Part shown: piece after piece, positions 1 through 64,000 of the stretch
How the letters are laid out: every line of letters starts with the position of its first letter
How positions within the stretch are numbered: the first letter of the stretch is position 1
From: Mariprofundaceae bacterium
Lineage (GTDB): Bacteria > Pseudomonadota > Zetaproteobacteria > Mariprofundales > Mariprofundaceae
Direction of reading: 5' to 3'
Length of the DNA: 64,000 nucleotides
Assembly (NCBI GenBank): GCA_030950925.1
Contig: JAUZQO010000003.1
Location: 1-64,000, forward strand
Made by a program: the position numbers and the translations under genes
Notes under the pieces: model-generated
What the model was told of the DNA's origin: nothing
Seen by the model: the letters and a program-made list of their open reading frames with translations, nothing else
The model's database searches: none

Positions 1-405
1 AATTAACGTTCGCTTGCGCTGTTAACCTCATCTAGTCAGTCAATAATCAAAGATTATGGAAGACCCGATGCGGTCACAGCTCAAATAAAAATTACAAATT
101 GTAAAGAACATCCTATCACCAAAACAAGCAAACCGTCTCAGCGAGGGCGGCGAAATATAGCGCCGTTTTTCATACTGTCAATAATTTTGTTTTAGTTTAA
201 ATTACTTCAAATTAAACAAACGCTTATCAACAACACCTTCATTACTTAACCGCTGCTTCCAACAGATCTCATGTCGAAGGGCGGCGAACTATGTCGTCTG
301 TTTTTACAGTGTAAACCTTTTATTTTAATCCTAAAAAAAGAACCGATAAATCGCCGCTTATCTCACCTTCAAATAAACACCCAACGTTTTTTGATAACCT
401 CAATC
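1..405. other. Gap without a recognisable gene; two related GC-rich hairpin motifs
   Basis: I see no convincing coding region here. Two similar stretches, about 128-170 and 261-305, share the core GGGCGGCGAA followed by a short loop, a returning arm and a run of five T. In the first, CGGCG (148-152) pairs with CGCCG (161-165) over an 8-base loop before TTTTT, so it could be a weak plus-strand terminator for a gene left of the window. The region is also the 3' side of the minus-strand GGDEF gene, but I see no strong terminator in that direction. Confidence 0.4.
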
Positions 406-1509
406 CTAACCCTTTTGAGAAGCCAACTCCACACGCCTACCACCCAAAGCTTTGGCAATATACATGGCTCGATCAGCTTCTTTCACCAAAGACTTCACCA
501 CTTTATCGGCTTCTGGTGCTGAAAAGGAAACCCCAACACTGATACCAAGCTGATGACTATCGCTTAGCAATGCTGCACAAGACTTAACCATACGCTGAGC
601 TATTTCAATCGCCTTATCACAAGAACAAGCGGGTAAAAAAACGACAAACTCATCACCCCCCATACGAATCAAAGTATCTTGAGAGCGGATACAAGCTTTC
701 GTTTTCTGCGTTACCTGCATCAAAATAGCATCACCCGCAGCATAACCCAACGTGTCATTGATCTGTTTGAATCCATCTATATCAAAATAAATACATGCCA
801 CACACACATTTTTTCCAAACCATTGCGATACATGTTGATGACTATGCGGCTGAAAAAAACGACGGTTATTCATCCCAGTCAAACTATCCGTAACAGAAAG
901 CATCGCCAAACGATCACGTGTAAATGCATTTTCAAGTGTTAAACTCACAATTTGGGTCAAATGCTGTAAAAAATCAGTACTTTGCTTGGGCTGAAAACGT
1001 CCCCCATCACGAGACCCCAAACCCAACACACCAAAAGGTCGACTTCCACGACCAAGCACCAATAACGCCATAGATGCCAAACTTTCATCCTCTAGTTTAA
1101 GCCAAGGAAAATCACTGACGTTCTGTAAGCGCAGTAACCAAACTTTTTTATCTGCCAAGCCCATATTGACAATTTCACCCTGCCCAACCCACTCCAAATC
1201 ACGCTCAGACAATGCTGATAGTCGGCATTGTCCCATAAAACTGGAGCGATCAAACCATAGGCGTACCATATCCAGTTCAAATTTATTTTTTAATACACGC
1301 AGCAATGTAAAGCACAAGGCTTCCGAATCCACGGCCATCAACACCTGTGCCTCTAAATCAAACAACTTGGTAAACAATGCTTCATTGTCATTCAAACGCT
1401 GCATGACTGTCGCAACATATGATTTCAACTCGGCATTTTCCTGCTCAAGCTTTTTAACCCGTCGCACATTCAAATCTTCCACCACAGCATTCCTTGCCTG
1501 CTCACTCAT
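406..1509 (-). CDS. Diguanylate cyclase with N-terminal coiled-coil and DUF484/GAF-like sensor domain
   Basis: Probable c-di-GMP synthase of 367 aa. Residues 15-45 look like a coiled coil, residues 45-200 resemble a DUF484/GAF-type sensory module, and the GGDEF domain covers about 200-367. The catalytic motif GGDEF (284-288) is intact. An allosteric inhibition site RSQD (275-278) lies exactly five residues before it, so the enzyme should be active and subject to product inhibition. No signal peptide or membrane segment is visible, so it is cytoplasmic. It starts with ATG two bases after the L,D-transpeptidase gene and is the last gene of that operon. The signal it senses is unknown. Confidence 0.9.
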   Translation of the reverse strand: MSEQARNAVVEDLNVRRVKKLEQENAELKSYVATVMQRLNDNEALFTKLFDLEAQVLMAVDSEALCFTLLRVLKNKFELDMVRLWFDRSSFMGQCRLSALSERDLEWVGQGEIVNMGLADKKVWLLRLQNVSDFPWLKLEDESLASMALLVLGRGSRPFGVLGLGSRDGGRFQPKQSTDFLQHLTQIVSLTLENAFTRDRLAMLSVTDSLTGMNNRRFFQPHSHQHVSQWFGKNVCVACIYFDIDGFKQINDTLGYAAGDAILMQVTQKTKACIRSQDTLIRMGGDEFVVFLPACSCDKAIEIAQRMVKSCAALLSDSHQLGISVGVSFSAPEADKVVKSLVKEADRAMYIAKALGGRRVELASQKG

Positions 1510-1511
1510 AG

Positions 1512-2786
1512 CTAAAGAGTTTCCTCAAGCAATATTTTCCAGGCTTCCAATGACTTATGACGCACCCAATACATACGCTTATGCGTCACATCTTGGTAAT
1601 TATCGGAGTGATAGACCTGATCAAAGTCAGTCACCACCACTTCACCCTCAGGCCAAGTGTTTGGATCATGGATCACCGTCAAATTTGAAATACTCACATC
1701 AATAAAAGACTTGGAAGCATTCACCCGTCGTTTATGCATTTTCCACAAGCCCAAATTCCAATGTCCTGAATGGAAATTCTTATCATAATGCTTTAAGTAA
1801 GTCTCTGTATCCAAAGATACCCAATCATTCCTCCAAGCATCCATACTTTGACGAATGGATGTTAAAAGCCCATCACGTTTTTTAACATCATCAAACTCGA
1901 AACCTTCCCCGACAACCACCCAGCTATGACCTAGCTTCACATATTTCGACACATTCAAAAGACGGGAGTTCGGTAAGGCAAAACAGCCCTTGGTATCACG
2001 TGGTGGTCGCCGCCCCACACCCTCTGCATAACCATGCATCCAAATACCTGAACCATTTTTATGGTGTAAAACATCCAAAAAATTTGGATAATCAATGGGG
2101 TATGCCACAGGTCCATAGCGTAGTTCAAGATCTTTTCCCTGCAAACGCTTTGAAAACCGATAAATTCCGTTCGGTGTTCTAGCATCACCTTCCACACGTT
2201 TATCCCCAATGGCAGCACCCGTCACCACATATTCATCGGCAACACGCACCAAATCACCCACATTATTGCGCGCATACACAAACAAACGGGAACGTTTTTT
2301 ATCCACAAGGAAAACACTATAAATATTGGCACCGATGGATAATAAATCGACGGGAAATCCTGAAACACCATCCAGTTTATCCACCAGCAATGAAAGACGA
2401 ACATTGGCTTCACGTACACCCAATGACAAATCGGCGGCTTTCAACAAGGCTTTTTGATGACTTAGACCTTTGGCATATTCACCCGCTAATTCAACCGATT
2501 GCACAGCTGAACGGCGATAGGCTTCAGCCTCCAACATCGCCAACAATGGATCTTGGATTCCCCCCTCCACATTTAATACCGACAAAGCTTGTTTATTTTT
2601 CCCTTCATTGAGAGCCAATACTGCTTTCATCGCCAAAATATCATTCTGCGATAAGGATTGAACATTGGGATCTGTGCCATCTTGAAGCACCAAAGCTACC
2701 CTTTGTCGTTCAACATCACTCAACGCTGCAGCTTGCGCCGTCAGCGATAAACTCAAACAAAGTGCAAGCAAGCTCCATCGATTCAA
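1512..2786 (-). CDS. L,D-transpeptidase (YkuD family) with C-terminal NTF2-like domain
   Basis: Periplasmic enzyme expected to make 3-3 cross-links in peptidoglycan or attach proteins to it. I chose the TTG at 2786, which overlaps the upstream TGA and has GAGG about seven bases before it; this gives 424 aa beginning with a clear signal peptide. An upstream TTG at 2813 would add nine residues. The YkuD domain spans roughly residues 150-290, with the catalytic His in WMHGY (H251) and the Cys in TKGCF (C268); TKGC replaces the usual SHGC. The last 110 residues form a Cds6/SnoaL-type NTF2-like domain, and the TPR protein encoded just upstream ends in a similar one. Confidence 0.85.
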   Translation of the reverse strand: MNRWSLLALCLSLSLTAQAAALSDVERQRVALVLQDGTDPNVQSLSQNDILAMKAVLALNEGKNKQALSVLNVEGGIQDPLLAMLEAEAYRRSAVQSVELAGEYAKGLSHQKALLKAADLSLGVREANVRLSLLVDKLDGVSGFPVDLLSIGANIYSVFLVDKKRSRLFVYARNNVGDLVRVADEYVVTGAAIGDKRVEGDARTPNGIYRFSKRLQGKDLELRYGPVAYPIDYPNFLDVLHHKNGSGIWMHGYAEGVGRRPPRDTKGCFALPNSRLLNVSKYVKLGHSWVVVGEGFEFDDVKKRDGLLTSIRQSMDAWRNDWVSLDTETYLKHYDKNFHSGHWNLGLWKMHKRRVNASKSFIDVSISNLTVIHDPNTWPEGEVVVTDFDQVYHSDNYQDVTHKRMYWVRHKSLEAWKILLEETL

Positions 2787-3814
2787 AGTGTTTCCTCGTT
2801 CATAATTTTCCAAACGCCATTCACTTGTTTAAGTATTAATCTTTTTTTATTATCACCATTGTAAGTGTTCGAGCGGAAGGCTTGCTCAAAAGTCACTTGG
2901 GCATGCGACCGATCATCCGTCAATGCAATTTGCACATGCGTTAACATTACTGTGATAAATTTTTTATTACCAATCACACGTGCTTTATAGGCTTCCCAAG
3001 TTGATTGATTTTTAAAACGTGATGGCACAAGGTGATCATCCGCATAGGCCGCAAAATAATCGGGCAAATTTTGCGACTGCCAAGCTTTACGCCATGCTTC
3101 CACCGCCCCTTTCACTTCGGTCAAACTCGCCAGCATGGTCTTCATCTGAGGTTGCTTGGAGCCTGAGATCTGAATGGATGTTGAGTCCACCGTTGGCATG
3201 GCTGGCTTTTGCATCCGTGAGTTCACTGGCACAGAATTTTCGGATGGCTTCACTGGCGTGTTTTTAGCCACCATTGTTGTTGCCACTGAGGATTCACCCA
3301 ATGGTGCGGGATCACGCACTTGCAACAAACGTGTGTAGCGAACTTGCAAACTCTTATCATCCGTCTTTTCCAAAGCTTTTTTGTAATAACTCAATGCCAT
3401 TTTGACGTATAAATCAGCAATATTTTCTTCTGCAATCAAATAACTTGGATGTTTCTTTAAAGATGCTTCCAGCTCAATAATCGCAGCAGGTACATCCCCC
3501 AATTCATTGTAAATCACCGCCAAATTATTATGCGGTTCGGCCAAGTCAGAGCGCAATTCAATCACCCGACGAAAAGATTCAATCGCAGGGTGATAACGCT
3601 GTATTTTGGCTTGTGATACCCCTAAAAGAAACCACGCCTGATAATCTCGCGGATTTTTTTTGACTTGCTGATGCAATAAATCTGCCGCTTCACTTACATG
3701 TCCCGCACTTAATGCCGCACGTGCTTTTTGACTTAAATCTTCACTTGCCTGCGCGTTGACACAAAAAAAAGTCAAACACAACAAGCCAGCTCCCATCCAT
3801 TTCAACCACTTCAT
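2783..3814 (-). CDS. Exported TPR protein with C-terminal Cds6/NTF2-like domain
   Basis: Protein of 343 aa with a signal peptide (residues 1-23, ending near AQA). About three tetratricopeptide repeats cover residues 27-135. A low-complexity Pro/Ser/Thr-rich linker follows at about 165-230, then an NTF2-like domain (about 235-343) of the kind found behind L,D-transpeptidases. It ends in WKIMNEETL, while the downstream transpeptidase ends in WKILLEETL, so the two C-terminal domains are probably paralogous. The two genes overlap by four bases. Likely role: a periplasmic scaffold or partner for cell-wall cross-linking (inference from context). Confidence 0.75.
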   Translation of the reverse strand: MKWLKWMGAGLLCLTFFCVNAQASEDLSQKARAALSAGHVSEAADLLHQQVKKNPRDYQAWFLLGVSQAKIQRYHPAIESFRRVIELRSDLAEPHNNLAVIYNELGDVPAAIIELEASLKKHPSYLIAEENIADLYVKMALSYYKKALEKTDDKSLQVRYTRLLQVRDPAPLGESSVATTMVAKNTPVKPSENSVPVNSRMQKPAMPTVDSTSIQISGSKQPQMKTMLASLTEVKGAVEAWRKAWQSQNLPDYFAAYADDHLVPSRFKNQSTWEAYKARVIGNKKFITVMLTHVQIALTDDRSHAQVTFEQAFRSNTYNGDNKKRLILKQVNGVWKIMNEETL

Positions 3815-3828
3815 ATTTAGCCCCCCTC

Positions 3829-4839
3829 TCAGTTCATGCTACTTGGTCTATGTAGCAACATCCGCAACGGATGCACAGGCCAATGCTGCAACACCGATAG
3901 TTTATGCTCTAAAAACTCCACGGTCTGACGGTGTGGGTGCGCAATGACAATACAACGTTGCTGACGTTGCACGCAAGCTTGCATACGATGCCAAGCTTTT
4001 TGCATGGCTGCTGGCTCAACTGAGTCATCCAAGAAAATAGCACGCGAACCCCAAACCAAACCATACTGCTTTGCCACCGTTGCCGCCAAAGATTTTGATG
4101 ATGTTTTCGAATCCACAAAAAACAACGACTTTTCTCGACATACTTGCATCACCCATGTCATCGGCTCAATCATACTGGTCAAACGTGACCCCATATGATT
4201 ATTGATACCTTCAACGTATGGAACCGCTGTTAAATCATGCATCATCATATTTCGAACCGTAACCTCATCCATACCTACCCTCAAAAAAGAGGCATCCATA
4301 CGATTTTTATAATGCTCTCCCATCGGCTCCATCGGTAAATGCAACATCACCACCTGCCCCGCTTGATGGGTCATTTCCGCCACACTCACCGCAAAGGGTG
4401 CATTGGGTAAAATAGCAATAGTTAAGGGAATTGATAGCGCCAACAAGCGCTTCAAAGCCTCCACATCATAGCCCATATCATCCACTATCAAGGCCAGACC
4501 TGATAATGCTTTTATCGCATACGGAGGCGGCAATACATGATGCAATGGCTTATCCGAAACAACCCCACTTTCTGCTGGCTGGTCAGGTATATGGCGCGCT
4601 AACATCGCCCCCTGTTCACCCAAGATCTTAGCTCGCTCCACCTGCAAAGGCAGTACTTTAGGCACAGCTAAACTTGGTGACACTTGAGGAAGCTTTGGCA
4701 TGTGGTTTTCAGACAACACAATTTTCCAAACCAAAACACCCACAAGTACCAGTAAAACCAGCAACAACCCCAACGTTAAACAAAACAACCATTTCTTTTG
4801 AATGCGCAAGCACTTCACCCTGCTTTGCCTTGCCCCCAT
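3829..4839 (-). CDS. Divergent polysaccharide deacetylase family protein (YibQ-like)
   Basis: 336 aa. A basic N-terminus is followed by one strong membrane segment at about 18-42, then a periplasmic linker and a divergent polysaccharide deacetylase domain (about 110-330). The motif ALIVDDMGYD near residue 117 is the usual start of this domain, and conserved-looking segments NNHMGSR, FVDSKTSS and IAHPH follow. In many proteobacteria this family sits next to an EnvC-type factor and ctpA, as here (the next two upstream genes), which points to envelope or cell-division-related wall processing. Substrate and activity are not established from sequence. Confidence 0.8.
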   Translation of the reverse strand: MGARQSRVKCLRIQKKWLFCLTLGLLLVLLVLVGVLVWKIVLSENHMPKLPQVSPSLAVPKVLPLQVERAKILGEQGAMLARHIPDQPAESGVVSDKPLHHVLPPPYAIKALSGLALIVDDMGYDVEALKRLLALSIPLTIAILPNAPFAVSVAEMTHQAGQVVMLHLPMEPMGEHYKNRMDASFLRVGMDEVTVRNMMMHDLTAVPYVEGINNHMGSRLTSMIEPMTWVMQVCREKSLFFVDSKTSSKSLAATVAKQYGLVWGSRAIFLDDSVEPAAMQKAWHRMQACVQRQQRCIVIAHPHRQTVEFLEHKLSVLQHWPVHPLRMLLHRPSSMN

Positions 4840-4864
4840 GGGGTCAGTTTACACCACAGTCCAA

Positions 4865-6187
4865 TCAACGACGCTCTTGCACCACATGCATCGCTTTCAA
4901 CACATCCAAAGCCCGTTGCAACTGTACATCTTTGGACAAACGATCCGTCATCAACTTCTCTTTGGGTGCGACATCTTTTTTCACAACACCATCTTTTTTA
5001 CCATTGCCATTCGCCAGATGACCTTTCAAGTCACGTTCAAAAATACGCAAACTTTTTTTCTTCTTCGGTTCAGGTTTTAATGTCACCCAAGGCACCTCAA
5101 TATCAGGCTCAATACCTGTGGCTTGAATCGAGCGACCCGATGGGGTGTAATAAAGTGCAGTGGTTAATTTAAACGCCGTGCCATCAGGCAATGGAATAAT
5201 ACGTTGCACCGAACCTTTACCAAAGCTCTTCACGCCCATCAACACCGCCCGCTGATTATCCTGCAATGCACCACTCACAATCTCAGAAGCCGATGCTGAA
5301 CCACTGTTAATCAATACCACCAAAGGCTGACCATCCAACAAATCACCTTTTTTGGCTATAAAATTCATATTTTTACCCACGCGTGATTTGGTACTGACAA
5401 TACCTCCACTATCAAGAAACATATCACTGATTTCCACAGCCTGATCCAACAAGCCACCGGGATTGTTTCTTAAATCCAACACTGCGCCTTTAAATTTTCC
5501 ACCCGATTCTTTTTTAAGCGTGGCGATTTGCTTGGTCAATTCTTTGCTGGTTTGCTCTTGAAATTGTGTCACCCGCAACCAAACATAGCCAGGAGCTAAC
5601 ATCCCACTTTTTACCGATTTCACATGAATGACAGCACGAACAATTTTAATCTCCAAGGGTTGCGGATTTGTTTTACGAAAAATGGTCAATACCAATGGTG
5701 AGCCAGGTTTTCCACGCATCAATTTTACGGCTTCAGGTAACGATAAATCTTTGGCCAATTGATCGCCAATTTTCACAATCAAATCACCCGCCAAAATACC
5801 CGCATGATCAGCAGGTGTATCTTCAATGGGGGAAATGATACGAATACCACCCTCTGCCGATGATATTTCAATACCCAAACCACCGAATTCACCCGTGGTT
5901 TCGACCTGCATCTGCTTATACATCTCTTTATTCATATACGTTGAATGCGGATCAAGGCTGGACAACATGCCACTCAAGGCACCATCAATCAGTTCCTCAT
6001 CCGTCTTATCCTTCACATAAGTACGTTTCACCGCATCCATAATTTGAGCAAACTTATCCAACTGGCGATAGTCAGTGGAGGCTGTTGCTTTCTGATAACC
6101 TTCGGAAGGATTCCAGGCCATCGCACCTGCACCTATCAGTACGGCCGTTCCAGCCAACAACAACATACGTGTCTTCTTCAATTTCAT
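4865..6187 (-). CDS. ctpA: Carboxy-terminal processing protease CtpA (peptidase S41)
   Basis: Periplasmic serine protease that trims or degrades exported proteins. I prefer the ATG at 6187 with GGGG six bases upstream (440 aa). An ATG at 6199 would add MGCN. An N-terminal signal sequence or anchor (about 6-25) is followed by a PDZ domain (about 85-165) and the S41 catalytic domain (about 185-365). The nucleophile lies in GSASASE (about 296-302) and the general-base lysine in SFGKGS (about 324). The C-terminal tail is Lys-rich and poorly conserved. Its place between EnvC-like and YibQ-like genes suggests control of peptidoglycan hydrolases. Confidence 0.93.
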   Translation of the reverse strand: MKLKKTRMLLLAGTAVLIGAGAMAWNPSEGYQKATASTDYRQLDKFAQIMDAVKRTYVKDKTDEELIDGALSGMLSSLDPHSTYMNKEMYKQMQVETTGEFGGLGIEISSAEGGIRIISPIEDTPADHAGILAGDLIVKIGDQLAKDLSLPEAVKLMRGKPGSPLVLTIFRKTNPQPLEIKIVRAVIHVKSVKSGMLAPGYVWLRVTQFQEQTSKELTKQIATLKKESGGKFKGAVLDLRNNPGGLLDQAVEISDMFLDSGGIVSTKSRVGKNMNFIAKKGDLLDGQPLVVLINSGSASASEIVSGALQDNQRAVLMGVKSFGKGSVQRIIPLPDGTAFKLTTALYYTPSGRSIQATGIEPDIEVPWVTLKPEPKKKKSLRIFERDLKGHLANGNGKKDGVVKKDVAPKEKLMTDRLSKDVQLQRALDVLKAMHVVQERR

Positions 6188-6215
6188 ATTGCACCCCATT
6201 TTTCTTTAGCTACGA

Positions 6216-7367
6216 CTATCGGCACCACTTTCTTGGATTCACCGATTTTCCATGATCACGCATTTCAAAATACAATCGGGTTTTCTCAACCCAGCCCGTG
6301 CTGCCAGCATCTGCCAATACATCACCTACATCCACCCAATCACCCACTTGCTTATGAAGCGCATCATTGTGTGCATAAATAGCCAAAACACCATGCCCAT
6401 ATTCCACCACCAGCATCAAACCAAAGCCACCAAACCAATCGGCATAACGTACTTGGCCTGCATGCATGGCATGAACCTGTAAAGCGTTGACCTTTTGATG
6501 ATTTGGTCTCATTTGCACACCTTGTGAGCGGCGATGCAAATAACTCACCTCATCACCAAAGTTCACCACCACTGTACCTTGCATCGGCCACGGTAAATGT
6601 CCTTTTCGGTGACGAATTGACATCTGCTTTGCCAATTTATCACTGCTTCTCAGCGCATATTTCAAACCCGCGAACAACTGCAACAAGGCTTTTTTTTGTT
6701 GTTTCAATGCTTGGTTCCGCTTCTTTTTCAACTTCGCATCATGCCTGAGCGCGACCAGCTTCCGATGCTTAGCTTTCCAACGCTTCTCAGCCTTTGTTTT
6801 CGCCTGATATTTTTTTGATTTTAATGCGGATAGGTGGTCATACTCCAGCTGCAAGGCTTGTTCCACGATCTTTAAATCTTGCAATAATGCTTCCCATACC
6901 TGTCGTTCTTTCGCCTGACCTTCCAGCACAAAACGCATCATATATTGCCTATGTGGGACTTCTGTAACATCACCCCCCACCAAAACATCCAACCAACTGG
7001 GTTCACGGTGATCCCGTTGCCATGCCATATTGGCTTCGGCTTGCATACGTTGTTGCATGTTTTGAATCGTGGTTTTCAAAGCTTGTTTTTGTTTGGATAA
7101 GGCATTCACTTTTCGCTTCGATGCCAACCACTTCTTATCTGCATGTTTAAATTTTTTACGCGCTGATAGCAACTCTTGATCCAACTGATGCATCTCACGC
7201 CCCAACTTACCAAGCTTTACATCCAAAGCTTTTCGCAACTGTCGTAAATCAGCCTGCTCTTGTTTGAGCGTGCGAATTTCATGCTGAATATCACGCGCAC
7301 ACGCGCGCTCTACACTCACAAATAGGCTCAACCCCATCAAAATCACACAACACAGCAGTTTATTCAC
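6216..7367 (-). CDS. EnvC-like murein hydrolase activator (degenerate M23/LytM domain)
   Basis: 383 aa from a GTG start, with a signal peptide (about 1-24). A long charged coiled coil runs to about residue 240 and a LytM/M23 domain covers about 260-383. The zinc-ligand motifs of active M23 endopeptidases appear degraded: the HxxxD position reads RSQGVQM and the HxH position reads YAHND. That pattern is known for EnvC and related proteins, which activate amidases instead of cutting peptidoglycan. The gene overlaps rlmH by eight bases and precedes ctpA. Proposed role: activation of cell-separation amidases at the septum. Confidence 0.85.
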   Translation of the reverse strand: MNKLLCCVILMGLSLFVSVERACARDIQHEIRTLKQEQADLRQLRKALDVKLGKLGREMHQLDQELLSARKKFKHADKKWLASKRKVNALSKQKQALKTTIQNMQQRMQAEANMAWQRDHREPSWLDVLVGGDVTEVPHRQYMMRFVLEGQAKERQVWEALLQDLKIVEQALQLEYDHLSALKSKKYQAKTKAEKRWKAKHRKLVALRHDAKLKKKRNQALKQQKKALLQLFAGLKYALRSSDKLAKQMSIRHRKGHLPWPMQGTVVVNFGDEVSYLHRRSQGVQMRPNHQKVNALQVHAMHAGQVRYADWFGGFGLMLVVEYGHGVLAIYAHNDALHKQVGDWVDVGDVLADAGSTGWVEKTRLYFEMRDHGKSVNPRKWCR

Positions 7368-7809
7368 GATGGTACGGATACCCCTGAGAAATAGACCAAG
7401 CTCGGTACAGTTGTTCCACCACCATCACCCGTGCCATTTGATGTGGCAAGGTTAGCTGGGAAAGTCCCCATGTTTTTCTGGCTTGTTGGCGTATAACATC
7501 CGAGACTCCAGCCGCTCCACCAATCACAAAATCTTGCGTGACATTGCCTGCCAACTGTTGCAATGAGGTTGACCACTGCTTACTTAGCATCTGTTGACCA
7601 TGTTCATCAAACAAAATAAAGCCTTTTTTCACGGCTTTAAGAATATGTTTTTCTTCTTCCTGCTTACGTTGAGCAAGCTGCTTACTGCGACCTTCGGGTA
7701 ACTCGATGACATCTAGCTTCCATGCCCCCGACAAACGCTTGCAAAAACGTGCCTCATATACCGCCAGTTCAGGCACTATTTTCCCAACGACAAACAGACG
7801 AAGTTTCAT
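7360..7809 (-). CDS. rlmH: 23S rRNA (pseudouridine1915-N3)-methyltransferase RlmH
   Basis: SPOUT-family methyltransferase that modifies pseudouridine 1915 in helix 69 of 23S rRNA. The protein is 149 aa, the normal size. The SAM-binding knot region shows FVIGGAAGVS and LPHQMARVMVVEQLYRAW, and the protein ends in the family's characteristic YHRE. The start ATG overlaps the stop of rsfS by four bases, and the usual rsfS-rlmH pairing is kept. Confidence 0.97.
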   Translation of the reverse strand: MKLRLFVVGKIVPELAVYEARFCKRLSGAWKLDVIELPEGRSKQLAQRKQEEEKHILKAVKKGFILFDEHGQQMLSKQWSTSLQQLAGNVTQDFVIGGAAGVSDVIRQQARKTWGLSQLTLPHQMARVMVVEQLYRAWSISQGYPYHRE

Positions 7810-8174
7810 GCCGAGCTACTGGACTCCAAAGACTCTTTTGAAGCAGGTAGTGTCCACAAGCGTTCCAATTGAAGGCTGGCTCGCACATCAGGTAAAAACA
7901 AATGAACCACCACGCCACCCAAATCAACAATCAACCATTCCATTGCGCCAGTACCTTCAATTTTAGCAGGCATACCGTAATCATGAGCAATACTTGATAC
8001 CGCTTGCGCCATCGCTTTCAGTTGACGGTCTGTTCGCCCTGTTGCCAAAACAAAATAATCAGCAAAAGAACATTGACCTTGTACATCCATCAACACAACA
8101 TCTTGCGCCTTTTTATCATCCAAGGCTTCCGTAACAGCTTGGGTTAATGTTTCCAATGTTTTATTCTCACTCAT
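7806..8174 (-). CDS. rsfS: Ribosome silencing factor RsfS
   Basis: 122-aa protein of the RsfS/Iojap family. It binds ribosomal protein L14 and blocks subunit joining under nutrient limitation. Visible hallmarks are DYFVLATGRTDRQ, the GAMEWLIVDLGGVVVHLF segment and LERLW near the C-terminus. It is translationally coupled to nadD upstream and rlmH downstream by four-base overlaps, the common nadD-rsfS-rlmH arrangement. Confidence 0.97.
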   Translation of the reverse strand: MSENKTLETLTQAVTEALDDKKAQDVVLMDVQGQCSFADYFVLATGRTDRQLKAMAQAVSSIAHDYGMPAKIEGTGAMEWLIVDLGGVVVHLFLPDVRASLQLERLWTLPASKESLESSSSA

Positions 8175-8797
8175 TCCTGACCTCTATTAACATCGCACGC
8201 CCCATAGGCGGCGCATATCTCATTACTTTTCTTAGCATCCAACACTGTGGATACATCTTGCCCTGTCAAAATCGCTTGGCGAATCTGACTTGCCGATATA
8301 TTCGGTGGTGCATCCTGAATATAACTTACACATCCAGCACAAGGCTTGCTTGGTGATGCCACCACCCGCCACTCTTGATGGTGGCAGGCTTGTTCTCCCT
8401 CTCGGTTCACCACCACAACATGACACAAGCTTTGGTGTTTCGGGTAGCCCACCCAAGTTGGCATACCTTGCCAAGCATCCATGCCCATCAACCAATAAGG
8501 CACAACATCAAGGGTGTTTGCAATACGCTGCATACTCTCAATCGAAGGCGTCGGACAACACGCATTCACTTCCCAATCCAAAACCTTTACAGCCAGCACA
8601 TCTTCAAATAAAGCTTGCACCCAATGCAGACGCTGATCTGCCGATATGGATGCTGTCAGCGAGCGGTGAACCGCTTGACCCACGGGGATCACCCAAACCT
8701 CATCCAAAGCCAAGACGTGTTGCGCATAAGTCACCAAAGCATGGTGTCCCAAATGTGGCGGATCAAAACTACCACCAAACACCGCTATTTTTTTCAT
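8171..8797 (-). CDS. nadD: Nicotinate-nucleotide adenylyltransferase NadD
   Basis: Adenylates nicotinate mononucleotide to deamido-NAD in NAD synthesis. 208 aa. The nucleotidyltransferase signature GGSFDPPHLGH (residues 8-18, containing HxGH) is intact, and the second signature ISASQIR lies near residue 167. The ATG lies 10 bases after the proA stop, and the gene overlaps rsfS by four bases. Confidence 0.97.
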   Translation of the reverse strand: MKKIAVFGGSFDPPHLGHHALVTYAQHVLALDEVWVIPVGQAVHRSLTASISADQRLHWVQALFEDVLAVKVLDWEVNACCPTPSIESMQRIANTLDVVPYWLMGMDAWQGMPTWVGYPKHQSLCHVVVVNREGEQACHHQEWRVVASPSKPCAGCVSYIQDAPPNISASQIRQAILTGQDVSTVLDAKKSNEICAAYGACDVNRGQE

Positions 8798-8806
8798 AAC
8801 TCGAAC

Positions 8807-10069
8807 TTAACTGCGCACCTCACCATGCCCCAGTACAATCCATTTCTGCGTGGTTAAACCTTCCAAACCTACAGGTCCACGCACATGCAAGCGATCCGTT
8901 GAGATACCAATTTCAGCACCCAAACCATACTCAAATCCATCGGCAAAACGGGTGCTGGCATTCCACATCACCGAAGATGAATCAACTTCACGTAAGAAAC
9001 GTTGTCCTGTCGCATAGTTGGCAGTCACAATGCTCTCAGTATGAGCAGAGCTATATTGCGCAATATGATCCATCGCTGCATCCACCGATCTGACAACTTT
9101 GATGGATAAAATCGCAGCCAAATACTCAGTCGCCCAATCCTCAGCCTTTGCCAAACCAACTTTCAAATCAGAACACGCCGCTTGGGTCGCTTCACAACCC
9201 CGCACTTCCACCCCTTTTGCCAACAATGCTTTCACAAGCTTAGGCAATACGGATACAGCACCTTCATGCACCAACAGGGTTTCCATAGCATTACACACAC
9301 CATAACGATGTGTTTTGGCATTCAAAGCAATCGAAACAGCCATCGCTTCATCAGCTTCGGCATCAATATAAACATGACAAATACCATCCAAATGCTTAAT
9401 CACAGGCACCTTGGCATCTGCGGATACACGTGCCACCAGTGATTTTCCACCACGAGGAATCAATACATCCACATATTCATCCGCCGCCAACAATGCGCCA
9501 ACCAAAGCGCGATCGGTTTGTTCAATCAATTGTACCGCATCCTCAGGCACACCCGATTGACTCAAGGCTTGCCGTAAAATCTTGGCAATGGCTCGGTTTG
9601 AATGAATCGCTTCCGATCCCCCACGTAGAATCACCGCATTACCTGATTTCAAACATAATGCCGCAGCATCTGCTGTCACATTCGGGCGAGACTCATAAAT
9701 AATCCCGATCACACCCAAGGGGACACGCATATGCCCAACCTGAATCCCCGAAGGACGGTACACCAAATCCGAAATCGCACCCACGGGATCTGGTAATGCA
9801 GCAATTTTTTCCAAACCCTGCGCCATAGCTTCCACGCGTTCAGCATTGAGGAGCAATCTATCCTTCAATGCTGGTTCAAGATTATTTTCATCCGCAGCCT
9901 GCATATCCAAAGCATTGGCTGCCAATACATCAGACATTTGCTGACGTAATAATGTTGCGGCAATTTGCAAGGCTTCATCTTTGGCACGCGTTTCAATCAT
10001 ACGCATCTGACGTGATGCTGCTTTTGCCTTGATGCCTAACGCTTGAATCACTTGTTTTGCTTCACCCAT
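8807..10069 (-). CDS. proA: Gamma-glutamyl phosphate reductase ProA
   Basis: Second step of proline synthesis: NADPH reduction of gamma-glutamyl phosphate to the semialdehyde. 420 aa, the usual length. Family segments include [42 protein letters not shown] and the catalytic Cys in [12 protein letters not shown] (about 280-285). The gene lies 10 bases downstream of proB, so the two proline genes form one unit with obgE and nadD. Confidence 0.97.
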
Positions 10070-10079
10070 GCCTAGCCCC

Positions 10080-11213
10080 CTACTTTTTACCTATTAATAC
10101 CAAATTATCTCGATGAATCACCGATGAAAAATCCATATAACCGAGAATATTCGCAATATCTTGACTGGAGCGTCCAATAATACGCCGCAAATCTTCTGCA
10201 TTGTAATTGCACAAACCTCGTGCCACCACACCTTGTTCAGACACCACTTCAATACATTCACCTTTATCAAAACGACCATGTACCGATTCAATGCCAATGG
10301 GCAACAAACTTGCCCCAGCATACCATAAAGCCTTGGCAGCCCCTGCATCAATATGCACTTGTCCAACCACGCTCAGAATATCTGTGATCCAGTGTTGATG
10401 ACGTGTTTGACGATCCGCCCCGCATAAAAATAAGCTGCCCAAATCCTCACCAGACATCAACTTTGATAAAGCACCATCGCATTGACCATTGATAATCGCC
10501 GTCGCAACACCCCCACGCGTGGCAATATCGGTGGCTTTCAACTTACTGCGCATACCACCCGTTCCAAATTGGCTACCCGCATCCCCTGCCATGGCCATAA
10601 TGCCTTCATTTAAAACAGGGACTATTGAGCAACGTTTCGCACTTGGATTCTGACTGGGATTCGCATCAAATAAGCCATCCACATCCGTCATCATCACCAG
10701 CAAATCCGCATGCACAGCCATACCCACCAAAGCACCCAAGGAATCATTATCGCCAAATTTAATCTCTTCAACCACCACCGTATCATTCTCATTCACAATC
10801 GGCGTCACACCCAGTGAAAAAAGCGTTTCACTGGTGTTGCTCGCATTCAAATAACGGCGACGATGACGCAAATCATCCTTCGTCAACAACATCTGCGCCA
10901 CTTGCATATCATAGGCTGCAAAGGCTTCACGATAAGCTGCCATCAACCAAGGCTGACCAACCGCCGCTGCTGCTTGCTTTTCATGCACCGATAGTTCTTT
11001 GCCCAACCAACCCAAGTGCACCTGCCCCAATGCCACCGCTCCAGAAGAAACCAGACACACTTGGATACCACTTTCTTGTAAGCGATGAACTTGCAAGGCA
11101 ATTTGTTGCACACGATCCATACGAATGGCAGTTTTAACATCGGTTAACAATGAGCTACCTATTTTTACCACAACACGGCGAATATGCTTTAGATCTTGGC
11201 GCGTATGAATCAA
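10080..11213 (-). CDS. proB: Glutamate 5-kinase ProB with PUA domain
   Basis: First, feedback-controlled step of proline synthesis. 377 aa: an amino-acid kinase domain (about 10-260; [40 protein letters not shown]) followed by a C-terminal PUA domain (about 280-370), as in the long bacterial form. The proposed start is a TTG that overlaps the obgE stop (TTGA). No strong ribosome-binding site is visible, so translation is probably coupled to obgE. Confidence 0.96.
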
Positions 11214-12256
11214 TCGCTCAGCTCATCCAAAGTCCCGACTGATTCAGCATGCACGGCGGCTTGAACCTTCTTTACAGTCGCATACAAATCATAAAGCAAC
11301 ACTTGCACACCTTCACCTGTGACCGCAGAAATCATATAACAATCAGGATTAAGCTGCCGCGCTTCGACAAGGGCTTGTTCACGATCTTCAGCAGATAAAA
11401 CATCCAATTTATTAAGCACCAAATAACGTTCTTTTCGCCAAACTGAATCACCATACCCTTTCAATTCTGCTTCAATTTCATGCACTTGATCGGTAATACT
11501 TTGCCCATCAGGATGTAATACATCCACCAAGTGTAACAGCACACGTGTACGTTCAATATGCTTAAGAAAACGATGCCCTAAGCCCTTACCTTCATGCGCT
11601 CCGCCAATTAACCCTGGTATATCAGCCACCACAAAACCATCACCATCATTCATAAACACTTGCCCAAGTGACGGCGCTAACGTGGTAAAGGGATAGTCTG
11701 CAATCTTGGGGCGCGCATTGGAAACACGTGAAATAAAGGTTGATTTACCTGCATTGGGCAAACCAACCAAACCAACATCGGCCATGGATTTTAACTCAAG
11801 AAAACAGTCGCTCGCCTCACCCTCTGTACCTGGTTGGGCATACTTGGGCGCACGGTTGGTACTACTCACAAAGTTGATGTTCCCCATGCCACCTTCGCCA
11901 CCATGCGCCAATGTGACTTTTTGACCATGCTCGGTTAAATCAAACAACTGTACGCCATGCTCATCCTTCACAACTGTACCAACAGGCACTTGGACGACAA
12001 TATCTGCACCCATACGGCCGTGCATTTTTCTCCCTGCGCCCGATTTCCCATGCTCTGCAAACAAGTGCTTACGAAGGTATAACTCCTGCAAGGTGTTTTT
12101 ATCACGGCTCGCTTCGAGAATAACATGCCCACCACGACCACCATTGCCGCCATCAGGACCGCCTTTAGGGATATACTTTTCACGCCGAAAAGAGCGGCTA
12201 CCAGCACCACCATTTCCCGCACGAACATCAATTTTCACTTCATCAATAAAGCGCAT
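11210..12256 (-). CDS. obgE: GTPase ObgE/CgtA
   Basis: Essential GTPase involved in late 50S assembly and stress signalling. 348 aa. The Gly-rich Obg fold occupies residues 1-158 (GGAGSRSFRREKYIPKGGPD, GGNGGRGGHV), followed by the G domain with G1 GLPNAGKST, switch I TTLAPSLG, G3 DIPGLI and G4 NKLD. It follows rplU and rpmA in the usual order but is separated from rpmA by a strong terminator, so it may have its own promoter or depend on readthrough. Confidence 0.97.
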   Translation of the reverse strand: MRFIDEVKIDVRAGNGGAGSRSFRREKYIPKGGPDGGNGGRGGHVILEASRDKNTLQELYLRKHLFAEHGKSGAGRKMHGRMGADIVVQVPVGTVVKDEHGVQLFDLTEHGQKVTLAHGGEGGMGNINFVSSTNRAPKYAQPGTEGEASDCFLELKSMADVGLVGLPNAGKSTFISRVSNARPKIADYPFTTLAPSLGQVFMNDGDGFVVADIPGLIGGAHEGKGLGHRFLKHIERTRVLLHLVDVLHPDGQSITDQVHEIEAELKGYGDSVWRKERYLVLNKLDVLSAEDREQALVEARQLNPDCYMISAVTGEGVQVLLYDLYATVKKVQAAVHAESVGTLDELSD

Positions 12257-12287
12257 ACGTCATTCCTTCTCCACTTTGCCCACAAAC

Positions 12288-12320
12288 ACAAAAAGAGGGC
12301 ACGTTTCCGCGCCCTCTTTC
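12288..12320 (-). terminator. Rho-independent terminator after rplU-rpmA
   Basis: Read on the minus strand, AAAGAGGGC pairs with GCCCTCTTT over a 10-base loop and is followed by TTTTT. It sits between rpmA and obgE and should end or attenuate the ribosomal-protein transcript. Confidence 0.85.
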
Positions 12321-12342
12321 AAAGATTCATTTCAAACAAAAA

Positions 12343-12591
12343 TTAGCTTACAACGCGAACTGTTGTACGACCTGCACGTTTGAAATATTCAATTTTACCA
12401 TCTGTCAAAGCAAACAATGTATAGTCACGACCGCAACCTACGTTATCACCTGGACGAATTTTTGTTCCACGTTGGCGAACAATGATATTACCCGAAATCA
12501 CCACTTCACCTGCATATTTTTTTACACCTAAACGCTTGGAATTGGAATCGCGACCATTACTGGTGGAGCCGCCTGCTTTCTTATGTGCCAT
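12343..12591 (-). CDS. rpmA: 50S ribosomal protein L27
   Basis: 82-aa L27. It begins [20 protein letters not shown], the form without the N-terminal extension that needs cleavage in Firmicutes, so the N-terminal tail can reach the peptidyl-transferase centre directly. Length and sequence are typical. It lies three bases after rplU. Confidence 0.98.
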
Positions 12592-12594
12592 TTC

Positions 12595-12903
12595 TTAGCC
12601 TCCAATCGCGCCGATCTTCACAGCCGTGAACGACTGACGATGACCCTTGGTTAAACGATAATTTTTACGACGACGTTTCTTGAAGATTACAACCTTCTTA
12701 TCCCGTGCCTGTTCAGTAACCACAGCTTTTACACTGCCTTCTGCGATGTCACTACCAACTTTGATAGCATCACCTTCGCCAACTAAAAGTACATCTTCAA
12801 AGACGACTTCTTGACCAATTTCGCTGTTAAGCTTCTCAACGCGCAGGACATCTCCTTCCTGAACGCGATACTGCTTACCACCGGTACGAATAACTGCGTA
12901 CAT
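12595..12903 (-). CDS. rplU: 50S ribosomal protein L21
   Basis: 102-aa L21 with the family start MYAVIRTGGKQYRVQEGD and the C-terminal basic segment FKKRRRKNYRLTKGHRQ. It is the first gene of the rplU-rpmA pair. A long hairpin separates it from rpmE upstream, so a promoter probably lies in 12904-12940. Confidence 0.98.
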   Translation of the reverse strand: MYAVIRTGGKQYRVQEGDVLRVEKLNSEIGQEVVFEDVLLVGEGDAIKVGSDIAEGSVKAVVTEQARDKKVVIFKKRRRKNYRLTKGHRQSFTAVKIGAIGG

Positions 12904-12940
12904 CTATATTCTCCAGTATCCTAATCTCTAATAAATGATG

Positions 12941-12990
12941 CAACAAAGTCCCTTTTAGGAAAAATAAACTTCCCAAAAGGGACTTTGTTG
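12941..12990 (-). terminator. Long perfect hairpin downstream of rpmE
   Basis: CAACAAAGTCCCTTTT (12941-12956) is perfectly complementary to 12975-12990. The 18-base loop itself contains GGAA/TTCC, so the stem extends beyond 20 pairs with one mismatch. It begins four bases after the rpmE stop. No T-run follows the foot of the stem, so termination is likely but not certain; it could also protect the rpmE 3' end. Confidence 0.6.
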
Positions 12991-12993
12991 ACA

Positions 12994-13206
12994 TTAAGCT
13001 GCCTTTGCAGGCTTGCCGTATTTCTTATAGAAGCGTTCGACGCGACCTTCAGTATCCATCACCTTCTGCTTACCCGTATAAAACGGATGGCAAGCAGAAC
13101 AAACTTCTACATGAATGTCGCCTTTGGTTGAACGCGTCTCAAATGTGTTGCCACAAGAACAGGTTACATTGGATGTAACGTATTCAGGATGAATGCCAGC
13201 TTTCAC
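12994..13206 (-). CDS. rpmE: 50S ribosomal protein L31 (zinc-binding C+ form)
   Basis: 70-aa L31 with four Cys that can bind zinc (CSC and CSAC, in TCSCGNTF and [14 protein letters not shown]). This is the zinc-containing paralogue type. It starts with GTG, with AGGAG seven bases upstream. A good promoter candidate lies 80-110 bases upstream, and a strong hairpin follows the stop, so it is probably a single-gene transcript. Confidence 0.97.
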
Positions 13207-13287
13207 GTTGCTACTCCTGTTAACTTCAAAAAGGCGGCGATTTCTAACCTAAACACCACTACTTTTCAAGATAATTATTTCCCACCC

Positions 13288-13317
13288 ATCATAAACAAGG
13301 GGTTACTGGGTTTTCAA
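13288..13317 (-). promoter_or_regulatory. Candidate sigma-70 promoter for rpmE
   Basis: On the minus strand, TTGAAA (13317-13312) and TATGAT (13293-13288) are 18 bases apart, each one mismatch from consensus. The site lies upstream of rpmE in the rpmE-nuoN gap. Prediction from sequence only. Confidence 0.5.
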
Positions 13318-13393
13318 TCGATATGTACATGAATCTTTATGCCACCATCAACACATTGATATGACTTAAAATCCACACACGATATTTACTTCT

Positions 13394-14857
13394 TTAAATA
13401 AACCCAACCAAGGCTTGCTTACAAAGCTGCATGACAGGATCTGGATATAAACCAATGGCCACAATAGCCAAGGTACTCACAATCACCACAGCTTGCATAG
13501 CAGGGCTTTCAATGAAGTTGAAGGTGACCCGTGCATCATCAAAGTACATATACTTCACGACACGCAAATAATAAAAAGCACCCACCACTGAGAAAACAAT
13601 CGCCAACAGTGCCAAGTATAAATGCCCAGCTCCAATCAAAGGAAGAAGCACCGCATATTTAGCCCAGAAACCACCCAAAAATGGAATACCAGCCAAGGAG
13701 AATAACAACAAGCCCATCGCTAAGGCATAACCTGGACGAGCCTTGGAAAGACCTGAAAAATCATCCAACAATTCACCATCCATACCATCTCGGCGCATTA
13801 AAATAACAATGGCAAACACACCCATATTCATAAACAAGTAAACAGTCAGGTAAACCAAAGAACCAGTATAACCTGCTTCATTGGCAGCAATCAGTCCCAG
13901 CAAGATAAAGCCCACATGACCCACTGTTGAGTATGCCATCATGCGTTTGATATTACGCTGCGCAATGGCGGCCACATTGCCAACCACAATCGTAATCGCT
14001 GCTAGCACCACTAAAATATTGGTGTAATCAACTTGAACTTCTGGAAAGACATCGTGCAAAATACGCATAAAAATGACAAAGCCTGCCACTTTGGGCGCCA
14101 CTGAAATAAAAGCGGTCACAGGGGTGGGTGCGCCTTCATAAGTATCGGGGGTCCACATGTGAAAGGGTGCAATGGATACTTTAAATGCCATACCTGCCAA
14201 CACAAAGACCAAGCCCAACATGACCACACCATGGGCCGATTCATTGGCAACACCCAATGCAGGGCCAATCGTTGCAAAACTAAAGCTTGTGGTCACACCA
14301 TATAAGAATGTAATACCATAAAGCAGCATACCTGATGCAAGCGAACCCAGAATGAAATACTTCAATGCCGCTTCAGACGAGCGCAACACATTGCGTTGAT
14401 AACCCACCAACACATAAATACTCAAGGCCATCAACTCAAGACCCAAATACATGGTGACAAAGTTATTGGCAGAAACCAAGAACATCATACCCAATACTGA
14501 AAACAACATAAGACAATAATATTCACCCATGTTTTCTTCATCCTTCATATAATCAAATGAAAGAATGACACCGAAAACCGTTGCCAACAAAATAAGTAGT
14601 TTGGCAAATGAAGCAAAAGGATCCATCACAAAATAGCCATAAAAACTTGTTGCCGAAAGACCTGTTGTCACTTGAACCACTGCTACAGCAGTGACAATAC
14701 AAACCAAAACTGTGGCATAAGCCACCCACTGCTTCTTATCTTTGGGAATAAATAAATCCCATATCAAAAGAACCATCGCCATCACTGCGATAATCATTTC
14801 AGGGAGCAGCAGCCCTAGATGCTCAGGGAATGGAAATGGGAAAGTTACATGTGCCAT
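13394..14857 (-). CDS. nuoN: NADH-quinone oxidoreductase subunit N
   Basis: Antiporter-like proton-pumping membrane subunit of complex I, 487 aa with about 14 hydrophobic helices. The proton-antiporter domain shows LGLELMALSIYVLVGY (functional Glu), SSEAALKYFILGSLASG and FKVSIAPFHMWTPDTYEGAP. It is the last gene of the nuo operon and follows nuoM by seven bases. No clear terminator is visible downstream. Confidence 0.97.
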   Translation of the reverse strand: MAHVTFPFPFPEHLGLLLPEMIIAVMAMVLLIWDLFIPKDKKQWVAYATVLVCIVTAVAVVQVTTGLSATSFYGYFVMDPFASFAKLLILLATVFGVILSFDYMKDEENMGEYYCLMLFSVLGMMFLVSANNFVTMYLGLELMALSIYVLVGYQRNVLRSSEAALKYFILGSLASGMLLYGITFLYGVTTSFSFATIGPALGVANESAHGVVMLGLVFVLAGMAFKVSIAPFHMWTPDTYEGAPTPVTAFISVAPKVAGFVIFMRILHDVFPEVQVDYTNILVVLAAITIVVGNVAAIAQRNIKRMMAYSTVGHVGFILLGLIAANEAGYTGSLVYLTVYLFMNMGVFAIVILMRRDGMDGELLDDFSGLSKARPGYALAMGLLLFSLAGIPFLGGFWAKYAVLLPLIGAGHLYLALLAIVFSVVGAFYYLRVVKYMYFDDARVTFNFIESPAMQAVVIVSTLAIVAIGLYPDPVMQLCKQALVGFI

Positions 14858-14864
14858 GATTACC

Positions 14865-16442
14865 TCAATGTCCTATTAGATGCGCCGCAGCGCCTTGAGC
14901 AATCAGTGCTGCATCCGCCAGTTTACTGCTTGTTGCTTGATCCACCAAGTGAGCCACTGTTACATGCAATAAATCCAAGGCAGGCGCTGGGTACAAACCC
15001 AACCAAATGACCAATACAATCAATGGTGCAAAGAATGAAAATTCTCGCACATTCATATCTTTCAGCGTTTTCACCTCATCTTTCACCAAATCACCCATCA
15101 ACACACGTTTCAACATCCATAAGGTGTAACATGCTGATAATACCACACTGGAAGCTGCGATAATAGCCACCCACTTCATGGAAAAAGGCATATATAACAT
15201 CGCTTCAGGGGATGGGTTAAATGTACCCAACAGCACCATAATTTCTGCCACAAACGATGAAGCTCCAGGTAATGCTACATTGGCCATGGCAAAAAACATC
15301 ATCACCACTGCAAACACGGGCATCACATTCACAACTCCACCATACGCCGAGATTTCACGCGTATGCATCCGATCATACAAGACACCCACACACAAGAAGA
15401 GAGCCGCAGCGACAAAACCATGCGAAATCATGCCAAATACAGCACCTTCAATGGCGATTTCAGTAAACATGAATGTACCCAAGGTGACAAAACCCATATG
15501 TGCAATCGAGGAATAAGCAATAAGACGCTTCAAATCTGTCTGCATCATCGCCACCAAAGAAACATAGACAATGGCAATCAAACTCAAAAACACCATAAAC
15601 GGTACAAAATATTGTGAGGCATCAGGCAACATCGGCAAGGAAAAACGCAAGAAACCATACGCGCCCATTTTCAACAAAATACCCGCCAGAATCACCGAGC
15701 CTGCGGTCGGTGCTTCTGTATGTGCATCAGGCAACCAAGTATGGAAAGGCCACATCGGAACTTTCACAGCAAAAGCCACAAAGAACGCCAAGAAAATCCA
15801 AAATTGCCAATCAAAATTAAAGGGGTAGTCCATGTATGCCAACATACTAAAACTACCACCTGTTTTGAAATACATCGCCATAATGGCAATCAACATCAAG
15901 ACAGAGCCACCCAAGGTATAAAGGAAGAATTTTAAGGTTGCATACACACGATTTTTGCCACCCCATACACCAATAATCAAATACATTGGAATCAACATCG
16001 CTTCCCAGAAAAAATAAAACAACACCGCATCCAAGGATGCAAACACGCCAATCAATGTGGTTTCAAGAATTAAAAATGCCAACATATATTCTTTCACACG
16101 TGTTTGAATACAACGCCATGCAGAAACAATACACACAATCGTCAACAAACTTGTCAACACAATGAATGGCATGGAAATACCATCAATACCCAGCGCATAA
16201 TTGATATTAAATGATGAAATCCATGGGTGTAACTCTTCAAACTGCATGTGCGCAGTGGTATGATCAAAAGATAGCAACAACGGCAAAGTCACAACAAATG
16301 TTGCCACCGAAACCGACAAGCTTGCCCAACGAACAGCTGCATCATCTTTTACAAACATCCAAATAAACAATGCGCCTGCCGTTGGCAAGAAAATACTCAA
16401 GCTTAGAATGGGAAAGCCCAATACGTTATACAACGATTCCAT
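14865..16442 (-). CDS. nuoM: NADH-quinone oxidoreductase subunit M
   Basis: 525-aa antiporter-like membrane subunit of complex I. Typical segments are FFWEAMLIPMYLIIGVWGG (functional Glu), VKVPMWPFHTWLPDAHTEAP and IAYSSIAHMGFV. It sits between nuoL and nuoN with very short spacers. The C-terminus carries a short Ala/His-rich tail beyond the last helix. Confidence 0.97.
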   Translation of the reverse strand: MESLYNVLGFPILSLSIFLPTAGALFIWMFVKDDAAVRWASLSVSVATFVVTLPLLLSFDHTTAHMQFEELHPWISSFNINYALGIDGISMPFIVLTSLLTIVCIVSAWRCIQTRVKEYMLAFLILETTLIGVFASLDAVLFYFFWEAMLIPMYLIIGVWGGKNRVYATLKFFLYTLGGSVLMLIAIMAMYFKTGGSFSMLAYMDYPFNFDWQFWIFLAFFVAFAVKVPMWPFHTWLPDAHTEAPTAGSVILAGILLKMGAYGFLRFSLPMLPDASQYFVPFMVFLSLIAIVYVSLVAMMQTDLKRLIAYSSIAHMGFVTLGTFMFTEIAIEGAVFGMISHGFVAAALFLCVGVLYDRMHTREISAYGGVVNVMPVFAVVMMFFAMANVALPGASSFVAEIMVLLGTFNPSPEAMLYMPFSMKWVAIIAASSVVLSACYTLWMLKRVLMGDLVKDEVKTLKDMNVREFSFFAPLIVLVIWLGLYPAPALDLLHVTVAHLVDQATSSKLADAALIAQGAAAHLIGH

Positions 16443-16451
16443 GAATCTCCC

Positions 16452-18434
16452 CTATGCCTTCAACAACAGCCACGTTAGCAAACCAAACACACCAATCACC
16501 ATGCCATACGCATAATGATAAACCATGCCTGTTTGCATCGTACGTAGTTTGGCTGCACCCGATGCCACTGAATCAATGATACCACCATGCACAATGCCTT
16601 TATCAATCATGCCCAAATCAGCTTTTTGCCAAAGCATTTGACCCAAACATTGTGTAGGACGAATAAAGATTTTTTCATACAACTCATCCCAATACCATTT
16701 GTTCAACAAGAAGGTGTATAAAGCTGGAAATGTTGCTGCCAATTTCACAGGCATGGCAGATTCTTTAAAGTAGAACCCATAAGCCAAAGCAATACCGCCA
16801 ATCGCCAACCAGAATGGCAGTGTCATAAAAAATGGATGATGCCCCTCAAGCTCCAATTTCAACAATGGATTATGTGCATCCAATACAAACAAAGAGTGAC
16901 CAAAGAAGCCATTGACCACTTCAGGGTTGGCGATGTCCAACACATACACACCCCATAAACCTGAACCCAAAGCACCGACAGCCAATATCATCAAAGGTAT
17001 AGTCATCACCTTAGGGGACTCATGTAAATGTTTTTTGGTCGCCGCAGGCACACGATCCGAATTATGAAAAGTTAGGAAGAACATACGGAAGGTATAAAAT
17101 GCCGTCATAAACACACCCGACAACAATGCCCAGTAACCGACTTCACTGACCCAACCCATATCTCGAACCATCACTGCTTCAATAATCAAATCTTTTGACC
17201 AGAAACCTGCAAAGGGTGGAATACCCGCCAATGCCAACGCAGCAATAAACATGGTGATATAGGTAATCGGCATATATTTACGCAACTGACCCATCTTACG
17301 AATATCCTGCTCTGCCAGCACAGCATGAATCACCGAACCTGCCGCCAAAAATAATAAAGATTTAAAATAAGCATGGGTCATCAGGTGAAAAATCCCTGCC
17401 GAGTAAGCCGACACACCACAAGCCACAAACATATAACCCAATTGCGAACATGTTGAATAAGCAATCACACGTTTGATGTCATTTTGCACCAAGCCAATCG
17501 TTGCACACATCCAAGCAGTTATCGCGCCCACCAAAATAACCGCCGCCAAGGCTGTTTCAGAGTATTCAAACATCGGTGATAAACGCGCCACCATGAACAC
17601 ACCTGCTGTCACCATGGTTGCCGCATGAATCAACGCTGAAATCGGTGTAGGACCTTCCATCGAATCAGGCAACCAAACATGCAATGGCACTTGACCTGAC
17701 TTACCCATCGCACCAATAAACAGTGCCAAACAAATAAAAGTAATGGCATCCATTTCCCAACCCAAGAAATGCAAGACATGCCCTTCTGCGACAAACGTAG
17801 AAACCATGGCAAAGACTTCACGATAATCCACCGTACCAAAATAATACCAAACCGCCAAAATACCCACAGCAAAACCAAAATCACCCACACGGTTCACAAT
17901 AAACGCTTTGAGTGCTGCATAATTCGCAGCTTCGCGTTTGAACCAAAAACCAATCAGTAAATATGAGAACAAGCCCACAGCTTCCCAACCAAAAAACAAG
18001 GTGAAGAAGTTATTGCCCATCACCAAGACCAACATAGAAAAAGTAAATGCTGAAATGTAAGCAAAGAAACGCGAGTAACCAGGATCACCATGCATATAAC
18101 CAATGGTATATAAATGCACACAGGCTGAAACAACCGTGACTGTCACCATCATGGCAACCGTCAATGGATCTATCATCATCCCTACGGACACCATGAAGTC
18201 TTTCGAAACCATCCATGTCCAAAAATTACCATAAAAAGAAGCACCATGTAGCACTTGAACAAACACATCAACGGACAAAGCAGCCGCTATAATGACAGCA
18301 CCACATGTTATCAGGTGTGTTAATTTTTCTTTTAAAAACCAGCCAAACAAGCCTGCTGCCAATGCAGCCAACAAGGGCAAGGCTGGAATTGCCAATAATT
18401 CAAACGTATTCAACGTTGTGATGGTTTCTCCCAC
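16452..18434 (-). CDS. nuoL: NADH-quinone oxidoreductase subunit L
   Basis: 660-aa distal antiporter-like subunit, expected to include the long lateral helix near the C-terminus. Hallmarks are FFGWEAVGLFSYLLIGFW, GKSGQVPLHVWLPDSMEGPT and AYSTCSQLGYM. It starts with GTG, with GGGGAGG six bases upstream. It lies 11 bases after nuoK. Confidence 0.97.
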   Translation of the reverse strand: MGETITTLNTFELLAIPALPLLAALAAGLFGWFLKEKLTHLITCGAVIIAAALSVDVFVQVLHGASFYGNFWTWMVSKDFMVSVGMMIDPLTVAMMVTVTVVSACVHLYTIGYMHGDPGYSRFFAYISAFTFSMLVLVMGNNFFTLFFGWEAVGLFSYLLIGFWFKREAANYAALKAFIVNRVGDFGFAVGILAVWYYFGTVDYREVFAMVSTFVAEGHVLHFLGWEMDAITFICLALFIGAMGKSGQVPLHVWLPDSMEGPTPISALIHAATMVTAGVFMVARLSPMFEYSETALAAVILVGAITAWMCATIGLVQNDIKRVIAYSTCSQLGYMFVACGVSAYSAGIFHLMTHAYFKSLLFLAAGSVIHAVLAEQDIRKMGQLRKYMPITYITMFIAALALAGIPPFAGFWSKDLIIEAVMVRDMGWVSEVGYWALLSGVFMTAFYTFRMFFLTFHNSDRVPAATKKHLHESPKVMTIPLMILAVGALGSGLWGVYVLDIANPEVVNGFFGHSLFVLDAHNPLLKLELEGHHPFFMTLPFWLAIGGIALAYGFYFKESAMPVKLAATFPALYTFLLNKWYWDELYEKIFIRPTQCLGQMLWQKADLGMIDKGIVHGGIIDSVASGAAKLRTMQTGMVYHYAYGMVIGVFGLLTWLLLKA

Positions 18435-18445
18435 GAAAGCCTCCC

Positions 18446-18751
18446 CTAACCCTGCAATGTGTTGATATCTTCAACATCAATTGAACGACGATTACGATAA
18501 AATGAAACCAAAATCGCCAAACCTACTGCCACTTCCGATGCTGCGACTGTCAACACAAAAAATACAAAAATTTGCCCCGATATATCCTGTAAATAATGCG
18601 AAAATGCCACAAAATTAATGTTTACAGCCAATAAAATAAGCTCAATACACATTAAAATGGTAATCACATTTTTACGATTCAAGAAAAGACCAATCACACC
18701 CAAAGAAAACAAACAGGCAGCCACAATCAAATAATCCGATAAACCAATCAT
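18446..18751 (-). CDS. nuoK: NADH-quinone oxidoreductase subunit K
   Basis: 101-aa small membrane subunit with three predicted helices. The typical [15 protein letters not shown] segment in the second helix carries a proton-path Glu, and the first of the conserved pair of membrane Glu is also in this region. It lies two bases after nuoJ. Confidence 0.97.
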
Positions 18752-18753
18752 GA

Positions 18754-19338
18754 TTACATCCTCACCTTGCGTAAACGATCTTCTTTACGCACATTCACTT
18801 GTTTGGAAATATTTTGGTATTTCGCATCTTGGCGCGTACGCAAGGTCAATACAATCGCACCCACCAAAGCCACCAACAAAATAATCGCGGCAATTTCAAA
18901 GCCCAATAAATATTGCGTATACAAGACTTTGCCAATTTCAACCGTGTTATTGACATCTTTTCCAAAATGTCCGACCGCTGCAATCGCATTCGTATGAAAA
19001 ATACCACTGCTGGCTGCGCCAATAAATTCAATCAATAAAATCAATGCAATCATGCCACCCATCGGTAAATACTGGAGAAAACCTTCACGCAACTTGGCTT
19101 GGTTTACTTCCAACATCATGATAACAAACATAAACAACACCATGACCGCACCAACATAAATCAGAATCAATATAATGCCCAAAAATTCGGCATCCAATAA
19201 AAAAAACAAACCTGCGGAGTTGAAAAAACAAAAAATTAAAAACATCACAGAATGCATGGTATGTCTTGCCAACACCACGCCCATGCCACCCACAACTGCC
19301 ATCGTTGCAAACAGATAAAAGAATCCAGCTTCAAACAT
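18754..19338 (-). CDS. nuoJ: NADH-quinone oxidoreductase subunit J
   Basis: 194-aa membrane subunit with five hydrophobic helices and the family segment [20 protein letters not shown] in helix 3 (pi-bulge region). The C-terminal tail is basic. The start has AGGAGG a few bases upstream. It follows nuoI by 26 bases. Confidence 0.96.
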
Positions 19339-19364
19339 TTCCCCTCCTAATCCCTATCTGACAC

Positions 19365-19853
19365 TTAATGATATTTTGCATCGGCTTCAATATTGGCTGC
19401 AATTTGAGATTCATAACGGTCACCCACATCCAACAACATATCTTTGGTATAATACAATGCTTCGCGTGTTTCACTGGCATACTCAAAATGTTGGGTTTCA
19501 ACAATCGCATCCACAGGACATGCTTCTTGACATAAGCCACAATAAATACACTTGGTCATATCAATATCGTAACGCGTGGTTCTACGGCTTCCATCTTCCC
19601 GCTCTTCCGATTCAATCACAATCGCCAAAGCAGGACACACCACTTCGCATAACTTGCAAGCGATGCAACGCTCTTCACCTGAATCATAACGACGCAAGGC
19701 ATGCAAACCCCGAAAACGTGGGGATAATGGTGTGCGTTCTTCTGGGTATTCCACCGTGATTTTTGGTTTAAAGAAATAACGCATGGTGAGTGCAAGACCT
19801 TTAACCAACTCCCACAACATCCAAGTCTTAAACGCATGTTTAATCAACTGCAT
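19365..19853 (-). CDS. nuoI: NADH-quinone oxidoreductase subunit I
   Basis: Carries the two [4Fe-4S] clusters (N6a and N6b) that pass electrons towards the quinone site. Two ferredoxin motifs are clear: [12 protein letters not shown] and [13 protein letters not shown] chose the ATG at 19853 because GGAGGT lies six bases upstream and it follows the nuoH stop by one base (162 aa). A longer reading frame from TTG at 19883 would overlap nuoH by 29 bases. Confidence 0.96.
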
Positions 19854-19854
19854 C

Positions 19855-20943
19855 TTAAGACCTCCAAGGCTGGTAATAGCCAATCATATCACTTAAAATC
19901 GTTAAACTACTGTTCAATTCGCCCGCATAAGTAAACAAGCCCAAGACCGCAATCCAAGCCAAGGTCCAAGGTAAAAAGACCTTCCAACCCAAACGCATCA
20001 TTTGGTCATAGCGAAAACGTGGGAATGTGGCACGGAACCAAATAAAGACAAAGATAAAAAAGCTTGTCTTCAACAACAACCAAACCGTACCTGGTATAAA
20101 GTCCAAGGCAGGAATCGGTGCATCCCATCCGCCCATGAAAAGAATCGAGGTGAGCAAGCTAATCAGAATCATCGCACCATATTCAGCCAATGAGAATGTG
20201 GCAAACCACATACCTGAATACTCCACAATATGACCTGCAACCAATTCTGCTTCACCTTCTACCAAATCAAACGGTGTGCGGTTTGTCTCGGCACAGCCTG
20301 AAATGAAGTACACCAAAAACATGGGGAACAATGGAATAATATACCAGTGCCAGAAGCCACCTTTCTGTGCATTCACAATCACCGATAAATCCATACTGCC
20401 TGCCAACATCAATACACAGACCAAAGCAAAGCCCATGGATATTTCATAAGAAATCATTTGGCATGTTGCGCGCACCGAAGCGATCAGTGCATACTTGGAG
20501 TTCGATGACCAGCCAGCCATCAATACACCATAAATCGCCAAGCTAGAAATAGCCAAGATATATAAAATACCCACGTTCAAATGTGCAATCGCCATCACAT
20601 GCGCTGTATCCCACAAGCCAAACAGTGTTGTTTCACCAAAAGGCACCACTGCAAACGCCACCAAAGCAGGTACCAGTGCCATCACAGGTGCAGCAACAAA
20701 CAATATTTTATTGGATTTAGCAGGAATAATGGTTTCTTTCAAGAAAAGCTTTAAACCATCAGCCAGTGGTTGCAACAAACCAAGCGGCCCCACACGGTTA
20801 CAACCCTTACGCACTTGCATCAAACCAATCACACGACGTTCAGCGTAAGTTATATATGCCACAGATAAAGCAATTGGAATAGCAATCGCTAAAATCTCCA
20901 GCGCCCAAATCAGCCCTGTTAGCGCCATATCGGTCCACTCCAT
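19855..20943 (-). CDS. nuoH: NADH-quinone oxidoreductase subunit H
   Basis: 362-aa membrane subunit that forms much of the quinone chamber. Recognisable segments are [39 protein letters not shown] and [21 protein letters not shown]. The start codon overlaps the nuoG stop (TAATG). Confidence 0.97.
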
Positions 20944-23297
20944 TACTGACCTCCCCCAAGGCTAGCCATGACTTCACAGGACAAGTCGCCTGCAACGCCA
21001 CGTTTAGCAATAAATAATACGCCCTCAACCACATCATCACGTACACCCACATCAAATGTAAAATCACCCGATGCCGTTCGAACCAAACACGCTCCAGGCT
21101 TCAAACCTGCGGCTTGCAGTGTATTGGGATGAAGCAACACATCATCCAAAGCACGAATATGCCCTGCTTCTGTCAATGATTTCGAAGCTCTCACCCATGC
21201 ACCTTCACGATACATCGAATAACGACTAATCACATCCAACGCCATCACAGGTGCAATACCTGTTGGTAAAAATATGGCATCTTTTTGGCGAGCGACTGGC
21301 ATATGCCAAGCATCATCCACACAGTCACTCCAAAGCACAGCCAAGCTCGGCAAATACCCTTGAACCAGCGTTCTAATTTCACGCACATCAACAGCAGGAA
21401 CATCCACATCAAAGCCCTGAATTAAACGCATCATGACCTTCCATAAAGGTCGCCCCTCGCCCACTGTTGATAGGGGTTCATCAGCATTTCGCACATTACC
21501 TGACATATTGATAAATGTGCCATCCACTTCAGAATAAGCCGATGCAGGCAGCATCACATCCGCATATTCAGATACATCGCCAGCAACAGCACCAACTTGT
21601 ACCAAAGGCACCTTGCCCATCGCACGTTTGGCTTGCATGGAGAACAAACCATCACCCAAAGGATCACTTCCAATCAATAACAAAGCATCCAATTCACCAT
21701 CATGAGCGGCATCAAACAAATCACTAACACTGGTTCGAATATCGCCAAAGACCGCACTCAACAAGGAGGCATTCATGCCTTCTGGAATCAAGTTCCGTGC
21801 ATCGCGACCTTCTTCGCCATGACCTGAAGCTCGCGCTATCAAATCCAAACCATGAATCAACGCAGCAGCATCTGCATGCGAACGAATTTCTTCACCCACA
21901 AGTAACGCACAAGAATCTGCCAACAATGCGTCCGCCAACAATTTTCCTGCTTCATGACGCTCAGGCACAGCTGATAACCAAGCATCCATACCTGCCGCTG
22001 TTTTGCCCAAATCTTTCAATTGCTGCATCGCTCTCGCAATCACTGCACCCCATTCACGCGGGCGAATCAATGCATCATGCGTTAATTCACTGTTGGTACG
22101 GTAATTCATCGCACCAATACGTGTTACAGGCTTATTCGAAAAAGTACGTTTGCGTAAACCTTGCATCAAAATAGGCAAGCGTTGACGCAAATCAGAGCCT
22201 AAAATCACCACTTCATCAGCAGTTACAATGTTCTCAGGCGTCATCCCAAAACCTTCTTCAAAGGCAAAGGGACGCATATCACGGCGATGCAAGTCAAAGG
22301 CAACCTTGGCATCTTTAAAAATACGATCATGCAACAAACGAATTGAAGTCAATCCTTCTATGCTCCAATCGGGTGAAAAAACAATGCCCACGCGCTTATC
22401 TTTTAACAAATTCACTGTTTTTTCTACAGCAGCATCCCAAGTAACCACCTGCATCCCTGAATCAGTACGGATGGATGGTGTTAAGATACGTGCATCCGAA
22501 CGAAATGAATCATGCACATAGCGACCACGGTCACAAATCCAAGATTCACCCATATCATGATCGGGTTTGATACGAATGACTTCATCACCCCGTGATTCAA
22601 TCACAATATCACAGCCTTGAGGGCATTGTGTGCATGTACTCTTGTGGCGTTTTACCTCCCAAGGACGAGAAACATCGTGCGAAGGCTTATCCAATAGTGC
22701 ACCCACGGGACAAATATCCGCCAAGTTTCCTGACAATTCCGAAGCCAATGCATCTTCAACCACACCTTCAATACGCATGTGATCTGAACGGTTCAAGACT
22801 CCCATATCACCCGTACCTGCAATCTCTTCCGCAAAGCGGACGCAGCGTGTGCAATGAATGCAACGGGTCATACATGTGCTGACAAATGGACCAAGATTAT
22901 GGTCAACCACAGCACGTTTAATTTCTTTATAGCGACCATGGCTTGATCCATGTTCAACCGCGTAGTCTTGCAGCTTACATTCACCACCTTGATCACACAC
23001 AGGGCAATCCAAAGGGTGATTGATAAGCAAGTACTCCATGATCATCTCACGATCTTTACTCAAACTTTCAGAATGCGTCGTCACACGCATGCCTTCACCC
23101 ACTGGCGTACAACATGATGCCGCTGGCTTGCCCCAGCCTTCCACTTCAACCAAGCACATACGGCAATTCGCAGCCACAGAAAGCTCTGGATGATAACAAA
23201 AATATGGCACATCCGCGCCATGCGTACGACATGCTTCTAAGATGCTCGTTCCAGATGAAACGGTGACCTCTTCTTCATTGATAAATAAAGTTGTCAT
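20943..23297 (-). CDS. nuoG: NADH-quinone oxidoreductase subunit G
   Basis: 784-aa peripheral-arm subunit with iron-sulfur clusters. The N-terminal [2Fe-2S] ferredoxin domain has [21 protein letters not shown] His/Cys-ligated cluster region has [18 protein letters not shown], a [4Fe-4S] motif has [10 protein letters not shown], and the start of the molybdopterin-like domain has CTQCPQGC. The molybdopterin-type C-terminal part is divergent, as is usual for NuoG. It overlaps nuoF by four bases. Confidence 0.97.
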
Positions 23298-24571
23298 GCA
23301 GCCTTCTCCATCAACCTTGCGCGAACTTCATCGGGAAAATGTTTTAATAACGACAAAATTGGTGCAGCAGCACCATCTGCCAACGCACAAATCGTGCGCC
23401 CTGCCATATGCGTTGCTACATCATATAAAACCGTTAAATCTTCTTCACAACCTTGACCATTCTCAACACGTATCATGACACGCTCCAACCAACCTGTACC
23501 TTCTCGGCAAGGTGAGCACTGGCCACACGATTCATGCGCATAAAAATGTGTTAAACGCCGTGTTAAAGCAATCACATCCGCCGTTTCATCCATGACAATA
23601 ATCGCGCCCGAACCCAACATCGAGCCAGCCTTCATCATGGCATCATACGTGAGCGGTGTATCATAATGTTCAGCAAGCAACCATGGCGTAGAAGAGCCAC
23701 CTGGAATAATTACCTTAGGTACTGTGCCATGCTGTAAACCACCACAATACTCTTCAATCAACGTTTTCAACGAAGTACCCATCGGTACTTCGTAGTTTCC
23801 AGGCTTGTTCACATGCCCCGAAACTGAGAAAATTTTCATACCTGTATTATTGGGTACACCAATCGCTGCGTGCCAATCTCCACCAAATTCTAAAATCGCA
23901 GGAATGGTTGCCAATGTTTCCACATTATTCACCACCGTTGGGCAACGATAAAAACCTTCAACCGCAGGAAAAGGCGGTTTGAAACGTGGACGACCAGGGC
24001 GACCTTCCAACGATTCAATCAATGCCGTTTCTTCACCACAAATATACGCACCAGCACCCCGATGCACTGTTAAGTCCATGGAAAAATCTGTACCCAAAAT
24101 ATTCTCACCCAAAAGGTTCGCTGCATAGGCTTCTTCAATGGCAGCATCCAACACATTGGCTTCATGCAAAAATTCGCCGCGAATATAAATATAGGCATCT
24201 TTTACACCCAAGGCAAAACCCGACATCAACATACCTTCAATCAGAAGGTGTGGATCAAAACGCATAATATCCCGATCTTTAAAGGTACCAGGCTCACCCT
24301 CATCCGCATTACATAACAAATATGTTGGCTTACCCGTAAGCCGTGGCACAAATGACCACTTCAAACCTGTTGGAAAACCAGCACCACCTCGCCCACGCAA
24401 ACCCGATTTTTTCACTTCATCCATAATACGTTCATTGTCGAAGTCTTTCAGTACCGTCGGTAAAAATTTGTATGCGCCATTTTTTTTCGCAACAGCCAAA
24501 GAGGTCTGATTTTCGAGGTGAATACGGTCAAAACAAATCGCTTTAACCTGTTTGGGATCCGATGAAATCAT
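23294..24571 (-). CDS. nuoF: NADH-quinone oxidoreductase subunit F (NADH and FMN binding)
   Basis: 425-aa NADH-oxidising subunit. The nucleotide and FMN binding segments GLRGRGGAGFPTGLKW and CNADEGEPGTFKDRD are clear, and the [4Fe-4S] N3 ligands lie in ESCGQCSPCREGTGW. Four-base overlaps with nuoE and nuoG indicate translational coupling. Confidence 0.98.
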   Translation of the reverse strand: MISSDPKQVKAICFDRIHLENQTSLAVAKKNGAYKFLPTVLKDFDNERIMDEVKKSGLRGRGGAGFPTGLKWSFVPRLTGKPTYLLCNADEGEPGTFKDRDIMRFDPHLLIEGMLMSGFALGVKDAYIYIRGEFLHEANVLDAAIEEAYAANLLGENILGTDFSMDLTVHRGAGAYICGEETALIESLEGRPGRPRFKPPFPAVEGFYRCPTVVNNVETLATIPAILEFGGDWHAAIGVPNNTGMKIFSVSGHVNKPGNYEVPMGTSLKTLIEEYCGGLQHGTVPKVIIPGGSSTPWLLAEHYDTPLTYDAMMKAGSMLGSGAIIVMDETADVIALTRRLTHFYAHESCGQCSPCREGTGWLERVMIRVENGQGCEEDLTVLYDVATHMAGRTICALADGAAAPILSLLKHFPDEVRARLMEKAA

Positions 24572-25065
24572 GACTGACCTCCAGATACCCGTGTAATAAA
24601 TGCATCCATATAAGTCGCATCCACTTTTTCATGGTATTCATTGTTAATCTGAACAACAGGCGCACCACCACAAGCCCCCGCGCATTCCACTTCTGTCACG
24701 GTAAACATGCCATCAGATGTGGTTTCACCCACTTCAATACCCAAGCTTTCTGTCATATGCGCCAACAATTCATTGGCACCATTCAACATACAACCCGCAT
24801 TCGTACACACTTCCAACAAATAAGTACCACAAGGTTTTTCACGAAACATGGTATAAAACGTGACGACTTCACGCACCACCATCAAGCGCAAATTCAAGGT
24901 GTCTGCAACCAATTGTTGAGCAGCCATCGACAAATAACCAAAATCTTCTTGAGCCATGTGCAAAACAGGCAACAACGCTGAACGCTTACCTGGATATTTC
25001 TTCACCAGCACATCAATTTCTTGCAAACGTTCAGAAGTAAAATGAATCTCGTTTTGCAAACTCAT
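24568..25065 (-). CDS. nuoE: NADH-quinone oxidoreductase subunit E
   Basis: Thioredoxin-like [2Fe-2S] subunit (N1a) that sits next to NuoF. Cys ligands are visible in [10 protein letters not shown] and [11 protein letters not shown] start it at ATG 25065 (165 aa). That codon overlaps the nuoD stop by four bases and has GGAGGTG six bases upstream; the longer open frame to 25140 only shadows nuoD. Confidence 0.96.
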
Positions 25066-26240
25066 CGATCCACCTCCCCAAATACAATATCTTGTGTACC
25101 AAGAATCGCCACAACATCGGCAATCATGTGACCACGACACATATAATCCAAAGCTTCCAAATGCGCAAAACCCGCAGCACGCACTTTCATGCGATAGGGT
25201 TTATTGGAACCATCCGACACCAAGTATACGCCGAATTCACCCTTAGGATGCTCCACGGCAGTATATACTTCACCTGCTGGCACATGATACCCCTCAGAGA
25301 AATATTTAAAGTGATGAATCAATGTTTCCATATCATCTTTCATATCTGCACGATCAGGACTACTTAAACGTCCATCACGCGATTTAATGTCACCGGGGTT
25401 GTCAAGCAACCATTCAATACATTGGCGGATAATTTCATTGGATTGACGCATTTCTTCCACACGTACCAAGTAACGATCATAGCAATCGCCCGTTGCACCC
25501 ACTGGAATATCAAATTCCATTTTATCATACACATCGTAAGGTTGTGTTTTACGTAAATCCCACGCAACACCAGAGGAACGAATCATAGGGCCACTAAAAC
25601 CCCAAGCCAACGCTGTTTCTTCATCCACAATTGCAATATCAACATTGCGCTGTTTCCAAATGCGATTTTCGGTCAGTAATGTTTCATACTCATCAATATA
25701 ACCAGGAAAAGTGTCCGTAAAAGCCTTAATTTTTTCCAACAAACCATCAGGAAGATCTTTACTCACGCCACCTGGACGGAAATATGCTGCATGCATACGC
25801 GCACCCGATACTTCTTCATAAAAATCGAAAATATCTTCGCGCTCACGAAAACAATACAAGAAGACCGTCATCGCACCAATATCAAGTGCCACCGCGCCCA
25901 ACCACATACAATGGTTCAAAATTCGTGTGAGTTCCGCAAACATCACACGAATATATTGCGCACGTTCGGGTGCTTCCACGCCCATCAGCTTTTCAACAGC
26001 CAATGCGTAAGCATGTTCATTGGCCATCATGGATACATAATCAAAACGATCAAAATAGGGTACATTTTGCAAGTATGTTTTTTGTTCAAATAATTTTTCA
26101 GTGCCACGGTGCAACAAGCCAATATGTGGCTCCGCACGTTCAACCACTTCACCATCCAACTCCAACACCAAGCGTAAAACACCATGCGCTGATGGGTGTT
26201 GAGGGCCAAAATTTAGGGTGTAATTCTTAATTTCAGCCAC
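25062..26240 (-). CDS. nuoD: NADH-quinone oxidoreductase subunit D
   Basis: 49-kDa-type subunit lining the quinone site. From GTG 26240 (AGGAG six bases upstream) it encodes 392 aa that begin [20 protein letters not shown], with the family's HPSAHG motif. Other matches are [10 protein letters not shown] and the C-terminal DIVFGEVDR. NuoC is a separate gene here, not fused as in enterobacteria. It overlaps nuoC by eight bases. Confidence 0.97.
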
Positions 26241-26829
26241 GGTCAGCTCCTGGCCACGTTTTAGGAATAAGCACACGGTTTTCCACCGCATTGGGACGAT
26301 AAACACAACGCCATTGCTCATCATCAAAGAACATCTCAACACGCCCTTCAACTGGGAAATCTTTGCGCATCGGATAACCTTCAAAACCATAATCCGTTAA
26401 CAAACGACGCAAATCAGGGTGGTGGTTAAAAATAACACCATACATTTCAAAAGCTTCCCGTTCAAACCAATTGGCAGTGGGCCAAACCTCAACCACAGAG
26501 TTCACCAATTGACGTGCATCCACCTGTACTTTTAAACGCAAGCGTTTGTTATGTTGAATGGACAATAAGTTATAAACAACTTGGTAGCGACCATCTTCTT
26601 TCACAAAACCCGGATATTCCGACATATCCACGCCACACAAGTCCATCAACTGTTCATAGCCTTGTTGATCTTTTAAATAATGGCACGCTTCAACAATACG
26701 ATCACAGCGCACCACGACGACGGTACAATCCAAACTCTTAGAAACTTCAAGAATTCCATCGCCAAATTGCTTTTTCAAGCCCACAACCTCGGGCAAATCT
26801 TGTTGCTCTTCTTTTATGTCATTCATCAT
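26233..26829 (-). CDS. nuoC: NADH-quinone oxidoreductase subunit C
   Basis: 198-aa 30-kDa-type subunit. The signature is [22 protein letters not shown] cut into overlapping parts: [10 protein letters not shown], then [20 protein letters not shown]. It precedes nuoD with a short overlap and follows nuoB by three bases. Confidence 0.96.
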
Positions 26830-26832
26830 CAG

Positions 26833-27309
26833 TTACCGTGCGATTGTATTGGTGCGTTTGATTTTTTCCTGCAATTGAATAAAGCCATACAGCAAAGCTT
26901 CGGCAGTCGGGGGGCAACCTGGAATATAAATATCAACAGGTACAATACGGTCACAACCACGCGTTACCGCATAAGAATAGTGGTAGTATCCACCACCATT
27001 GGCACACGAACCCATTGAAATCACCCAGCGAGGCTCTGACATTTGGTCATATACCTTACGCAGTGCTGGTGCCATTTTATTACACAGCGTACCTGCAACA
27101 ACCATCACATCGGATTGACGTGGCGAAGGACGAAACACAATACCGAAGCGATCCAAATCATAACGTGATGCACCCGCATGCATCATTTCAACCGCACAGC
27201 ATGCCAAACCAAAGGTCATCGGCCATAACGAGCCTGCACGCGCACCATTGATTAATTTATCGGCCGTTGTGGTGATAAAACCTTTATCAAGCAGTCCTTC
27301 TATTCCCAT
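26833..27309 (-). CDS. nuoB: NADH-quinone oxidoreductase subunit B
   Basis: 158-aa subunit that holds cluster N2, the last electron carrier before quinone. Ligand motifs are CCAVEM (tandem Cys), [10 protein letters not shown] and [12 protein letters not shown]. It overlaps the end of nuoA by 10 bases. Confidence 0.98.
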
Positions 27310-27671
27310 TGCAAGGCTCCCTTGTTCCAGGCATAGATATATCCAACCAATAAAACCAATAAAAACAACATCATTTCAACAAAACCAAATATACCAATTT
27401 GATCCAACACCACAGCCCAGGGAAATAAAAATGCTGTTTCCAAATCAAAAATAACAAAAAGAATGGCAATCAGATAAAAACGAACATCAAAATGAATTCG
27501 CGCATCTTCAAAGGCCTCAAAACCACACTCATAAGGCGATAATTTTTCATCATCAGGCTTTTGTTCCGCGACCAACACGGTGATCATGAGAGGCATGGCT
27601 CCCATACCTAGAGCAACCAAAATAAAGATAAAAATGGGTATGTATTCGTTCGCTAAATATGCCGCGCCCAT
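27300..27671 (-). CDS. nuoA: NADH-quinone oxidoreductase subunit A
   Basis: 123-aa membrane subunit with three helices and the loop motif [14 protein letters not shown] that is diagnostic for NuoA. First gene of the nuo operon, with GGGGAGGG a few bases before its ATG. Confidence 0.97.
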
Positions 27672-27744
27672 TGCACCCTCCCCTTTGTAATTCTCAGCAC
27701 CAACACCCCTGTTGACACCCTACAGACTCAATCTGCGGGTCGGA

Positions 27745-27772
27745 TTTCTAGCAGAAACATTATTTTCGTCAA
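27745..27772 (-). promoter_or_regulatory. Candidate promoter of the nuo operon
   Basis: On the minus strand, TTGACG (27772-27767) is followed after 16 bases by TAGAAA (27750-27745), preceded by TGC, which makes an extended -10 element. It lies about 75 bases upstream of the nuoA start. Prediction from sequence only. Confidence 0.5.
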
Positions 27773-27848
27773 TATTTATCATGAATGGTTTTTCATAAAG
27801 ACCGCTGGGGGAACATTCATATTTAAAACATCTTATAGCCACCTATCT

Positions 27849-28595
27849 TCATGCTTCCAAGCCATTCAAAAAACTAAATTCACTGGGCAGATCATGCATC
27901 ACATGCCCTTCAAGGTCGTACTTTTTTGTACCCTGCACAACCCATGCTGGTTGCTTATTTATCCATGCCGAGAAGTCACCACGCAACATATCCACACTCT
28001 CCGAAAGATCAGCATAAACACTTAATTTCCATTTGTTTTCTATGCTATGCAGGGCAAACATCACAGCACCCAAGCCATCCAAATCTACCCGCCCATGCAG
28101 TAAAAAACCACCCACATTCTGCTGACGATGCACCACACCTCTTGCGCCACCATCTTGCCGCTCATACAACATCACATATTGCCCCGAAGCCCCGCGTTCC
28201 ATCACAAAAGGCAAGTCTTCCCCATCCATTTTATGCCAGCCTTGCTGTGTTGTATGCACCACACGTTTACCCAGATCTGCAAAAGGATCTTTCACAGCCT
28301 TTTGCGCCAACATATCCGCCAACATCGAGGCAGCATGAGCTTCATGCAACAAACGAAACTGGGCAGGCATATCACGGCTCAACAACAACAACCAAACATT
28401 TCCCAAGGGTGTATTGGGTGGCACTTGTGCACGTAAGCGATAGCCACCCAATGATAAAATAACCGAACCTTCCGAATCTATTGCCGTCATTTTTGCTGTG
28501 ATGAGGCTTCCATTGGGCCACGGCATTTTGGGTGCAACATCTGATTTACCTCCCGTTGGCAAACTTACAATCTGAGCTGCCACAAGGTTCATCAT
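27849..28595 (-). CDS. Uncharacterised protein of the flagellar cluster, possibly FliK-like
   Basis: 248 aa with no signal peptide or membrane segment. Residues about 28-80 (GSLITAKMTAIDSEGSVILS, LSLGGYRLRAQVPPNTPLG) resemble a beta-rich repeat seen in hook-length-control-type proteins. Residues 165-225 contain a second beta-rich stretch (LHGRVDLDGLGAVMFALHS). It is the last gene of the flh/fli operon, three bases after the DUF2802 gene. I do not recognise it with certainty. The FliK-like idea rests on a weak pattern plus context. Confidence 0.5.
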   Translation of the reverse strand: MMNLVAAQIVSLPTGGKSDVAPKMPWPNGSLITAKMTAIDSEGSVILSLGGYRLRAQVPPNTPLGNVWLLLLSRDMPAQFRLLHEAHAASMLADMLAQKAVKDPFADLGKRVVHTTQQGWHKMDGEDLPFVMERGASGQYVMLYERQDGGARGVVHRQQNVGGFLLHGRVDLDGLGAVMFALHSIENKWKLSVYADLSESVDMLRGDFSAWINKQPAWVVQGTKKYDLEGHVMHDLPSEFSFLNGLEA

Positions 28596-28598
28596 AAG

Positions 28599-29168
28599 CT
28601 ACACACCTTTTTGCAACATCAACATCAACTTCACTTGAGCCAATGGCATATTTAAGGTATCTGCAATACTATCCAATGAAGCACCTTCCCGTTGCATGCG
28701 TAGAATTTTCGCTACATCCATCACACCCTGCTTACTTTGCTGAGCAGCCTGTTCCACACGATTTGAACGGGGGGCTACTTGCACAGGCTTCATCTCCAAG
28801 TCTGCTTGCTTTGCCTTCAATAATTCGCGCGCCCTTGAACTAAACTGCGGTTCAATATCATCATCCAAATCATCCGCATGCATGCTCACAGGCATGGGAG
28901 GTGTCACGCCAACCTCCGTCACCTTATTTATTTTTTCTTGCTGTCGTTGTAGCAATGAAATTTGATTCAGGGCATCGTCCAATAATGCCGTCGCTTCTTG
29001 TAATTGTGCCGCAGCCTCAAGCAAGCCTGTTTCAATACGTTGCGTTCGTTGACCTTGTTTCCACCAAAGCGCCCACATCCCCAACAACACAACAATCAAT
29101 ACAATATCCACGCCAACAGAAAAAATATTCGTCGACATCATGCCAAGCCACATATCTACCATTCCCAT
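28599..29168 (-). CDS. Membrane-anchored DUF2802-type protein
   Basis: 189 aa. An N-terminal membrane helix (about 15-38) is followed by a coiled coil (about 40-80), an acidic linker, and a C-terminal helix-turn-helix-like segment (VAKILRMQREGASLDSIADT). DUF2802 proteins commonly sit next to fliA and chemotaxis genes in proteobacteria. Its role is unknown; a regulatory or structural role in flagellar assembly is inference from position, 10 bases after fliA. Confidence 0.65.
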   Translation of the reverse strand: MGMVDMWLGMMSTNIFSVGVDIVLIVVLLGMWALWWKQGQRTQRIETGLLEAAAQLQEATALLDDALNQISLLQRQQEKINKVTEVGVTPPMPVSMHADDLDDDIEPQFSSRARELLKAKQADLEMKPVQVAPRSNRVEQAAQQSKQGVMDVAKILRMQREGASLDSIADTLNMPLAQVKLMLMLQKGV

Positions 29169-29178
29169 TCACCCCACA

Positions 29179-29934
29179 TCATTCTTTTACATCCAGCTTT
29201 AAACTTCCTCGTAATCGTACGACCATCTGGCTATGCAATTGAGATATACGTGATTCGGTCAAACCCAACACCAATGCCACCTCTTTCATCGTCAGTTCTT
29301 CATAATAATACAAGGTCAGCAAAACCATTTCACGCTGGGGTAAACCTTCAATCGCTGCTGCCAGTTTCTCAACAAATTGCTGGGTTGCGGCTTGTCGTTC
29401 GGGCATCAAAGCTTCATCGCCTTCAAGCATATCCAACACATTCATTTCATCATCTTCACCCATTACCGAAGGAAGGTCATCAAAATGAACCACCGACATA
29501 CTGCGCACCTGATCGAGGCGTTTTCGATATTCGGAGACATCAATCTCTAAATATGCCGCCACCTCTGCTTCTTCTGCTGGTCGACCTTTTTCTTGTTCTA
29601 ACGTTGCCATCGCCAACTGGATGGATTTTGAAGCATCTCGTAAACTTCTCGGCATCCAGTCAAAAGCGCGCAAGTAGTCAATCATCGCACCACGCACACG
29701 GTAAGAGACAAAAGTTTTAAACTGCACTTCTCGTTCATCATCGAAACGTTGCGCACCATCTAACAGACCCAACACACCCGCATCAATCATGTCATCCAGC
29801 TCAATCGAAGCGGGTGTACGGCGCATCAATTGATCTGCATGATAACGAATCAAAGGCAAGTATTCCGCCAACAAACGCTCGGGGTCATTGAGCATCGAAG
29901 CTTCATTTTGCACATACTCCTTCACACCACTCAT
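29179..29934 (-). CDS. fliA: RNA polymerase sigma-28 factor FliA
   Basis: 251-aa flagellar sigma factor. Region 2 (LAEYLPLIRYHADQLMRRTP, DMIDAGVLGLLDGAQRF, VRGAMIDYLRAFDWMPRSLR) and region 4 (YYYEELTMKEVALVLGLTES, RISQLHSQ) are clear. It overlaps the upstream 73-aa gene by four bases. It should direct late flagellar genes, none of which are in this window. Confidence 0.96.
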   Translation of the reverse strand: MSGVKEYVQNEASMLNDPERLLAEYLPLIRYHADQLMRRTPASIELDDMIDAGVLGLLDGAQRFDDEREVQFKTFVSYRVRGAMIDYLRAFDWMPRSLRDASKSIQLAMATLEQEKGRPAEEAEVAAYLEIDVSEYRKRLDQVRSMSVVHFDDLPSVMGEDDEMNVLDMLEGDEALMPERQAATQQFVEKLAAAIEGLPQREMVLLTLYYYEELTMKEVALVLGLTESRISQLHSQMVVRLRGSLKLDVKE

Positions 29935-30152
29935 GGTGTTGACTCCCCATCATTCGAGTCCTCATTTTGAGGGGATAGCATCACATTCAACCACGCCAAA
30001 AGCATGCCCATCCAAGCCGCGCTCACAGCCAATACAAAAACACGAAACACGGATTCATTCCAGCCAACACCTTGTACCACACAAACAGCCAAACCGACCA
30101 ATCCCCCTGCCAGCCCCCCAGATGCCGCAGCATAAGAGACTTTCAGACTCAT
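29931..30152 (-). CDS. Small two-helix membrane protein between flhG and fliA
   Basis: 73 aa with two hydrophobic segments (about 5-28, Gly/Ala-rich, and 36-58) and an acidic C-terminal tail. It overlaps flhG upstream and fliA downstream by ATGA at both ends. This strict coupling argues that it is a real gene. I do not recognise a family. Confidence 0.7.
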   Translation of the reverse strand: MSLKVSYAAASGGLAGGLVGLAVCVVQGVGWNESVFRVFVLAVSAAWMGMLLAWLNVMLSPQNEDSNDGESTP

Positions 30153-30994
30153 ACAGGCACGCCAACAGTTTGCTCCTCACTCAAACTCTGGCCAAGACTA
30201 TGTTCCCAAAAAAATTGCAACCCTCCCTGACGAGAATCATCACGTGGTCGTGCCAACACAGTCTTCAGCGTTGCATCCAAAACTTTGTATGCTTCTCCAT
30301 GCTCCAAAAGATGTTGATGTTGCACTGCTTTTTGCACATCTTTTGAATTCGGCATGCAACCCACATAATCCAATTGCACATCCAAATAACGATCTGCCAC
30401 CGACATCAAGCGACGAAATGTAAGCTCACCTTCAAACGCATCCACTTGATTCACCAACACCATAAAACGATGCACATCACGCTGTTGCGACAACACTTTA
30501 ATCAACGCATAAGCATCCGTGAGCGATGTCGGATCAGGCGTTAATACCACCAAAGAAGATTCCGCCGATGCCACGAAGAACAACACATTATCACCAATTC
30601 CCGCTGCCGTATCAATCAACACCAAATCATAATCTTTGGCAGCCTCACGCATTTCATCCATCAAAATTTGCTGCTGATTGGAACGCAATACCGATAACTC
30701 CGCAAAACCACTGCCGCCAGGCAATACATCAAAACCTTGCTGGGTATGCACCAATACCTCCGACAACGAGGCACTTCCTGCCAACACTTGCTTCACAGAT
30801 CCACGACCTGAAATACCCAGCATCACATCCACATTTGCCATACCCAAATCAGCATCCAGCAACAACACACGCAATCCCTGCCGCACAGCTTTGGCAGCCA
30901 AATGGATGGAAAAAAAAGTTTTCCCCACACCACCTTTACCACTACTAATGGCAATCACACGCGGCGATATGTTGTCTTCATCATTCTTCGTCAT
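30149..30994 (-). CDS. flhG: Flagellar number regulator FlhG (FleN/YlxH, MinD-like ATPase)
   Basis: 281-aa MinD/ParA-type ATPase that limits flagellar number and works against FlhF. Deviant Walker A is SSGKGGVGKTFFS (about 16-28), followed by LLLDADLGMANVDVMLG and LIDTAAGIGDNV. It is coupled to flhF by a four-base overlap. Confidence 0.95.
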   Translation of the reverse strand: MTKNDEDNISPRVIAISSGKGGVGKTFFSIHLAAKAVRQGLRVLLLDADLGMANVDVMLGISGRGSVKQVLAGSASLSEVLVHTQQGFDVLPGGSGFAELSVLRSNQQQILMDEMREAAKDYDLVLIDTAAGIGDNVLFFVASAESSLVVLTPDPTSLTDAYALIKVLSQQRDVHRFMVLVNQVDAFEGELTFRRLMSVADRYLDVQLDYVGCMPNSKDVQKAVQHQHLLEHGEAYKVLDATLKTVLARPRDDSRQGGLQFFWEHSLGQSLSEEQTVGVPV

Positions 30995-32064
30995 GATCCC
31001 TCCTTAATGCGCTGACTTTGACTTTCCAGCAAAGCCGTCAGTGATTGGGGAGTCAACCACCCCATTTGACCTGGAACATCCGAACCAAAACCACCGTATG
31101 AAAGCCCCAATTTAGAGACCATGGCCCAGTTGATAATTTTGCCAGGGCGTGCTGTTTCATCCAGTTTGGTAAATGCCAGTTCTGTCATTTGAATCGCATC
31201 CGATTCTGCCAACAAAGCCATACCATCATTTTCATCCATATTCGCAGGCATTACTAGAATACGGTGGGTGCATGGCAGTTGATCCCAAAGTTCAAATTGT
31301 TTACGGCATGCTGATACCCGCTGGGCATTCCAGCCTTCGGTATCAATAAGCATGAGCTGTGCCGTTGACATACTCGCCAAAGCCTCAGGCACATCATCTT
31401 TGCTACGCAACAAGGCAAAAGGTGCCCCCAGTACGCCAGCATAAGATCGCAGAGCATCACTGCCCCCCATGCGAGCTGTATCGGTTGTCATCAAACCCAC
31501 ACGCACACCACGCATGCTGTAATGGGTTGCCAACTTGGCTGCCAACAAGGTTTTTCCACCACCTGAAGGCCCTGCCAGCAACACCACAGCAGGTGTTTTT
31601 CTTGGTGTAATTCGCGTTGCCCAACGCAACGAAGAAACACCAATGGGAAGGTGGTTCGCGTAAGTATTCGCCAAATCAAATGCATAAGAAGGTGCAACAC
31701 CAAGCTTCACCAAATGATCAAACGCTTCCTGCGTGGGTTTATCATTCATTGTCTTGCGTAAGCTATCCGTTTCTTTGCGCCCCAAACCTTCAACAATACG
31801 TTCCAAACGTTGCATAGACGCTTCAACATTACGCACATTCATCACACTTTCGGGTATTTTTTGATTTGAATCAACCTGTTTTGAAGACCCTGAAACCTGA
31901 GCGGCTGGATCGGAGTCCAAAGCTGCATGCACATGCCAAAGCTTGTTGCCTTGACCATCAATGCCTTCCATATGATCCAAAACCACAGCATCAGGGCCCA
32001 GTTCCTTGCGAACCAGAGCCAAGGCCTCATGCAGGCGGGGGGCTGTAAAAACTCTAACCTGCAT
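30991..32064 (-). CDS. flhF: Flagellar biosynthesis GTPase FlhF
   Basis: SRP-type GTPase that places the flagellum at the cell pole. From ATG 32064 it has 357 aa: a B domain (MQVRVFTAPRLHEALALVRK, VLDHM) and an N domain, then the G domain with GPSGGGKTLLAAKLA, TTDTARMGGSDALRSYAG, LIDTEG and TKLDE. A GTG one codon upstream is also possible. It overlaps the end of flhA by 11 bases. Confidence 0.95.
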   Translation of the reverse strand: MQVRVFTAPRLHEALALVRKELGPDAVVLDHMEGIDGQGNKLWHVHAALDSDPAAQVSGSSKQVDSNQKIPESVMNVRNVEASMQRLERIVEGLGRKETDSLRKTMNDKPTQEAFDHLVKLGVAPSYAFDLANTYANHLPIGVSSLRWATRITPRKTPAVVLLAGPSGGGKTLLAAKLATHYSMRGVRVGLMTTDTARMGGSDALRSYAGVLGAPFALLRSKDDVPEALASMSTAQLMLIDTEGWNAQRVSACRKQFELWDQLPCTHRILVMPANMDENDGMALLAESDAIQMTELAFTKLDETARPGKIINWAMVSKLGLSYGGFGSDVPGQMGWLTPQSLTALLESQSQRIKEGS

Positions 32065-34144
32065 CACGCAGACTCAAACTTGCCAATGTCTTCACGCCCA
32101 TATCAGAAGGCACCTCACTCACCGAAATCACAGCCACACGCCCCATCACCTTGCTCAAGGATTGGGAAAGCAGTGAACGCAATTGTGGTGTCGTCAACAA
32201 CACAGGAACATCCACGTTCTGTTGCGCTGCTGTCTCATTAAATCGCATGACAAAGCGTTGCCAATACTGGATTTCAAGCGGCAGCATGGACGCACCACCA
32301 GGCTGCATGACACGCTCCATCATCATTTGTTCCAATTCACCATCCAGTGTAAACACTGGCAGCTCGCCTTGACCATCTTGATAGCGTTGCACAATGGTTC
32401 GACCCAAACGGAAACGCACCATTTCCACCAACAACGATACATCACGCTGCTCACCCATACCATCTGCCATGGTCTCAATAATCAGCAATAAATCACGAAT
32501 CGGCACCCACTCACTCAACAATGCGCGCAGCACATGCTGCAACATACCCAGCGACACCTGTGTTGGGATAATATCATCAATCACTTTCGGATATCGCTCG
32601 GACAAGCCATCCACCAGTTCTTTAACCTGCGCACGATCCAGCATATCAGAAGAATGCTTACGCAAAATTTCTGTCAAATGTGTGACAATAACAGTCGAAG
32701 GTTCCACCACTGTATAACCCGATAATTCCGCTTGTTGGCGTTTATCCTGAGCAATCCAAAGTGCAGGCAAACCAAATGCAGGCTCTTGTGTTTCAATGCC
32801 TTCCATACGTGGACCTGTCACTTGCCCTTCCAGAGCCAACAACTGACGCGGCCGAATTTCACTGCGCCCCACTTCTGCACCACGCACCAACACCCGATAG
32901 TCACCCACACCCAACTGCAAGTTATCTTTGATATGCACAGGTGGTAAGATAAAGCCAATATCTTGGGTCATTTGGCGGCGTAAGGTCTGCAAGCGTTGCA
33001 ACAAACCCCCATCATGTCCGCCTTCAATCAAATCAATCAAGCCATACCCCACTTCCAAACGAAGCGGATCCACCACTAGTAATTCAGACAACGGTGCCTC
33101 GGTAGGTTTTTCAGATGCAACAGGGGCAACATCTTCCCCACTGGGTTTCGCGGCTTGTTCTTGTTCATCTGTCCATAAAAACCACCCACCCATGCCAAAA
33201 CCAAGCGCCAACAATAAAAAGGGAATAAAAGGCAAGCCAGGAACCAAGCTAATCAACAACAGTGCGCCAGAAGCAATAAAATGGACTTTGGGATGCGCCG
33301 TAAACTGCGTCGTAATTTCTGTGGCCAACTGGTCGTTACCGCTGGCACGTGTAATCACAATCCCTGCGGCGGTTGAAATCACCAAAGCTGGAATTTGAGA
33401 TACCAAACCATCCCCAACCGTCAACAAACTGTACACACTCATAGCATCACCAATGGCCATGCCCTGTTGGGCTGTACCAATAATTAAACCTGCAATCAGG
33501 TTAATTGCCGTAATAATGAGGCCTGCCACCGCATCACCACGTACAAACTTGGAAGCACCATCCATCGAACCAAAAAATTCAGCCTCACTGGCAACAGATT
33601 TTCGACGCTCCCGTGCTTGAGCTTCATCAATCATGCCAGCATTCAAATCGGCATCAATCGCCATTTGTTTACCAGGCATCGCATCCAAGGTAAAACGTGC
33701 TGCCACTTCTGCAATACGCGTCGAGCCTTTGGTAATCACAATAAAGTTAATCAACACCAAAATAATAAAGATGATGACACCCACAACGGTATTACCGCCC
33801 ACAACAAACGATCCAAAACCCTCAATCACACGCCCTGCTGCACCTGGTCCTTCTTGACCATGCAATAAAATCAAACGGGTTGTTGCCACATTCAATGACA
33901 GTCGAAATAAGGTGGTTAATAATAAAAGCGCAGGAAAAATAGAAAAATCCATTGGGCGCAATACATAAATAGAGGTCAGTAAAATCATCAAACCAATGGC
34001 AATATTGAGTGCCAATAGAATATCCATCAACCATAAAGGCAAGGGCACCATCATAATAAGCAGAATGCCCAATACACCAACCGCCAGCATCACATCCGTG
34101 TGACGACCAATACGTTTAAGAGTTAAAACTACGGCTTGTTGCAT
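32054..34144 (-). CDS. flhA: Flagellar export gate protein FlhA
   Basis: Inner-membrane component of the flagellar type III export apparatus. I chose ATG 34144 (696 aa, GGGGGG upstream) over the ATG at 34177, which has no ribosome-binding site. About eight membrane helices (residues 20-310) include the FHIPEP signature region RPMDFSIFPALLLLTTLFRL and SLNVATTRLIL. A linker and the cytoplasmic domain, which docks export substrates, follow. Confidence 0.97.
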   Translation of the reverse strand: MQQAVVLTLKRIGRHTDVMLAVGVLGILLIMMVPLPLWLMDILLALNIAIGLMILLTSIYVLRPMDFSIFPALLLLTTLFRLSLNVATTRLILLHGQEGPGAAGRVIEGFGSFVVGGNTVVGVIIFIILVLINFIVITKGSTRIAEVAARFTLDAMPGKQMAIDADLNAGMIDEAQARERRKSVASEAEFFGSMDGASKFVRGDAVAGLIITAINLIAGLIIGTAQQGMAIGDAMSVYSLLTVGDGLVSQIPALVISTAAGIVITRASGNDQLATEITTQFTAHPKVHFIASGALLLISLVPGLPFIPFLLLALGFGMGGWFLWTDEQEQAAKPSGEDVAPVASEKPTEAPLSELLVVDPLRLEVGYGLIDLIEGGHDGGLLQRLQTLRRQMTQDIGFILPPVHIKDNLQLGVGDYRVLVRGAEVGRSEIRPRQLLALEGQVTGPRMEGIETQEPAFGLPALWIAQDKRQQAELSGYTVVEPSTVIVTHLTEILRKHSSDMLDRAQVKELVDGLSERYPKVIDDIIPTQVSLGMLQHVLRALLSEWVPIRDLLLIIETMADGMGEQRDVSLLVEMVRFRLGRTIVQRYQDGQGELPVFTLDGELEQMMMERVMQPGGASMLPLEIQYWQRFVMRFNETAAQQNVDVPVLLTTPQLRSLLSQSLSKVMGRVAVISVSEVPSDMGVKTLASLSLRDAG

Positions 34145-34215
34145 GGTTGTTTTATCCCCCCTGTATTGATGAAGCATGCGATAGCAATACGCCAGCCCAG
34201 TTCAAAAGATGTTGG

Positions 34216-35283
34216 CTACGTTCGTGCGCGATAGACCTCTGCCAAAATGATAGCGACGGCTTCAAACATTTCTTCAGGAATTTCATCGCCCACTTTCACA
34301 GCCTTGAACAAGGAACGTGCCAAAGGTTTATTTTCACAAATTGGCACATCACTTTCACGGGCAAGCCGACGAATTTGTTCGGCAATTTTATCTTTACCCA
34401 TCGCCACTACTTTCGGCGCAGCACTTGGGTTAAGCTCATTATACTTCAAAGCAATGGCAAGATGCGTTGGATTGGTAATAACAACATCGGCTTGTGGCAC
34501 ATCCTGCATCATACGATTGCGTGCTTGTTCCATTTGGATTTGACGAATTTTTCCTTTGAGCTGCGGATCACCTTCACTTTCTTTGTGTTCATCCCGCACT
34601 TCTTTCATCGACATTTTTAAGGACTTGGTATGCTCCCAGCGTTGATAAAGCACATCTGCAAGTGCAATGACAAAAAACAATGCCGCCACAACCCCTGCAA
34701 TTTTCAAGCTTCCACTGACCAGCAATGCAGCAATATCATCCACCCCCTTGCGTGATGACATCATGGTAATTTCTAGCATATTATTTAAAACGACCCAGCA
34801 CACCGATGAAATAATCACCAATTTAAGAATCGACTTCACAAATTCCGCCAATGATTTGGTTGAAAACAGGCGTTTAAAACCTTTCATCGGGCTTACTTTT
34901 TCCATTTTTGGCTTCATCGTTTCAAAGGTAAATACAGGCCCTGCCACCAAGAATGCCACCAACATACCCAACAACATGACAGGGATCGCCACGGGCAATA
35001 TCATCAGCATGGCATCCCAAAGAACGGAAGCCAAAAGTGTTTGCATCCCCTTAGGTGTTGTATCTAACTGAACTGTTCCCGATAAATAAAGCACCATCAT
35101 ATTCATCATGTGAGATGCGAGCCAAGCCCCCAAACCTGTCATGGCAAGTGACGAAATCAGCAAAAATGAAATCGCCGTTGCAGGCTCTTTACTGGTCGGT
35201 ACTTGACCTTTCTTTCGCGCATCATCAATCCGTTTTTGGGATGCGTCCTCGGTCTGTTGACTTTTATCTTGCTCGTCAGCCAC
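34216..35283 (-). CDS. flhB: Flagellar export switch protein FlhB
   Basis: 355 aa from a GTG start that overlaps fliR by eight bases. Four membrane helices lie in about residues 30-215. The cytoplasmic domain has the self-cleavage motif NPTH in VVITNPTHLAIALKY (about 265-279) and the following LARESDVPICENKPLARSL, so substrate switching should work normally. Confidence 0.97.
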   Translation of the reverse strand: MADEQDKSQQTEDASQKRIDDARKKGQVPTSKEPATAISFLLISSLAMTGLGAWLASHMMNMMVLYLSGTVQLDTTPKGMQTLLASVLWDAMLMILPVAIPVMLLGMLVAFLVAGPVFTFETMKPKMEKVSPMKGFKRLFSTKSLAEFVKSILKLVIISSVCWVVLNNMLEITMMSSRKGVDDIAALLVSGSLKIAGVVAALFFVIALADVLYQRWEHTKSLKMSMKEVRDEHKESEGDPQLKGKIRQIQMEQARNRMMQDVPQADVVITNPTHLAIALKYNELNPSAAPKVVAMGKDKIAEQIRRLARESDVPICENKPLARSLFKAVKVGDEIPEEMFEAVAIILAEVYRART

Positions 35284-36058
35284 CCGATAAGGCTCGCATC
35301 ATCGTGGGCAACTGCTGCCCCAACGATGCAAAGGCATCATTCGTCAAAGAAATGACGGCGGGAAGCGACAGTGATAAGGTGATGAGTCCCACACTCAAGG
35401 TAATGGGAAAACTAACAAAAAATACTTGAATTTGAGGTACTGCACGCGCGGCTAAACCCAAGGCAACATTGACAAAAAATAGCAACAACAAAACAGGTGC
35501 CATCAATCGCACACCCAGCTCAAACATCTGAGCTGCGGCATCATTTAACAAGCCCCAACCTTGAAACGACCAAGGCTGTCCAATGGGTAAAACGCGAAAA
35601 GAATCTGCAAGTGCCAATAAAAATGCATGATGCGCTCCCGAATCCAACCAGAGTAACATCGCAAGAACACTTACAAACTGTGCAATAATCGCACCTTGCG
35701 CCGATGTTGCAGGGTCGAACACATTCGCAATCGCCATACCCATTTGAAAACTCATCACCTGACCCGCAAATTGAACCGTGGCAAAAATAAGGTTGGCAAC
35801 CAATGCCAATACACCCGCAAACAGCATTTCTTGCACCGCCAACAACACAAACGTGAGAGGTTCAGCCTTAATAGGGACAACATTTTGTGAAACAATGGGG
35901 TACAAGAGAAAGGTAATCATCAAGATTAAACCCATTTTCACAGGCTGTGGCACCAGTTTATGCCCCAAAACTGGAATCAAAATCATTAAGGCACTGACGC
36001 GCAGAAAGATGAGTATTGCAACCATTACATCCTGATTCGAAGGCATAGGGAATAACAT
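35276..36058 (-). CDS. fliR: Flagellar export gate protein FliR
   Basis: About 260-aa polytopic membrane protein of the export gate. Segments typical of FliR are FLRVSALMILIPVLG, QMGMAIANVFDPATSAQGA and APVLLLLFFVNVALGLAARA. I use ATG 36058, with AAGGTG upstream. It lies nine bases after fliQ. Confidence 0.96.
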   Translation of the reverse strand: MLFPMPSNQDVMVAILIFLRVSALMILIPVLGHKLVPQPVKMGLILMITFLLYPIVSQNVVPIKAEPLTFVLLAVQEMLFAGVLALVANLIFATVQFAGQVMSFQMGMAIANVFDPATSAQGAIIAQFVSVLAMLLWLDSGAHHAFLLALADSFRVLPIGQPWSFQGWGLLNDAAAQMFELGVRLMAPVLLLLFFVNVALGLAARAVPQIQVFFVSFPITLSVGLITLSLSLPAVISLTNDAFASLGQQLPTMMRALSGG

Positions 36059-36067
36059 CAAAGCACC

Positions 36068-36337
36068 TTAATTCAATAAACTTGGGATACTATTGAAGAT
36101 ATGTTGCGTGTAGCTCACCATTTTTTCAATCATCCAACCCGCCGCCAACACAAGAACCAAAAACACTGCAATAATTTTAGGGACAAATGTCAGTGTCATT
36201 TCTTGAATTTGTGTGACGGCTTGAAACAACGAAATCAAGACCCCCACCACCAGTGCCACCAAAAGCATGGGCATGGACAACAAAAGCACCATTTTCAGCG
36301 CATCTACACCATAGTGAACAACCATATCAGGATTCAT
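36068..36337 (-). CDS. fliQ: Flagellar export gate protein FliQ
   Basis: 89-aa protein with two membrane helices, a helical-hairpin component of the export gate (LVVGVLISLFQAVTQIQEMT, LTFVPKIIAVFLVL). It is the first gene of the fliQ-fliR-flhB-flhA-flhF-flhG-fliA unit. fliP, usually just upstream, is absent from this locus. Confidence 0.96.
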   Translation of the reverse strand: MNPDMVVHYGVDALKMVLLLSMPMLLVALVVGVLISLFQAVTQIQEMTLTFVPKIIAVFLVLVLAAGWMIEKMVSYTQHIFNSIPSLLN

Positions 36338-36400
36338 AACAAGCTTAAAAGCAATATATGTACCAGTATGAAAACGATGACAGCATTTAAATCAAGATGT

Positions 36401-37105
36401 TCACAGAAAAAGCAACAATAACACAACCTCAGACACTTCAATGCCTGCACCCAAACAATCACCATTCATGCCTCGGAGGCGGCGTTGAAGAAACAAATAC
36501 CAGAACCACAAAACAAAGGGAGAAAACCAAACATGCGCAGGAAGAAAAAAAGAAACAACAGTGAGAATGATACACCAAAGCATGGCCTGTGAAGTGATTG
36601 AAACACCTTGAATCGCAGCGGCGAAGCCTTGGGTTAAAGCTGGCAATTGAAGCCAAAAGAACACCCCAACACGTGCCCAAATGGGTATCAACATCACACT
36701 CCACAACACACCATGACTCAATAGTATTTTTAATAAAATAAGCTTCGCTATCACCAATAAAATTAAACTCATCACACCAAAACTGCCAATATGTGGATCT
36801 TTCAAGACAGCAAGAAATCGATGCTTATCACCATGCGATGCACCCAAAGCATCGGATAAATCGGCCAAACCATCGGCATGTAAAAAACCTGTGATCGCCA
36901 GCCATACGAATACCGCTAAGCACGCGCCCAGCCATACATCGTATTGCATACCGAGCCATGCTGCACTGCTCACGCATAGTCCAACCACCAAGCCTGTTAC
37001 TGGCAGCCACGGCAAAATGTTTGTCATATTCATTTGTTTTTTCTGTTGCGGCATGGGTATCACTGTCATCCAGCGCAATGCTTCAATCAAGCCTTGAGGT
37101 ATCAT
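36401..37105 (-). CDS. cobS: Adenosylcobinamide-GDP ribazoletransferase CobS
   Basis: Membrane enzyme joining adenosylcobinamide-GDP and alpha-ribazole in the last step of the nucleotide-loop pathway. 234 aa with several hydrophobic helices. Signature motifs are FLHADGLADLSDALGA, KDPHIGSFGV and the C-terminal GMNGDCLGAGIEVSEV. It ends the minus-strand cobalamin operon. Confidence 0.96.
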   Translation of the reverse strand: MIPQGLIEALRWMTVIPMPQQKKQMNMTNILPWLPVTGLVVGLCVSSAAWLGMQYDVWLGACLAVFVWLAITGFLHADGLADLSDALGASHGDKHRFLAVLKDPHIGSFGVMSLILLVIAKLILLKILLSHGVLWSVMLIPIWARVGVFFWLQLPALTQGFAAAIQGVSITSQAMLWCIILTVVSFFLPAHVWFSPFVLWFWYLFLQRRLRGMNGDCLGAGIEVSEVVLLLLFL

Positions 37106-37107
37106 GC

Positions 37108-37707
37108 TTACCCTGTGGTGCGATTGATAAATAACACACGCGGCTGCTCACCTTGCATACAACTTACACGACTCCAAGATGCATAATCCAAACTTAACCG
37201 CCAAATATGTGAGGTCGGGATGCCTAAAAGGTGAGCAAGAATAACACGGATGACACAGCCATGCGCCATGAGCAAACGATGCTCTCCAGCCCCAGCTTGA
37301 AGCCAACGCTCCCATGCCTGAATCACACGTTGGGTAAAATCTTCGAATCGCTCACCATGGGGGGCTTGAAAATCAGTGGGGTCATCAAAAAACTGCTGCA
37401 ATAAAGCTAGATCATCGACTTCATCATTGGATTTATTTTCCCAATCACCAAAATCCAATTCTCGCATATCATCGAATACTTGGACTGGCTCAGCACACGA
37501 TTCAGCAAACAAGCGACAACGCTTTAAGGGCGATGTACCAATAACATCAACCGTTCCTATGGTCGCTTTTACTTGCATCAGCTGTTGCCAACCCCATGCT
37601 GATAAAGAGTTATCTGTGCTACCCCTTGCCACATGTTGCCGCCCTTCCACCTCGCCATGCCGCAGCAAGTCGATCACAGTGGGGGCAATCACAATGGGTT
37701 TAACCAT
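37108..37707 (-). CDS. cobC: Alpha-ribazole-5'-phosphate phosphatase CobC (histidine phosphatase family)
   Basis: 199-aa histidine phosphatase. The catalytic motif LLRHGEVEG (about 14-22) is followed by SPLKRCRLFAE (second Arg), RELDFGDWENKS, and MAHGCVIRVILAHLLG with the second catalytic His. Its position between cobT and cobS supports dephosphorylation of alpha-ribazole phosphate or adenosylcobalamin phosphate. It overlaps cobT by eight bases. Confidence 0.92.
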   Translation of the reverse strand: MVKPIVIAPTVIDLLRHGEVEGRQHVARGSTDNSLSAWGWQQLMQVKATIGTVDVIGTSPLKRCRLFAESCAEPVQVFDDMRELDFGDWENKSNDEVDDLALLQQFFDDPTDFQAPHGERFEDFTQRVIQAWERWLQAGAGEHRLLMAHGCVIRVILAHLLGIPTSHIWRLSLDYASWSRVSCMQGEQPRVLFINRTTG

Positions 37708-38728
37708 CTTTATCGCTCACTCCTGCCGATGCAAAGGTGGCCATATTGCGATGTAGGGCAATGGCGGATTGTAATAACGGTACAAGCAATGCCGCACCTG
37801 AACCTTCGCCCAGGCGAAGGCGAAAATTCAAATAAGCATCCAAGCCCAAGGCTTCCAAGGCCTTTTGATGGCCTAGCTCTTCCGATACATGGCTTGCCAA
37901 CATCCAACCTGCGATGCGTGCATCCCATGCCACCGCTGCTAAAGCTGCGGCAGTCGAAATAAAACCATCCAATAACACAGGCACGCCCAAGCGTGCAGCA
38001 GCAGCGTAATAACCCGCCATCGCGGCAATTTCCAGACCGCCCAATTCTCGCAAAACCTCAGGAAATGGTGTGTTTTTGGCACGCACCAATGCTTGACGCA
38101 CCGCTGCCAATTTTAGTTGGTAGGCATCATCAGCAACACCCGTACCTCGACCGACGACCAACTCAGGCGGCAACAATGCTAATTCACAAATCAATGCGGC
38201 ACTGGGTGTGGTATTACCAATACCCATATCACCTGCAATTAACAAATTCGCACCGTTGGCAATGGCATCTTCGGCTTGTTGTTCACCCACACGAATGGCT
38301 TGGCGATATTCATCATCACTCATGGCTGCTTCATGCACAATATTGCGTGAACCATGGCGTATATTGGCATGAACAATACCCTCAATAGCCGACATATCAC
38401 TGGCAACACCCACATCCACAATGGATAAGCTTGCACCACATTGCGCTGCCAATACATTGATCGCAGCACCACCCGCCACGAAATTTTTGACCATTTCACC
38501 TGTCACCACCGAAGGAAAAGCAGATACACCTTCATCCACCACACCATGATCCGCAGCAAACACACAAATATGTGGCACAATCGCATCGGGAATTGCTTTG
38601 CCTTGACGTGCTGCAAACCAACAAGCGATGTCTTCCAAATGACCCAAAGCACCTTGTGGTTTGGTTAAAAAATCTTGATGTTGGCGCGCTGCCTTTAAAG
38701 CTTGCAGGCTAATTTTTGCCACACTCAT
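37700..38728 (-). CDS. cobT: Nicotinate-nucleotide-dimethylbenzimidazole phosphoribosyltransferase CobT
   Basis: 342-aa enzyme that makes alpha-ribazole phosphate from nicotinate mononucleotide and the lower ligand base. Matches include LTKPQGALGHLEDIACWFAA, FAADHGVVDEGVSAFPSVVT, GDMGIGNTTPSAAL and LLDGFISTAAALAA. It overlaps cobU by four bases. Confidence 0.96.
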   Translation of the reverse strand: MSVAKISLQALKAARQHQDFLTKPQGALGHLEDIACWFAARQGKAIPDAIVPHICVFAADHGVVDEGVSAFPSVVTGEMVKNFVAGGAAINVLAAQCGASLSIVDVGVASDMSAIEGIVHANIRHGSRNIVHEAAMSDDEYRQAIRVGEQQAEDAIANGANLLIAGDMGIGNTTPSAALICELALLPPELVVGRGTGVADDAYQLKLAAVRQALVRAKNTPFPEVLRELGGLEIAAMAGYYAAAARLGVPVLLDGFISTAAALAAVAWDARIAGWMLASHVSEELGHQKALEALGLDAYLNFRLRLGEGSGAALLVPLLQSAIALHRNMATFASAGVSDKDG

Positions 38729-39246
38729 CGTTTTTCTCCTTTCACCATCATGGGCAAACCTGCCACCACAAATTCCACTTGCTCGGATAATGCTGCCAAA
38801 TGCTGATTCAAACGCCCTTGTTCATCTCTAAACTCTCGGTTTAACGCAGTTTCAGGGACCAAACCCATACCCAGTTCATTCGATACCATCACAACATCGG
38901 CTTGAGCTACCTTTAATGTAGCACATAAATCTTGCACTGCGTCATGCACATTTCTTTTTTTCCATATCAGATTGGAAAGCCAAAGTGTCATACAATCCAC
39001 AAGAATGATATGCTTGTTGGAATACGATGTGAGAATATCACCAATATTCAAGGTTTCTTCCACACATTGCCAAGCATGGGGGCGGCGTGAACGATGATGT
39101 TCAATGCGTTGTTGCCACGCTTCATCACCCTTTATGTGGGGAGCTGTTGCCAAATAAACGACGTGTTTACCGCTTTGTTTCACCAAGCTTTCAGCACGCA
39201 TAGATTTTCCTGAACGCGCACCGCCTAAAATCAGCATGATGGACAT
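38725..39246 (-). CDS. cobU: Adenosylcobinamide kinase / adenosylcobinamide-phosphate guanylyltransferase CobU
   Basis: Bifunctional enzyme that phosphorylates and then guanylylates adenosylcobinamide. From ATG 39246 (GGAGG seven bases upstream) it has 173 aa. The P-loop is LILGGARSGKS at the N-terminus, the active-site segment is HHRSRRP, and SNELGMGLVPETALNREFRD is diagnostic. It overlaps the cobD gene by 16 bases. Confidence 0.95.
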   Translation of the reverse strand: MSIMLILGGARSGKSMRAESLVKQSGKHVVYLATAPHIKGDEAWQQRIEHHRSRRPHAWQCVEETLNIGDILTSYSNKHIILVDCMTLWLSNLIWKKRNVHDAVQDLCATLKVAQADVVMVSNELGMGLVPETALNREFRDEQGRLNQHLAALSEQVEFVVAGLPMMVKGEKR

Positions 39247-40196
39247 AAAGCCGCCTCCAACCGTTGCCAATCTTTTTCTTGATGAGGAAAACCAAAGCGC
39301 AACCAGCCTTTTAATTGAGGCCACTCAGGAAAAGCGCGCACCAAGATACGCTGTTTGGCAAAATCAGGCATACCATGGGGTGGTTTTGCCAAGATAAACG
39401 AAGCTTGGGATATTTGATATTGCCAATGATACTTGGTGAAAAGTTTTTCCAATCGCAGGCGTGACGCTTGAACCTGTTGGTCACGCGCATCGGCTTCGGG
39501 CAACAGTTTTTCCAAAAGATGCAAAACAAACGTCGAGCTTGCCCAGGGTGGTAACCACTCACTTAAACGCTCAATCACGGTTTCTTCTGCCACCACATAA
39601 CCCAAGCGTAAACCGGGAATACAGAAGGTTTTGGTCAATGAACCCAAACGAATCGTATCTGATAACACGCCCAATGTTCTGCGTTCTGAAAAAACCATAT
39701 ACGACTCATCCAACACCCCTTGCGAACATATTGGCATGGGCATCTTTTCACCCAAGGGATTATTGGGTGACGTCCACCACAAAACATCGGCTTGCGGCAC
39801 AGCTTGCCCTCGCTCAAATGCCAAGACATCACATCCAGCCCGTTGCGCGCAGCGAATCGGTTCATTGTAACACGGCACTTGAATCGCCAATGATTGCCAA
39901 GACATGGCTTGAAAGATGATTTCAATCGCAGCTTGCGCCCCTGCAATCATCAACACGTGTTCAGGCGAGACCCCCAAATCATAAGCCAAGATACTGCGCG
40001 CAGGCTCGCCTTGTTTATCAGGGTAAATCGCTGCAAGTTTGGTGTGTTCCTGCATCCATGCGCCCAACCATGTGGGTTGACCTGCGGGGTGAAGCCCTGT
40101 CGATACATCTAAAATATCCGAAGTATGGCAATGCCATGTTTGAGCAGCGGCTTCAATGCCTCCACCATGCGGGAACGATTGCGGTAATACAGACAT
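39231..40196 (-). CDS. cobD: Threonine-phosphate decarboxylase-type PLP enzyme (CobD/CobC)
   Basis: Class I/II aminotransferase-fold PLP enzyme expected to supply (R)-1-amino-2-propanol phosphate for cobalamin side-chain attachment. From ATG 40196, which overlaps the cbiB stop (TAATG), it has 321 aa. Visible features are HGGGIEAAAQ at the start, TSPNNPLGE, and the PLP lysine in GSLTKTFCIPGLRLGY. Upstream in-frame ATGs at 40208 and 40241 are possible but lie inside cbiB. The naming follows Salmonella; the aerobic-pathway name is cobC. Confidence 0.88.
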   Translation of the reverse strand: MSVLPQSFPHGGGIEAAAQTWHCHTSDILDVSTGLHPAGQPTWLGAWMQEHTKLAAIYPDKQGEPARSILAYDLGVSPEHVLMIAGAQAAIEIIFQAMSWQSLAIQVPCYNEPIRCAQRAGCDVLAFERGQAVPQADVLWWTSPNNPLGEKMPMPICSQGVLDESYMVFSERRTLGVLSDTIRLGSLTKTFCIPGLRLGYVVAEETVIERLSEWLPPWASSTFVLHLLEKLLPEADARDQQVQASRLRLEKLFTKYHWQYQISQASFILAKPPHGMPDFAKQRILVRAFPEWPQLKGWLRFGFPHQEKDWQRLEAALCPSC

Positions 40197-41071
40197 TAAA
40201 ATAGCCATTCCAGTAAAAAAATCATTGCCACACCCAAACATAGCGCATTACGCACCACAATTATCGCATCTTTCGCCAGTTGAACCGTGACATGGCGTGC
40301 ATCTATTCTGCCATAATGAGGGCGAGCATCACACTGCCCTTCTCGCATCACATCACCGCCCAATTGGATGTTGGCGGCAAATGCCAGTGCCACTTCAGGA
40401 TAACCAGCATTGGGCGAGGCATGGGTTTGGGCTTGTTGCTGAATATCTTGCCAAGCTGCGCTTTGTCCCACCCAAAGCATCAAACGCGCCGTAATACGAG
40501 CAGGGACATAATTGGCGATATCATCAACTTTAGCAGCCATATAACCAAATTTTTCATAACGGGTATTCCGATAACCCCACATTGCATCCAAGGTATTGAT
40601 CATGCGGTATGCGGCTGCACCCATAGGACCCAAGATCAAAAACCAGAACAAGGGTGCAATCACCGCATCTGAGGCATTTTCAGCCAGCGATTCCAAGGCT
40701 GCGCGCTGACAATCATCATGATTCATAGCCGCTGTATCACGGCTAACAATGCGTGAAATAGCATGGCGCGTAGAGGCTAAAGACGTTGTCTCTAAAACAG
40801 CGCGCACATGTTCAAACAATGATTTCCAACCCATAGATAACCACACAAGTAGCACGTCAAAGACCACGCCAAAAAGATGGTGTCCGAGATAAACAAGACT
40901 CAAGGGTAAAATGATCACCAAGCTCCAAGCCACCACTCCTGTACGCCAATCATTGGCATATAAAAAAGATTCACACCAAGCAGCCCAACGCCCAAACCAT
41001 GCCACAGGATGGCAGCGATTTTCAGGGTCTCCAATGATAAACTCAAGCAGTAATGCAAAAAACAATGTCAT
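40196..41071 (-). CDS. cbiB: Adenosylcobinamide-phosphate synthase CbiB (CobD family)
   Basis: 291-aa polytopic membrane protein that attaches the aminopropanol arm to adenosylcobyric acid. Family matches are FIIGDPENRCHPVAWFGR near the N-terminus, IVSRDTAAMNHDDCQRAALE, SLAENASDAVIAPLFWF and NTLDAMWGYRNTRYEKFG. It is the first gene of the minus-strand cobalamin operon. Confidence 0.95.
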   Translation of the reverse strand: MTLFFALLLEFIIGDPENRCHPVAWFGRWAAWCESFLYANDWRTGVVAWSLVIILPLSLVYLGHHLFGVVFDVLLVWLSMGWKSLFEHVRAVLETTSLASTRHAISRIVSRDTAAMNHDDCQRAALESLAENASDAVIAPLFWFLILGPMGAAAYRMINTLDAMWGYRNTRYEKFGYMAAKVDDIANYVPARITARLMLWVGQSAAWQDIQQQAQTHASPNAGYPEVALAFAANIQLGGDVMREGQCDARPHYGRIDARHVTVQLAKDAIIVVRNALCLGVAMIFLLEWLF

Positions 41072-41090
41072 TTTTTAGTTCTCTCCACAT

Positions 41091-41117
41091 AAAAAAAGGA
41101 GCCATAAAGGCTCCCTT
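41091..41117 (-). terminator. Rho-independent terminator of htpX
   Basis: Read on the minus strand, GGGAGCC and GGCTCC flank a 5-base loop and are followed by seven T. It sits about 20 bases after the htpX stop and just upstream of cbiB, separating the two transcripts. Confidence 0.9.
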
Positions 41118-41137
41118 TCTCAATAGTTCTCTCTGAA

Positions 41138-42034
41138 TTAACGGCGATTTTGTAAGGCTTCAATCCGCGCTTCAATCGGTGGATGTGTGGCAAACAAACC
41201 AGTCAATTTACTGTGTGCTGCATAAATTTTCATGGTTGCCAAAGCATCATCTTGTTCTGGCGCATTGACATACGCTTCGGATTGGTTGGATAAGGCTTCT
41301 ATTTTACGCAAGGCTGAAATCATCGCAGGTGCGCCGACTGCATCCGCAGCATAAGCATCCGCACCAAATTCACGGCGGCGTGAAAACCATGTCACAGGAA
41401 TCATCGCCAAGAAGGCCAGCGCCACTTGCAAAAACATATCCAAAGCAAAACCCGCCCAAAAGTTTCGCTCTTTCACTGGCTCTGAAATCATGCGTGCTAT
41501 GAAATACACAAAGGTATTCATTAAACCTTGCAACAGTGTCGTTGCCAGCATATCACCATTGGCAACATGTCCCATTTCGTGTGCCAAGACCGCTTTCAAT
41601 TCATCATCCGTTAAATTCATCGCCAAACCAGAAGATACTGCCACCATCGAATTATTACGACTGGGGCCAGTGGCAAACGCATTGGGCACATCATCCCAAT
41701 AGACCCAAACTTCAGGCATTTTGATGCCTTCACGCTGCGCCAAAGATTGGACTGTATCATAGACTAATTTTTCTTTGGGTGTGCTTGGTGTGGTGATTTG
41801 TTGCATCTCTGCACCACGTTTTGCCAGCCATTTGGACATCAGCAAAGAAATAAATGCACCGCCAAAACCAAACACCAACGACCATGTCATATTCATGGCT
41901 GCAAACGACTGACGAACATCAATGCCAAACATCGGTAACACAAAGTTGACAATAATTGTACCACTAATCATGAGCGTTATCATGATTAAAATATTGGTTA
42001 GGATGAGTAATCCGATACCTTTTAGTGATTTCAT
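41138..42034 (-). CDS. htpX: Membrane zinc metalloprotease HtpX
   Basis: 298-aa M48 protease for quality control of membrane proteins. It has two N-terminal membrane helices (about 5-25 and 35-60), then the zinc motif HEMGH in LAHEMGHVANGD (about 149-160), two further hydrophobic segments and the third ligand region RREFGADAYA. GGAGGAA lies upstream of the ATG. Confidence 0.97.
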   Translation of the reverse strand: MKSLKGIGLLILTNILIMITLMISGTIIVNFVLPMFGIDVRQSFAAMNMTWSLVFGFGGAFISLLMSKWLAKRGAEMQQITTPSTPKEKLVYDTVQSLAQREGIKMPEVWVYWDDVPNAFATGPSRNNSMVAVSSGLAMNLTDDELKAVLAHEMGHVANGDMLATTLLQGLMNTFVYFIARMISEPVKERNFWAGFALDMFLQVALAFLAMIPVTWFSRRREFGADAYAADAVGAPAMISALRKIEALSNQSEAYVNAPEQDDALATMKIYAAHSKLTGLFATHPPIEARIEALQNRR

Positions 42035-42058
42035 ATATTCAATTCCTCCAACGAATTT

Positions 42059-42080
42059 AACCCATATTTAGGGTTTTTTT
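42059..42080. terminator. Possible weak terminator between prmA and htpX
   Basis: AACCC (42059-42063) pairs with GGGTT (42071-42075) over seven bases. On the plus strand seven T follow; on the minus strand, where prmA ends, there is only a short TT. Direction and function are uncertain. Confidence 0.3.
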
Positions 42081-42089
42081 ATTTATATT

Positions 42090-42941
42090 TCAAGCCTTGT
42101 ATTCGACTGCCGCCCAATCACCCATGATATGGGTGGCAATATGCGTTAATCCAAGCGTCTCATAGGTGCGAATGTTTAAGGGAACTTGGCCTTCCAACAA
42201 GCCTGATAAAATCAGGTGTTTGCCCACGCAAGGCGTTAAGCTTTCTGCCATACCCAACAAAGGACCCGAAAGAATATTCGCCACCACCAGTTCAAATTTT
42301 CTTTTGGGGGGTATATCTCCCAGTGTTGATATCAAGCGAATACCATTGATCTTGGCATTCGCCCCACAGGCTTCAACTGAAATAGGATCATAATCAATCG
42401 CATGAATATCTTTTGCACCCAATTTTCCTGCTGTAATCGCCAACAAACCCGAACCTGCGCCCATATCCAATACACTTTCAGGGATATGTTGGAGGCAATA
42501 GCTCTCAATGGCTTCCAAACATAAAAATGTGGTGGGGTGCGTCCCTGTACCAAATGCCATGCCTGGATCAAGCACAATATCCACGCGACCATCCGTGGGG
42601 GCATCACAAAAAGAAGGTCGCACCCATAATTTTTCACCCACAGGCATGGCCTTCCAATATTTTTGCCAAGCCGTTTCCCAATCATCGCCCAGCAAGGTAA
42701 TACTGACTTGTTCGGGCATGGCTCCACTTAACAACGCCCCCGCAGCCAAACGAGCACGCTGCTCCTCCAGCCCCATCGCATCATCCAGCGCAAACCAAGC
42801 AAGATGGGTTTCTTGCTGGCTATCGTAATCGGTTTCGATGGATGTTCCCAGTGTTTGAAGGCTTTCAGCAAGCTGTAAAAAGCGTGTTTCATCCACTGCT
42901 TTACCACTGATTCGAAGCTCCAAACATGTTATTGCTTGCAT
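42090..42941 (-). CDS. prmA: Ribosomal protein L11 methyltransferase PrmA
   Basis: 283 aa. The N-terminal L11-recognition domain (about 1-100) is followed by a SAM-dependent methyltransferase domain with DPGMAFGTGTHPTT, motif I VLDMGAGSGLLAI and motif IV VVANILSGPLL. The IDYDP segment is the acidic loop that contacts SAM. It is transcribed divergently from the next plus-strand operon. Confidence 0.96.
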   Translation of the reverse strand: MQAITCLELRISGKAVDETRFLQLAESLQTLGTSIETDYDSQQETHLAWFALDDAMGLEEQRARLAAGALLSGAMPEQVSITLLGDDWETAWQKYWKAMPVGEKLWVRPSFCDAPTDGRVDIVLDPGMAFGTGTHPTTFLCLEAIESYCLQHIPESVLDMGAGSGLLAITAGKLGAKDIHAIDYDPISVEACGANAKINGIRLISTLGDIPPKRKFELVVANILSGPLLGMAESLTPCVGKHLILSGLLEGQVPLNIRTYETLGLTHIATHIMGDWAAVEYKA

Positions 42942-42999
42942 CCTTTGCTCTCCTTCGCTGCAATCGGCGTTTTATCATTTTTCTTTTGAGAGGGATTTT

Positions 43000-43719
43000 G
43001 TGCCACAATCAACCGCTTACCCCATGAAATTAACCCAATGCATCCGCCTTAGCGATACAGCATGTGACGATGTTATTGTCAAAATATCGTTGGCAATGTT
43101 AAGTGCTCAAGCCGTCCCTCACTTTATTGCAGGTCAATATGTTCGTATTGGTATGCCTTGCATGAAAGAACCCGCACCCGCTTATTTTGCCATTGCTTCA
43201 TCGCCTTATCATCAAGATTCGTATGAATTTGTCATTAAATCTGCCCAAGGTATGTCACAATACCTCGCCAGTTTGCCGCTTGGCAGTGAAGTGGAGGTCG
43301 AAGGGCCCATTGGTAAAGGCTTCGATTTAAGCAAGTATCAGGGCTACAATATTATTCTTCTTGGTGTTGGCACAGGCATTGCCCCATTGCGTAGTTTATG
43401 GGGAAAAATCATTCAAGAGCGTTATGATTATGCCAAAGTCTCCATTTACGCAGGTTTTCTTACTTCCTTACACACGCTTTTAACCGATGAAATGGGGGAG
43501 CTATCCAGCCATGACATCAATGTCAGCTTATCCTTGAGTACGGGGCATGAAAACTGGGATGGCACGGTGGGTTATGTGCAACATGCTTTGGCGGATGATG
43601 CACCCAATCCCAACAATACCATCGTTTGTTTGGCAGGCATGAGTGCCATGGTGGACGCTTGCACCGAAACTTTGCACAATCTCGGGTTTCATGACGATCA
43701 AATCATCCTTAACTTCTAA
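43000..43719 (+). CDS. Ferredoxin-NADP reductase-like flavoprotein
   Basis: 239-aa FNR-superfamily protein from a GTG start, with AGAGGG five bases upstream. A flavin-binding barrel (about 1-105; FIAGQYVRIGMP, YFAIASSP, VEGPIGKGFDL) is followed by an NAD(P)-binding domain (LLGVGTGIAPLRSLW, CLAGMSAMVDA). The C-terminal Cys cluster of PyrK, the dihydroorotate dehydrogenase electron-transfer subunit, is missing. The position before ruvX-pyrB-pyrC makes a pyrimidine link tempting but unproven. It overlaps ruvX by 29 bases. Confidence 0.8.
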   Translation: MPQSTAYPMKLTQCIRLSDTACDDVIVKISLAMLSAQAVPHFIAGQYVRIGMPCMKEPAPAYFAIASSPYHQDSYEFVIKSAQGMSQYLASLPLGSEVEVEGPIGKGFDLSKYQGYNIILLGVGTGIAPLRSLWGKIIQERYDYAKVSIYAGFLTSLHTLLTDEMGELSSHDINVSLSLSTGHENWDGTVGYVQHALADDAPNPNNTIVCLAGMSAMVDACTETLHNLGFHDDQIILNF

Positions 43720-44149
43720 CCCTACCTTACCGCTGATTGCCTTGGATATTGGCGGCAAACGCATCGGTGTGGCTGTCTCTGATAGACTTGGGATTTCATG
43801 CCGTGGTGTGACATGTTTGTTTCGCAACGATCAAGGCTGGCCCAAACAAACACTTAAAATCATACGCGAATATGGCAGCAAGGGCATTGTCATCGGTTTA
43901 CCAAAAAACATGGATGGTACAGAAGGCTCACAAGCCCAAGATTGCCGCAGTGCAGCCAAGGATTTGGCAAAAGCCACCGATTTACCTATTTTCTTTCAAG
44001 ATGAACGTTTATCCACTTGGACAGCCAAAGAACGGCTTTATGCCCAAGGTCTGAATGAAAAAAAAATGCGTGCTAAACTCGATCAAACCGCCGCCGCCGT
44101 ATTTTTAGAAGATTTTATTGCCGCACATGCCGAATCACTGGAGAAATAA
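43691..44149 (+). CDS. ruvX: Holliday junction resolvase-like nuclease YqgF/RuvX
   Basis: Pre-16S rRNA nuclease or Holliday junction resolvase of the RNase H fold. I use ATG 43691 (152 aa). Catalytic motifs are IALDIGGKRIGVAVSD, DERLSTWTA and DQTAAAVFLEDF, all intact. It overlaps the flavoprotein gene and precedes pyrB by two bases; ruvX-pyrB adjacency is common in proteobacteria. Confidence 0.95.
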   Translation: MTIKSSLTSNPTLPLIALDIGGKRIGVAVSDRLGISCRGVTCLFRNDQGWPKQTLKIIREYGSKGIVIGLPKNMDGTEGSQAQDCRSAAKDLAKATDLPIFFQDERLSTWTAKERLYAQGLNEKKMRAKLDQTAAAVFLEDFIAAHAESLEK

Positions 44150-44151
44150 TC

Positions 44152-45096
44152 ATGCTTCAACCCTTATTTGGACTCAAACACCTCTTTGGTATTGCAGGCA
44201 TGAGCCGTGAACAAATCACATCCTTGGTTAATTTGGGTGATAATTTTATTGACATCAATAGCCGCAGCGTGAAAAAAGCCCCGACCTTGCGTGGTCGAAC
44301 CGTTATCAATCTCTTTTTTGAAAACTCCACCCGAACACGCACCAGCTTTGAAATTGCTGGTAAACGCTTATCGGCGGATGTCATCAATATTTCCGCTTCC
44401 ACATCGGCCACCAAAAAAGGGGAAACCTTGTTGGATACTGGGCAAACATTGGCAGCGATGCAACCGCATGTACTGGTGATTCGTCATTCTGTAGCAGGGA
44501 CATGTGAGTTTTTATCGGAATATTTAGAAAATACGGCACTGATCAATGCCGGTGATGGCTCACATGAGCACCCCACCCAAATTTTAACCGATTTACTGAC
44601 CCTTAAACACAATATTGGCGATATTAAAGGCAAAACCATGACGATTGTGGGAGATATTGCCCATTCTCGCGTCGCCCGTTCTCACTTATTGGCCGCCAAA
44701 ATCATGGGTTACAACGTCCGCCTTGTTGCCCCCAAAACCTTGTTACCCGCCTTTGTTGAAAACTATGGTTGCGAAGTATTTCATGATTTTGATGCTGCCC
44801 TACAAGGCACGGATATTCTTTATATGCTGCGCGTGCAAACTGAACGACTGACCACCAATTGTTATTTCCCATCCATCCGTGAATACCACGAAACCTACGG
44901 ACTCAATATGAAACGCCTCAAAGCCGCAGGCGATCATTGCATGGTCATGCATCCAGGACCGATGAATCGTGGTGTTGAAATTTCAACCGATGTCGCCGAT
45001 TCCATAAAAAGCCTGATTTTAGAACAGGTGGAACATGGTGTGGCGATTCGCATGGCGGCACTAACAGCACTGTGTGGCGGAGCGACAGAGGAGTGA
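44152..45096 (+). CDS. pyrB: Aspartate carbamoyltransferase catalytic subunit
   Basis: Commits carbamoyl phosphate and aspartate to pyrimidine synthesis. 314 aa. Carbamoyl-phosphate motif FFENSTRTRTSFEIAGKRL, HPTQILTDLLTL, and the aspartate-site loop HPGPMNRGVEI are present. No pyrI regulatory subunit follows. In related genomes pyrC normally comes next as in class A ATCase pairs; here nearly 1 kb of broken genes lies between them. Confidence 0.97.
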   Translation: MLQPLFGLKHLFGIAGMSREQITSLVNLGDNFIDINSRSVKKAPTLRGRTVINLFFENSTRTRTSFEIAGKRLSADVINISASTSATKKGETLLDTGQTLAAMQPHVLVIRHSVAGTCEFLSEYLENTALINAGDGSHEHPTQILTDLLTLKHNIGDIKGKTMTIVGDIAHSRVARSHLLAAKIMGYNVRLVAPKTLLPAFVENYGCEVFHDFDAALQGTDILYMLRVQTERLTTNCYFPSIREYHETYGLNMKRLKAAGDHCMVMHPGPMNRGVEISTDVADSIKSLILEQVEHGVAIRMAALTALCGGATEE

Positions 45097-45435
45097 ATAC
45101 CAAAGAACAACACATTGAAGACACCTTGATCAACAAGCTCAAAGATTTAAAATATACGTATCGTCCTGATATTCGGGATAAAAAACACTGGGGCAGAACT
45201 TTCGCCAGAAATTTGAGGCATTGAATCGTGTCCACCTCAGCGATGTCTCGTTTGCGCGATAAAATCATCACCGCCGATGTGTTCACCGCCGCACAAAAAC
45301 TACGCAAAAAAAATCTATTCCTACGTGAAGATGGCACGCCTTTGGAGTTTACGCTGGTAAACATAAAAAACTGGTGTAAAAACGATTTTGAAGTCATCAA
45401 TCAGCTACGCATCAATACCAACAACAGCCACCAAA
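45093..45435 (+). pseudogene. Remnant of type I restriction subunit HsdR (N-terminus, frameshifted)
   Basis: Pieces of an HsdR N-terminal domain in three frames: MNTKEQHIEDTLINKLKDLK then YTYRPDIRDKK from GTG 45093, next FRQKFEALNRVHLSDVSFAR, then IITADVFTAAQKLRKKN and DGTPLEFTLVNIKNWCKN up to QLRINTNNSHQ. At least two frameshifts (about 45190 and 45250) break the gene. The helicase and C-terminal parts are absent. The GTG overlaps the pyrB stop. This is a dead remnant, and no hsdM or hsdS lies next to it. Confidence 0.85.
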
Positions 45436-46058
45436 GCTGTGTTGGAAAAGCTTAAGGTTGAAAACAAAGCTTTTGCTAAAATCACCTATGAAAAACGGCT
45501 GGAACGAAAACTATTTAATCAAGGAGCCCTGCATGAAGCTGTGATCAATGCCATTATTCATAACGACTTCAGCAATGAAGTACCACCCAAGTTTGAATTG
45601 TTTGCAGACCGATTGGAGATCACTTCGGCAGCTGCTATTCCGCAAGGATTAAGCGAAAGCGATTTTTTATGGGGTATTCTGTACCTCAAAATAAAGAGCT
45701 GATGCGTATTTTTAGAGATTTAGATATGGTGGAACAATTAGGCTCAGGCATTCCTCGTATTTTGGCTCGTTATCCCGAAACGATTTATCATTTTACAACA
45801 AAATTTATTCGTTTGGTGATTCCTTATGCTCATGGATTTGACGGTGCTAATGACCAAGATGACAAGTTAATTGCATGCTGTCAGCAGCCACGCTTTATAA
45901 CTGAAATGATGGATTATTTAGGGTTGAAACATCGAACATATTTTCGCCGAAAGATACTCAATCCATTATTAGATATGGGACGCTTAGAGCTTACGATTCC
46001 AGATAAGCCTAAAAGCCCCAAGCAAAAATATCGAAAAAAGGATAACCAAATAAAATGA
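45431..46058 (+). pseudogene. Remnant of an ATP-binding protein (AlbA_2/HATPase_c_4, RecG-like family), frameshifted
   Basis: Fused directly to the HsdR remnant is the C-terminal half of a Schlafen/AlbA_2-type ATP-binding protein. It shows LHEAVINAIIHNDFS, PPKFELFADRLEITS and QGLSESDF; after a frameshift near 45672 it continues GYSVPQNKELMRIFRDLDMV, EQLGSGIPRI and a winged-helix end (GLKHRTYFRRKILNPLLDMG). The N-terminal DNA-binding half is missing. Its last codons reach the pyrC start, so a previous insertion has decayed between pyrB and pyrC. Confidence 0.85.
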
Positions 46059-47335
46059 CAGATATTTTAATTCAACACGGTCATGTGATTGACCCTGCCA
46101 ACCAAGTCGATGACGTTTGTGATGTGTGGATCAGCGACGGCAAGATTGAAGGTGTGGGCAAGTTTGAAGGCGAAGCCCAGAAAATCATGGATGCCACAGG
46201 CTTGATTGTCTGCCCTGGTTTGATTGATATGCACGTGCATTTGCGTGAACCTGGTGAAGAATGGAAAGAAGACATTGAATCAGGCTCTCGCGCTGCCATT
46301 GCAGGCGGCATCACCAGTATTTGCACCATGCCCAACACCGAACCCTGTATGGATCATGCAGGTATCATCATCCAAGTCATCGCACGCGCCAAAGAAGTGG
46401 GTTTATGCAATTTACACCCCATTGGTGCGGTGAGTCGCAATCTGAAAGGTAAAGAACTGACGGAAATGCGTGAGCTTTCACGCCATGGCGCAGTCGCGTT
46501 TTCCGATGATGGCAAAGCCATTTGGCATGCAGGTGTGATGCGTAAAGCCTTGGAATATTCCTCTAGTTTTAATTTCCTCATCATTCAACATGCCGAAGAA
46601 AAACAATTGACCGAAGGCGGCGCGATTAACGAAGGCTGGGTGTCCACACAGCTTGGTGTCACAGGCATGCCCGTGGAAGGTGAAGATAGCATGATTGCCC
46701 GTGATATTATGCTCACACGCTTAACCGATGCCCGTTATCATGTCGCTCATATTTCATCGAAAGGTGCAGTGGAACAAGTGCGTTTAGCCCAAAAAGAAGG
46801 CTTGAAAGTCACCACGGAAGCAGCCCCTCACCACTTTGCTCTGACCGAAGATGAAGTCTTGAATTTCAATGCCGATGCCAAGATGAGTCCGCCATTAAGA
46901 ACAGAAGAAGACAGGCTGGCAGTCATCGAAGGCTTAAAAGATGGTACAATTGCTGTGATTGCCACCGACCATGCACCCCACCATGAAGATGATAAACGCT
47001 GCGGTTTATCGTGTGCGGCATTTGGCATTGTCGGCTTGGAAACCATGTTGCCTGTTTCTTTGGCGTTAGAACGCTCTGGCGCGCTTTCCATGTCGGATTT
47101 GATTGCCAAAATGACGTGTAACCCTGCTCAACTTCTGCACTTGGATGAAGGTTCTTTAAGCAAGGGAAGCGCGGCGGATATTTGTATCTTTGACCCTAAA
47201 AAAGAATGGATTCTCAATCGGGATAAGCTGGTTTCCAAAGGACGTAATACACCTTGGCATGGCAAAACCATGATAGGGCAAGTGCAATACACCTTAAAAG
47301 ATGGGCGTGTCGTGTTTCAGAACGGTGAACTTTGA
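46055..47335 (+). CDS. pyrC: Dihydroorotase PyrC (class I)
   Basis: 426-aa amidohydrolase that cyclises carbamoyl aspartate. Metal-site motif GLIDMHVHLREPGEEWKEDI is near residue 55. Further ligands lie in IIQHAEE, YHVAHISSKG and the Asp in VIATDHAPHH. All catalytic positions appear intact, so this is a functional enzyme and not the inactive ATCase-associated form (inference from motifs). Confidence 0.96.
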   Translation: MTDILIQHGHVIDPANQVDDVCDVWISDGKIEGVGKFEGEAQKIMDATGLIVCPGLIDMHVHLREPGEEWKEDIESGSRAAIAGGITSICTMPNTEPCMDHAGIIIQVIARAKEVGLCNLHPIGAVSRNLKGKELTEMRELSRHGAVAFSDDGKAIWHAGVMRKALEYSSSFNFLIIQHAEEKQLTEGGAINEGWVSTQLGVTGMPVEGEDSMIARDIMLTRLTDARYHVAHISSKGAVEQVRLAQKEGLKVTTEAAPHHFALTEDEVLNFNADAKMSPPLRTEEDRLAVIEGLKDGTIAVIATDHAPHHEDDKRCGLSCAAFGIVGLETMLPVSLALERSGALSMSDLIAKMTCNPAQLLHLDEGSLSKGSAADICIFDPKKEWILNRDKLVSKGRNTPWHGKTMIGQVQYTLKDGRVVFQNGEL

Positions 47336-47444
47336 AAAAATGGTAGAATCAGATGTTACCTTGAGCTAAACCTGTCACACTGCTAGCGTATATTCCGCTT
47401 ATTCTGATGTCTGCCAAAACTGCATGGATAAAGGAGTTTTAAAA

Positions 47445-49823
47445 GTGAGCGAAATCAAAACACCTCTTAGTAAAAACCATTTACAAAAAATACATGCATG
47501 GTGGCGGGCGGCCAATTACCTTTCCGTTGGACAAATTTATCTGCTTGATAACCCATTGTTGGAGGAGCGACTCACACTTAGCCATATCAAACCTCGGCTA
47601 TTGGGTCACTGGGGGACAACGCCAGGGTTAAACTTTATTTATGTGCATCTGAATCGAGTCATCAAAGCAAGAGATTTAAACATGATTTACATTGCTGGAC
47701 CGGGTCATGGTGGCCCTGCTATGGTTGCGAATGCATGGCTCGAAGGTACATATAGCGAGTATTACCCCCGCATATCAACAGGGCGCACTGGCATGAAACG
47801 GCTATTTAAACAATTCTCCTTTCCAGGTGGGATTCCTAGCCATGTTGCTCCAGAAACACCTGGGTCTATTCATGAAGGCGGTGAACTCGGCTACGCGCTG
47901 TCGCATGCGTTTGGTGCGGTATTGGATAATCCTGATCTTATTGCTACGTGTGTCATTGGTGATGGCGAAGCAGAAACGGGGCCTTTGGCAGCCGCATGGC
48001 ATTCCAATAAGTTTCTCAATCCTGCCAGTGATGGTGCTGTGCTGCCAATCTTGCATCTCAATGGTTATAAAATTGCCAACCCCACGATCTTGGCCCGTAT
48101 TCCAAAAGAGGAGCTGACCGCACTCTTTGTGGGCTATGGCTATACCCCCTATTTTGTAGAAGGATCTGTGCCTGAAATCATGCACCAACGCATGGCTCTG
48201 ATATTGGATCAGTGCATGGATGCCATCAGGGACATTCAACATAAAGCGCGTGAAAAGGGCGATCAATCAAGACCTCGCTGGCCGATGATTGTTTTTCGTT
48301 CCCCCAAAGGCTGGACGGGGCCTAAAACAGTTGATGGATTGAAAACAGAAGGTTTTTGGCGTTCACATCAGGTTCCTTTTTCCCAAATGAAGGAATTCCC
48401 TGAACACGTGGATTTGCTGGAGTCTTGGATGAAAAGCTATCGACCAGAAGAGTTGTTTTCTACGGACGGTACCCTTAAAGAGAGCATTGCCGCGCTGGCA
48501 CCAAAAGGTAAACGACGCATGAGTGATAATCCCCATACCAATGGCGGTTTACTGCTGAAGGATCTACAGCTTCCAGCCATGGAGGATTACGCCATTGAAG
48601 TCAAGAAACCTGGCGCAGTGGATGGTGAGGCAACACGAGTGCTGGGAGAATTTTTACGTGATGTCATGAGGCTCAATCAACGCACGAAAAATTTTCGTGT
48701 TGTGGGACCTGATGAAACTGCATCCAATCGTTTGACAGCGCTATTTGAAGAAACAAACCGTAGCTGGATGGAAGGCACAATTCCCGAAGATGATCATCTT
48801 GCTACAGATGGTCGCGTCATGGAGATTTTATCGGAACATACCTGTCAGGGTTGGCTGGAAGGTTATCTTCTAACGGGTAGGCATGGCTTCTTTTCCTGCT
48901 ATGAAGCCTTTATTCATATTATTGATTCAATGCTCAATCAGCATGCAAAATGGCTGAAAACAACCCGTGAATCCATTCCGTGGCGACGTCCGATTGCCTC
49001 ATTGAACTATCTCCTAACCTCGCATGTTTGGCGACAGGATCACAATGGATTCTCCCATCAAGATCCAGGGTTTATTGATTATGTCATCAATAAAAAAGGC
49101 GGCGTTGTGCGCGTCTACCTTCCGCCTGATGCCAACTGCTTGCTTTCTGTAGCACACCATTGCTTGGCCAGTCGAAATTATATCAATGTCATTGTGGCTG
49201 GGAAACAACCAGCACCACAATTTTTGAGCATGGATGCAGCCATCAAACACTGTACGCGTGGGATTGGAATTTGGGAGTGGGCGAGTAATGATAAAGATGC
49301 GAAGCCTGATATTATTATGGCTTGTGCTGGCGATGTTCCAACCTTAGAGGTGCTGGCAGCTGTCACTATTTTACGCCAGCAGATACCAGAAGTGAAAATT
49401 CGTGTCATCAATGTGGTGGATTTAATGCGCCTACAAAATAGATTGGATCATCCGCATGGGCTTTCAAATGCTGATTACGACCTTCTGTTTCCAGTTAGCA
49501 CCCCCGTCATTTTTGCTTACCATGGTTACCCATGGTTGATTCATCGCCTTACCTATCGTCGCCATAACCATGAACACATTCATGTCCGTGGTTACAAGGA
49601 AGAGGGAGCAACAACCACGCCTTTTGATATGGTGGTGCGTAATGATCTTGATCGCTTTCAATTGGTCTGTGATGCGCTGAAGCAGCTCCCACAATACTCA
49701 CATCGAGCAGCATATATCCAACAGAAGATGCAAGATAAACGTGTGGATCATCGCCAGTATATCGAACAATATGGTGAAGATATGCCTGAAATTCAGGATT
49801 GGCGGTGGCAAGAACTGGATTGA
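47445..49823 (+). CDS. xfp: Phosphoketolase (xylulose-5-phosphate/fructose-6-phosphate phosphoketolase)
   Basis: Thiamine-diphosphate enzyme that splits xylulose 5-phosphate or fructose 6-phosphate with phosphate to acetyl phosphate. I prefer GTG 47445 with AGGAG eight bases upstream (792 aa); an ATG at 47424 would add seven residues. Family motifs are [52 protein letters not shown] and the ThDP site [20 protein letters not shown]. Later segments include [18 protein letters not shown] and [12 protein letters not shown]. The usual partner genes, acetate kinase or phosphotransacetylase, are not beside it. It lies 109 bases after pyrC. Confidence 0.96.
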
Positions 49824-49985
49824 TCTCGTCGTCTGTCGGACTTATCGAGTTTGCCACAACCTGACGCTTGAAATAATAGCATCAAACCGATGCGTATCAA
49901 AAAACTCAAAAACATCGTGCTGTCCAAGAACCACTGAAAATCCAGCATTGACGCAATCTATCGTCGGGATACTGTTCCGCTCGCT
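49824..49985. other. Intergenic stretch between xfp and the riboswitch; nothing recognised
   Basis: No open frame, clear terminator or repeat is convincing here. A promoter for the riboswitch-controlled operon is expected inside this stretch but I could not pick one with confidence. Confidence 0.3.
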
Positions 49986-50172
49986 TGAGGTGCCTGATGG
50001 TGTTCAACCAAAGGGTGAAACGGGAAGTTCGGTGCGTTTCTTCATCAAAACAAAGCCGACGCAGCCCCCGCTACTGTAAGCCTGACGACTTTATACACCG
50101 TTCACTGAGGCATGATGCTTTGGGAAGACAGTACAAAGAAGGATGATGGCAAGCCAGGAGACCGGCCTTAAA
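49986..50172 (+). promoter_or_regulatory. Cobalamin (B12) riboswitch
   Basis: The leader contains the ordered conserved blocks of the AdoCbl riboswitch: GGTGCC near 49989, the GGGAAGTTCGGTGCG block at about 50022-50036, GCCGACGCAGCCCCCGCTAC at about 50063-50082 followed by TGTAAG, and the B12 box AAGCCAGGAGACCGGCC at 50151-50167. A GTGCTT/AAGCAC pair downstream (about 50178-50204) may be part of the expression platform. It should switch off the cobB-cobO-cbtB operon when adenosylcobalamin is plentiful. Confidence 0.95.
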
Positions 50173-50341
50173 GCGTGCTTATCTATGATAGGCAAACGGA
50201 AAGCACTTCGGGGATGAAGGTGCAGTCGGTGGAATAGATCGTTTTTCTATAGCTAACATCTATGTTTTTTTATTCATCTACTGGTGCATGACTCTTGGTG
50301 CTTTGCGTATTTCAACTTGCGCGGGTGACCATGCTTTGACC

Positions 50342-51742
50342 ATGAAACATTATCTTATCGCAGGCACACAATCAGGTTGTGGTAAAACCACAGCCACACT
50401 GGCATTGATGCAGCATGTCCAAGCATTAGGAAAAGCGGTTGCACCCTTCAAATCAGGGTCTGATTTTTTAGATCCGATGTGGCATGAGCTGGCATGTGGG
50501 CGTACTTCTTACAATTTGGATACACACATGGTGGGCGTGGCTATGAGCCGTCAACTGTTGGCTAAAAAATCCGCAGATGCAGATATGAGCATCATCGAAG
50601 GTGTGATGGGCTTGTTTGATGGACGTAGCGGCGTGGGCGGTGAAGGTTCAAGCGCGCATTTGGCTAAAGAGCTGGATTTGCCTGTCATCTTGGTGGTGTC
50701 TGCCAAAGGCATGAGTGGTTCGATTGTGCCGTTGGTGGAAGGCTTTGTGGCGAGAGCCAAAGCCATGGATGTGGAGATTGTAGGCATCATCGCCAACCAT
50801 GTCGGCAGTGACAATCATGCCAAGCTATTGCGTGAATTATTGCAGGAATTTGAACTGCCAGCGCTTATGGCTTGGCTGGGTAAAAATGCACCGCAACTGC
50901 CCGAACGACACTTGGGTTTAAAGATGCCAAGTGAGTTGGATTTACCTAATTTTTCAAATCATTTTCATGTTGAGAAACTTTTTTGCACCGCCAAGGCGCG
51001 AAGGAACGGAGAGAAAAAAACAGATCCCCCAGAAATGAGTAAGCAATATGTTGAAAGTTTAGAACAGACCGAGCACTTATCTTCCTTCGCACCTTTGCTG
51101 GGTGAGCTTGTCGAACCCCTGCGCGGTAATTTATTAAAAAACAAAACCATCGCTATCACCAAAGATGAAGCCTTTTGTTTTATCTATGCTGCCAATATTG
51201 AATGGCTAGAAGCGCAAGGGGCGATGGTCGTCTATTTTTCACCATTGGCTGGCGATGAAGTACCTGACCATGCCGATGCTTTGTGGCTCGTCGGCGGTTA
51301 TCCCGAACTACATTTGGAAGCTTTGAGTCAATCAAAAAGCTTGCCTTCCATTCGTGATTTTATTGAAAGCAATCAACCTGTGTTGGCAGAATGTGGCGGC
51401 ATGATGCTTTTGGGGCAAAGCATGATGCTTACTTCCGAGTCGCAAAGATGCGGAGAAACGCAGCGAACAAGCATGATCGGTATTCTGCCATGTGATTTTG
51501 TCATGCAGGATAAATTGGCAGGTTTGGGGTATCGAGAAGATGCCCGTGGTGTGCGAGGCCATGAATTTCATTATTCTAAACGAGAAATGACTGCGGAAGC
51601 CCAAAGGCGCGGAGGGATGCAGCCTGCTTTTGAAGTCAACCGTGGCGATTCAGGCATGCGTTACAAAAATCTAAGAGCATCATATATTCATTGGTTTTTT
51701 TCAAGCCAATCTAAGGAGGTAGCCTTATGGTTTACCCAATAA
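50342..51742 (+). CDS. cobB: Cobyrinate a,c-diamide synthase CobB/CbiA, with in-frame repeat insertions
   Basis: ATP-dependent amidation of the a and c carboxyls of the corrin ring. I start it at ATG 50342 (466 aa), just before HYLIAGTQSGCGKTT. An in-frame ATG at 50288 would add 18 residues unlike the family. The N-terminal ATPase domain has the P-loop GTQSGCGKTT, LDTHM and EGVMGLFDG. The C-terminal glutamine amidotransferase domain has LVGGYPELHLEAL, the nucleophilic Cys in AECGGMMLLG and GHEFHYS. Four short repeat copies lie in frame at about residues 213-226, 247-263, 364-376 and 416-427. They fall in linkers or loops, so the enzyme may still work. It follows the B12 riboswitch. Confidence 0.92.
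   Translation: MKHYLIAGTQSGCGKTTATLALMQHVQALGKAVAPFKSGSDFLDPMWHELACGRTSYNLDTHMVGVAMSRQLLAKKSADADMSIIEGVMGLFDGRSGVGGEGSSAHLAKELDLPVILVVSAKGMSGSIVPLVEGFVARAKAMDVEIVGIIANHVGSDNHAKLLRELLQEFELPALMAWLGKNAPQLPERHLGLKMPSELDLPNFSNHFHVEKLFCTAKARRNGEKKTDPPEMSKQYVESLEQTEHLSSFAPLLGELVEPLRGNLLKNKTIAITKDEAFCFIYAANIEWLEAQGAMVVYFSPLAGDEVPDHADALWLVGGYPELHLEALSQSKSLPSIRDFIESNQPVLAECGGMMLLGQSMMLTSESQRCGETQRTSMIGILPCDFVMQDKLAGLGYREDARGVRGHEFHYSKREMTAEAQRRGGMQPAFEVNRGDSGMRYKNLRASYIHWFFSSQSKEVALWFTQ
50980..51018 (+). repeat. Short GC-rich repeat inside cobB (copy 1 of the TAEARRRGE-type family)
   Basis: The bases around ACCGCCAAGGCGCGAAGG encode TAKARRNGEKK in the cobB frame. Compare TAEARRRGEK at 59302 and TAEAQRRGG at 51589. 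It lies in the linker between the ATPase and amidotransferase domains. Confidence 0.75.
51081..51130 (+). repeat. Composite repeat inside cobB (copy A)
   Basis: Outer parts (CTTCGCACCTTTG and GCGCGGTAA) resemble the reverse complement of the TAEARRRGE element. Between them sits GGGTGAGCTTGTCGAACCCC, the same core as in 51750-51804 and 58462-58517. Read in frame within cobB it gives SFAPLLGELVEPLRGN. Confidence 0.75.
51431..51470 (+). repeat. Diverged short repeat inside cobB (copy 3)
   Basis: CGCAAAGATGCGGAGAAACG encodes SQRCGETQR in frame, a degraded version of the (T)AEAQRRGE peptide, placed right after the amidotransferase Cys segment. Confidence 0.6.
51588..51622 (+). repeat. Short repeat inside cobB (copy 4)
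   Basis: ACTGCGGAAGCCCAAAGGCG with following CGGAGG encodes TAEAQRRGGMQ in the cobB frame, between GHEFHYS and the C-terminal segment. Confidence 0.7.
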
Positions 51743-51749
51743 TTTTTTG

Positions 51750-51804
51750 TTTTTCTTCGCGCCTTCGGCGGGTGAGCTTGTCGACCCCCTCTGCGGTGAA
51801 GGTT
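51750..51804 (+). repeat. Composite repeat between cobB and cobO (copy B)
   Basis: Left part TTTTCTTCGCGCCTTCG and right part CCTCTGCGGTGAAGG match the reverse complement of the simple element at 59298-59331. The middle, GGGTGAGCTTGTCGACCCC, is inserted. The right edge supplies GAAGG seven bases before the cobO start codon. Confidence 0.8.
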
Positions 51805-51808
51805 TAAT

Positions 51809-52354
51809 ATGGCCATCAAGCGCAGAGAACACCGCCAAGGCGTGACCCTCGTTCACACGGGTGATGGCAAAGGCAAATCATCTTCGGCATTTGGCATGGT
51901 TTTTCGCGCTGCGGCTTGGGGTATGAAGGTTTGCGTGATTCAATTTATCAAAGGAAAATGGAAGACAGGCGAGCAAAAGGCGGCTGAAAAATTTGATAAC
52001 ATCGAATGGCACGCACTGGGTGATGGCTTTACTTGGGATACCAAAAATCCCGAACAAGACATCAAAACAACGCGAGAGATTTGGGATTTATGCAAAGCCA
52101 AGCTACGTAGCCATGACTACGACTTGATTGTATTTGATGAAATCAATTATTGCACAGGTTATGGTTGGATTTCTGGCGAGGAAATCGCCACATTGATTCG
52201 AGAAGAAAAACCAAGCTGGATGCATCTGGTGTTAACAGGGCGCAATGCTGCGCCTGAAGTGATTGACGTGGCGGATACCGTCACGGAAATGCGTATGGTC
52301 AAACATGCGTTTAAGGAAAAAGGAATCAAAGCCCAACAGGCCATAGAATTTTAA
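51809..52354 (+). CDS. cobO: Corrinoid adenosyltransferase CobO (BtuR/CobA family)
   Basis: Transfers the adenosyl group from ATP to cob(I)yrinic acid a,c-diamide or other cob(I)alamin forms. 181 aa. P-loop HTGDGKGKSSSAFG (about 16-29) and motifs VIQFIKGKWKTGE, DLIVFDEINY and LTGRNA are typical. The ribosome-binding site appears to come from the repeat that ends five bases before its ATG. It belongs to the riboswitch-led operon. Confidence 0.95.
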   Translation: MAIKRREHRQGVTLVHTGDGKGKSSSAFGMVFRAAAWGMKVCVIQFIKGKWKTGEQKAAEKFDNIEWHALGDGFTWDTKNPEQDIKTTREIWDLCKAKLRSHDYDLIVFDEINYCTGYGWISGEEIATLIREEKPSWMHLVLTGRNAAPEVIDVADTVTEMRMVKHAFKEKGIKAQQAIEF

Positions 52355-52368
52355 ACAAGGAGAACATC

Positions 52369-52566
52369 ATGACTATTTCAACAACCATGCAAGGCAGTAT
52401 CACCGAGGCGCAAGCCACAACATCTTTGGCAACATGGGCAGAGCGTGCGCTTTGGATGGCATGGATTCCATTGGTATTGTTTACCGTATTTTTTGTATCC
52501 ATTCCTGATGTGCATAATGGCATGCACCCTGTTCGTCATTCCACCACTATTGTGCAATGCCACTAA
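52369..52566 (+). CDS. cbtB: Cobalt transporter subunit CbtB
   Basis: 65-aa protein with one membrane helix (about 28-47) and the His-containing C-terminus HNGMHPVRHS...CH that marks CbtB, a small subunit of a proposed B12-regulated cobalt uptake system. AAGGAG lies before the ATG. The usual partner cbtA, a polytopic protein, does not follow; a different membrane protein does. Confidence 0.85.
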   Translation: MTISTTMQGSITEAQATTSLATWAERALWMAWIPLVLFTVFFVSIPDVHNGMHPVRHSTTIVQCH

Positions 52567-52590
52567 GTTTTTGAGATAGGTATCGAATCA

Positions 52591-53577
52591 ATGTCAAAAA
52601 TAACATGGATGCTTCCTTTGCTATTGGCAGGCTTGGTGATTGCCAGTGGGTTTGGTTTTGTAACATATTATAATGCCTATGAAGAGTCGGGGGAGCATTG
52701 GGCACCTAACTCCCCCATTGCTCATGATACCGCGCGTTTTGCCACCGATATGGGTGAAGAAGGCGATTATTTGGTGAAAATTGAGAAGCTATCATCAAAA
52801 TCACCCTTGTTTTTTATTGAATATCAAACACCAGGTGATGTATTGGACATGAAGATTCATAGTGATGATGGCATCGTGCGCTTAAGCCAGCAGTTTGCGG
52901 ATGAAGGGAAGTATCGCATCACTGTTCAGCATTCGATTCACCCCAACCATCATGAAACCATTGATTTCACGGTGCAAACACCGTTGGTCAAATATACCAA
53001 CGATGTGTTGCTGTTTATCTTTTTACTGGCGGCTGGTTTTTTAAGCGGCAAACGCTTAAAAGCACTGGCGATGCTTGTATTCATGGTATCTGTGGGTGGC
53101 ATCTCTCAACCGCAAACGGTCTTGGCACATGGCGCAGGTGGTCAACACCAAGTCATGGAAGTGAGCAATACAGTGGATGATATTCAGTTGCATTGGCTGA
53201 ATGGCAAAGCACCAACAGGTGAAGCCAATCGCACGCCGATGGATTGGAGCATGAAACTGAGCAAGGCTGGAAAAGCAGTGGCACATGCCTCTTATGATTT
53301 GGACTTTGTGCATTTGGAAAGTGGATTTCCAGTGCTGCATATCGAAGGCGTGACCACGGCGAACGGTTTGATTGAACTTCAATATAGCCCACCTGATGGC
53401 ACAGCATATCAATTGCAGTTACGCACCGATATTGATGGGCGCGTCTATCACCTTGCTTTGATGGGTGAAGCCGAAGCCATTCGCCCAACGGCTGAGCGTA
53501 AATGGTCATCGTTTCTTTTGATGATGATTCCAGTGTTGCTTGGTATGGCTTGGGGATGGAAATGTGGTAAAACATAA
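52591..53577 (+). CDS. Unidentified membrane/periplasmic protein in the cobalt operon
   Basis: 328 aa. A first membrane segment (about 6-27) is followed by a periplasmic beta-rich domain of about 105 residues (with HSIHPNHHETIDF). Two hydrophobic segments (about 137-155 and 159-178) come next, the second ending near LAHGAGGQHQ as a signal-like site. A second extracytoplasmic beta-rich domain follows and a final helix lies at about 308-323. I do not recognise the family. Its place directly after cbtB under the B12 riboswitch suggests a role in cobalt handling (inference). It is not CbtA by topology. Confidence 0.7.
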   Translation: MSKITWMLPLLLAGLVIASGFGFVTYYNAYEESGEHWAPNSPIAHDTARFATDMGEEGDYLVKIEKLSSKSPLFFIEYQTPGDVLDMKIHSDDGIVRLSQQFADEGKYRITVQHSIHPNHHETIDFTVQTPLVKYTNDVLLFIFLLAAGFLSGKRLKALAMLVFMVSVGGISQPQTVLAHGAGGQHQVMEVSNTVDDIQLHWLNGKAPTGEANRTPMDWSMKLSKAGKAVAHASYDLDFVHLESGFPVLHIEGVTTANGLIELQYSPPDGTAYQLQLRTDIDGRVYHLALMGEAEAIRPTAERKWSSFLLMMIPVLLGMAWGWKCGKT

Positions 53578-53628
53578 GTCAATATTTTTCATTGACATCG
53601 TAAATATATTATACATATCATAGTCAAT
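53578..53628 (+). promoter_or_regulatory. Promoter and likely autoregulatory operator of brnTA
   Basis: TTGACA (53592-53597) and TATCAT (53616-53621) are 18 bases apart. Three hexamers overlap the promoter: GTCAAT (53578-53583), ATTGAC (53591-53596) and GTCAAT (53623-53628), alternating in orientation. BrnA-type antitoxins are known to repress their own operons, so these are plausible operator half-sites. The start codon is very close to the expected transcript start, so the message may be almost leaderless. Confidence 0.5.
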
Positions 53629-53914
53629 GATTAAATTTGAATGGGATTCAATCAAAGCTGATTCGAATATAAAAAAGCATAGCATATCTTTTGAAGAAGC
53701 TAAGTCGGTTTTTTATGACGAGTTTGCTGTTCAATTTTATCAAAATGATAACATAGAAGGAGAAGATCGTTTTTTGCTACTTGGGCTTAGTACAACACAC
53801 AAGGTTCTTATGATTTGTTACTGCGAAAGAGATTCGGGAAATATTGTTCAAATCATTTCTGCACGTGAAGCAACGAAAAACGAACGAAAATTCTATGAAG
53901 GTGATGGAAAATGA
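53627..53914 (+). CDS. brnT: Type II toxin BrnT
   Basis: 95-aa toxin with RelE-like ribonuclease activity in characterised members. Family features are FEWDSIKADSNIKKHSISFE (residues 4-23), EAKSVFYDE, GEDRFLLLGLS and the C-terminal ISAREATKNERKFYE. It overlaps the antitoxin gene by four bases (ATGA). It marks the left edge of the accessory island within the cobalamin operon. Confidence 0.92.
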   Translation: MIKFEWDSIKADSNIKKHSISFEEAKSVFYDEFAVQFYQNDNIEGEDRFLLLGLSTTHKVLMICYCERDSGNIVQIISAREATKNERKFYEGDGK

Positions 53915-54132
53915 AAAGTGAATATGATTTATCCAAAATGCAATCAAGAAAAAATCCTTATGCTTCTAAACTGAAAAAACCTGTGACCATGAGGTTAAGC
54001 GAAGATGTTATTGAATATTTTAAATCCATGGCAAAAGATTCAGATATTCCATACCAAACACTGATTAATTTATACCTTCGAGATTGTTTAAACCAGCACC
54101 GTAAGCTTGATATTTCATGGCACTCATCATGA
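53911..54132 (+). CDS. brnA: Type II antitoxin BrnA
   Basis: 73-aa antitoxin. The C-terminal part has the DNA-binding ribbon-helix-helix-like segment VTMRLSEDVIEYFKSMAKDS followed by YQTLINLYLRDCL. It neutralises BrnT and probably represses the operon. Its stop codon overlaps the start of the truncated GIY-YIG gene (ATGA). Confidence 0.9.
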   Translation: MKSEYDLSKMQSRKNPYASKLKKPVTMRLSEDVIEYFKSMAKDSDIPYQTLINLYLRDCLNQHRKLDISWHSS

Positions 54133-54362
54133 ACCTTTTACCCAAAACAGTCCGACTCTTTTTGATGGATGGCGTGGCTTCTGGGCGTTGGATGTGTGAA
54201 TTATCGAACTGGACAGGAAAAGCGTATAAAATACCTCGTTCGATGCTGAATCAAAGTAAAGATAGAGAGGATTTACAATCGACAGGTATTTATCTTTTAT
54301 TCGGACGTAGTGATGAATTGGGCGGAAAAGATAGAATATACATTGGTGAGGCTGAAAGTTAG
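54129..54362 (+). pseudogene. N-terminal fragment of a GIY-YIG/DUF4357 nuclease, cut by the cassette
   Basis: 77 aa from the ATG that overlaps the brnA stop. It reads like the start of GIY-YIG proteins with a C-terminal DUF4357: CELSNWTGKAYKIPRSML, STGIYLLFG and IYIGEAE. Right after IGEAE the frame ends in TAG, and that TAG is part of the cassette's first six bases (TTAGCT). The catalytic domain is therefore incomplete. The matching C-terminal piece lies at 58303-58451, 3.9 kb away. Confidence 0.85.
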
Positions 54363-54407
54363 CTGTATAAAATCAAACACGGTGGCAACATCAAAAAGTA
54401 GGAAAAA

Positions 54408-56789
54408 ATGGATAAAATTGTAATAAAAAAATACCTAAAGCAACAGAAAGTAAAGGCTGTTGAAAAGTTTGATTTTGCCAAATCCACAATCAGCTATACC
54501 AATGCAATCAAACAGACCCGTGAAATAAAGAACATCACAGGTGATGAGGAAATAGTCCGTGCCTATGTACTTACAAAATTAGTCAATATTCTTGGGTACA
54601 AACCAGAAAATATTGAAATTGAAAAAGAATATGATATTGGCAGACCAAAAGTAAACAAGCCAAGAATTGATGTTGTTGTCAGAGACAACAACGGTGATGC
54701 TTTTCTCTATATCGAACTAAAAAGCCCAGAAGATTACGAAAAAGACAAAGACGAAGTAATAGAAAAACAGCTTTTTAATCTTGCCTCTCAAGAAAAAGGA
54801 CAAGGCATAGGCGTTAAATATCTTGTTCTCTATTCATTCGATATTGTTAATGATGAAATTAAAGATAAATGTATCATCATTGATTATGAAAAATACACCT
54901 CTTTTGATTCATGGAAAGAGGAGAGAAACTTTGCCGATGAACTCCCCGCCAGATACGGAAAGGCACAGAAAGAACCTTTTATAAAAGGTGGAAAAAAAGA
55001 TTTAGAAACCAATTTTAGCCATGAGCAATTAGAAAGCCTTAGAAAAAATTTGCACAATGTCTTATGGGGTGGTGGCGGGACAGATGATAACGAGGTTTTT
55101 TCATCTTTAACCAACTTGATATTGGCAAAAATTCAAGATGAGAGCGAAAAAAAGGGAAGTGAAAAATACGACTTCCAAATTTTTTCTTACGCAAAAAAAA
55201 GCGATGAAAAATTTGAAACCAAAGACCAATTATTTGATCGCATCAACACCCTGTACCGCAGAGCATTAAAACAACGTCTTAATATCCTTGATGAAAAAAA
55301 GCTGAATAAATCTTATGTTATTGATGAAAATAAATTTTCATTAGCAAAGTTAAAATATACCGTTCAAGAACTGGAAAAATACTCTTTTGTCGATGGAAAA
55401 AACAGCTTTGATGGCAAAGACATTCTAGGCGACTTTTTTGAAGGCATTATCCGAGAAGGATTTAAGCAAAGCAAAGGGCAATTTTTTACCCATATCAATG
55501 TAGTTCGATTTCTATTGTGGGGTTTGCAACTTGATAAATTAGCATTAGATCGGGTGAATAATGACTTAGAAATTCCCTATCTCATTGATCCCAGTGCAGG
55601 CAGTGGTACTTTCTTAATTGAATACATGAAATTTATCACCAAAAACCTTAAATATCGCTTTAAAGATAAATTAGACGACACCCGAGATATTGATGATAAA
55701 TTTCATCAATGGTTTATGCCCGACCACCGAGAAAACAAATGGGCTAAAGATTACATCTATGGTAGTGAAATAAATTTTAATCTTGGCACAGCCACCAAAG
55801 TAAATATGATTTTACACGGTGATGGTTCAAGCAATATTTTTGTAAAAGATGGGTTATTGCCGTTTAAGCTCTACGACAAAGAAACCGCCCCTAACTTTCT
55901 TAAACAATATGAGCCTGATAATCTTTATGCCGATAAAGAGGTCAATAAACAATTTGATGTCATTATTACCAATCCACCTTTTAGCGTAGATTTAGACAAT
56001 GAGACCAAAAAGAATGTAAAAAAAGAATTTGTCTTTGGCGACAAAAAGAACTCTGAAAATTTGTTTATTGAAAGATGGTATCAACTGTTAAAACCCAATG
56101 GGCGTTTTGCCGCTGTTTTACCTGAAAGCGTATTTGATACCACCGAAAATAAATATATTCGTTTGTTTGTCTATAAATATTTCAAAGTAAAAGCTATTGT
56201 TTCATTACCACAAGTGACTTTTGAACCATACACTTCAACCAAAACCAGTCTGCTTTTTGCTCAAAAGAAAACAACGGGTGAAATAGAACAATGGAATGAG
56301 CTATGGAGTAAATACTCTAATGAATGGAGTTTGTTAAAAACTCGTTGTGATAAAGAAATTGAGCATTTTATCAAAGGAAAAGCCATTTCTAAAAAATGGG
56401 CTATTGCTAAAGAAACAGAAAAAAAGCGACAAAATAACCTGTTGCGATTATTGAAAGATTATCTGGAAGAAGATGACGATAAATTATCTTTAAAGGAACT
56501 GGTAGAAAAATATCAGAGTGAAATAGTCGAACTATGCAAATTCGATAAAGACACGAAAGAAAGTTTTGGTTTTGTCAATACTTGGTGGGTATTCGGTGAA
56601 GTAGCCAAAGAATTAAACTACTCAATATTTATGGCAGAAGTAGACCATGTGGGATATAAACGTACCAAACGAGGTGAAAAACCTATGCCAAATGACCTTT
56701 ACCGTTTAAGTGCAGATGGTGAGGTTATGGTTAATGATGGCGTAAAAGAAACAGCATTGGATTTTTTGAGAGGTGTTAAATGGGATTAA
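54408..56789 (+). CDS. Fused restriction endonuclease/N6-adenine methyltransferase subunit (BcgI- or type I-like)
   Basis: 793 aa. The N-terminus (about 40-190) looks like the type I R-subunit N-terminal nuclease domain: D88 in RIDVVV, then E103-x-K105 in YIELK, matching the PD-(D/E)xK pattern. A type I M-subunit-like part follows, with SAM motif I DPSAGSGTF (394-402) and catalytic motif IV NPPF (522-525), which indicates N6-adenine methylation. No helicase (DEAD) domain is present. Nuclease plus methylase in one chain with a separate specificity subunit resembles the BcgI type of type IIB enzymes. TAGGA lies before the ATG. The AT-rich, Lys-rich coding differs from the neighbours. Confidence 0.82.
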   Translation: MDKIVIKKYLKQQKVKAVEKFDFAKSTISYTNAIKQTREIKNITGDEEIVRAYVLTKLVNILGYKPENIEIEKEYDIGRPKVNKPRIDVVVRDNNGDAFLYIELKSPEDYEKDKDEVIEKQLFNLASQEKGQGIGVKYLVLYSFDIVNDEIKDKCIIIDYEKYTSFDSWKEERNFADELPARYGKAQKEPFIKGGKKDLETNFSHEQLESLRKNLHNVLWGGGGTDDNEVFSSLTNLILAKIQDESEKKGSEKYDFQIFSYAKKSDEKFETKDQLFDRINTLYRRALKQRLNILDEKKLNKSYVIDENKFSLAKLKYTVQELEKYSFVDGKNSFDGKDILGDFFEGIIREGFKQSKGQFFTHINVVRFLLWGLQLDKLALDRVNNDLEIPYLIDPSAGSGTFLIEYMKFITKNLKYRFKDKLDDTRDIDDKFHQWFMPDHRENKWAKDYIYGSEINFNLGTATKVNMILHGDGSSNIFVKDGLLPFKLYDKETAPNFLKQYEPDNLYADKEVNKQFDVIITNPPFSVDLDNETKKNVKKEFVFGDKKNSENLFIERWYQLLKPNGRFAAVLPESVFDTTENKYIRLFVYKYFKVKAIVSLPQVTFEPYTSTKTSLLFAQKKTTGEIEQWNELWSKYSNEWSLLKTRCDKEIEHFIKGKAISKKWAIAKETEKKRQNNLLRLLKDYLEEDDDKLSLKELVEKYQSEIVELCKFDKDTKESFGFVNTWWVFGEVAKELNYSIFMAEVDHVGYKRTKRGEKPMPNDLYRLSADGEVMVNDGVKETALDFLRGVKWD

Positions 56790-58225
56790 GGCAGTTTGAT
56801 ATTACGCTAGATCAGTTTTCCGCAGAAGCCTCATTACGATGCGATACAGATTTCATTGATTTTAGTCGAATACCTAAAGAAAAATCATTTTCCTTTGGTA
56901 CCTTATTTGATGTTGTTGAATATGAAAAAAAAGATCGTTTAGCTCTAATTGATGATATTGAAGATATACCATTTCAATATTCAGAAATCGGTAATGTCAC
57001 AAAACAAGGTGATGTTGAGGCAGTTACATTAGATTTTTCTACAAGAGATGAACTTGTAGAGGACTACTTTAAAAAAATAGAAAAAGGTGATATTCAAACA
57101 GCTCAAGCAGGAAATATTCTGCTTTCAAAAGTTCGCCCTAACCTTAAAAAATATGTTCTCATTGATGGTGATCTAACAGATATTTTTTATACAACAGCAC
57201 TCATTCAGCTTAGACCAAAAAAGCTAAACAAGTTGCTTTTCTATTCTTTGCGCACAGTTTTTTATAACAACCTAATGTCAATCGCCAGACAAGGAAAAGG
57301 CTATCCAACCCTTAAAGTTAATGATCTTTTTTGCATTAAGTTGGACTCAAATATAATCAATATGTTTGAGGATAAGGAGCAAAGTCTTTTAAATAAAATA
57401 GAACCAATCGAGCAAAACATAAAAAAACTTAAATCAAAAATTAAAGCTCCTCATGAAGTTGTCAATCGAGTTTTTACCAGAGAGCTTAATTTTAATCTTG
57501 AACGTTTTGAAGCACTGAAAAAAGTAAAAATATTTGATGTTGATTTTAGCCACTATGGAAATAATAAAGATTTACGCTATAGCGTTAAATTTCATCGCCA
57601 AGCTGGACAATTTGTCCTTGATGAACTCAAAAGCAAAACCAGTAAAAAAATCAAAGACTTTATATCTGTGCCAATAGTCTTAGGCAAAGGCATATCCCCT
57701 GCACAATACGATGATGATAATGGAGAATACTATTACCTTTCAATGGCAACCATTAAAAATTGGAAGTTTGAAAAAGATAATGCTCATTTGGTAACGGATA
57801 AATTTGCTAGTGATAATCAAAATAAAACCATACAGGTTAATGATATTCTCCTCGCCCGTTCAGGCGAGGGAACGATAGGAAAGGTAGCCATCATCACTGA
57901 TGAAGAGCTAAACGGTATCTTTGCTGACTTTACTATGCGGATTAGGTTGAAAGACTACAATTCATTATTTGCCTATTATTATTTCAGAACCGAATATTTT
58001 CAATACCTTGTGGAAATCAACAAAAAAGGACTTGGCAATAACACAAATATTTTCCCAAGCCAAATACAGGAATTTCCACTTTTAGATATTTCAACAGAAG
58101 AACAAGAGCGGATAGTCTTTGAAATAAAAACAGAACTGGATGCACAAGAAAAAATAAAAGCACAGATAGCACAAGAAAGAAACAAGATTGATGAAGTTAT
58201 CGAAAATGCAATCAAAAACAGCTAA
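56780..58225 (+). CDS. Restriction-modification specificity subunit (HsdS-like)
   Basis: 481 aa. It has two target-recognition domains, each followed by a helical dimer segment: half one ends near IEPIEQNIKKLKSKIKAPHE (about 212-231), half two near EEQERIVFEIKTELDAQEKI (about 445-464). Typical TRD segments are GKGYPTLKVNDLF and GISPAQYDDDNGEYYYLSMA, with NDILLARSGEGTIGKVAII. It starts inside the end of the methyltransferase gene (10-base overlap). The stop codon TAA lies within the R'' box of the attC-like site. Two TRDs predict a bipartite target. Confidence 0.85.
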   Translation: MGLRQFDITLDQFSAEASLRCDTDFIDFSRIPKEKSFSFGTLFDVVEYEKKDRLALIDDIEDIPFQYSEIGNVTKQGDVEAVTLDFSTRDELVEDYFKKIEKGDIQTAQAGNILLSKVRPNLKKYVLIDGDLTDIFYTTALIQLRPKKLNKLLFYSLRTVFYNNLMSIARQGKGYPTLKVNDLFCIKLDSNIINMFEDKEQSLLNKIEPIEQNIKKLKSKIKAPHEVVNRVFTRELNFNLERFEALKKVKIFDVDFSHYGNNKDLRYSVKFHRQAGQFVLDELKSKTSKKIKDFISVPIVLGKGISPAQYDDDNGEYYYLSMATIKNWKFEKDNAHLVTDKFASDNQNKTIQVNDILLARSGEGTIGKVAIITDEELNGIFADFTMRIRLKDYNSLFAYYYFRTEYFQYLVEINKKGLGNNTNIFPSQIQEFPLLDISTEEQERIVFEIKTELDAQEKIKAQIAQERNKIDEVIENAIKNS

Positions 58226-58302
58226 CAAAAGCATCCAGCGGACAGTTAAAAGCGGCGTTTCGCTACGCTACACTCTGCTTTTAACTGCCGCTGATGCAGG
58301 CG
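58220..58302 (+). other. attC-like recombination site
   Basis: R'' is AGCTAAC (58220-58226). The arm at 58231-58253 and the arm at 58277-58297 are complementary over 21 pairs apart from two extra bases, C and A, in the left arm, six bases apart. The bottom strand thus carries extrahelical G and T, as in known attC sites. The 23-base loop contains GTTTCGCTACGC, like many variable terminal structures. The right R' box is replaced by flanking DNA after the G, as expected after insertion at a non-attI site. Confidence 0.8.
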
Positions 58303-58451
58303 ATATAGATGGTGCACTGATTTTTCAGAAGGACTATTTGTTTAGCAGCCCCAGTGGCGCAAGTACGATAACACTTGGAAGAAGTAGCAATGGCTGGATT
58401 GAGTGGAAAAATAAAAAAGGTGAAACTTTAAAAGCATTGGAGCAAGCATAA
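58303..58451 (+). pseudogene. C-terminal DUF4357 fragment of the interrupted GIY-YIG nuclease
   Basis: The frame DIDGALIFQKDYLFSSPSGA then STITLGRSSNGWIEW and KNKKGETLKALEQA ends in TAA at 58451 and matches the usual DUF4357 end (KDYLFSSPS, LGR.ANGW.EWK). It starts right at the cassette's right junction. Roughly 150 residues of a normal-length protein, between this piece and the N-terminal piece, are missing, so more than a simple insertion has happened. Confidence 0.8.
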
Positions 58452-58461
58452 ATATGATTGG

Positions 58462-58517
58462 TTTTTCTCTGTGCCTCTGGTGGGTGAGCTTGTCGAACCC
58501 CTCTGTGGTGAAAAAAC
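58462..58517 (+). repeat. Composite repeat before cobM (copy C)
   Basis: TTTTTCTCTGTGCCTCTGG, then GGGTGAGCTTGTCGAACCCC, then CTCTGTGGTGAAAAAA. Same order and strand as copies A and B. It ends directly before the cobM ATG. Confidence 0.8.
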
Positions 58518-59294
58518 ATGGGTAAAGTTTGGTTTGTCGGAGCGGGGCCAGGTGATGCAGAGTTAATCACGGTGAAAGGTCAGCGTCTTTTGCGTGAAGC
58601 TGGGGCGATTTTATATGCAGGTTCATTGGTCTCCGAAGCCTGCACACTTTGGGCTTCCGAAGACTGTGACATCGCCGACTCCAAAGGCATGACTTTAGAA
58701 GAAATCACGGACTGGTTGATTGAAAAAGCAGCACAGCATCAAACAGTGATTCGCCTACAAACAGGTGATCCAAGTTTATATGGTGCATTGATTGAAATGC
58801 TTCAACCCTTGGATGCCGCAGACATTGAATCGGAGGTGGTGGCAGGTGTATCTTCTGCTTTTGCATCCATGGCGGCTGCCAGTGAAAGCATGACGCTTCC
58901 TGAAGTGACGCAAACAGTGATTCTCACACGTGTTGAAGGGCGAACGCCCATGCCCGAAGGTGAAAGTTTGAGGGAGCTTGCCCAACATAAAACCACGATT
59001 TGCATGTTTTTATCCATCACACTCTTAAACAAAGTGCGCGATGATTTGTTGGCAGCAGGTTGGCATGATGATGATAAAATCTTGGTGGTACAAAAAGCCT
59101 CATGGCCAAGCGAAGAAAAGATTGTGTGGGGTACGATTGCCAATATCCGCGAAAAGTGCAGGGCTGAAAAAATTGCTTCACAAGCCATGATTGTGGTGAG
59201 TCCAACCTTGGGCGCAAGAGCTTGGAAAACGCTCAAGAAATCCAAGCTTTACGATGCTGATTTTACACACCGATTTAGAAAGGCTGAAAAATAA
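58518..59294 (+). CDS. cobM: Precorrin-4/cobalt-precorrin-4 C11-methyltransferase
   Basis: 258-aa SAM-dependent corrin-ring methylase. The N-terminal motif VWFVGAGPGDAELITVKG, YAGSLV, and the substrate-side segments QTGDPSLYGALIEM and PEVTQTVILTRVEGRTPMP are characteristic of CobM/CbiF. Because CbiX is next door, the cobalt-early (anaerobic type, CbiF) function is more likely. The region before its ATG is the repeat copy C, and only a weak GGTGAA could act as ribosome-binding site. Confidence 0.95.
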   Translation: MGKVWFVGAGPGDAELITVKGQRLLREAGAILYAGSLVSEACTLWASEDCDIADSKGMTLEEITDWLIEKAAQHQTVIRLQTGDPSLYGALIEMLQPLDAADIESEVVAGVSSAFASMAAASESMTLPEVTQTVILTRVEGRTPMPEGESLRELAQHKTTICMFLSITLLNKVRDDLLAAGWHDDDKILVVQKASWPSEEKIVWGTIANIREKCRAEKIASQAMIVVSPTLGARAWKTLKKSKLYDADFTHRFRKAEK

Positions 59295-59297
59295 AAG

Positions 59298-59331
59298 CTT
59301 TACCGCGGAGGCGCGGAGGCGCGGAGAGAAA
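59298..59331 (+). repeat. Simple repeat between cobM and cbiX
   Basis: Tandem GGAGGCGCGGAGGCGCGGAG preceded by TTTACCGC and followed by AGAAA. In one frame it encodes FTAEARRRGEK. This is the cleanest copy of the family seen in cobB. It supplies GGAGA eight bases before the cbiX start. Confidence 0.8.
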
Positions 59332-59334
59332 TAT

Positions 59335-60189
59335 ATGCAAACAAACATGAATGATACCATTCTACTGGTGGGTCATGGTTCACGCGAGAAAAGTGGTAAC
59401 GATGAGATTGAAAGCTTTGCCAACACATGGCGCGCACGCAAACCGCATGACCGCATTGAAGTCTGCTTTATTGAGTTTGCTGATGTTTTGTTGGATGCAG
59501 GACTCAATAAGGCTGCGAAAAACTCCAAACGTGTGATTGTGGTGCCATTAATTTTAGGTGCAGCAGGGCATGTTAAGATGGAGATTCCACACCATATTGC
59601 CCATGCGCGTGAACATCACCCTGATGTAGAATTTATCATGGCAAAACATTTGGGTGCAGGTACAAAGGTATTAAAAGCACTCAAATTAGAACTGCACAAA
59701 GCCATGCTTGGCTTGGATGCTCCCGACGCAAAAAATACAGGTGTCGTTTTACTAGCGCGTGGTTCATCGGATAAAGTTGCCAATGGTGAGATTGCAAAAA
59801 TGGCGCGTTGGTTATTTGAAGAAACCGAGCATGAGATGGTGGATTTGGCATTCACAGGCATCACCTTCCCGAAAGTGGAAACCATCGCACAACGGCAAGT
59901 GGCATGCGGCATGAAACAAATCATCGTGTTGCCATATTATTTATTTACAGGTGTATTGATTGAACGCATCACACGGCAAGTGGCGCGTTTATCTCAGCAA
60001 TATCCCACCACATCCTTTGGCTTAGCAACATATATGGGGTTTAATGATGGTATTTATGAGCTGCTTGATGAACGGGTTGCTGATGCACAGGGCGTTGATA
60101 GCGATGAACCCAAAATGTTAGAATGTGATGGTTGCAAATACCGTGATTTTTCTGAAGAGCATGGCTTTGGGCATCATCACCATCATTGA
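59335..60189 (+). CDS. cbiX: Sirohydrochlorin cobaltochelatase CbiX (two-domain form)
   Basis: Inserts cobalt into sirohydrochlorin. I use ATG 59335 (284 aa), directly after the repeat; an ATG at 59347 is also possible. The first chelatase domain has the metal-site motif LLVGHGSREKSG and HVKMEIPHH. The second domain (about 125-245) keeps VLLARGSSDKVAN without the His. The C-terminus ends in a run of His (FGHHHHHH-like) plus CDGCKYR, which may store or bind metal. It indicates early cobalt insertion. Confidence 0.93.
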   Translation: MQTNMNDTILLVGHGSREKSGNDEIESFANTWRARKPHDRIEVCFIEFADVLLDAGLNKAAKNSKRVIVVPLILGAAGHVKMEIPHHIAHAREHHPDVEFIMAKHLGAGTKVLKALKLELHKAMLGLDAPDAKNTGVVLLARGSSDKVANGEIAKMARWLFEETEHEMVDLAFTGITFPKVETIAQRQVACGMKQIIVLPYYLFTGVLIERITRQVARLSQQYPTTSFGLATYMGFNDGIYELLDERVADAQGVDSDEPKMLECDGCKYRDFSEEHGFGHHHHH

Positions 60190-60198
60190 GGTAAGATT

Positions 60199-60912
60199 AT
60201 GAATTTTTCACCACCGAGCGACCGAGTCAGCAAGGCAAAAAATACCAACACGGTCACAGAGCAGATGACCAAAGCTGGACAAAAAATCGAGCATTCATCC
60301 TTTGCCATTGTCGATGCCGAAGCAGGCAACAAAGGCAATTACACCGATGAACAATGGCCTTTGGTACGCCGTATGATTCATGCCACTGCTGATTTTGAAT
60401 TTAATGGTCTCACTGAATTCCACCCCGATGCCATGCAAGCAGGGCTTGAAGCAATTGCCGCAGGTGCGCCGATTGTGGCGGATGTTGAAATGATTTGCGT
60501 AGGACTATCCAAGCCCCGTTTATCTTATTTTGGTGTACAAACCCATCAATTTATTTCGGATGACGATGTGATTGAAACAGCCAAAGCCGAAGGCACAACC
60601 CGCGCTGTGCAAGCCATGCGTAAAGCCCATAAGCTTGGATTGTTGGATGGGGCGATTATCGGTGTGGGCAATGCACCCACGGCACTCTTGGAAGTGATTC
60701 GTTTGATTGAAGAAGAAGCTGCCACACCTGCCTTAATCGTGGGCATGCCTGTGGGTTTTGTCTCGGCTGAAGCATCCAAAGATCAAGTGGCAGCAGCCAA
60801 TCAGGTGCCTTGGGTGATTACACGCGGTCGCAAAGGCGGTTCAAGCTTGGTGGTATCAGCTATTCATGCGATGCTTGCTTTGGCTGAAGCTCGGGAGAAG
60901 TCCAATGATTGA
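60199..60912 (+). CDS. cbiC: Precorrin-8X/cobalt-precorrin-8 methylmutase
   Basis: Moves the C11 methyl group to C12 to give (cobalt-)hydrogenobyrinate. 237 aa. Recognised by FAIVDAEAG, RRMIHATADFEF with the conserved His, GAPIVADVEMICVGL and IGVGNAPTALLEVIRLIEE, then ALIVGMPVGFVSAEASKD. It lies nine bases after cbiX. Confidence 0.95.
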   Translation: MNFSPPSDRVSKAKNTNTVTEQMTKAGQKIEHSSFAIVDAEAGNKGNYTDEQWPLVRRMIHATADFEFNGLTEFHPDAMQAGLEAIAAGAPIVADVEMICVGLSKPRLSYFGVQTHQFISDDDVIETAKAEGTTRAVQAMRKAHKLGLLDGAIIGVGNAPTALLEVIRLIEEEAATPALIVGMPVGFVSAEASKDQVAAANQVPWVITRGRKGGSSLVVSAIHAMLALAEAREKSND

Positions 60913-60939
60913 TTTAAAATATGACTGCGGTGAAAAAGT

Positions 60940-61707
60940 ATGAAGTTAGACGACCCATTACATCATGGCGAGGTAGCTCTCGTCGGTGCTGGACCTGGTG
61001 ATGCGAATTTACTCACCCTTGCCGCAGCCAAACTGATTTCTGATTGCGATGTGATTGTGCATGATGCCTTGGTATCTGATGCTATCATGGCGATGGCGGA
61101 TCAAGATGCCCAGCTTGTTTTTGCTGGCAAACGTGGTGGAAAACCATCGGCCAGCCAACAAGATATTTGTGATACTTTGGTCAGGCTCGCTCAAGAGAAT
61201 AAGCGTGTGGTGCGCCTCAAAGGTGGCGATCCATTTGTGTTTGGTCGTGGTGGTGAAGAAATCCGCGCTCTGGCAAACAAACATATCCCCTTTCGTGTGA
61301 TTCCAGGCATCACATCAGGCATTGCCGCCCCTGCTATGGCTGGTATTCCTGTGACCGACCGAACCGTGAATGCATCGCTGGCATTTCTAACAGGGCATGA
61401 AGCCGAAGGTAAATCACGCATGGATTGGCAGGCATTGGTAGCAGCATTTCCTGTACTGGTGATTTACATGGGGACACGCAATCTATCGAAAATCGCAGTC
61501 AACCTTGTCGATGCGGGCATGAAAAAAACAACGCCCGTGGCCGTGTTACATGCCGTGAGTTTACCGACTGAAACACAAGATTATGGCACATTGGCTGAAG
61601 TGATATCAGGTGATCTTGTGGGTATATCGCCTGCCATTGTGGTGATTGGTGATGTGGTTGATGCACGTCAAGAGTGGAGGACTCCAAATCAAACGGGCAG
61701 TCTCTAA
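60940..61707 (+). CDS. cobA: Uroporphyrinogen-III C-methyltransferase (SUMT)
   Basis: Adds methyl groups at C2 and C7 of uroporphyrinogen III to form precorrin-2, the branch point to cobalamin and siroheme. 255 aa, a stand-alone SUMT without CysG-type dehydrogenase/chelatase domains. Motifs are LVGAGPGDANLLTLAAA, VRLKGGDPFVFGRGGEE and GIPVTDR. It ends the plus-strand cobalamin operon. Confidence 0.96.
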   Translation: MKLDDPLHHGEVALVGAGPGDANLLTLAAAKLISDCDVIVHDALVSDAIMAMADQDAQLVFAGKRGGKPSASQQDICDTLVRLAQENKRVVRLKGGDPFVFGRGGEEIRALANKHIPFRVIPGITSGIAAPAMAGIPVTDRTVNASLAFLTGHEAEGKSRMDWQALVAAFPVLVIYMGTRNLSKIAVNLVDAGMKKTTPVAVLHAVSLPTETQDYGTLAEVISGDLVGISPAIVVIGDVVDARQEWRTPNQTGSL

Positions 61708-61996
61708 ATCCAACCGCAGCAGGGGGGGTATAGGCAGAAAAAATCATCATCCTGCGGGCAAGCTAGGGCTTGTATAGGGAACTTTGTATTTCATTGCTCA
61801 TCCACTGAGTTTCAAATCAAAAAAGCCCTGAATACCTCACCTTGAACGGCTGAACAAAGTCTTTTTTAGGATGAAAGAATCAATAAAACTCAGGTTTTAT
61901 ATGAGCTGAAATCGTGACTAAAAAGCGCACTCAACACGTGATTGAAGGACTGATGCCTTTGCGAGAAAGTCTGCCATGAAAAAAGACGCTATTCAT
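61708..61996. other. Gap between convergent genes; no gene seen
   Basis: About 290 bases between cobA (plus) and the cNMP-binding gene (minus). A run of seven G near 61724 and a small CAAGC/GCTTG hairpin (about 61759-61772) are visible. I see no convincing terminator and no coding signal. Confidence 0.3.
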
Positions 61997-63031
61997 CTAG
62001 CCTTGTGCTTCCACCCAACGCTCAAAGCATCCATAAGCATCCATAAATGATTTAAAAATTTCTTGGGGAATTTCACATACAAGACTGCGTTCTTGCGCCA
62101 GTAAAGAAGTATGTTTGGGCAAACATAAGTGGTGATTTAAATCCCCGAACATTTGGCTGCGTTGAAGATTTATCACAGTATGCTTACCTTGAAGAACATT
62201 GAGTTCGCCATGTAAGATTAAATAGGCCGTATTTTTTCGTGGTCTAAGTGGTGCATGACCTTGAATATCTAAAATATGCGATTCTTCCGCCACCCAAGCA
62301 TGATCGCCTTCGACAATATCTGTAAATGCGGGGTGAATATGGGTCATGGACTGAATGAGCCGTTGCGCCATGATGTCCATTAAGATCGCACCTGCATCAG
62401 GAGATTGGGTCATCAAGGATGAGATTGCAGTATCTGGGAACTCCAACAGCAATGTATCTTCATCGGCGGTAATCGTTGCGGTTCGAGGTAGCTTATAAAT
62501 ACAAGCATATTCACCAAAATAATCCCCATCCTTAAGGACTTTGATTTTTAATTCTGTGCCATCATTCAAATGGATATGTACACCCATACGACCTTGCAAA
62601 ATCATGTAAAACTGACTACCGACTTCACCATCTTGAATTAAAGTCTCACCCTTGCTGCTGGTGATGATCTTGGCTTGACGTATAAATTCCAAAGCCTCTT
62701 GATCGGATAACTTTTCAATCAATGAGAATATTTTCTCTTTATTGTCCTCTGGGGCATCGCTCATCACCTCAGCCATCGCCAACATGGACTCTATATCATC
62801 ATCCTGCTTATTTTTGAGTTGTTGACAGAGTTTCAGTAAGGATGCGGCAAAACTTGTCCGCCCACAAGCAAACATACGTCGGCCGAATTCAGAAGAAATC
62901 CGATAGGCAGTTTCAATATCACCTTGTTTTTGCGACACTTGAATCAGAGGGCGCGCAATATGAATATCTTCAGGAAAGATACGATAAAGATGATGATATG
63001 TTTGAAGAAGTTCGGTTGCTTGCAAAGTCAT
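61997..63031 (-). CDS. Cyclic nucleotide-binding domain protein with helical N-terminus
   Basis: 344 aa from ATG 63031 (a TTG at 63073 could add 14 residues; neither has a good ribosome-binding site). A helical, TPR-like N-terminal part (about 1-100) is followed by a cNMP-binding domain (about 110-215) with GETLIQDGEVGSQFYMILQG and the phosphate-binding cassette FGEYACIYKLPRTATI. Its Glu and Arg are both present, so nucleotide binding is possible. A second, degenerate copy follows at about 250-340 (YLILHGELNV). No DNA-binding or catalytic domain is visible; the output is unknown. Confidence 0.85.
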   Translation of the reverse strand: MTLQATELLQTYHHLYRIFPEDIHIARPLIQVSQKQGDIETAYRISSEFGRRMFACGRTSFAASLLKLCQQLKNKQDDDIESMLAMAEVMSDAPEDNKEKIFSLIEKLSDQEALEFIRQAKIITSSKGETLIQDGEVGSQFYMILQGRMGVHIHLNDGTELKIKVLKDGDYFGEYACIYKLPRTATITADEDTLLLEFPDTAISSLMTQSPDAGAILMDIMAQRLIQSMTHIHPAFTDIVEGDHAWVAEESHILDIQGHAPLRPRKNTAYLILHGELNVLQGKHTVINLQRSQMFGDLNHHLCLPKHTSLLAQERSLVCEIPQEIFKSFMDAYGCFERWVEAQG

Positions 63032-63130
63032 GGCGAGAGTGTAGAGACTTTTTTTTACAAAAAACAGTCGCAATATAGGAAGTGAAAATCAAATGGTGGT
63101 ATATAGTGATTCAAGCACAAAATTACTTGC

Positions 63131-63200
63131 TCATCCCCAAAATTTTGGATCGATAATCCATGATGAATACTAGATTCCTGATCGAAGTATTTGGGGATGA
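63131..63200. repeat. Palindromic element upstream of the lytic transglycosylase gene
   Basis: TCATCCCCAAA (63131-63141) and TTTGGGGATGA (63190-63200) are exact inverted repeats around 48 bases that include GGAT...ATCC and GATTCCTGATCGAAGT. The layout matches the widespread small palindromic repeats of the type TCATCCCC...GGGGATGA known from many proteobacterial genomes. It lies in the promoter region of the next gene. Confidence 0.55.
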
Positions 63201-63234
63201 TGGGCTGATTACATTCAGGCGTGACGGTAAAGCA

Positions 63235-64000
63235 ATGGCTGAACGACGCTATAAAATAATCACTTTCATCAGTTGTTGTATTTTTTTGATGGGTACTTTG
63301 ATATTTTCAAGCGATGTGAATGCATCCGAGGCGAAAAAAACGCGGCTTGAGCAGCAGCGGGGTATGTTTCAGCAAGCACGCATTGCATTAAAAGCAAAAG
63401 ATATACATACATTGAAGCAGCTTTTGCACGATATGGGCGACTACCCATTGGCACCTTACCTTGAGGTCTGGCAAGGTTATGATTTGGTCAAGAAAGAAAA
63501 AGATTACGATGTTTGGCAAATTTTAACAACACATAAAAATCTTCCAGAAACGAGGTATTTACGTCAAACATGGATGAAAAGCTTGGTAAAACGTGGTCAA
63601 TGGCCGCAAGTATCGGAACAGTTGATCTTATTGCCACAAGGTACAAAACGCTTTGCCAATATTGCCGTACAGTCATTTTGGTACAATGGTCATGCAGAAA
63701 AAGCACGGCAAGGGCTGACTCAACTGTGGCGACAAGGTCAGCCGCTTCCCGAAAATGAAACAAAACTTATTGAAAATTGGCATGCAGCGGGTCATCCAAG
63801 CCATGATGATATGTGGGCTAGGGTGGTCACATGGGCCAAACATGGGCAATGGAAAAAAGTAAAAAACGTTAAACATTATTTGAATGTGCAAGAACAAAAG
63901 TGGATCAAGCTGTGGGAAAAAGTCAAAACGTCTCCAGAACATGCTCTTCTCACCAGTAAAATTTATCATATATCTCCCAAGGTGATGGCATGGATTGCCA
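63235..64000 (+). CDS. Soluble lytic murein transglycosylase, N-terminal part (runs off the window)
   Basis: The open frame continues past base 64000. From ATG 63235 it begins MAERRYKIITFISCCIFLMG with a signal peptide to about residue 31. It goes on as the helical U-shaped domain of Slt-type enzymes (FQQARIALKAKD, YPLAPYLEVWQGY, TRYLRQTWMKSLVKRGQWPQ). The catalytic domain would lie outside the window, so the assignment rests on the helical part. In-frame ATGs at 63160 and 63163 exist but lie in the palindromic element and would hide the signal peptide. Confidence 0.75.
   Translation, partial: MAERRYKIITFISCCIFLMGTLIFSSDVNASEAKKTRLEQQRGMFQQARIALKAKDIHTLKQLLHDMGDYPLAPYLEVWQGYDLVKKEKDYDVWQILTTHKNLPETRYLRQTWMKSLVKRGQWPQVSEQLILLPQGTKRFANIAVQSFWYNGHAEKARQGLTQLWRQGQPLPENETKLIENWHAAGHPSHDDMWARVVTWAKHGQWKKVKNVKHYLNVQEQKWIKLWEKVKTSPEHALLTSKIYHISPKVMAWIA

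Follow-up and report, generated by a model that had tools for sequence, protein, structure and literature searches.

Single attC sites found without an integrase are termed SALINs (Loot et al. 2024, as cited in PMC12690207, PMC12444791 and PMC12901181), and a cassette at a secondary site has a precedent in aadB in RSF1010 (Recchia & Hall 1995, as cited in PMC10127599). The consensus of such secondary sites is GNT/GWT (PMC4618277, PMC10127599). Defence genes are reported from integron cassettes (Kieffer et al. 2025, as cited in PMC12690207), and restriction-modification is represented among Xanthomonas cassettes (PMC12444791). Lone secondary-site cassettes and defence cargo in cassettes are thus both already known; a literature search found no paper joining 'integron' and 'type IIB restriction'. 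BsaXI is inactivated by mutation of E73, D90, E105 or K107 (PMC11997821). A C-terminal paddle, residues 800-835 including D816 and E823, is found in BsaXI and its longer homologues, and short homologues (<800 aa) carry a knob only (PMC11997821).

The locus investigated here lies in the window, the whole stretch of 64,000 nucleotides (64 kb) that was analysed, on a contig of an uncultured-type draft genome of the Mariprofundaceae. We put at nearly 0.9 the probability that a segment of the window is an integron gene cassette with a BsaXI-like restriction-modification pair, inserted at a secondary site in a chromosomal gene. An attC site, a left boundary, homology, catalytic residues, purifying selection, a disrupted target gene and an intact intI gene are all observed. 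The earlier note on this DNA, made from the sequence alone, had claimed a 3.9 kb cassette with a full two-gene defence system, and this is borne out by a segment of 3,944 bp with its own attC, an RM gene and an S gene (Table 1).

As in SALIN and attG insertions, one cassette with its attC lies outside an integron, and the crossover, to judge by the right junction, falls after the G of a GNT/GWT core. The window differs from those cases in being a natural chromosomal example from a draft genome, in its two-gene cargo of 3.9 kb, and in the loss of approximately 155 codons of the target gene between the junctions. It shares restriction-modification cargo with the defence-gene cassettes, but here the system is a type IIB pair and lies outside an array. 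What is new in detail is that the cargo is of type IIB, that it is found behind attC sites in metagenome bins assigned to different phyla, and that the target gene is damaged; in combining known phenomena, the window is an unusually clear natural example.

Table 1. Coordinates of the cassette, its genes and the flanking target gene in the window.
Feature	Position	Strand	Description
5′ part of disrupted host gene	54117..54358	+	GIY-YIG N-terminal part, ~80 codons; left target half ...GGCTGAAAG|
Integron gene cassette	54359..58302	+	3,944 bp
Cassette left end, TTAGCT	54359..54364	+	From R′ box of own attC; complements R″ 58220-58225
Cassette leader	54365..54407	+	Ribosome-binding-like AGGAAAAA; conserved in window, L099 and L100, partly in L101
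RM subunit	54408..56789	+	793 aa; PD-(D/E)xK nuclease domain fused to N6-adenine methyltransferase, BsaXI type
Specificity (S) subunit	56780..58225	+	481 aa; S.BsaXI match, PADLOC Specificity_I
attC	58220..58302	+	R″ AGCTAAC 58220-58226, long hairpin arms, crossover after G 58302
3′ part of disrupted GIY-YIG/DUF4357 gene	58303..58451	+	DUF4357 tail; right target half |ATATAGATGG

Cassette ends and the attC site

The start of a cassette carries the bases of its own R′ box, the complement of R″. In the window, a sequence check found GTTAGCT (54358-54364) to complement AGCTAAC at 7/7 bases, which agrees with the earlier observations that the ends are complementary and that the first six bases mirror R″. 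The proposed junctions are also supported, G|TTAGCT at 54358/54359 on the left and G|AT at 58302/58303 on the right, both after a G. A right junction of G|AT, and not G|TT, is as expected for a secondary (attG-type) site.

The attC site starts at the stop codon of the second gene, as had been noted, the TAA falling inside AGCTAAC. It has the R″-L″/L′-R′ arrangement of arms, with R′ taken from the target: GATATAG stands where GTT would begin the box, which is what recombination with a site other than an attC should leave. Folding of the bottom strand over 58215-58315 gives a long, imperfect hairpin of -22.8 kcal/mol (z -4.15), and none of 200 shuffled sequences was equally stable.

Because a search of Rfam gave no match to the attC, a covariance model (R1) was built from five attC sites in related genomes, leaving out the window. 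R1 scores 52 bits (E 5.5e-16) at 58221-58308 of the window, so the check by an attC model that had been suggested earlier gives a positive result; the only further match across the 64 kb comes from this hairpin on the opposite strand. At E <= 0.01, sites were matched in 21 of the 74 genomes of the taxonomic family. On four contigs with such sites an integron integrase is also encoded, at 0.7 to 3.3 kb from the site in G062:C34, G055:C126 and G066:C45 and at approximately 97 kb in G017:C5, which has a weaker attC site closer to intI; R1 therefore describes real attC sites. The search for further attC sites in the genome of the window, another of the suggested checks, returned none, even with laxer filters.

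A core of TCCAGCGGACA...TGCCGCTGA is common to the window and to attC sites from the family. A DNA search of the family with the hairpin matched several genomes, among them G049 (L058), which carries the family-type core AACAAAAGCATCCAGCGGAC...GCCGCTGATGCTAAGCGTTAGGC. When 19 sites were compared side by side, the GTT end was present in 18/18 of the relatives' sites and GAT was found in the window alone. This GAT end is the mark of an attC that has recombined with a partner that is neither attC nor attI.

The restriction-modification pair and its homologues

The two genes are tightly packed in one orientation, as first described, their ORFs overlapping by 10 bp on the same strand. The RM protein matches RM.BsaXI (PDB 8w0p_A) over 5-768 with E 1e-298 and contains the Pfam domains HSDR_N_2 and N6_Mtase, and the S protein matches S.BsaXI (PDB 8w0p_C) over residues 10-477 with E 3.2e-58. 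The nuclease residues E72, D88, E103 and K105 correspond to E73, D90, E105 and K107 of BsaXI, and the methylase motifs are intact (DPSAGSGTF at 394, NPPF at 522). The resemblance to BsaXI (PDB 8w0p; PMC11997821) thus extends to the RM fusion, the separate S subunit, the domain order and the conserved nuclease and methylase residues. Unlike BsaXI, the pair is carried on a cassette and its RM protein lacks the C-terminal paddle, the alignment ending at BsaXI residue 774. Since short knob-only homologues exist, the missing paddle marks a subgroup and is no bar to membership. The S subunits are only moderately similar, therefore the recognition specificity is not to be taken from the likeness. The pair described earlier as a nuclease-methylase plus specificity subunit is confirmed and, judged by these matches to PDB 8w0p, is more precisely a predicted BsaXI-like type IIB restriction-modification system. 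RM and S would form an (RM)2S complex that methylates adenines in a bipartite site, and unmodified DNA would be cut on both sides of that site, probably giving protection against phage DNA.

Eight homologues of the RM protein were taken from genome contigs (L099 to L106), which are named here after their metagenome bins, names that may be wrong for single contigs. In L099 (bin: Gammaproteobacteria bacterium) the RM is 93% identical and DNA homology to the window begins exactly at 54358; upstream, an HNH-gene cassette ends in a complete attC, GGCTAACAAACGCTTCC...GAAGCGAAGCG|TTAGCTGTC. In L100 (bin: Syntrophobacterales MAG) the RM is 89% identical and has the same start, behind the attC of a protease-like (SDH-type) gene cassette. 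Both contigs thus place the unit beside other attC sites. Flanks that are unrelated to each other join it at one base in L099, L100 and the window, and the left boundary is therefore real. LYKIKH at the left junction resembles the GIY-YIG protein as it would continue there, but the reading that the host gene simply runs on was rejected, since this sequence also stands behind the attC sites of L099 and L100.

The RM of L101 (bin: Nitrospirae MAG) is 79% identical. Its cassette starts G|TTAGATG (5900-6010) with no attC before it, and may be another lone insertion. The cassette start is absent from L102 to L106. The 3′ attC of L099 has been lost at the R″ box (AGCTAA|ATCGGG) and the L100 contig stops inside the S gene, so that the attC-bearing 3′ end of the RM-S cassette is seen in the window only. 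The earlier note regarded a two-gene cassette of this kind as unusual; it is not a one-off, as it occurs behind attC sites in other lineages (L099 and L100). No other strong homologue of the RM protein was found among 399 genomes of the phylum (1/399, the window itself), none of the restriction-modification pair in phages or viral contigs, and only distant ones in plasmids.

The dN/dS of the RM gene is 0.04 against L099 and 0.036 against L100, with synonymous sites near saturation; these values indicate purifying selection, which has kept the gene functional. The S genes of the window and L099 differ in the first half and are 83% identical in the second, which points to an exchange of one target-recognition domain. 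The L099 copy (8373-9774) has a frameshift within the first half of the gene, and the first of its recognition domains is like that of L102 and unlike that of the window.

In the 49 bp leader, no promoter-like site was found by a promoter scan. The best such site (11/12) is upstream of brnT at 53592, and the number of sites in the region is not above that in shuffled sequence. As the leader has no good promoter, the likeliest source of RM-S transcription would be read-through from an upstream brnTA or GIY-YIG promoter.

The interrupted gene and the integron integrase

In the congeners G005 and G002, the locus is occupied by an intact gene encoding a GIY-YIG/DUF4357 protein of 284 aa. It lies among cobalamin genes, beside cobM, and the gene order is kept in congeners that have no integron there. 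In the window, the N-terminal part of this gene ends ...GAAAG| at the cassette, with 82% amino acid identity to the intact gene. On the other side is a DUF4357 tail (Pfam profile 14-54, E 4.3e-19), whose nearest matches are 44-59% identical and, with few exceptions, carry a GIY-YIG/DUF4357 annotation or lie in such proteins. The tail is approximately 50% identical to that of the congeners and has no near relative among 78 genomes of the class or in plasmids. With the flanking genes 93-96% identical to G005, these values indicate that the allele in the window is a diverged one. That the tail is a second cassette was rejected on two grounds: such a cassette would open with TT following the G, and the matches of the tail are to GIY-YIG/DUF4357 proteins.

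Comparison with relatives lacking the segment, the remaining check proposed earlier, had a mixed outcome: on the left, nucleotide homology stopped at 54357, but there was no clean empty site, as alignment to the relatives shows approximately 155 internal codons missing between the junctions. The right G|AT fits GNT/GWT; the relatives' gene being longer by these codons, the exact target sequence is not observed, and the left and right halves may derive from different sites. Being part of a draft assembly, the contig may be chimeric. Directly upstream of the interrupted gene is a brnT/brnA toxin-antitoxin pair (53587-54133); G005 and G002 lack it there, which makes it a second insertion at the locus.

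As had been observed, no integron integrase is present in the 64 kb window (TIGR02249). The left flank of the cassette is the congener-conserved GIY-YIG gene, with no attI, and intI and attI are on another contig. The statement that the cassette was inserted away from any integron thus holds for its location; the genome itself has an intact intI and an attI on contig C72, so that a recombinase is at hand. This IntI is full-length and scores 451 bits against a cut-off of 265 (TIGR02249). On the C72 contig (L006, 1-1277), intI and the genes downstream of it are 95.7% identical to G005 (G005:C88, L112), and upstream the homology breaks at CTAAG|TTA, the contig ending 148 bp into the first cassette. 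CTAAG|TTA would be the attI point, and the first cassettes, which differ between C72 and G005, suggest that the integron has been active recently. Another intI (C45, L002, 223-1818) is broken and has a long N-terminal extension; this short contig may be foreign to the assembly. Elsewhere in the genus, truncated attC half-sites of the same family (both at ~1501-1540) lie directly behind the end of an S-subunit-like gene in G005:C16 (L059) and behind a C5-methylase gene in G010:C96 (L057). Together with the window, three restriction-modification-type genes of the genus therefore end in attC material.

Routes to the chromosome and their significance

In the proposed mechanism, an integron integrase, most likely the IntI of C72, would have recombined the folded bottom strand of the cassette attC with a degenerate site of the secondary (attG) type, having a GNT/GWT core, in the chromosomal GIY-YIG/DUF4357 gene by cobM. 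A second integrase-mediated event, acting on the attC end and a further G|AT site, may then have deleted the ~155 codons; insertion followed by deletion through attC and a secondary site would explain the gap. The cassette would thereafter have persisted outside the integron as a lone cassette.

A genuine cassette could instead have arrived by homologous recombination or on another mobile element, within a pre-formed block of brnTA, GIY-YIG fragment, cassette and DUF4357 tail, from a strain in which it had inserted earlier. The region 53587-58500 is absent or diverged in G005 and G002 despite the near identity of the flanks (93-96%) to G005, the N-terminal part and tail reach only the 82% and 50% identity given above, and G+C is low (0.33-0.35) from 53500 on, brnTA included. 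We consider such an arrival possible, and somewhat improbable as the actual route; it would still require the original event between attC and a secondary site, and the N-terminal part and the 3′ noncoding context still match the genus. The isolated attC remnants behind the S-like gene of G005:C16 and the C5-methylase gene of G010:C96 would also be in keeping with the decay of a local integron array (CALIN), leaving a remnant with no secondary-site insertion. That the cobalamin gene order is kept in congeners showing no integron there, that the cassette is bordered at either end by the same type of gene, and that the window contains neither a second attC nor an intI make decay of an array highly improbable. 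It is extremely unlikely that the hairpin, although it is a long inverted repeat immediately after a gene, is just a terminator or a palindrome and that the ends of the segment match by coincidence, given the attC sequence core, R″ box and spacing behind the model's E of 5.5e-16, the absence of the hairpin from the terminator-scan list, and the left boundaries that L099 and L100 show independently.

Insertion of the cassette at a secondary site is therefore the preferred reading. A wider proposal is that the type IIB cassette spreads between bacterial phyla via integrons, swaps part of S, and exits arrays by integrase-made insertion and deletion in chromosomal genes, integrons being a general dispersal route of restriction-modification systems to the chromosome; this we hold as speculative and rather doubtful. 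The window documents in sequence a natural case in which an integron cassette has carried a whole defence system of two genes from an array into a gene of the chromosome; the lineage has an intact integrase, and the case supplies a concrete pair of attC and target, together with an IntI, for testing. Outside the array, a restriction-modification cassette may gain expression from a host promoter and stable maintenance, and the case speaks in favour of integrons as genome-wide distributors of anti-phage systems.
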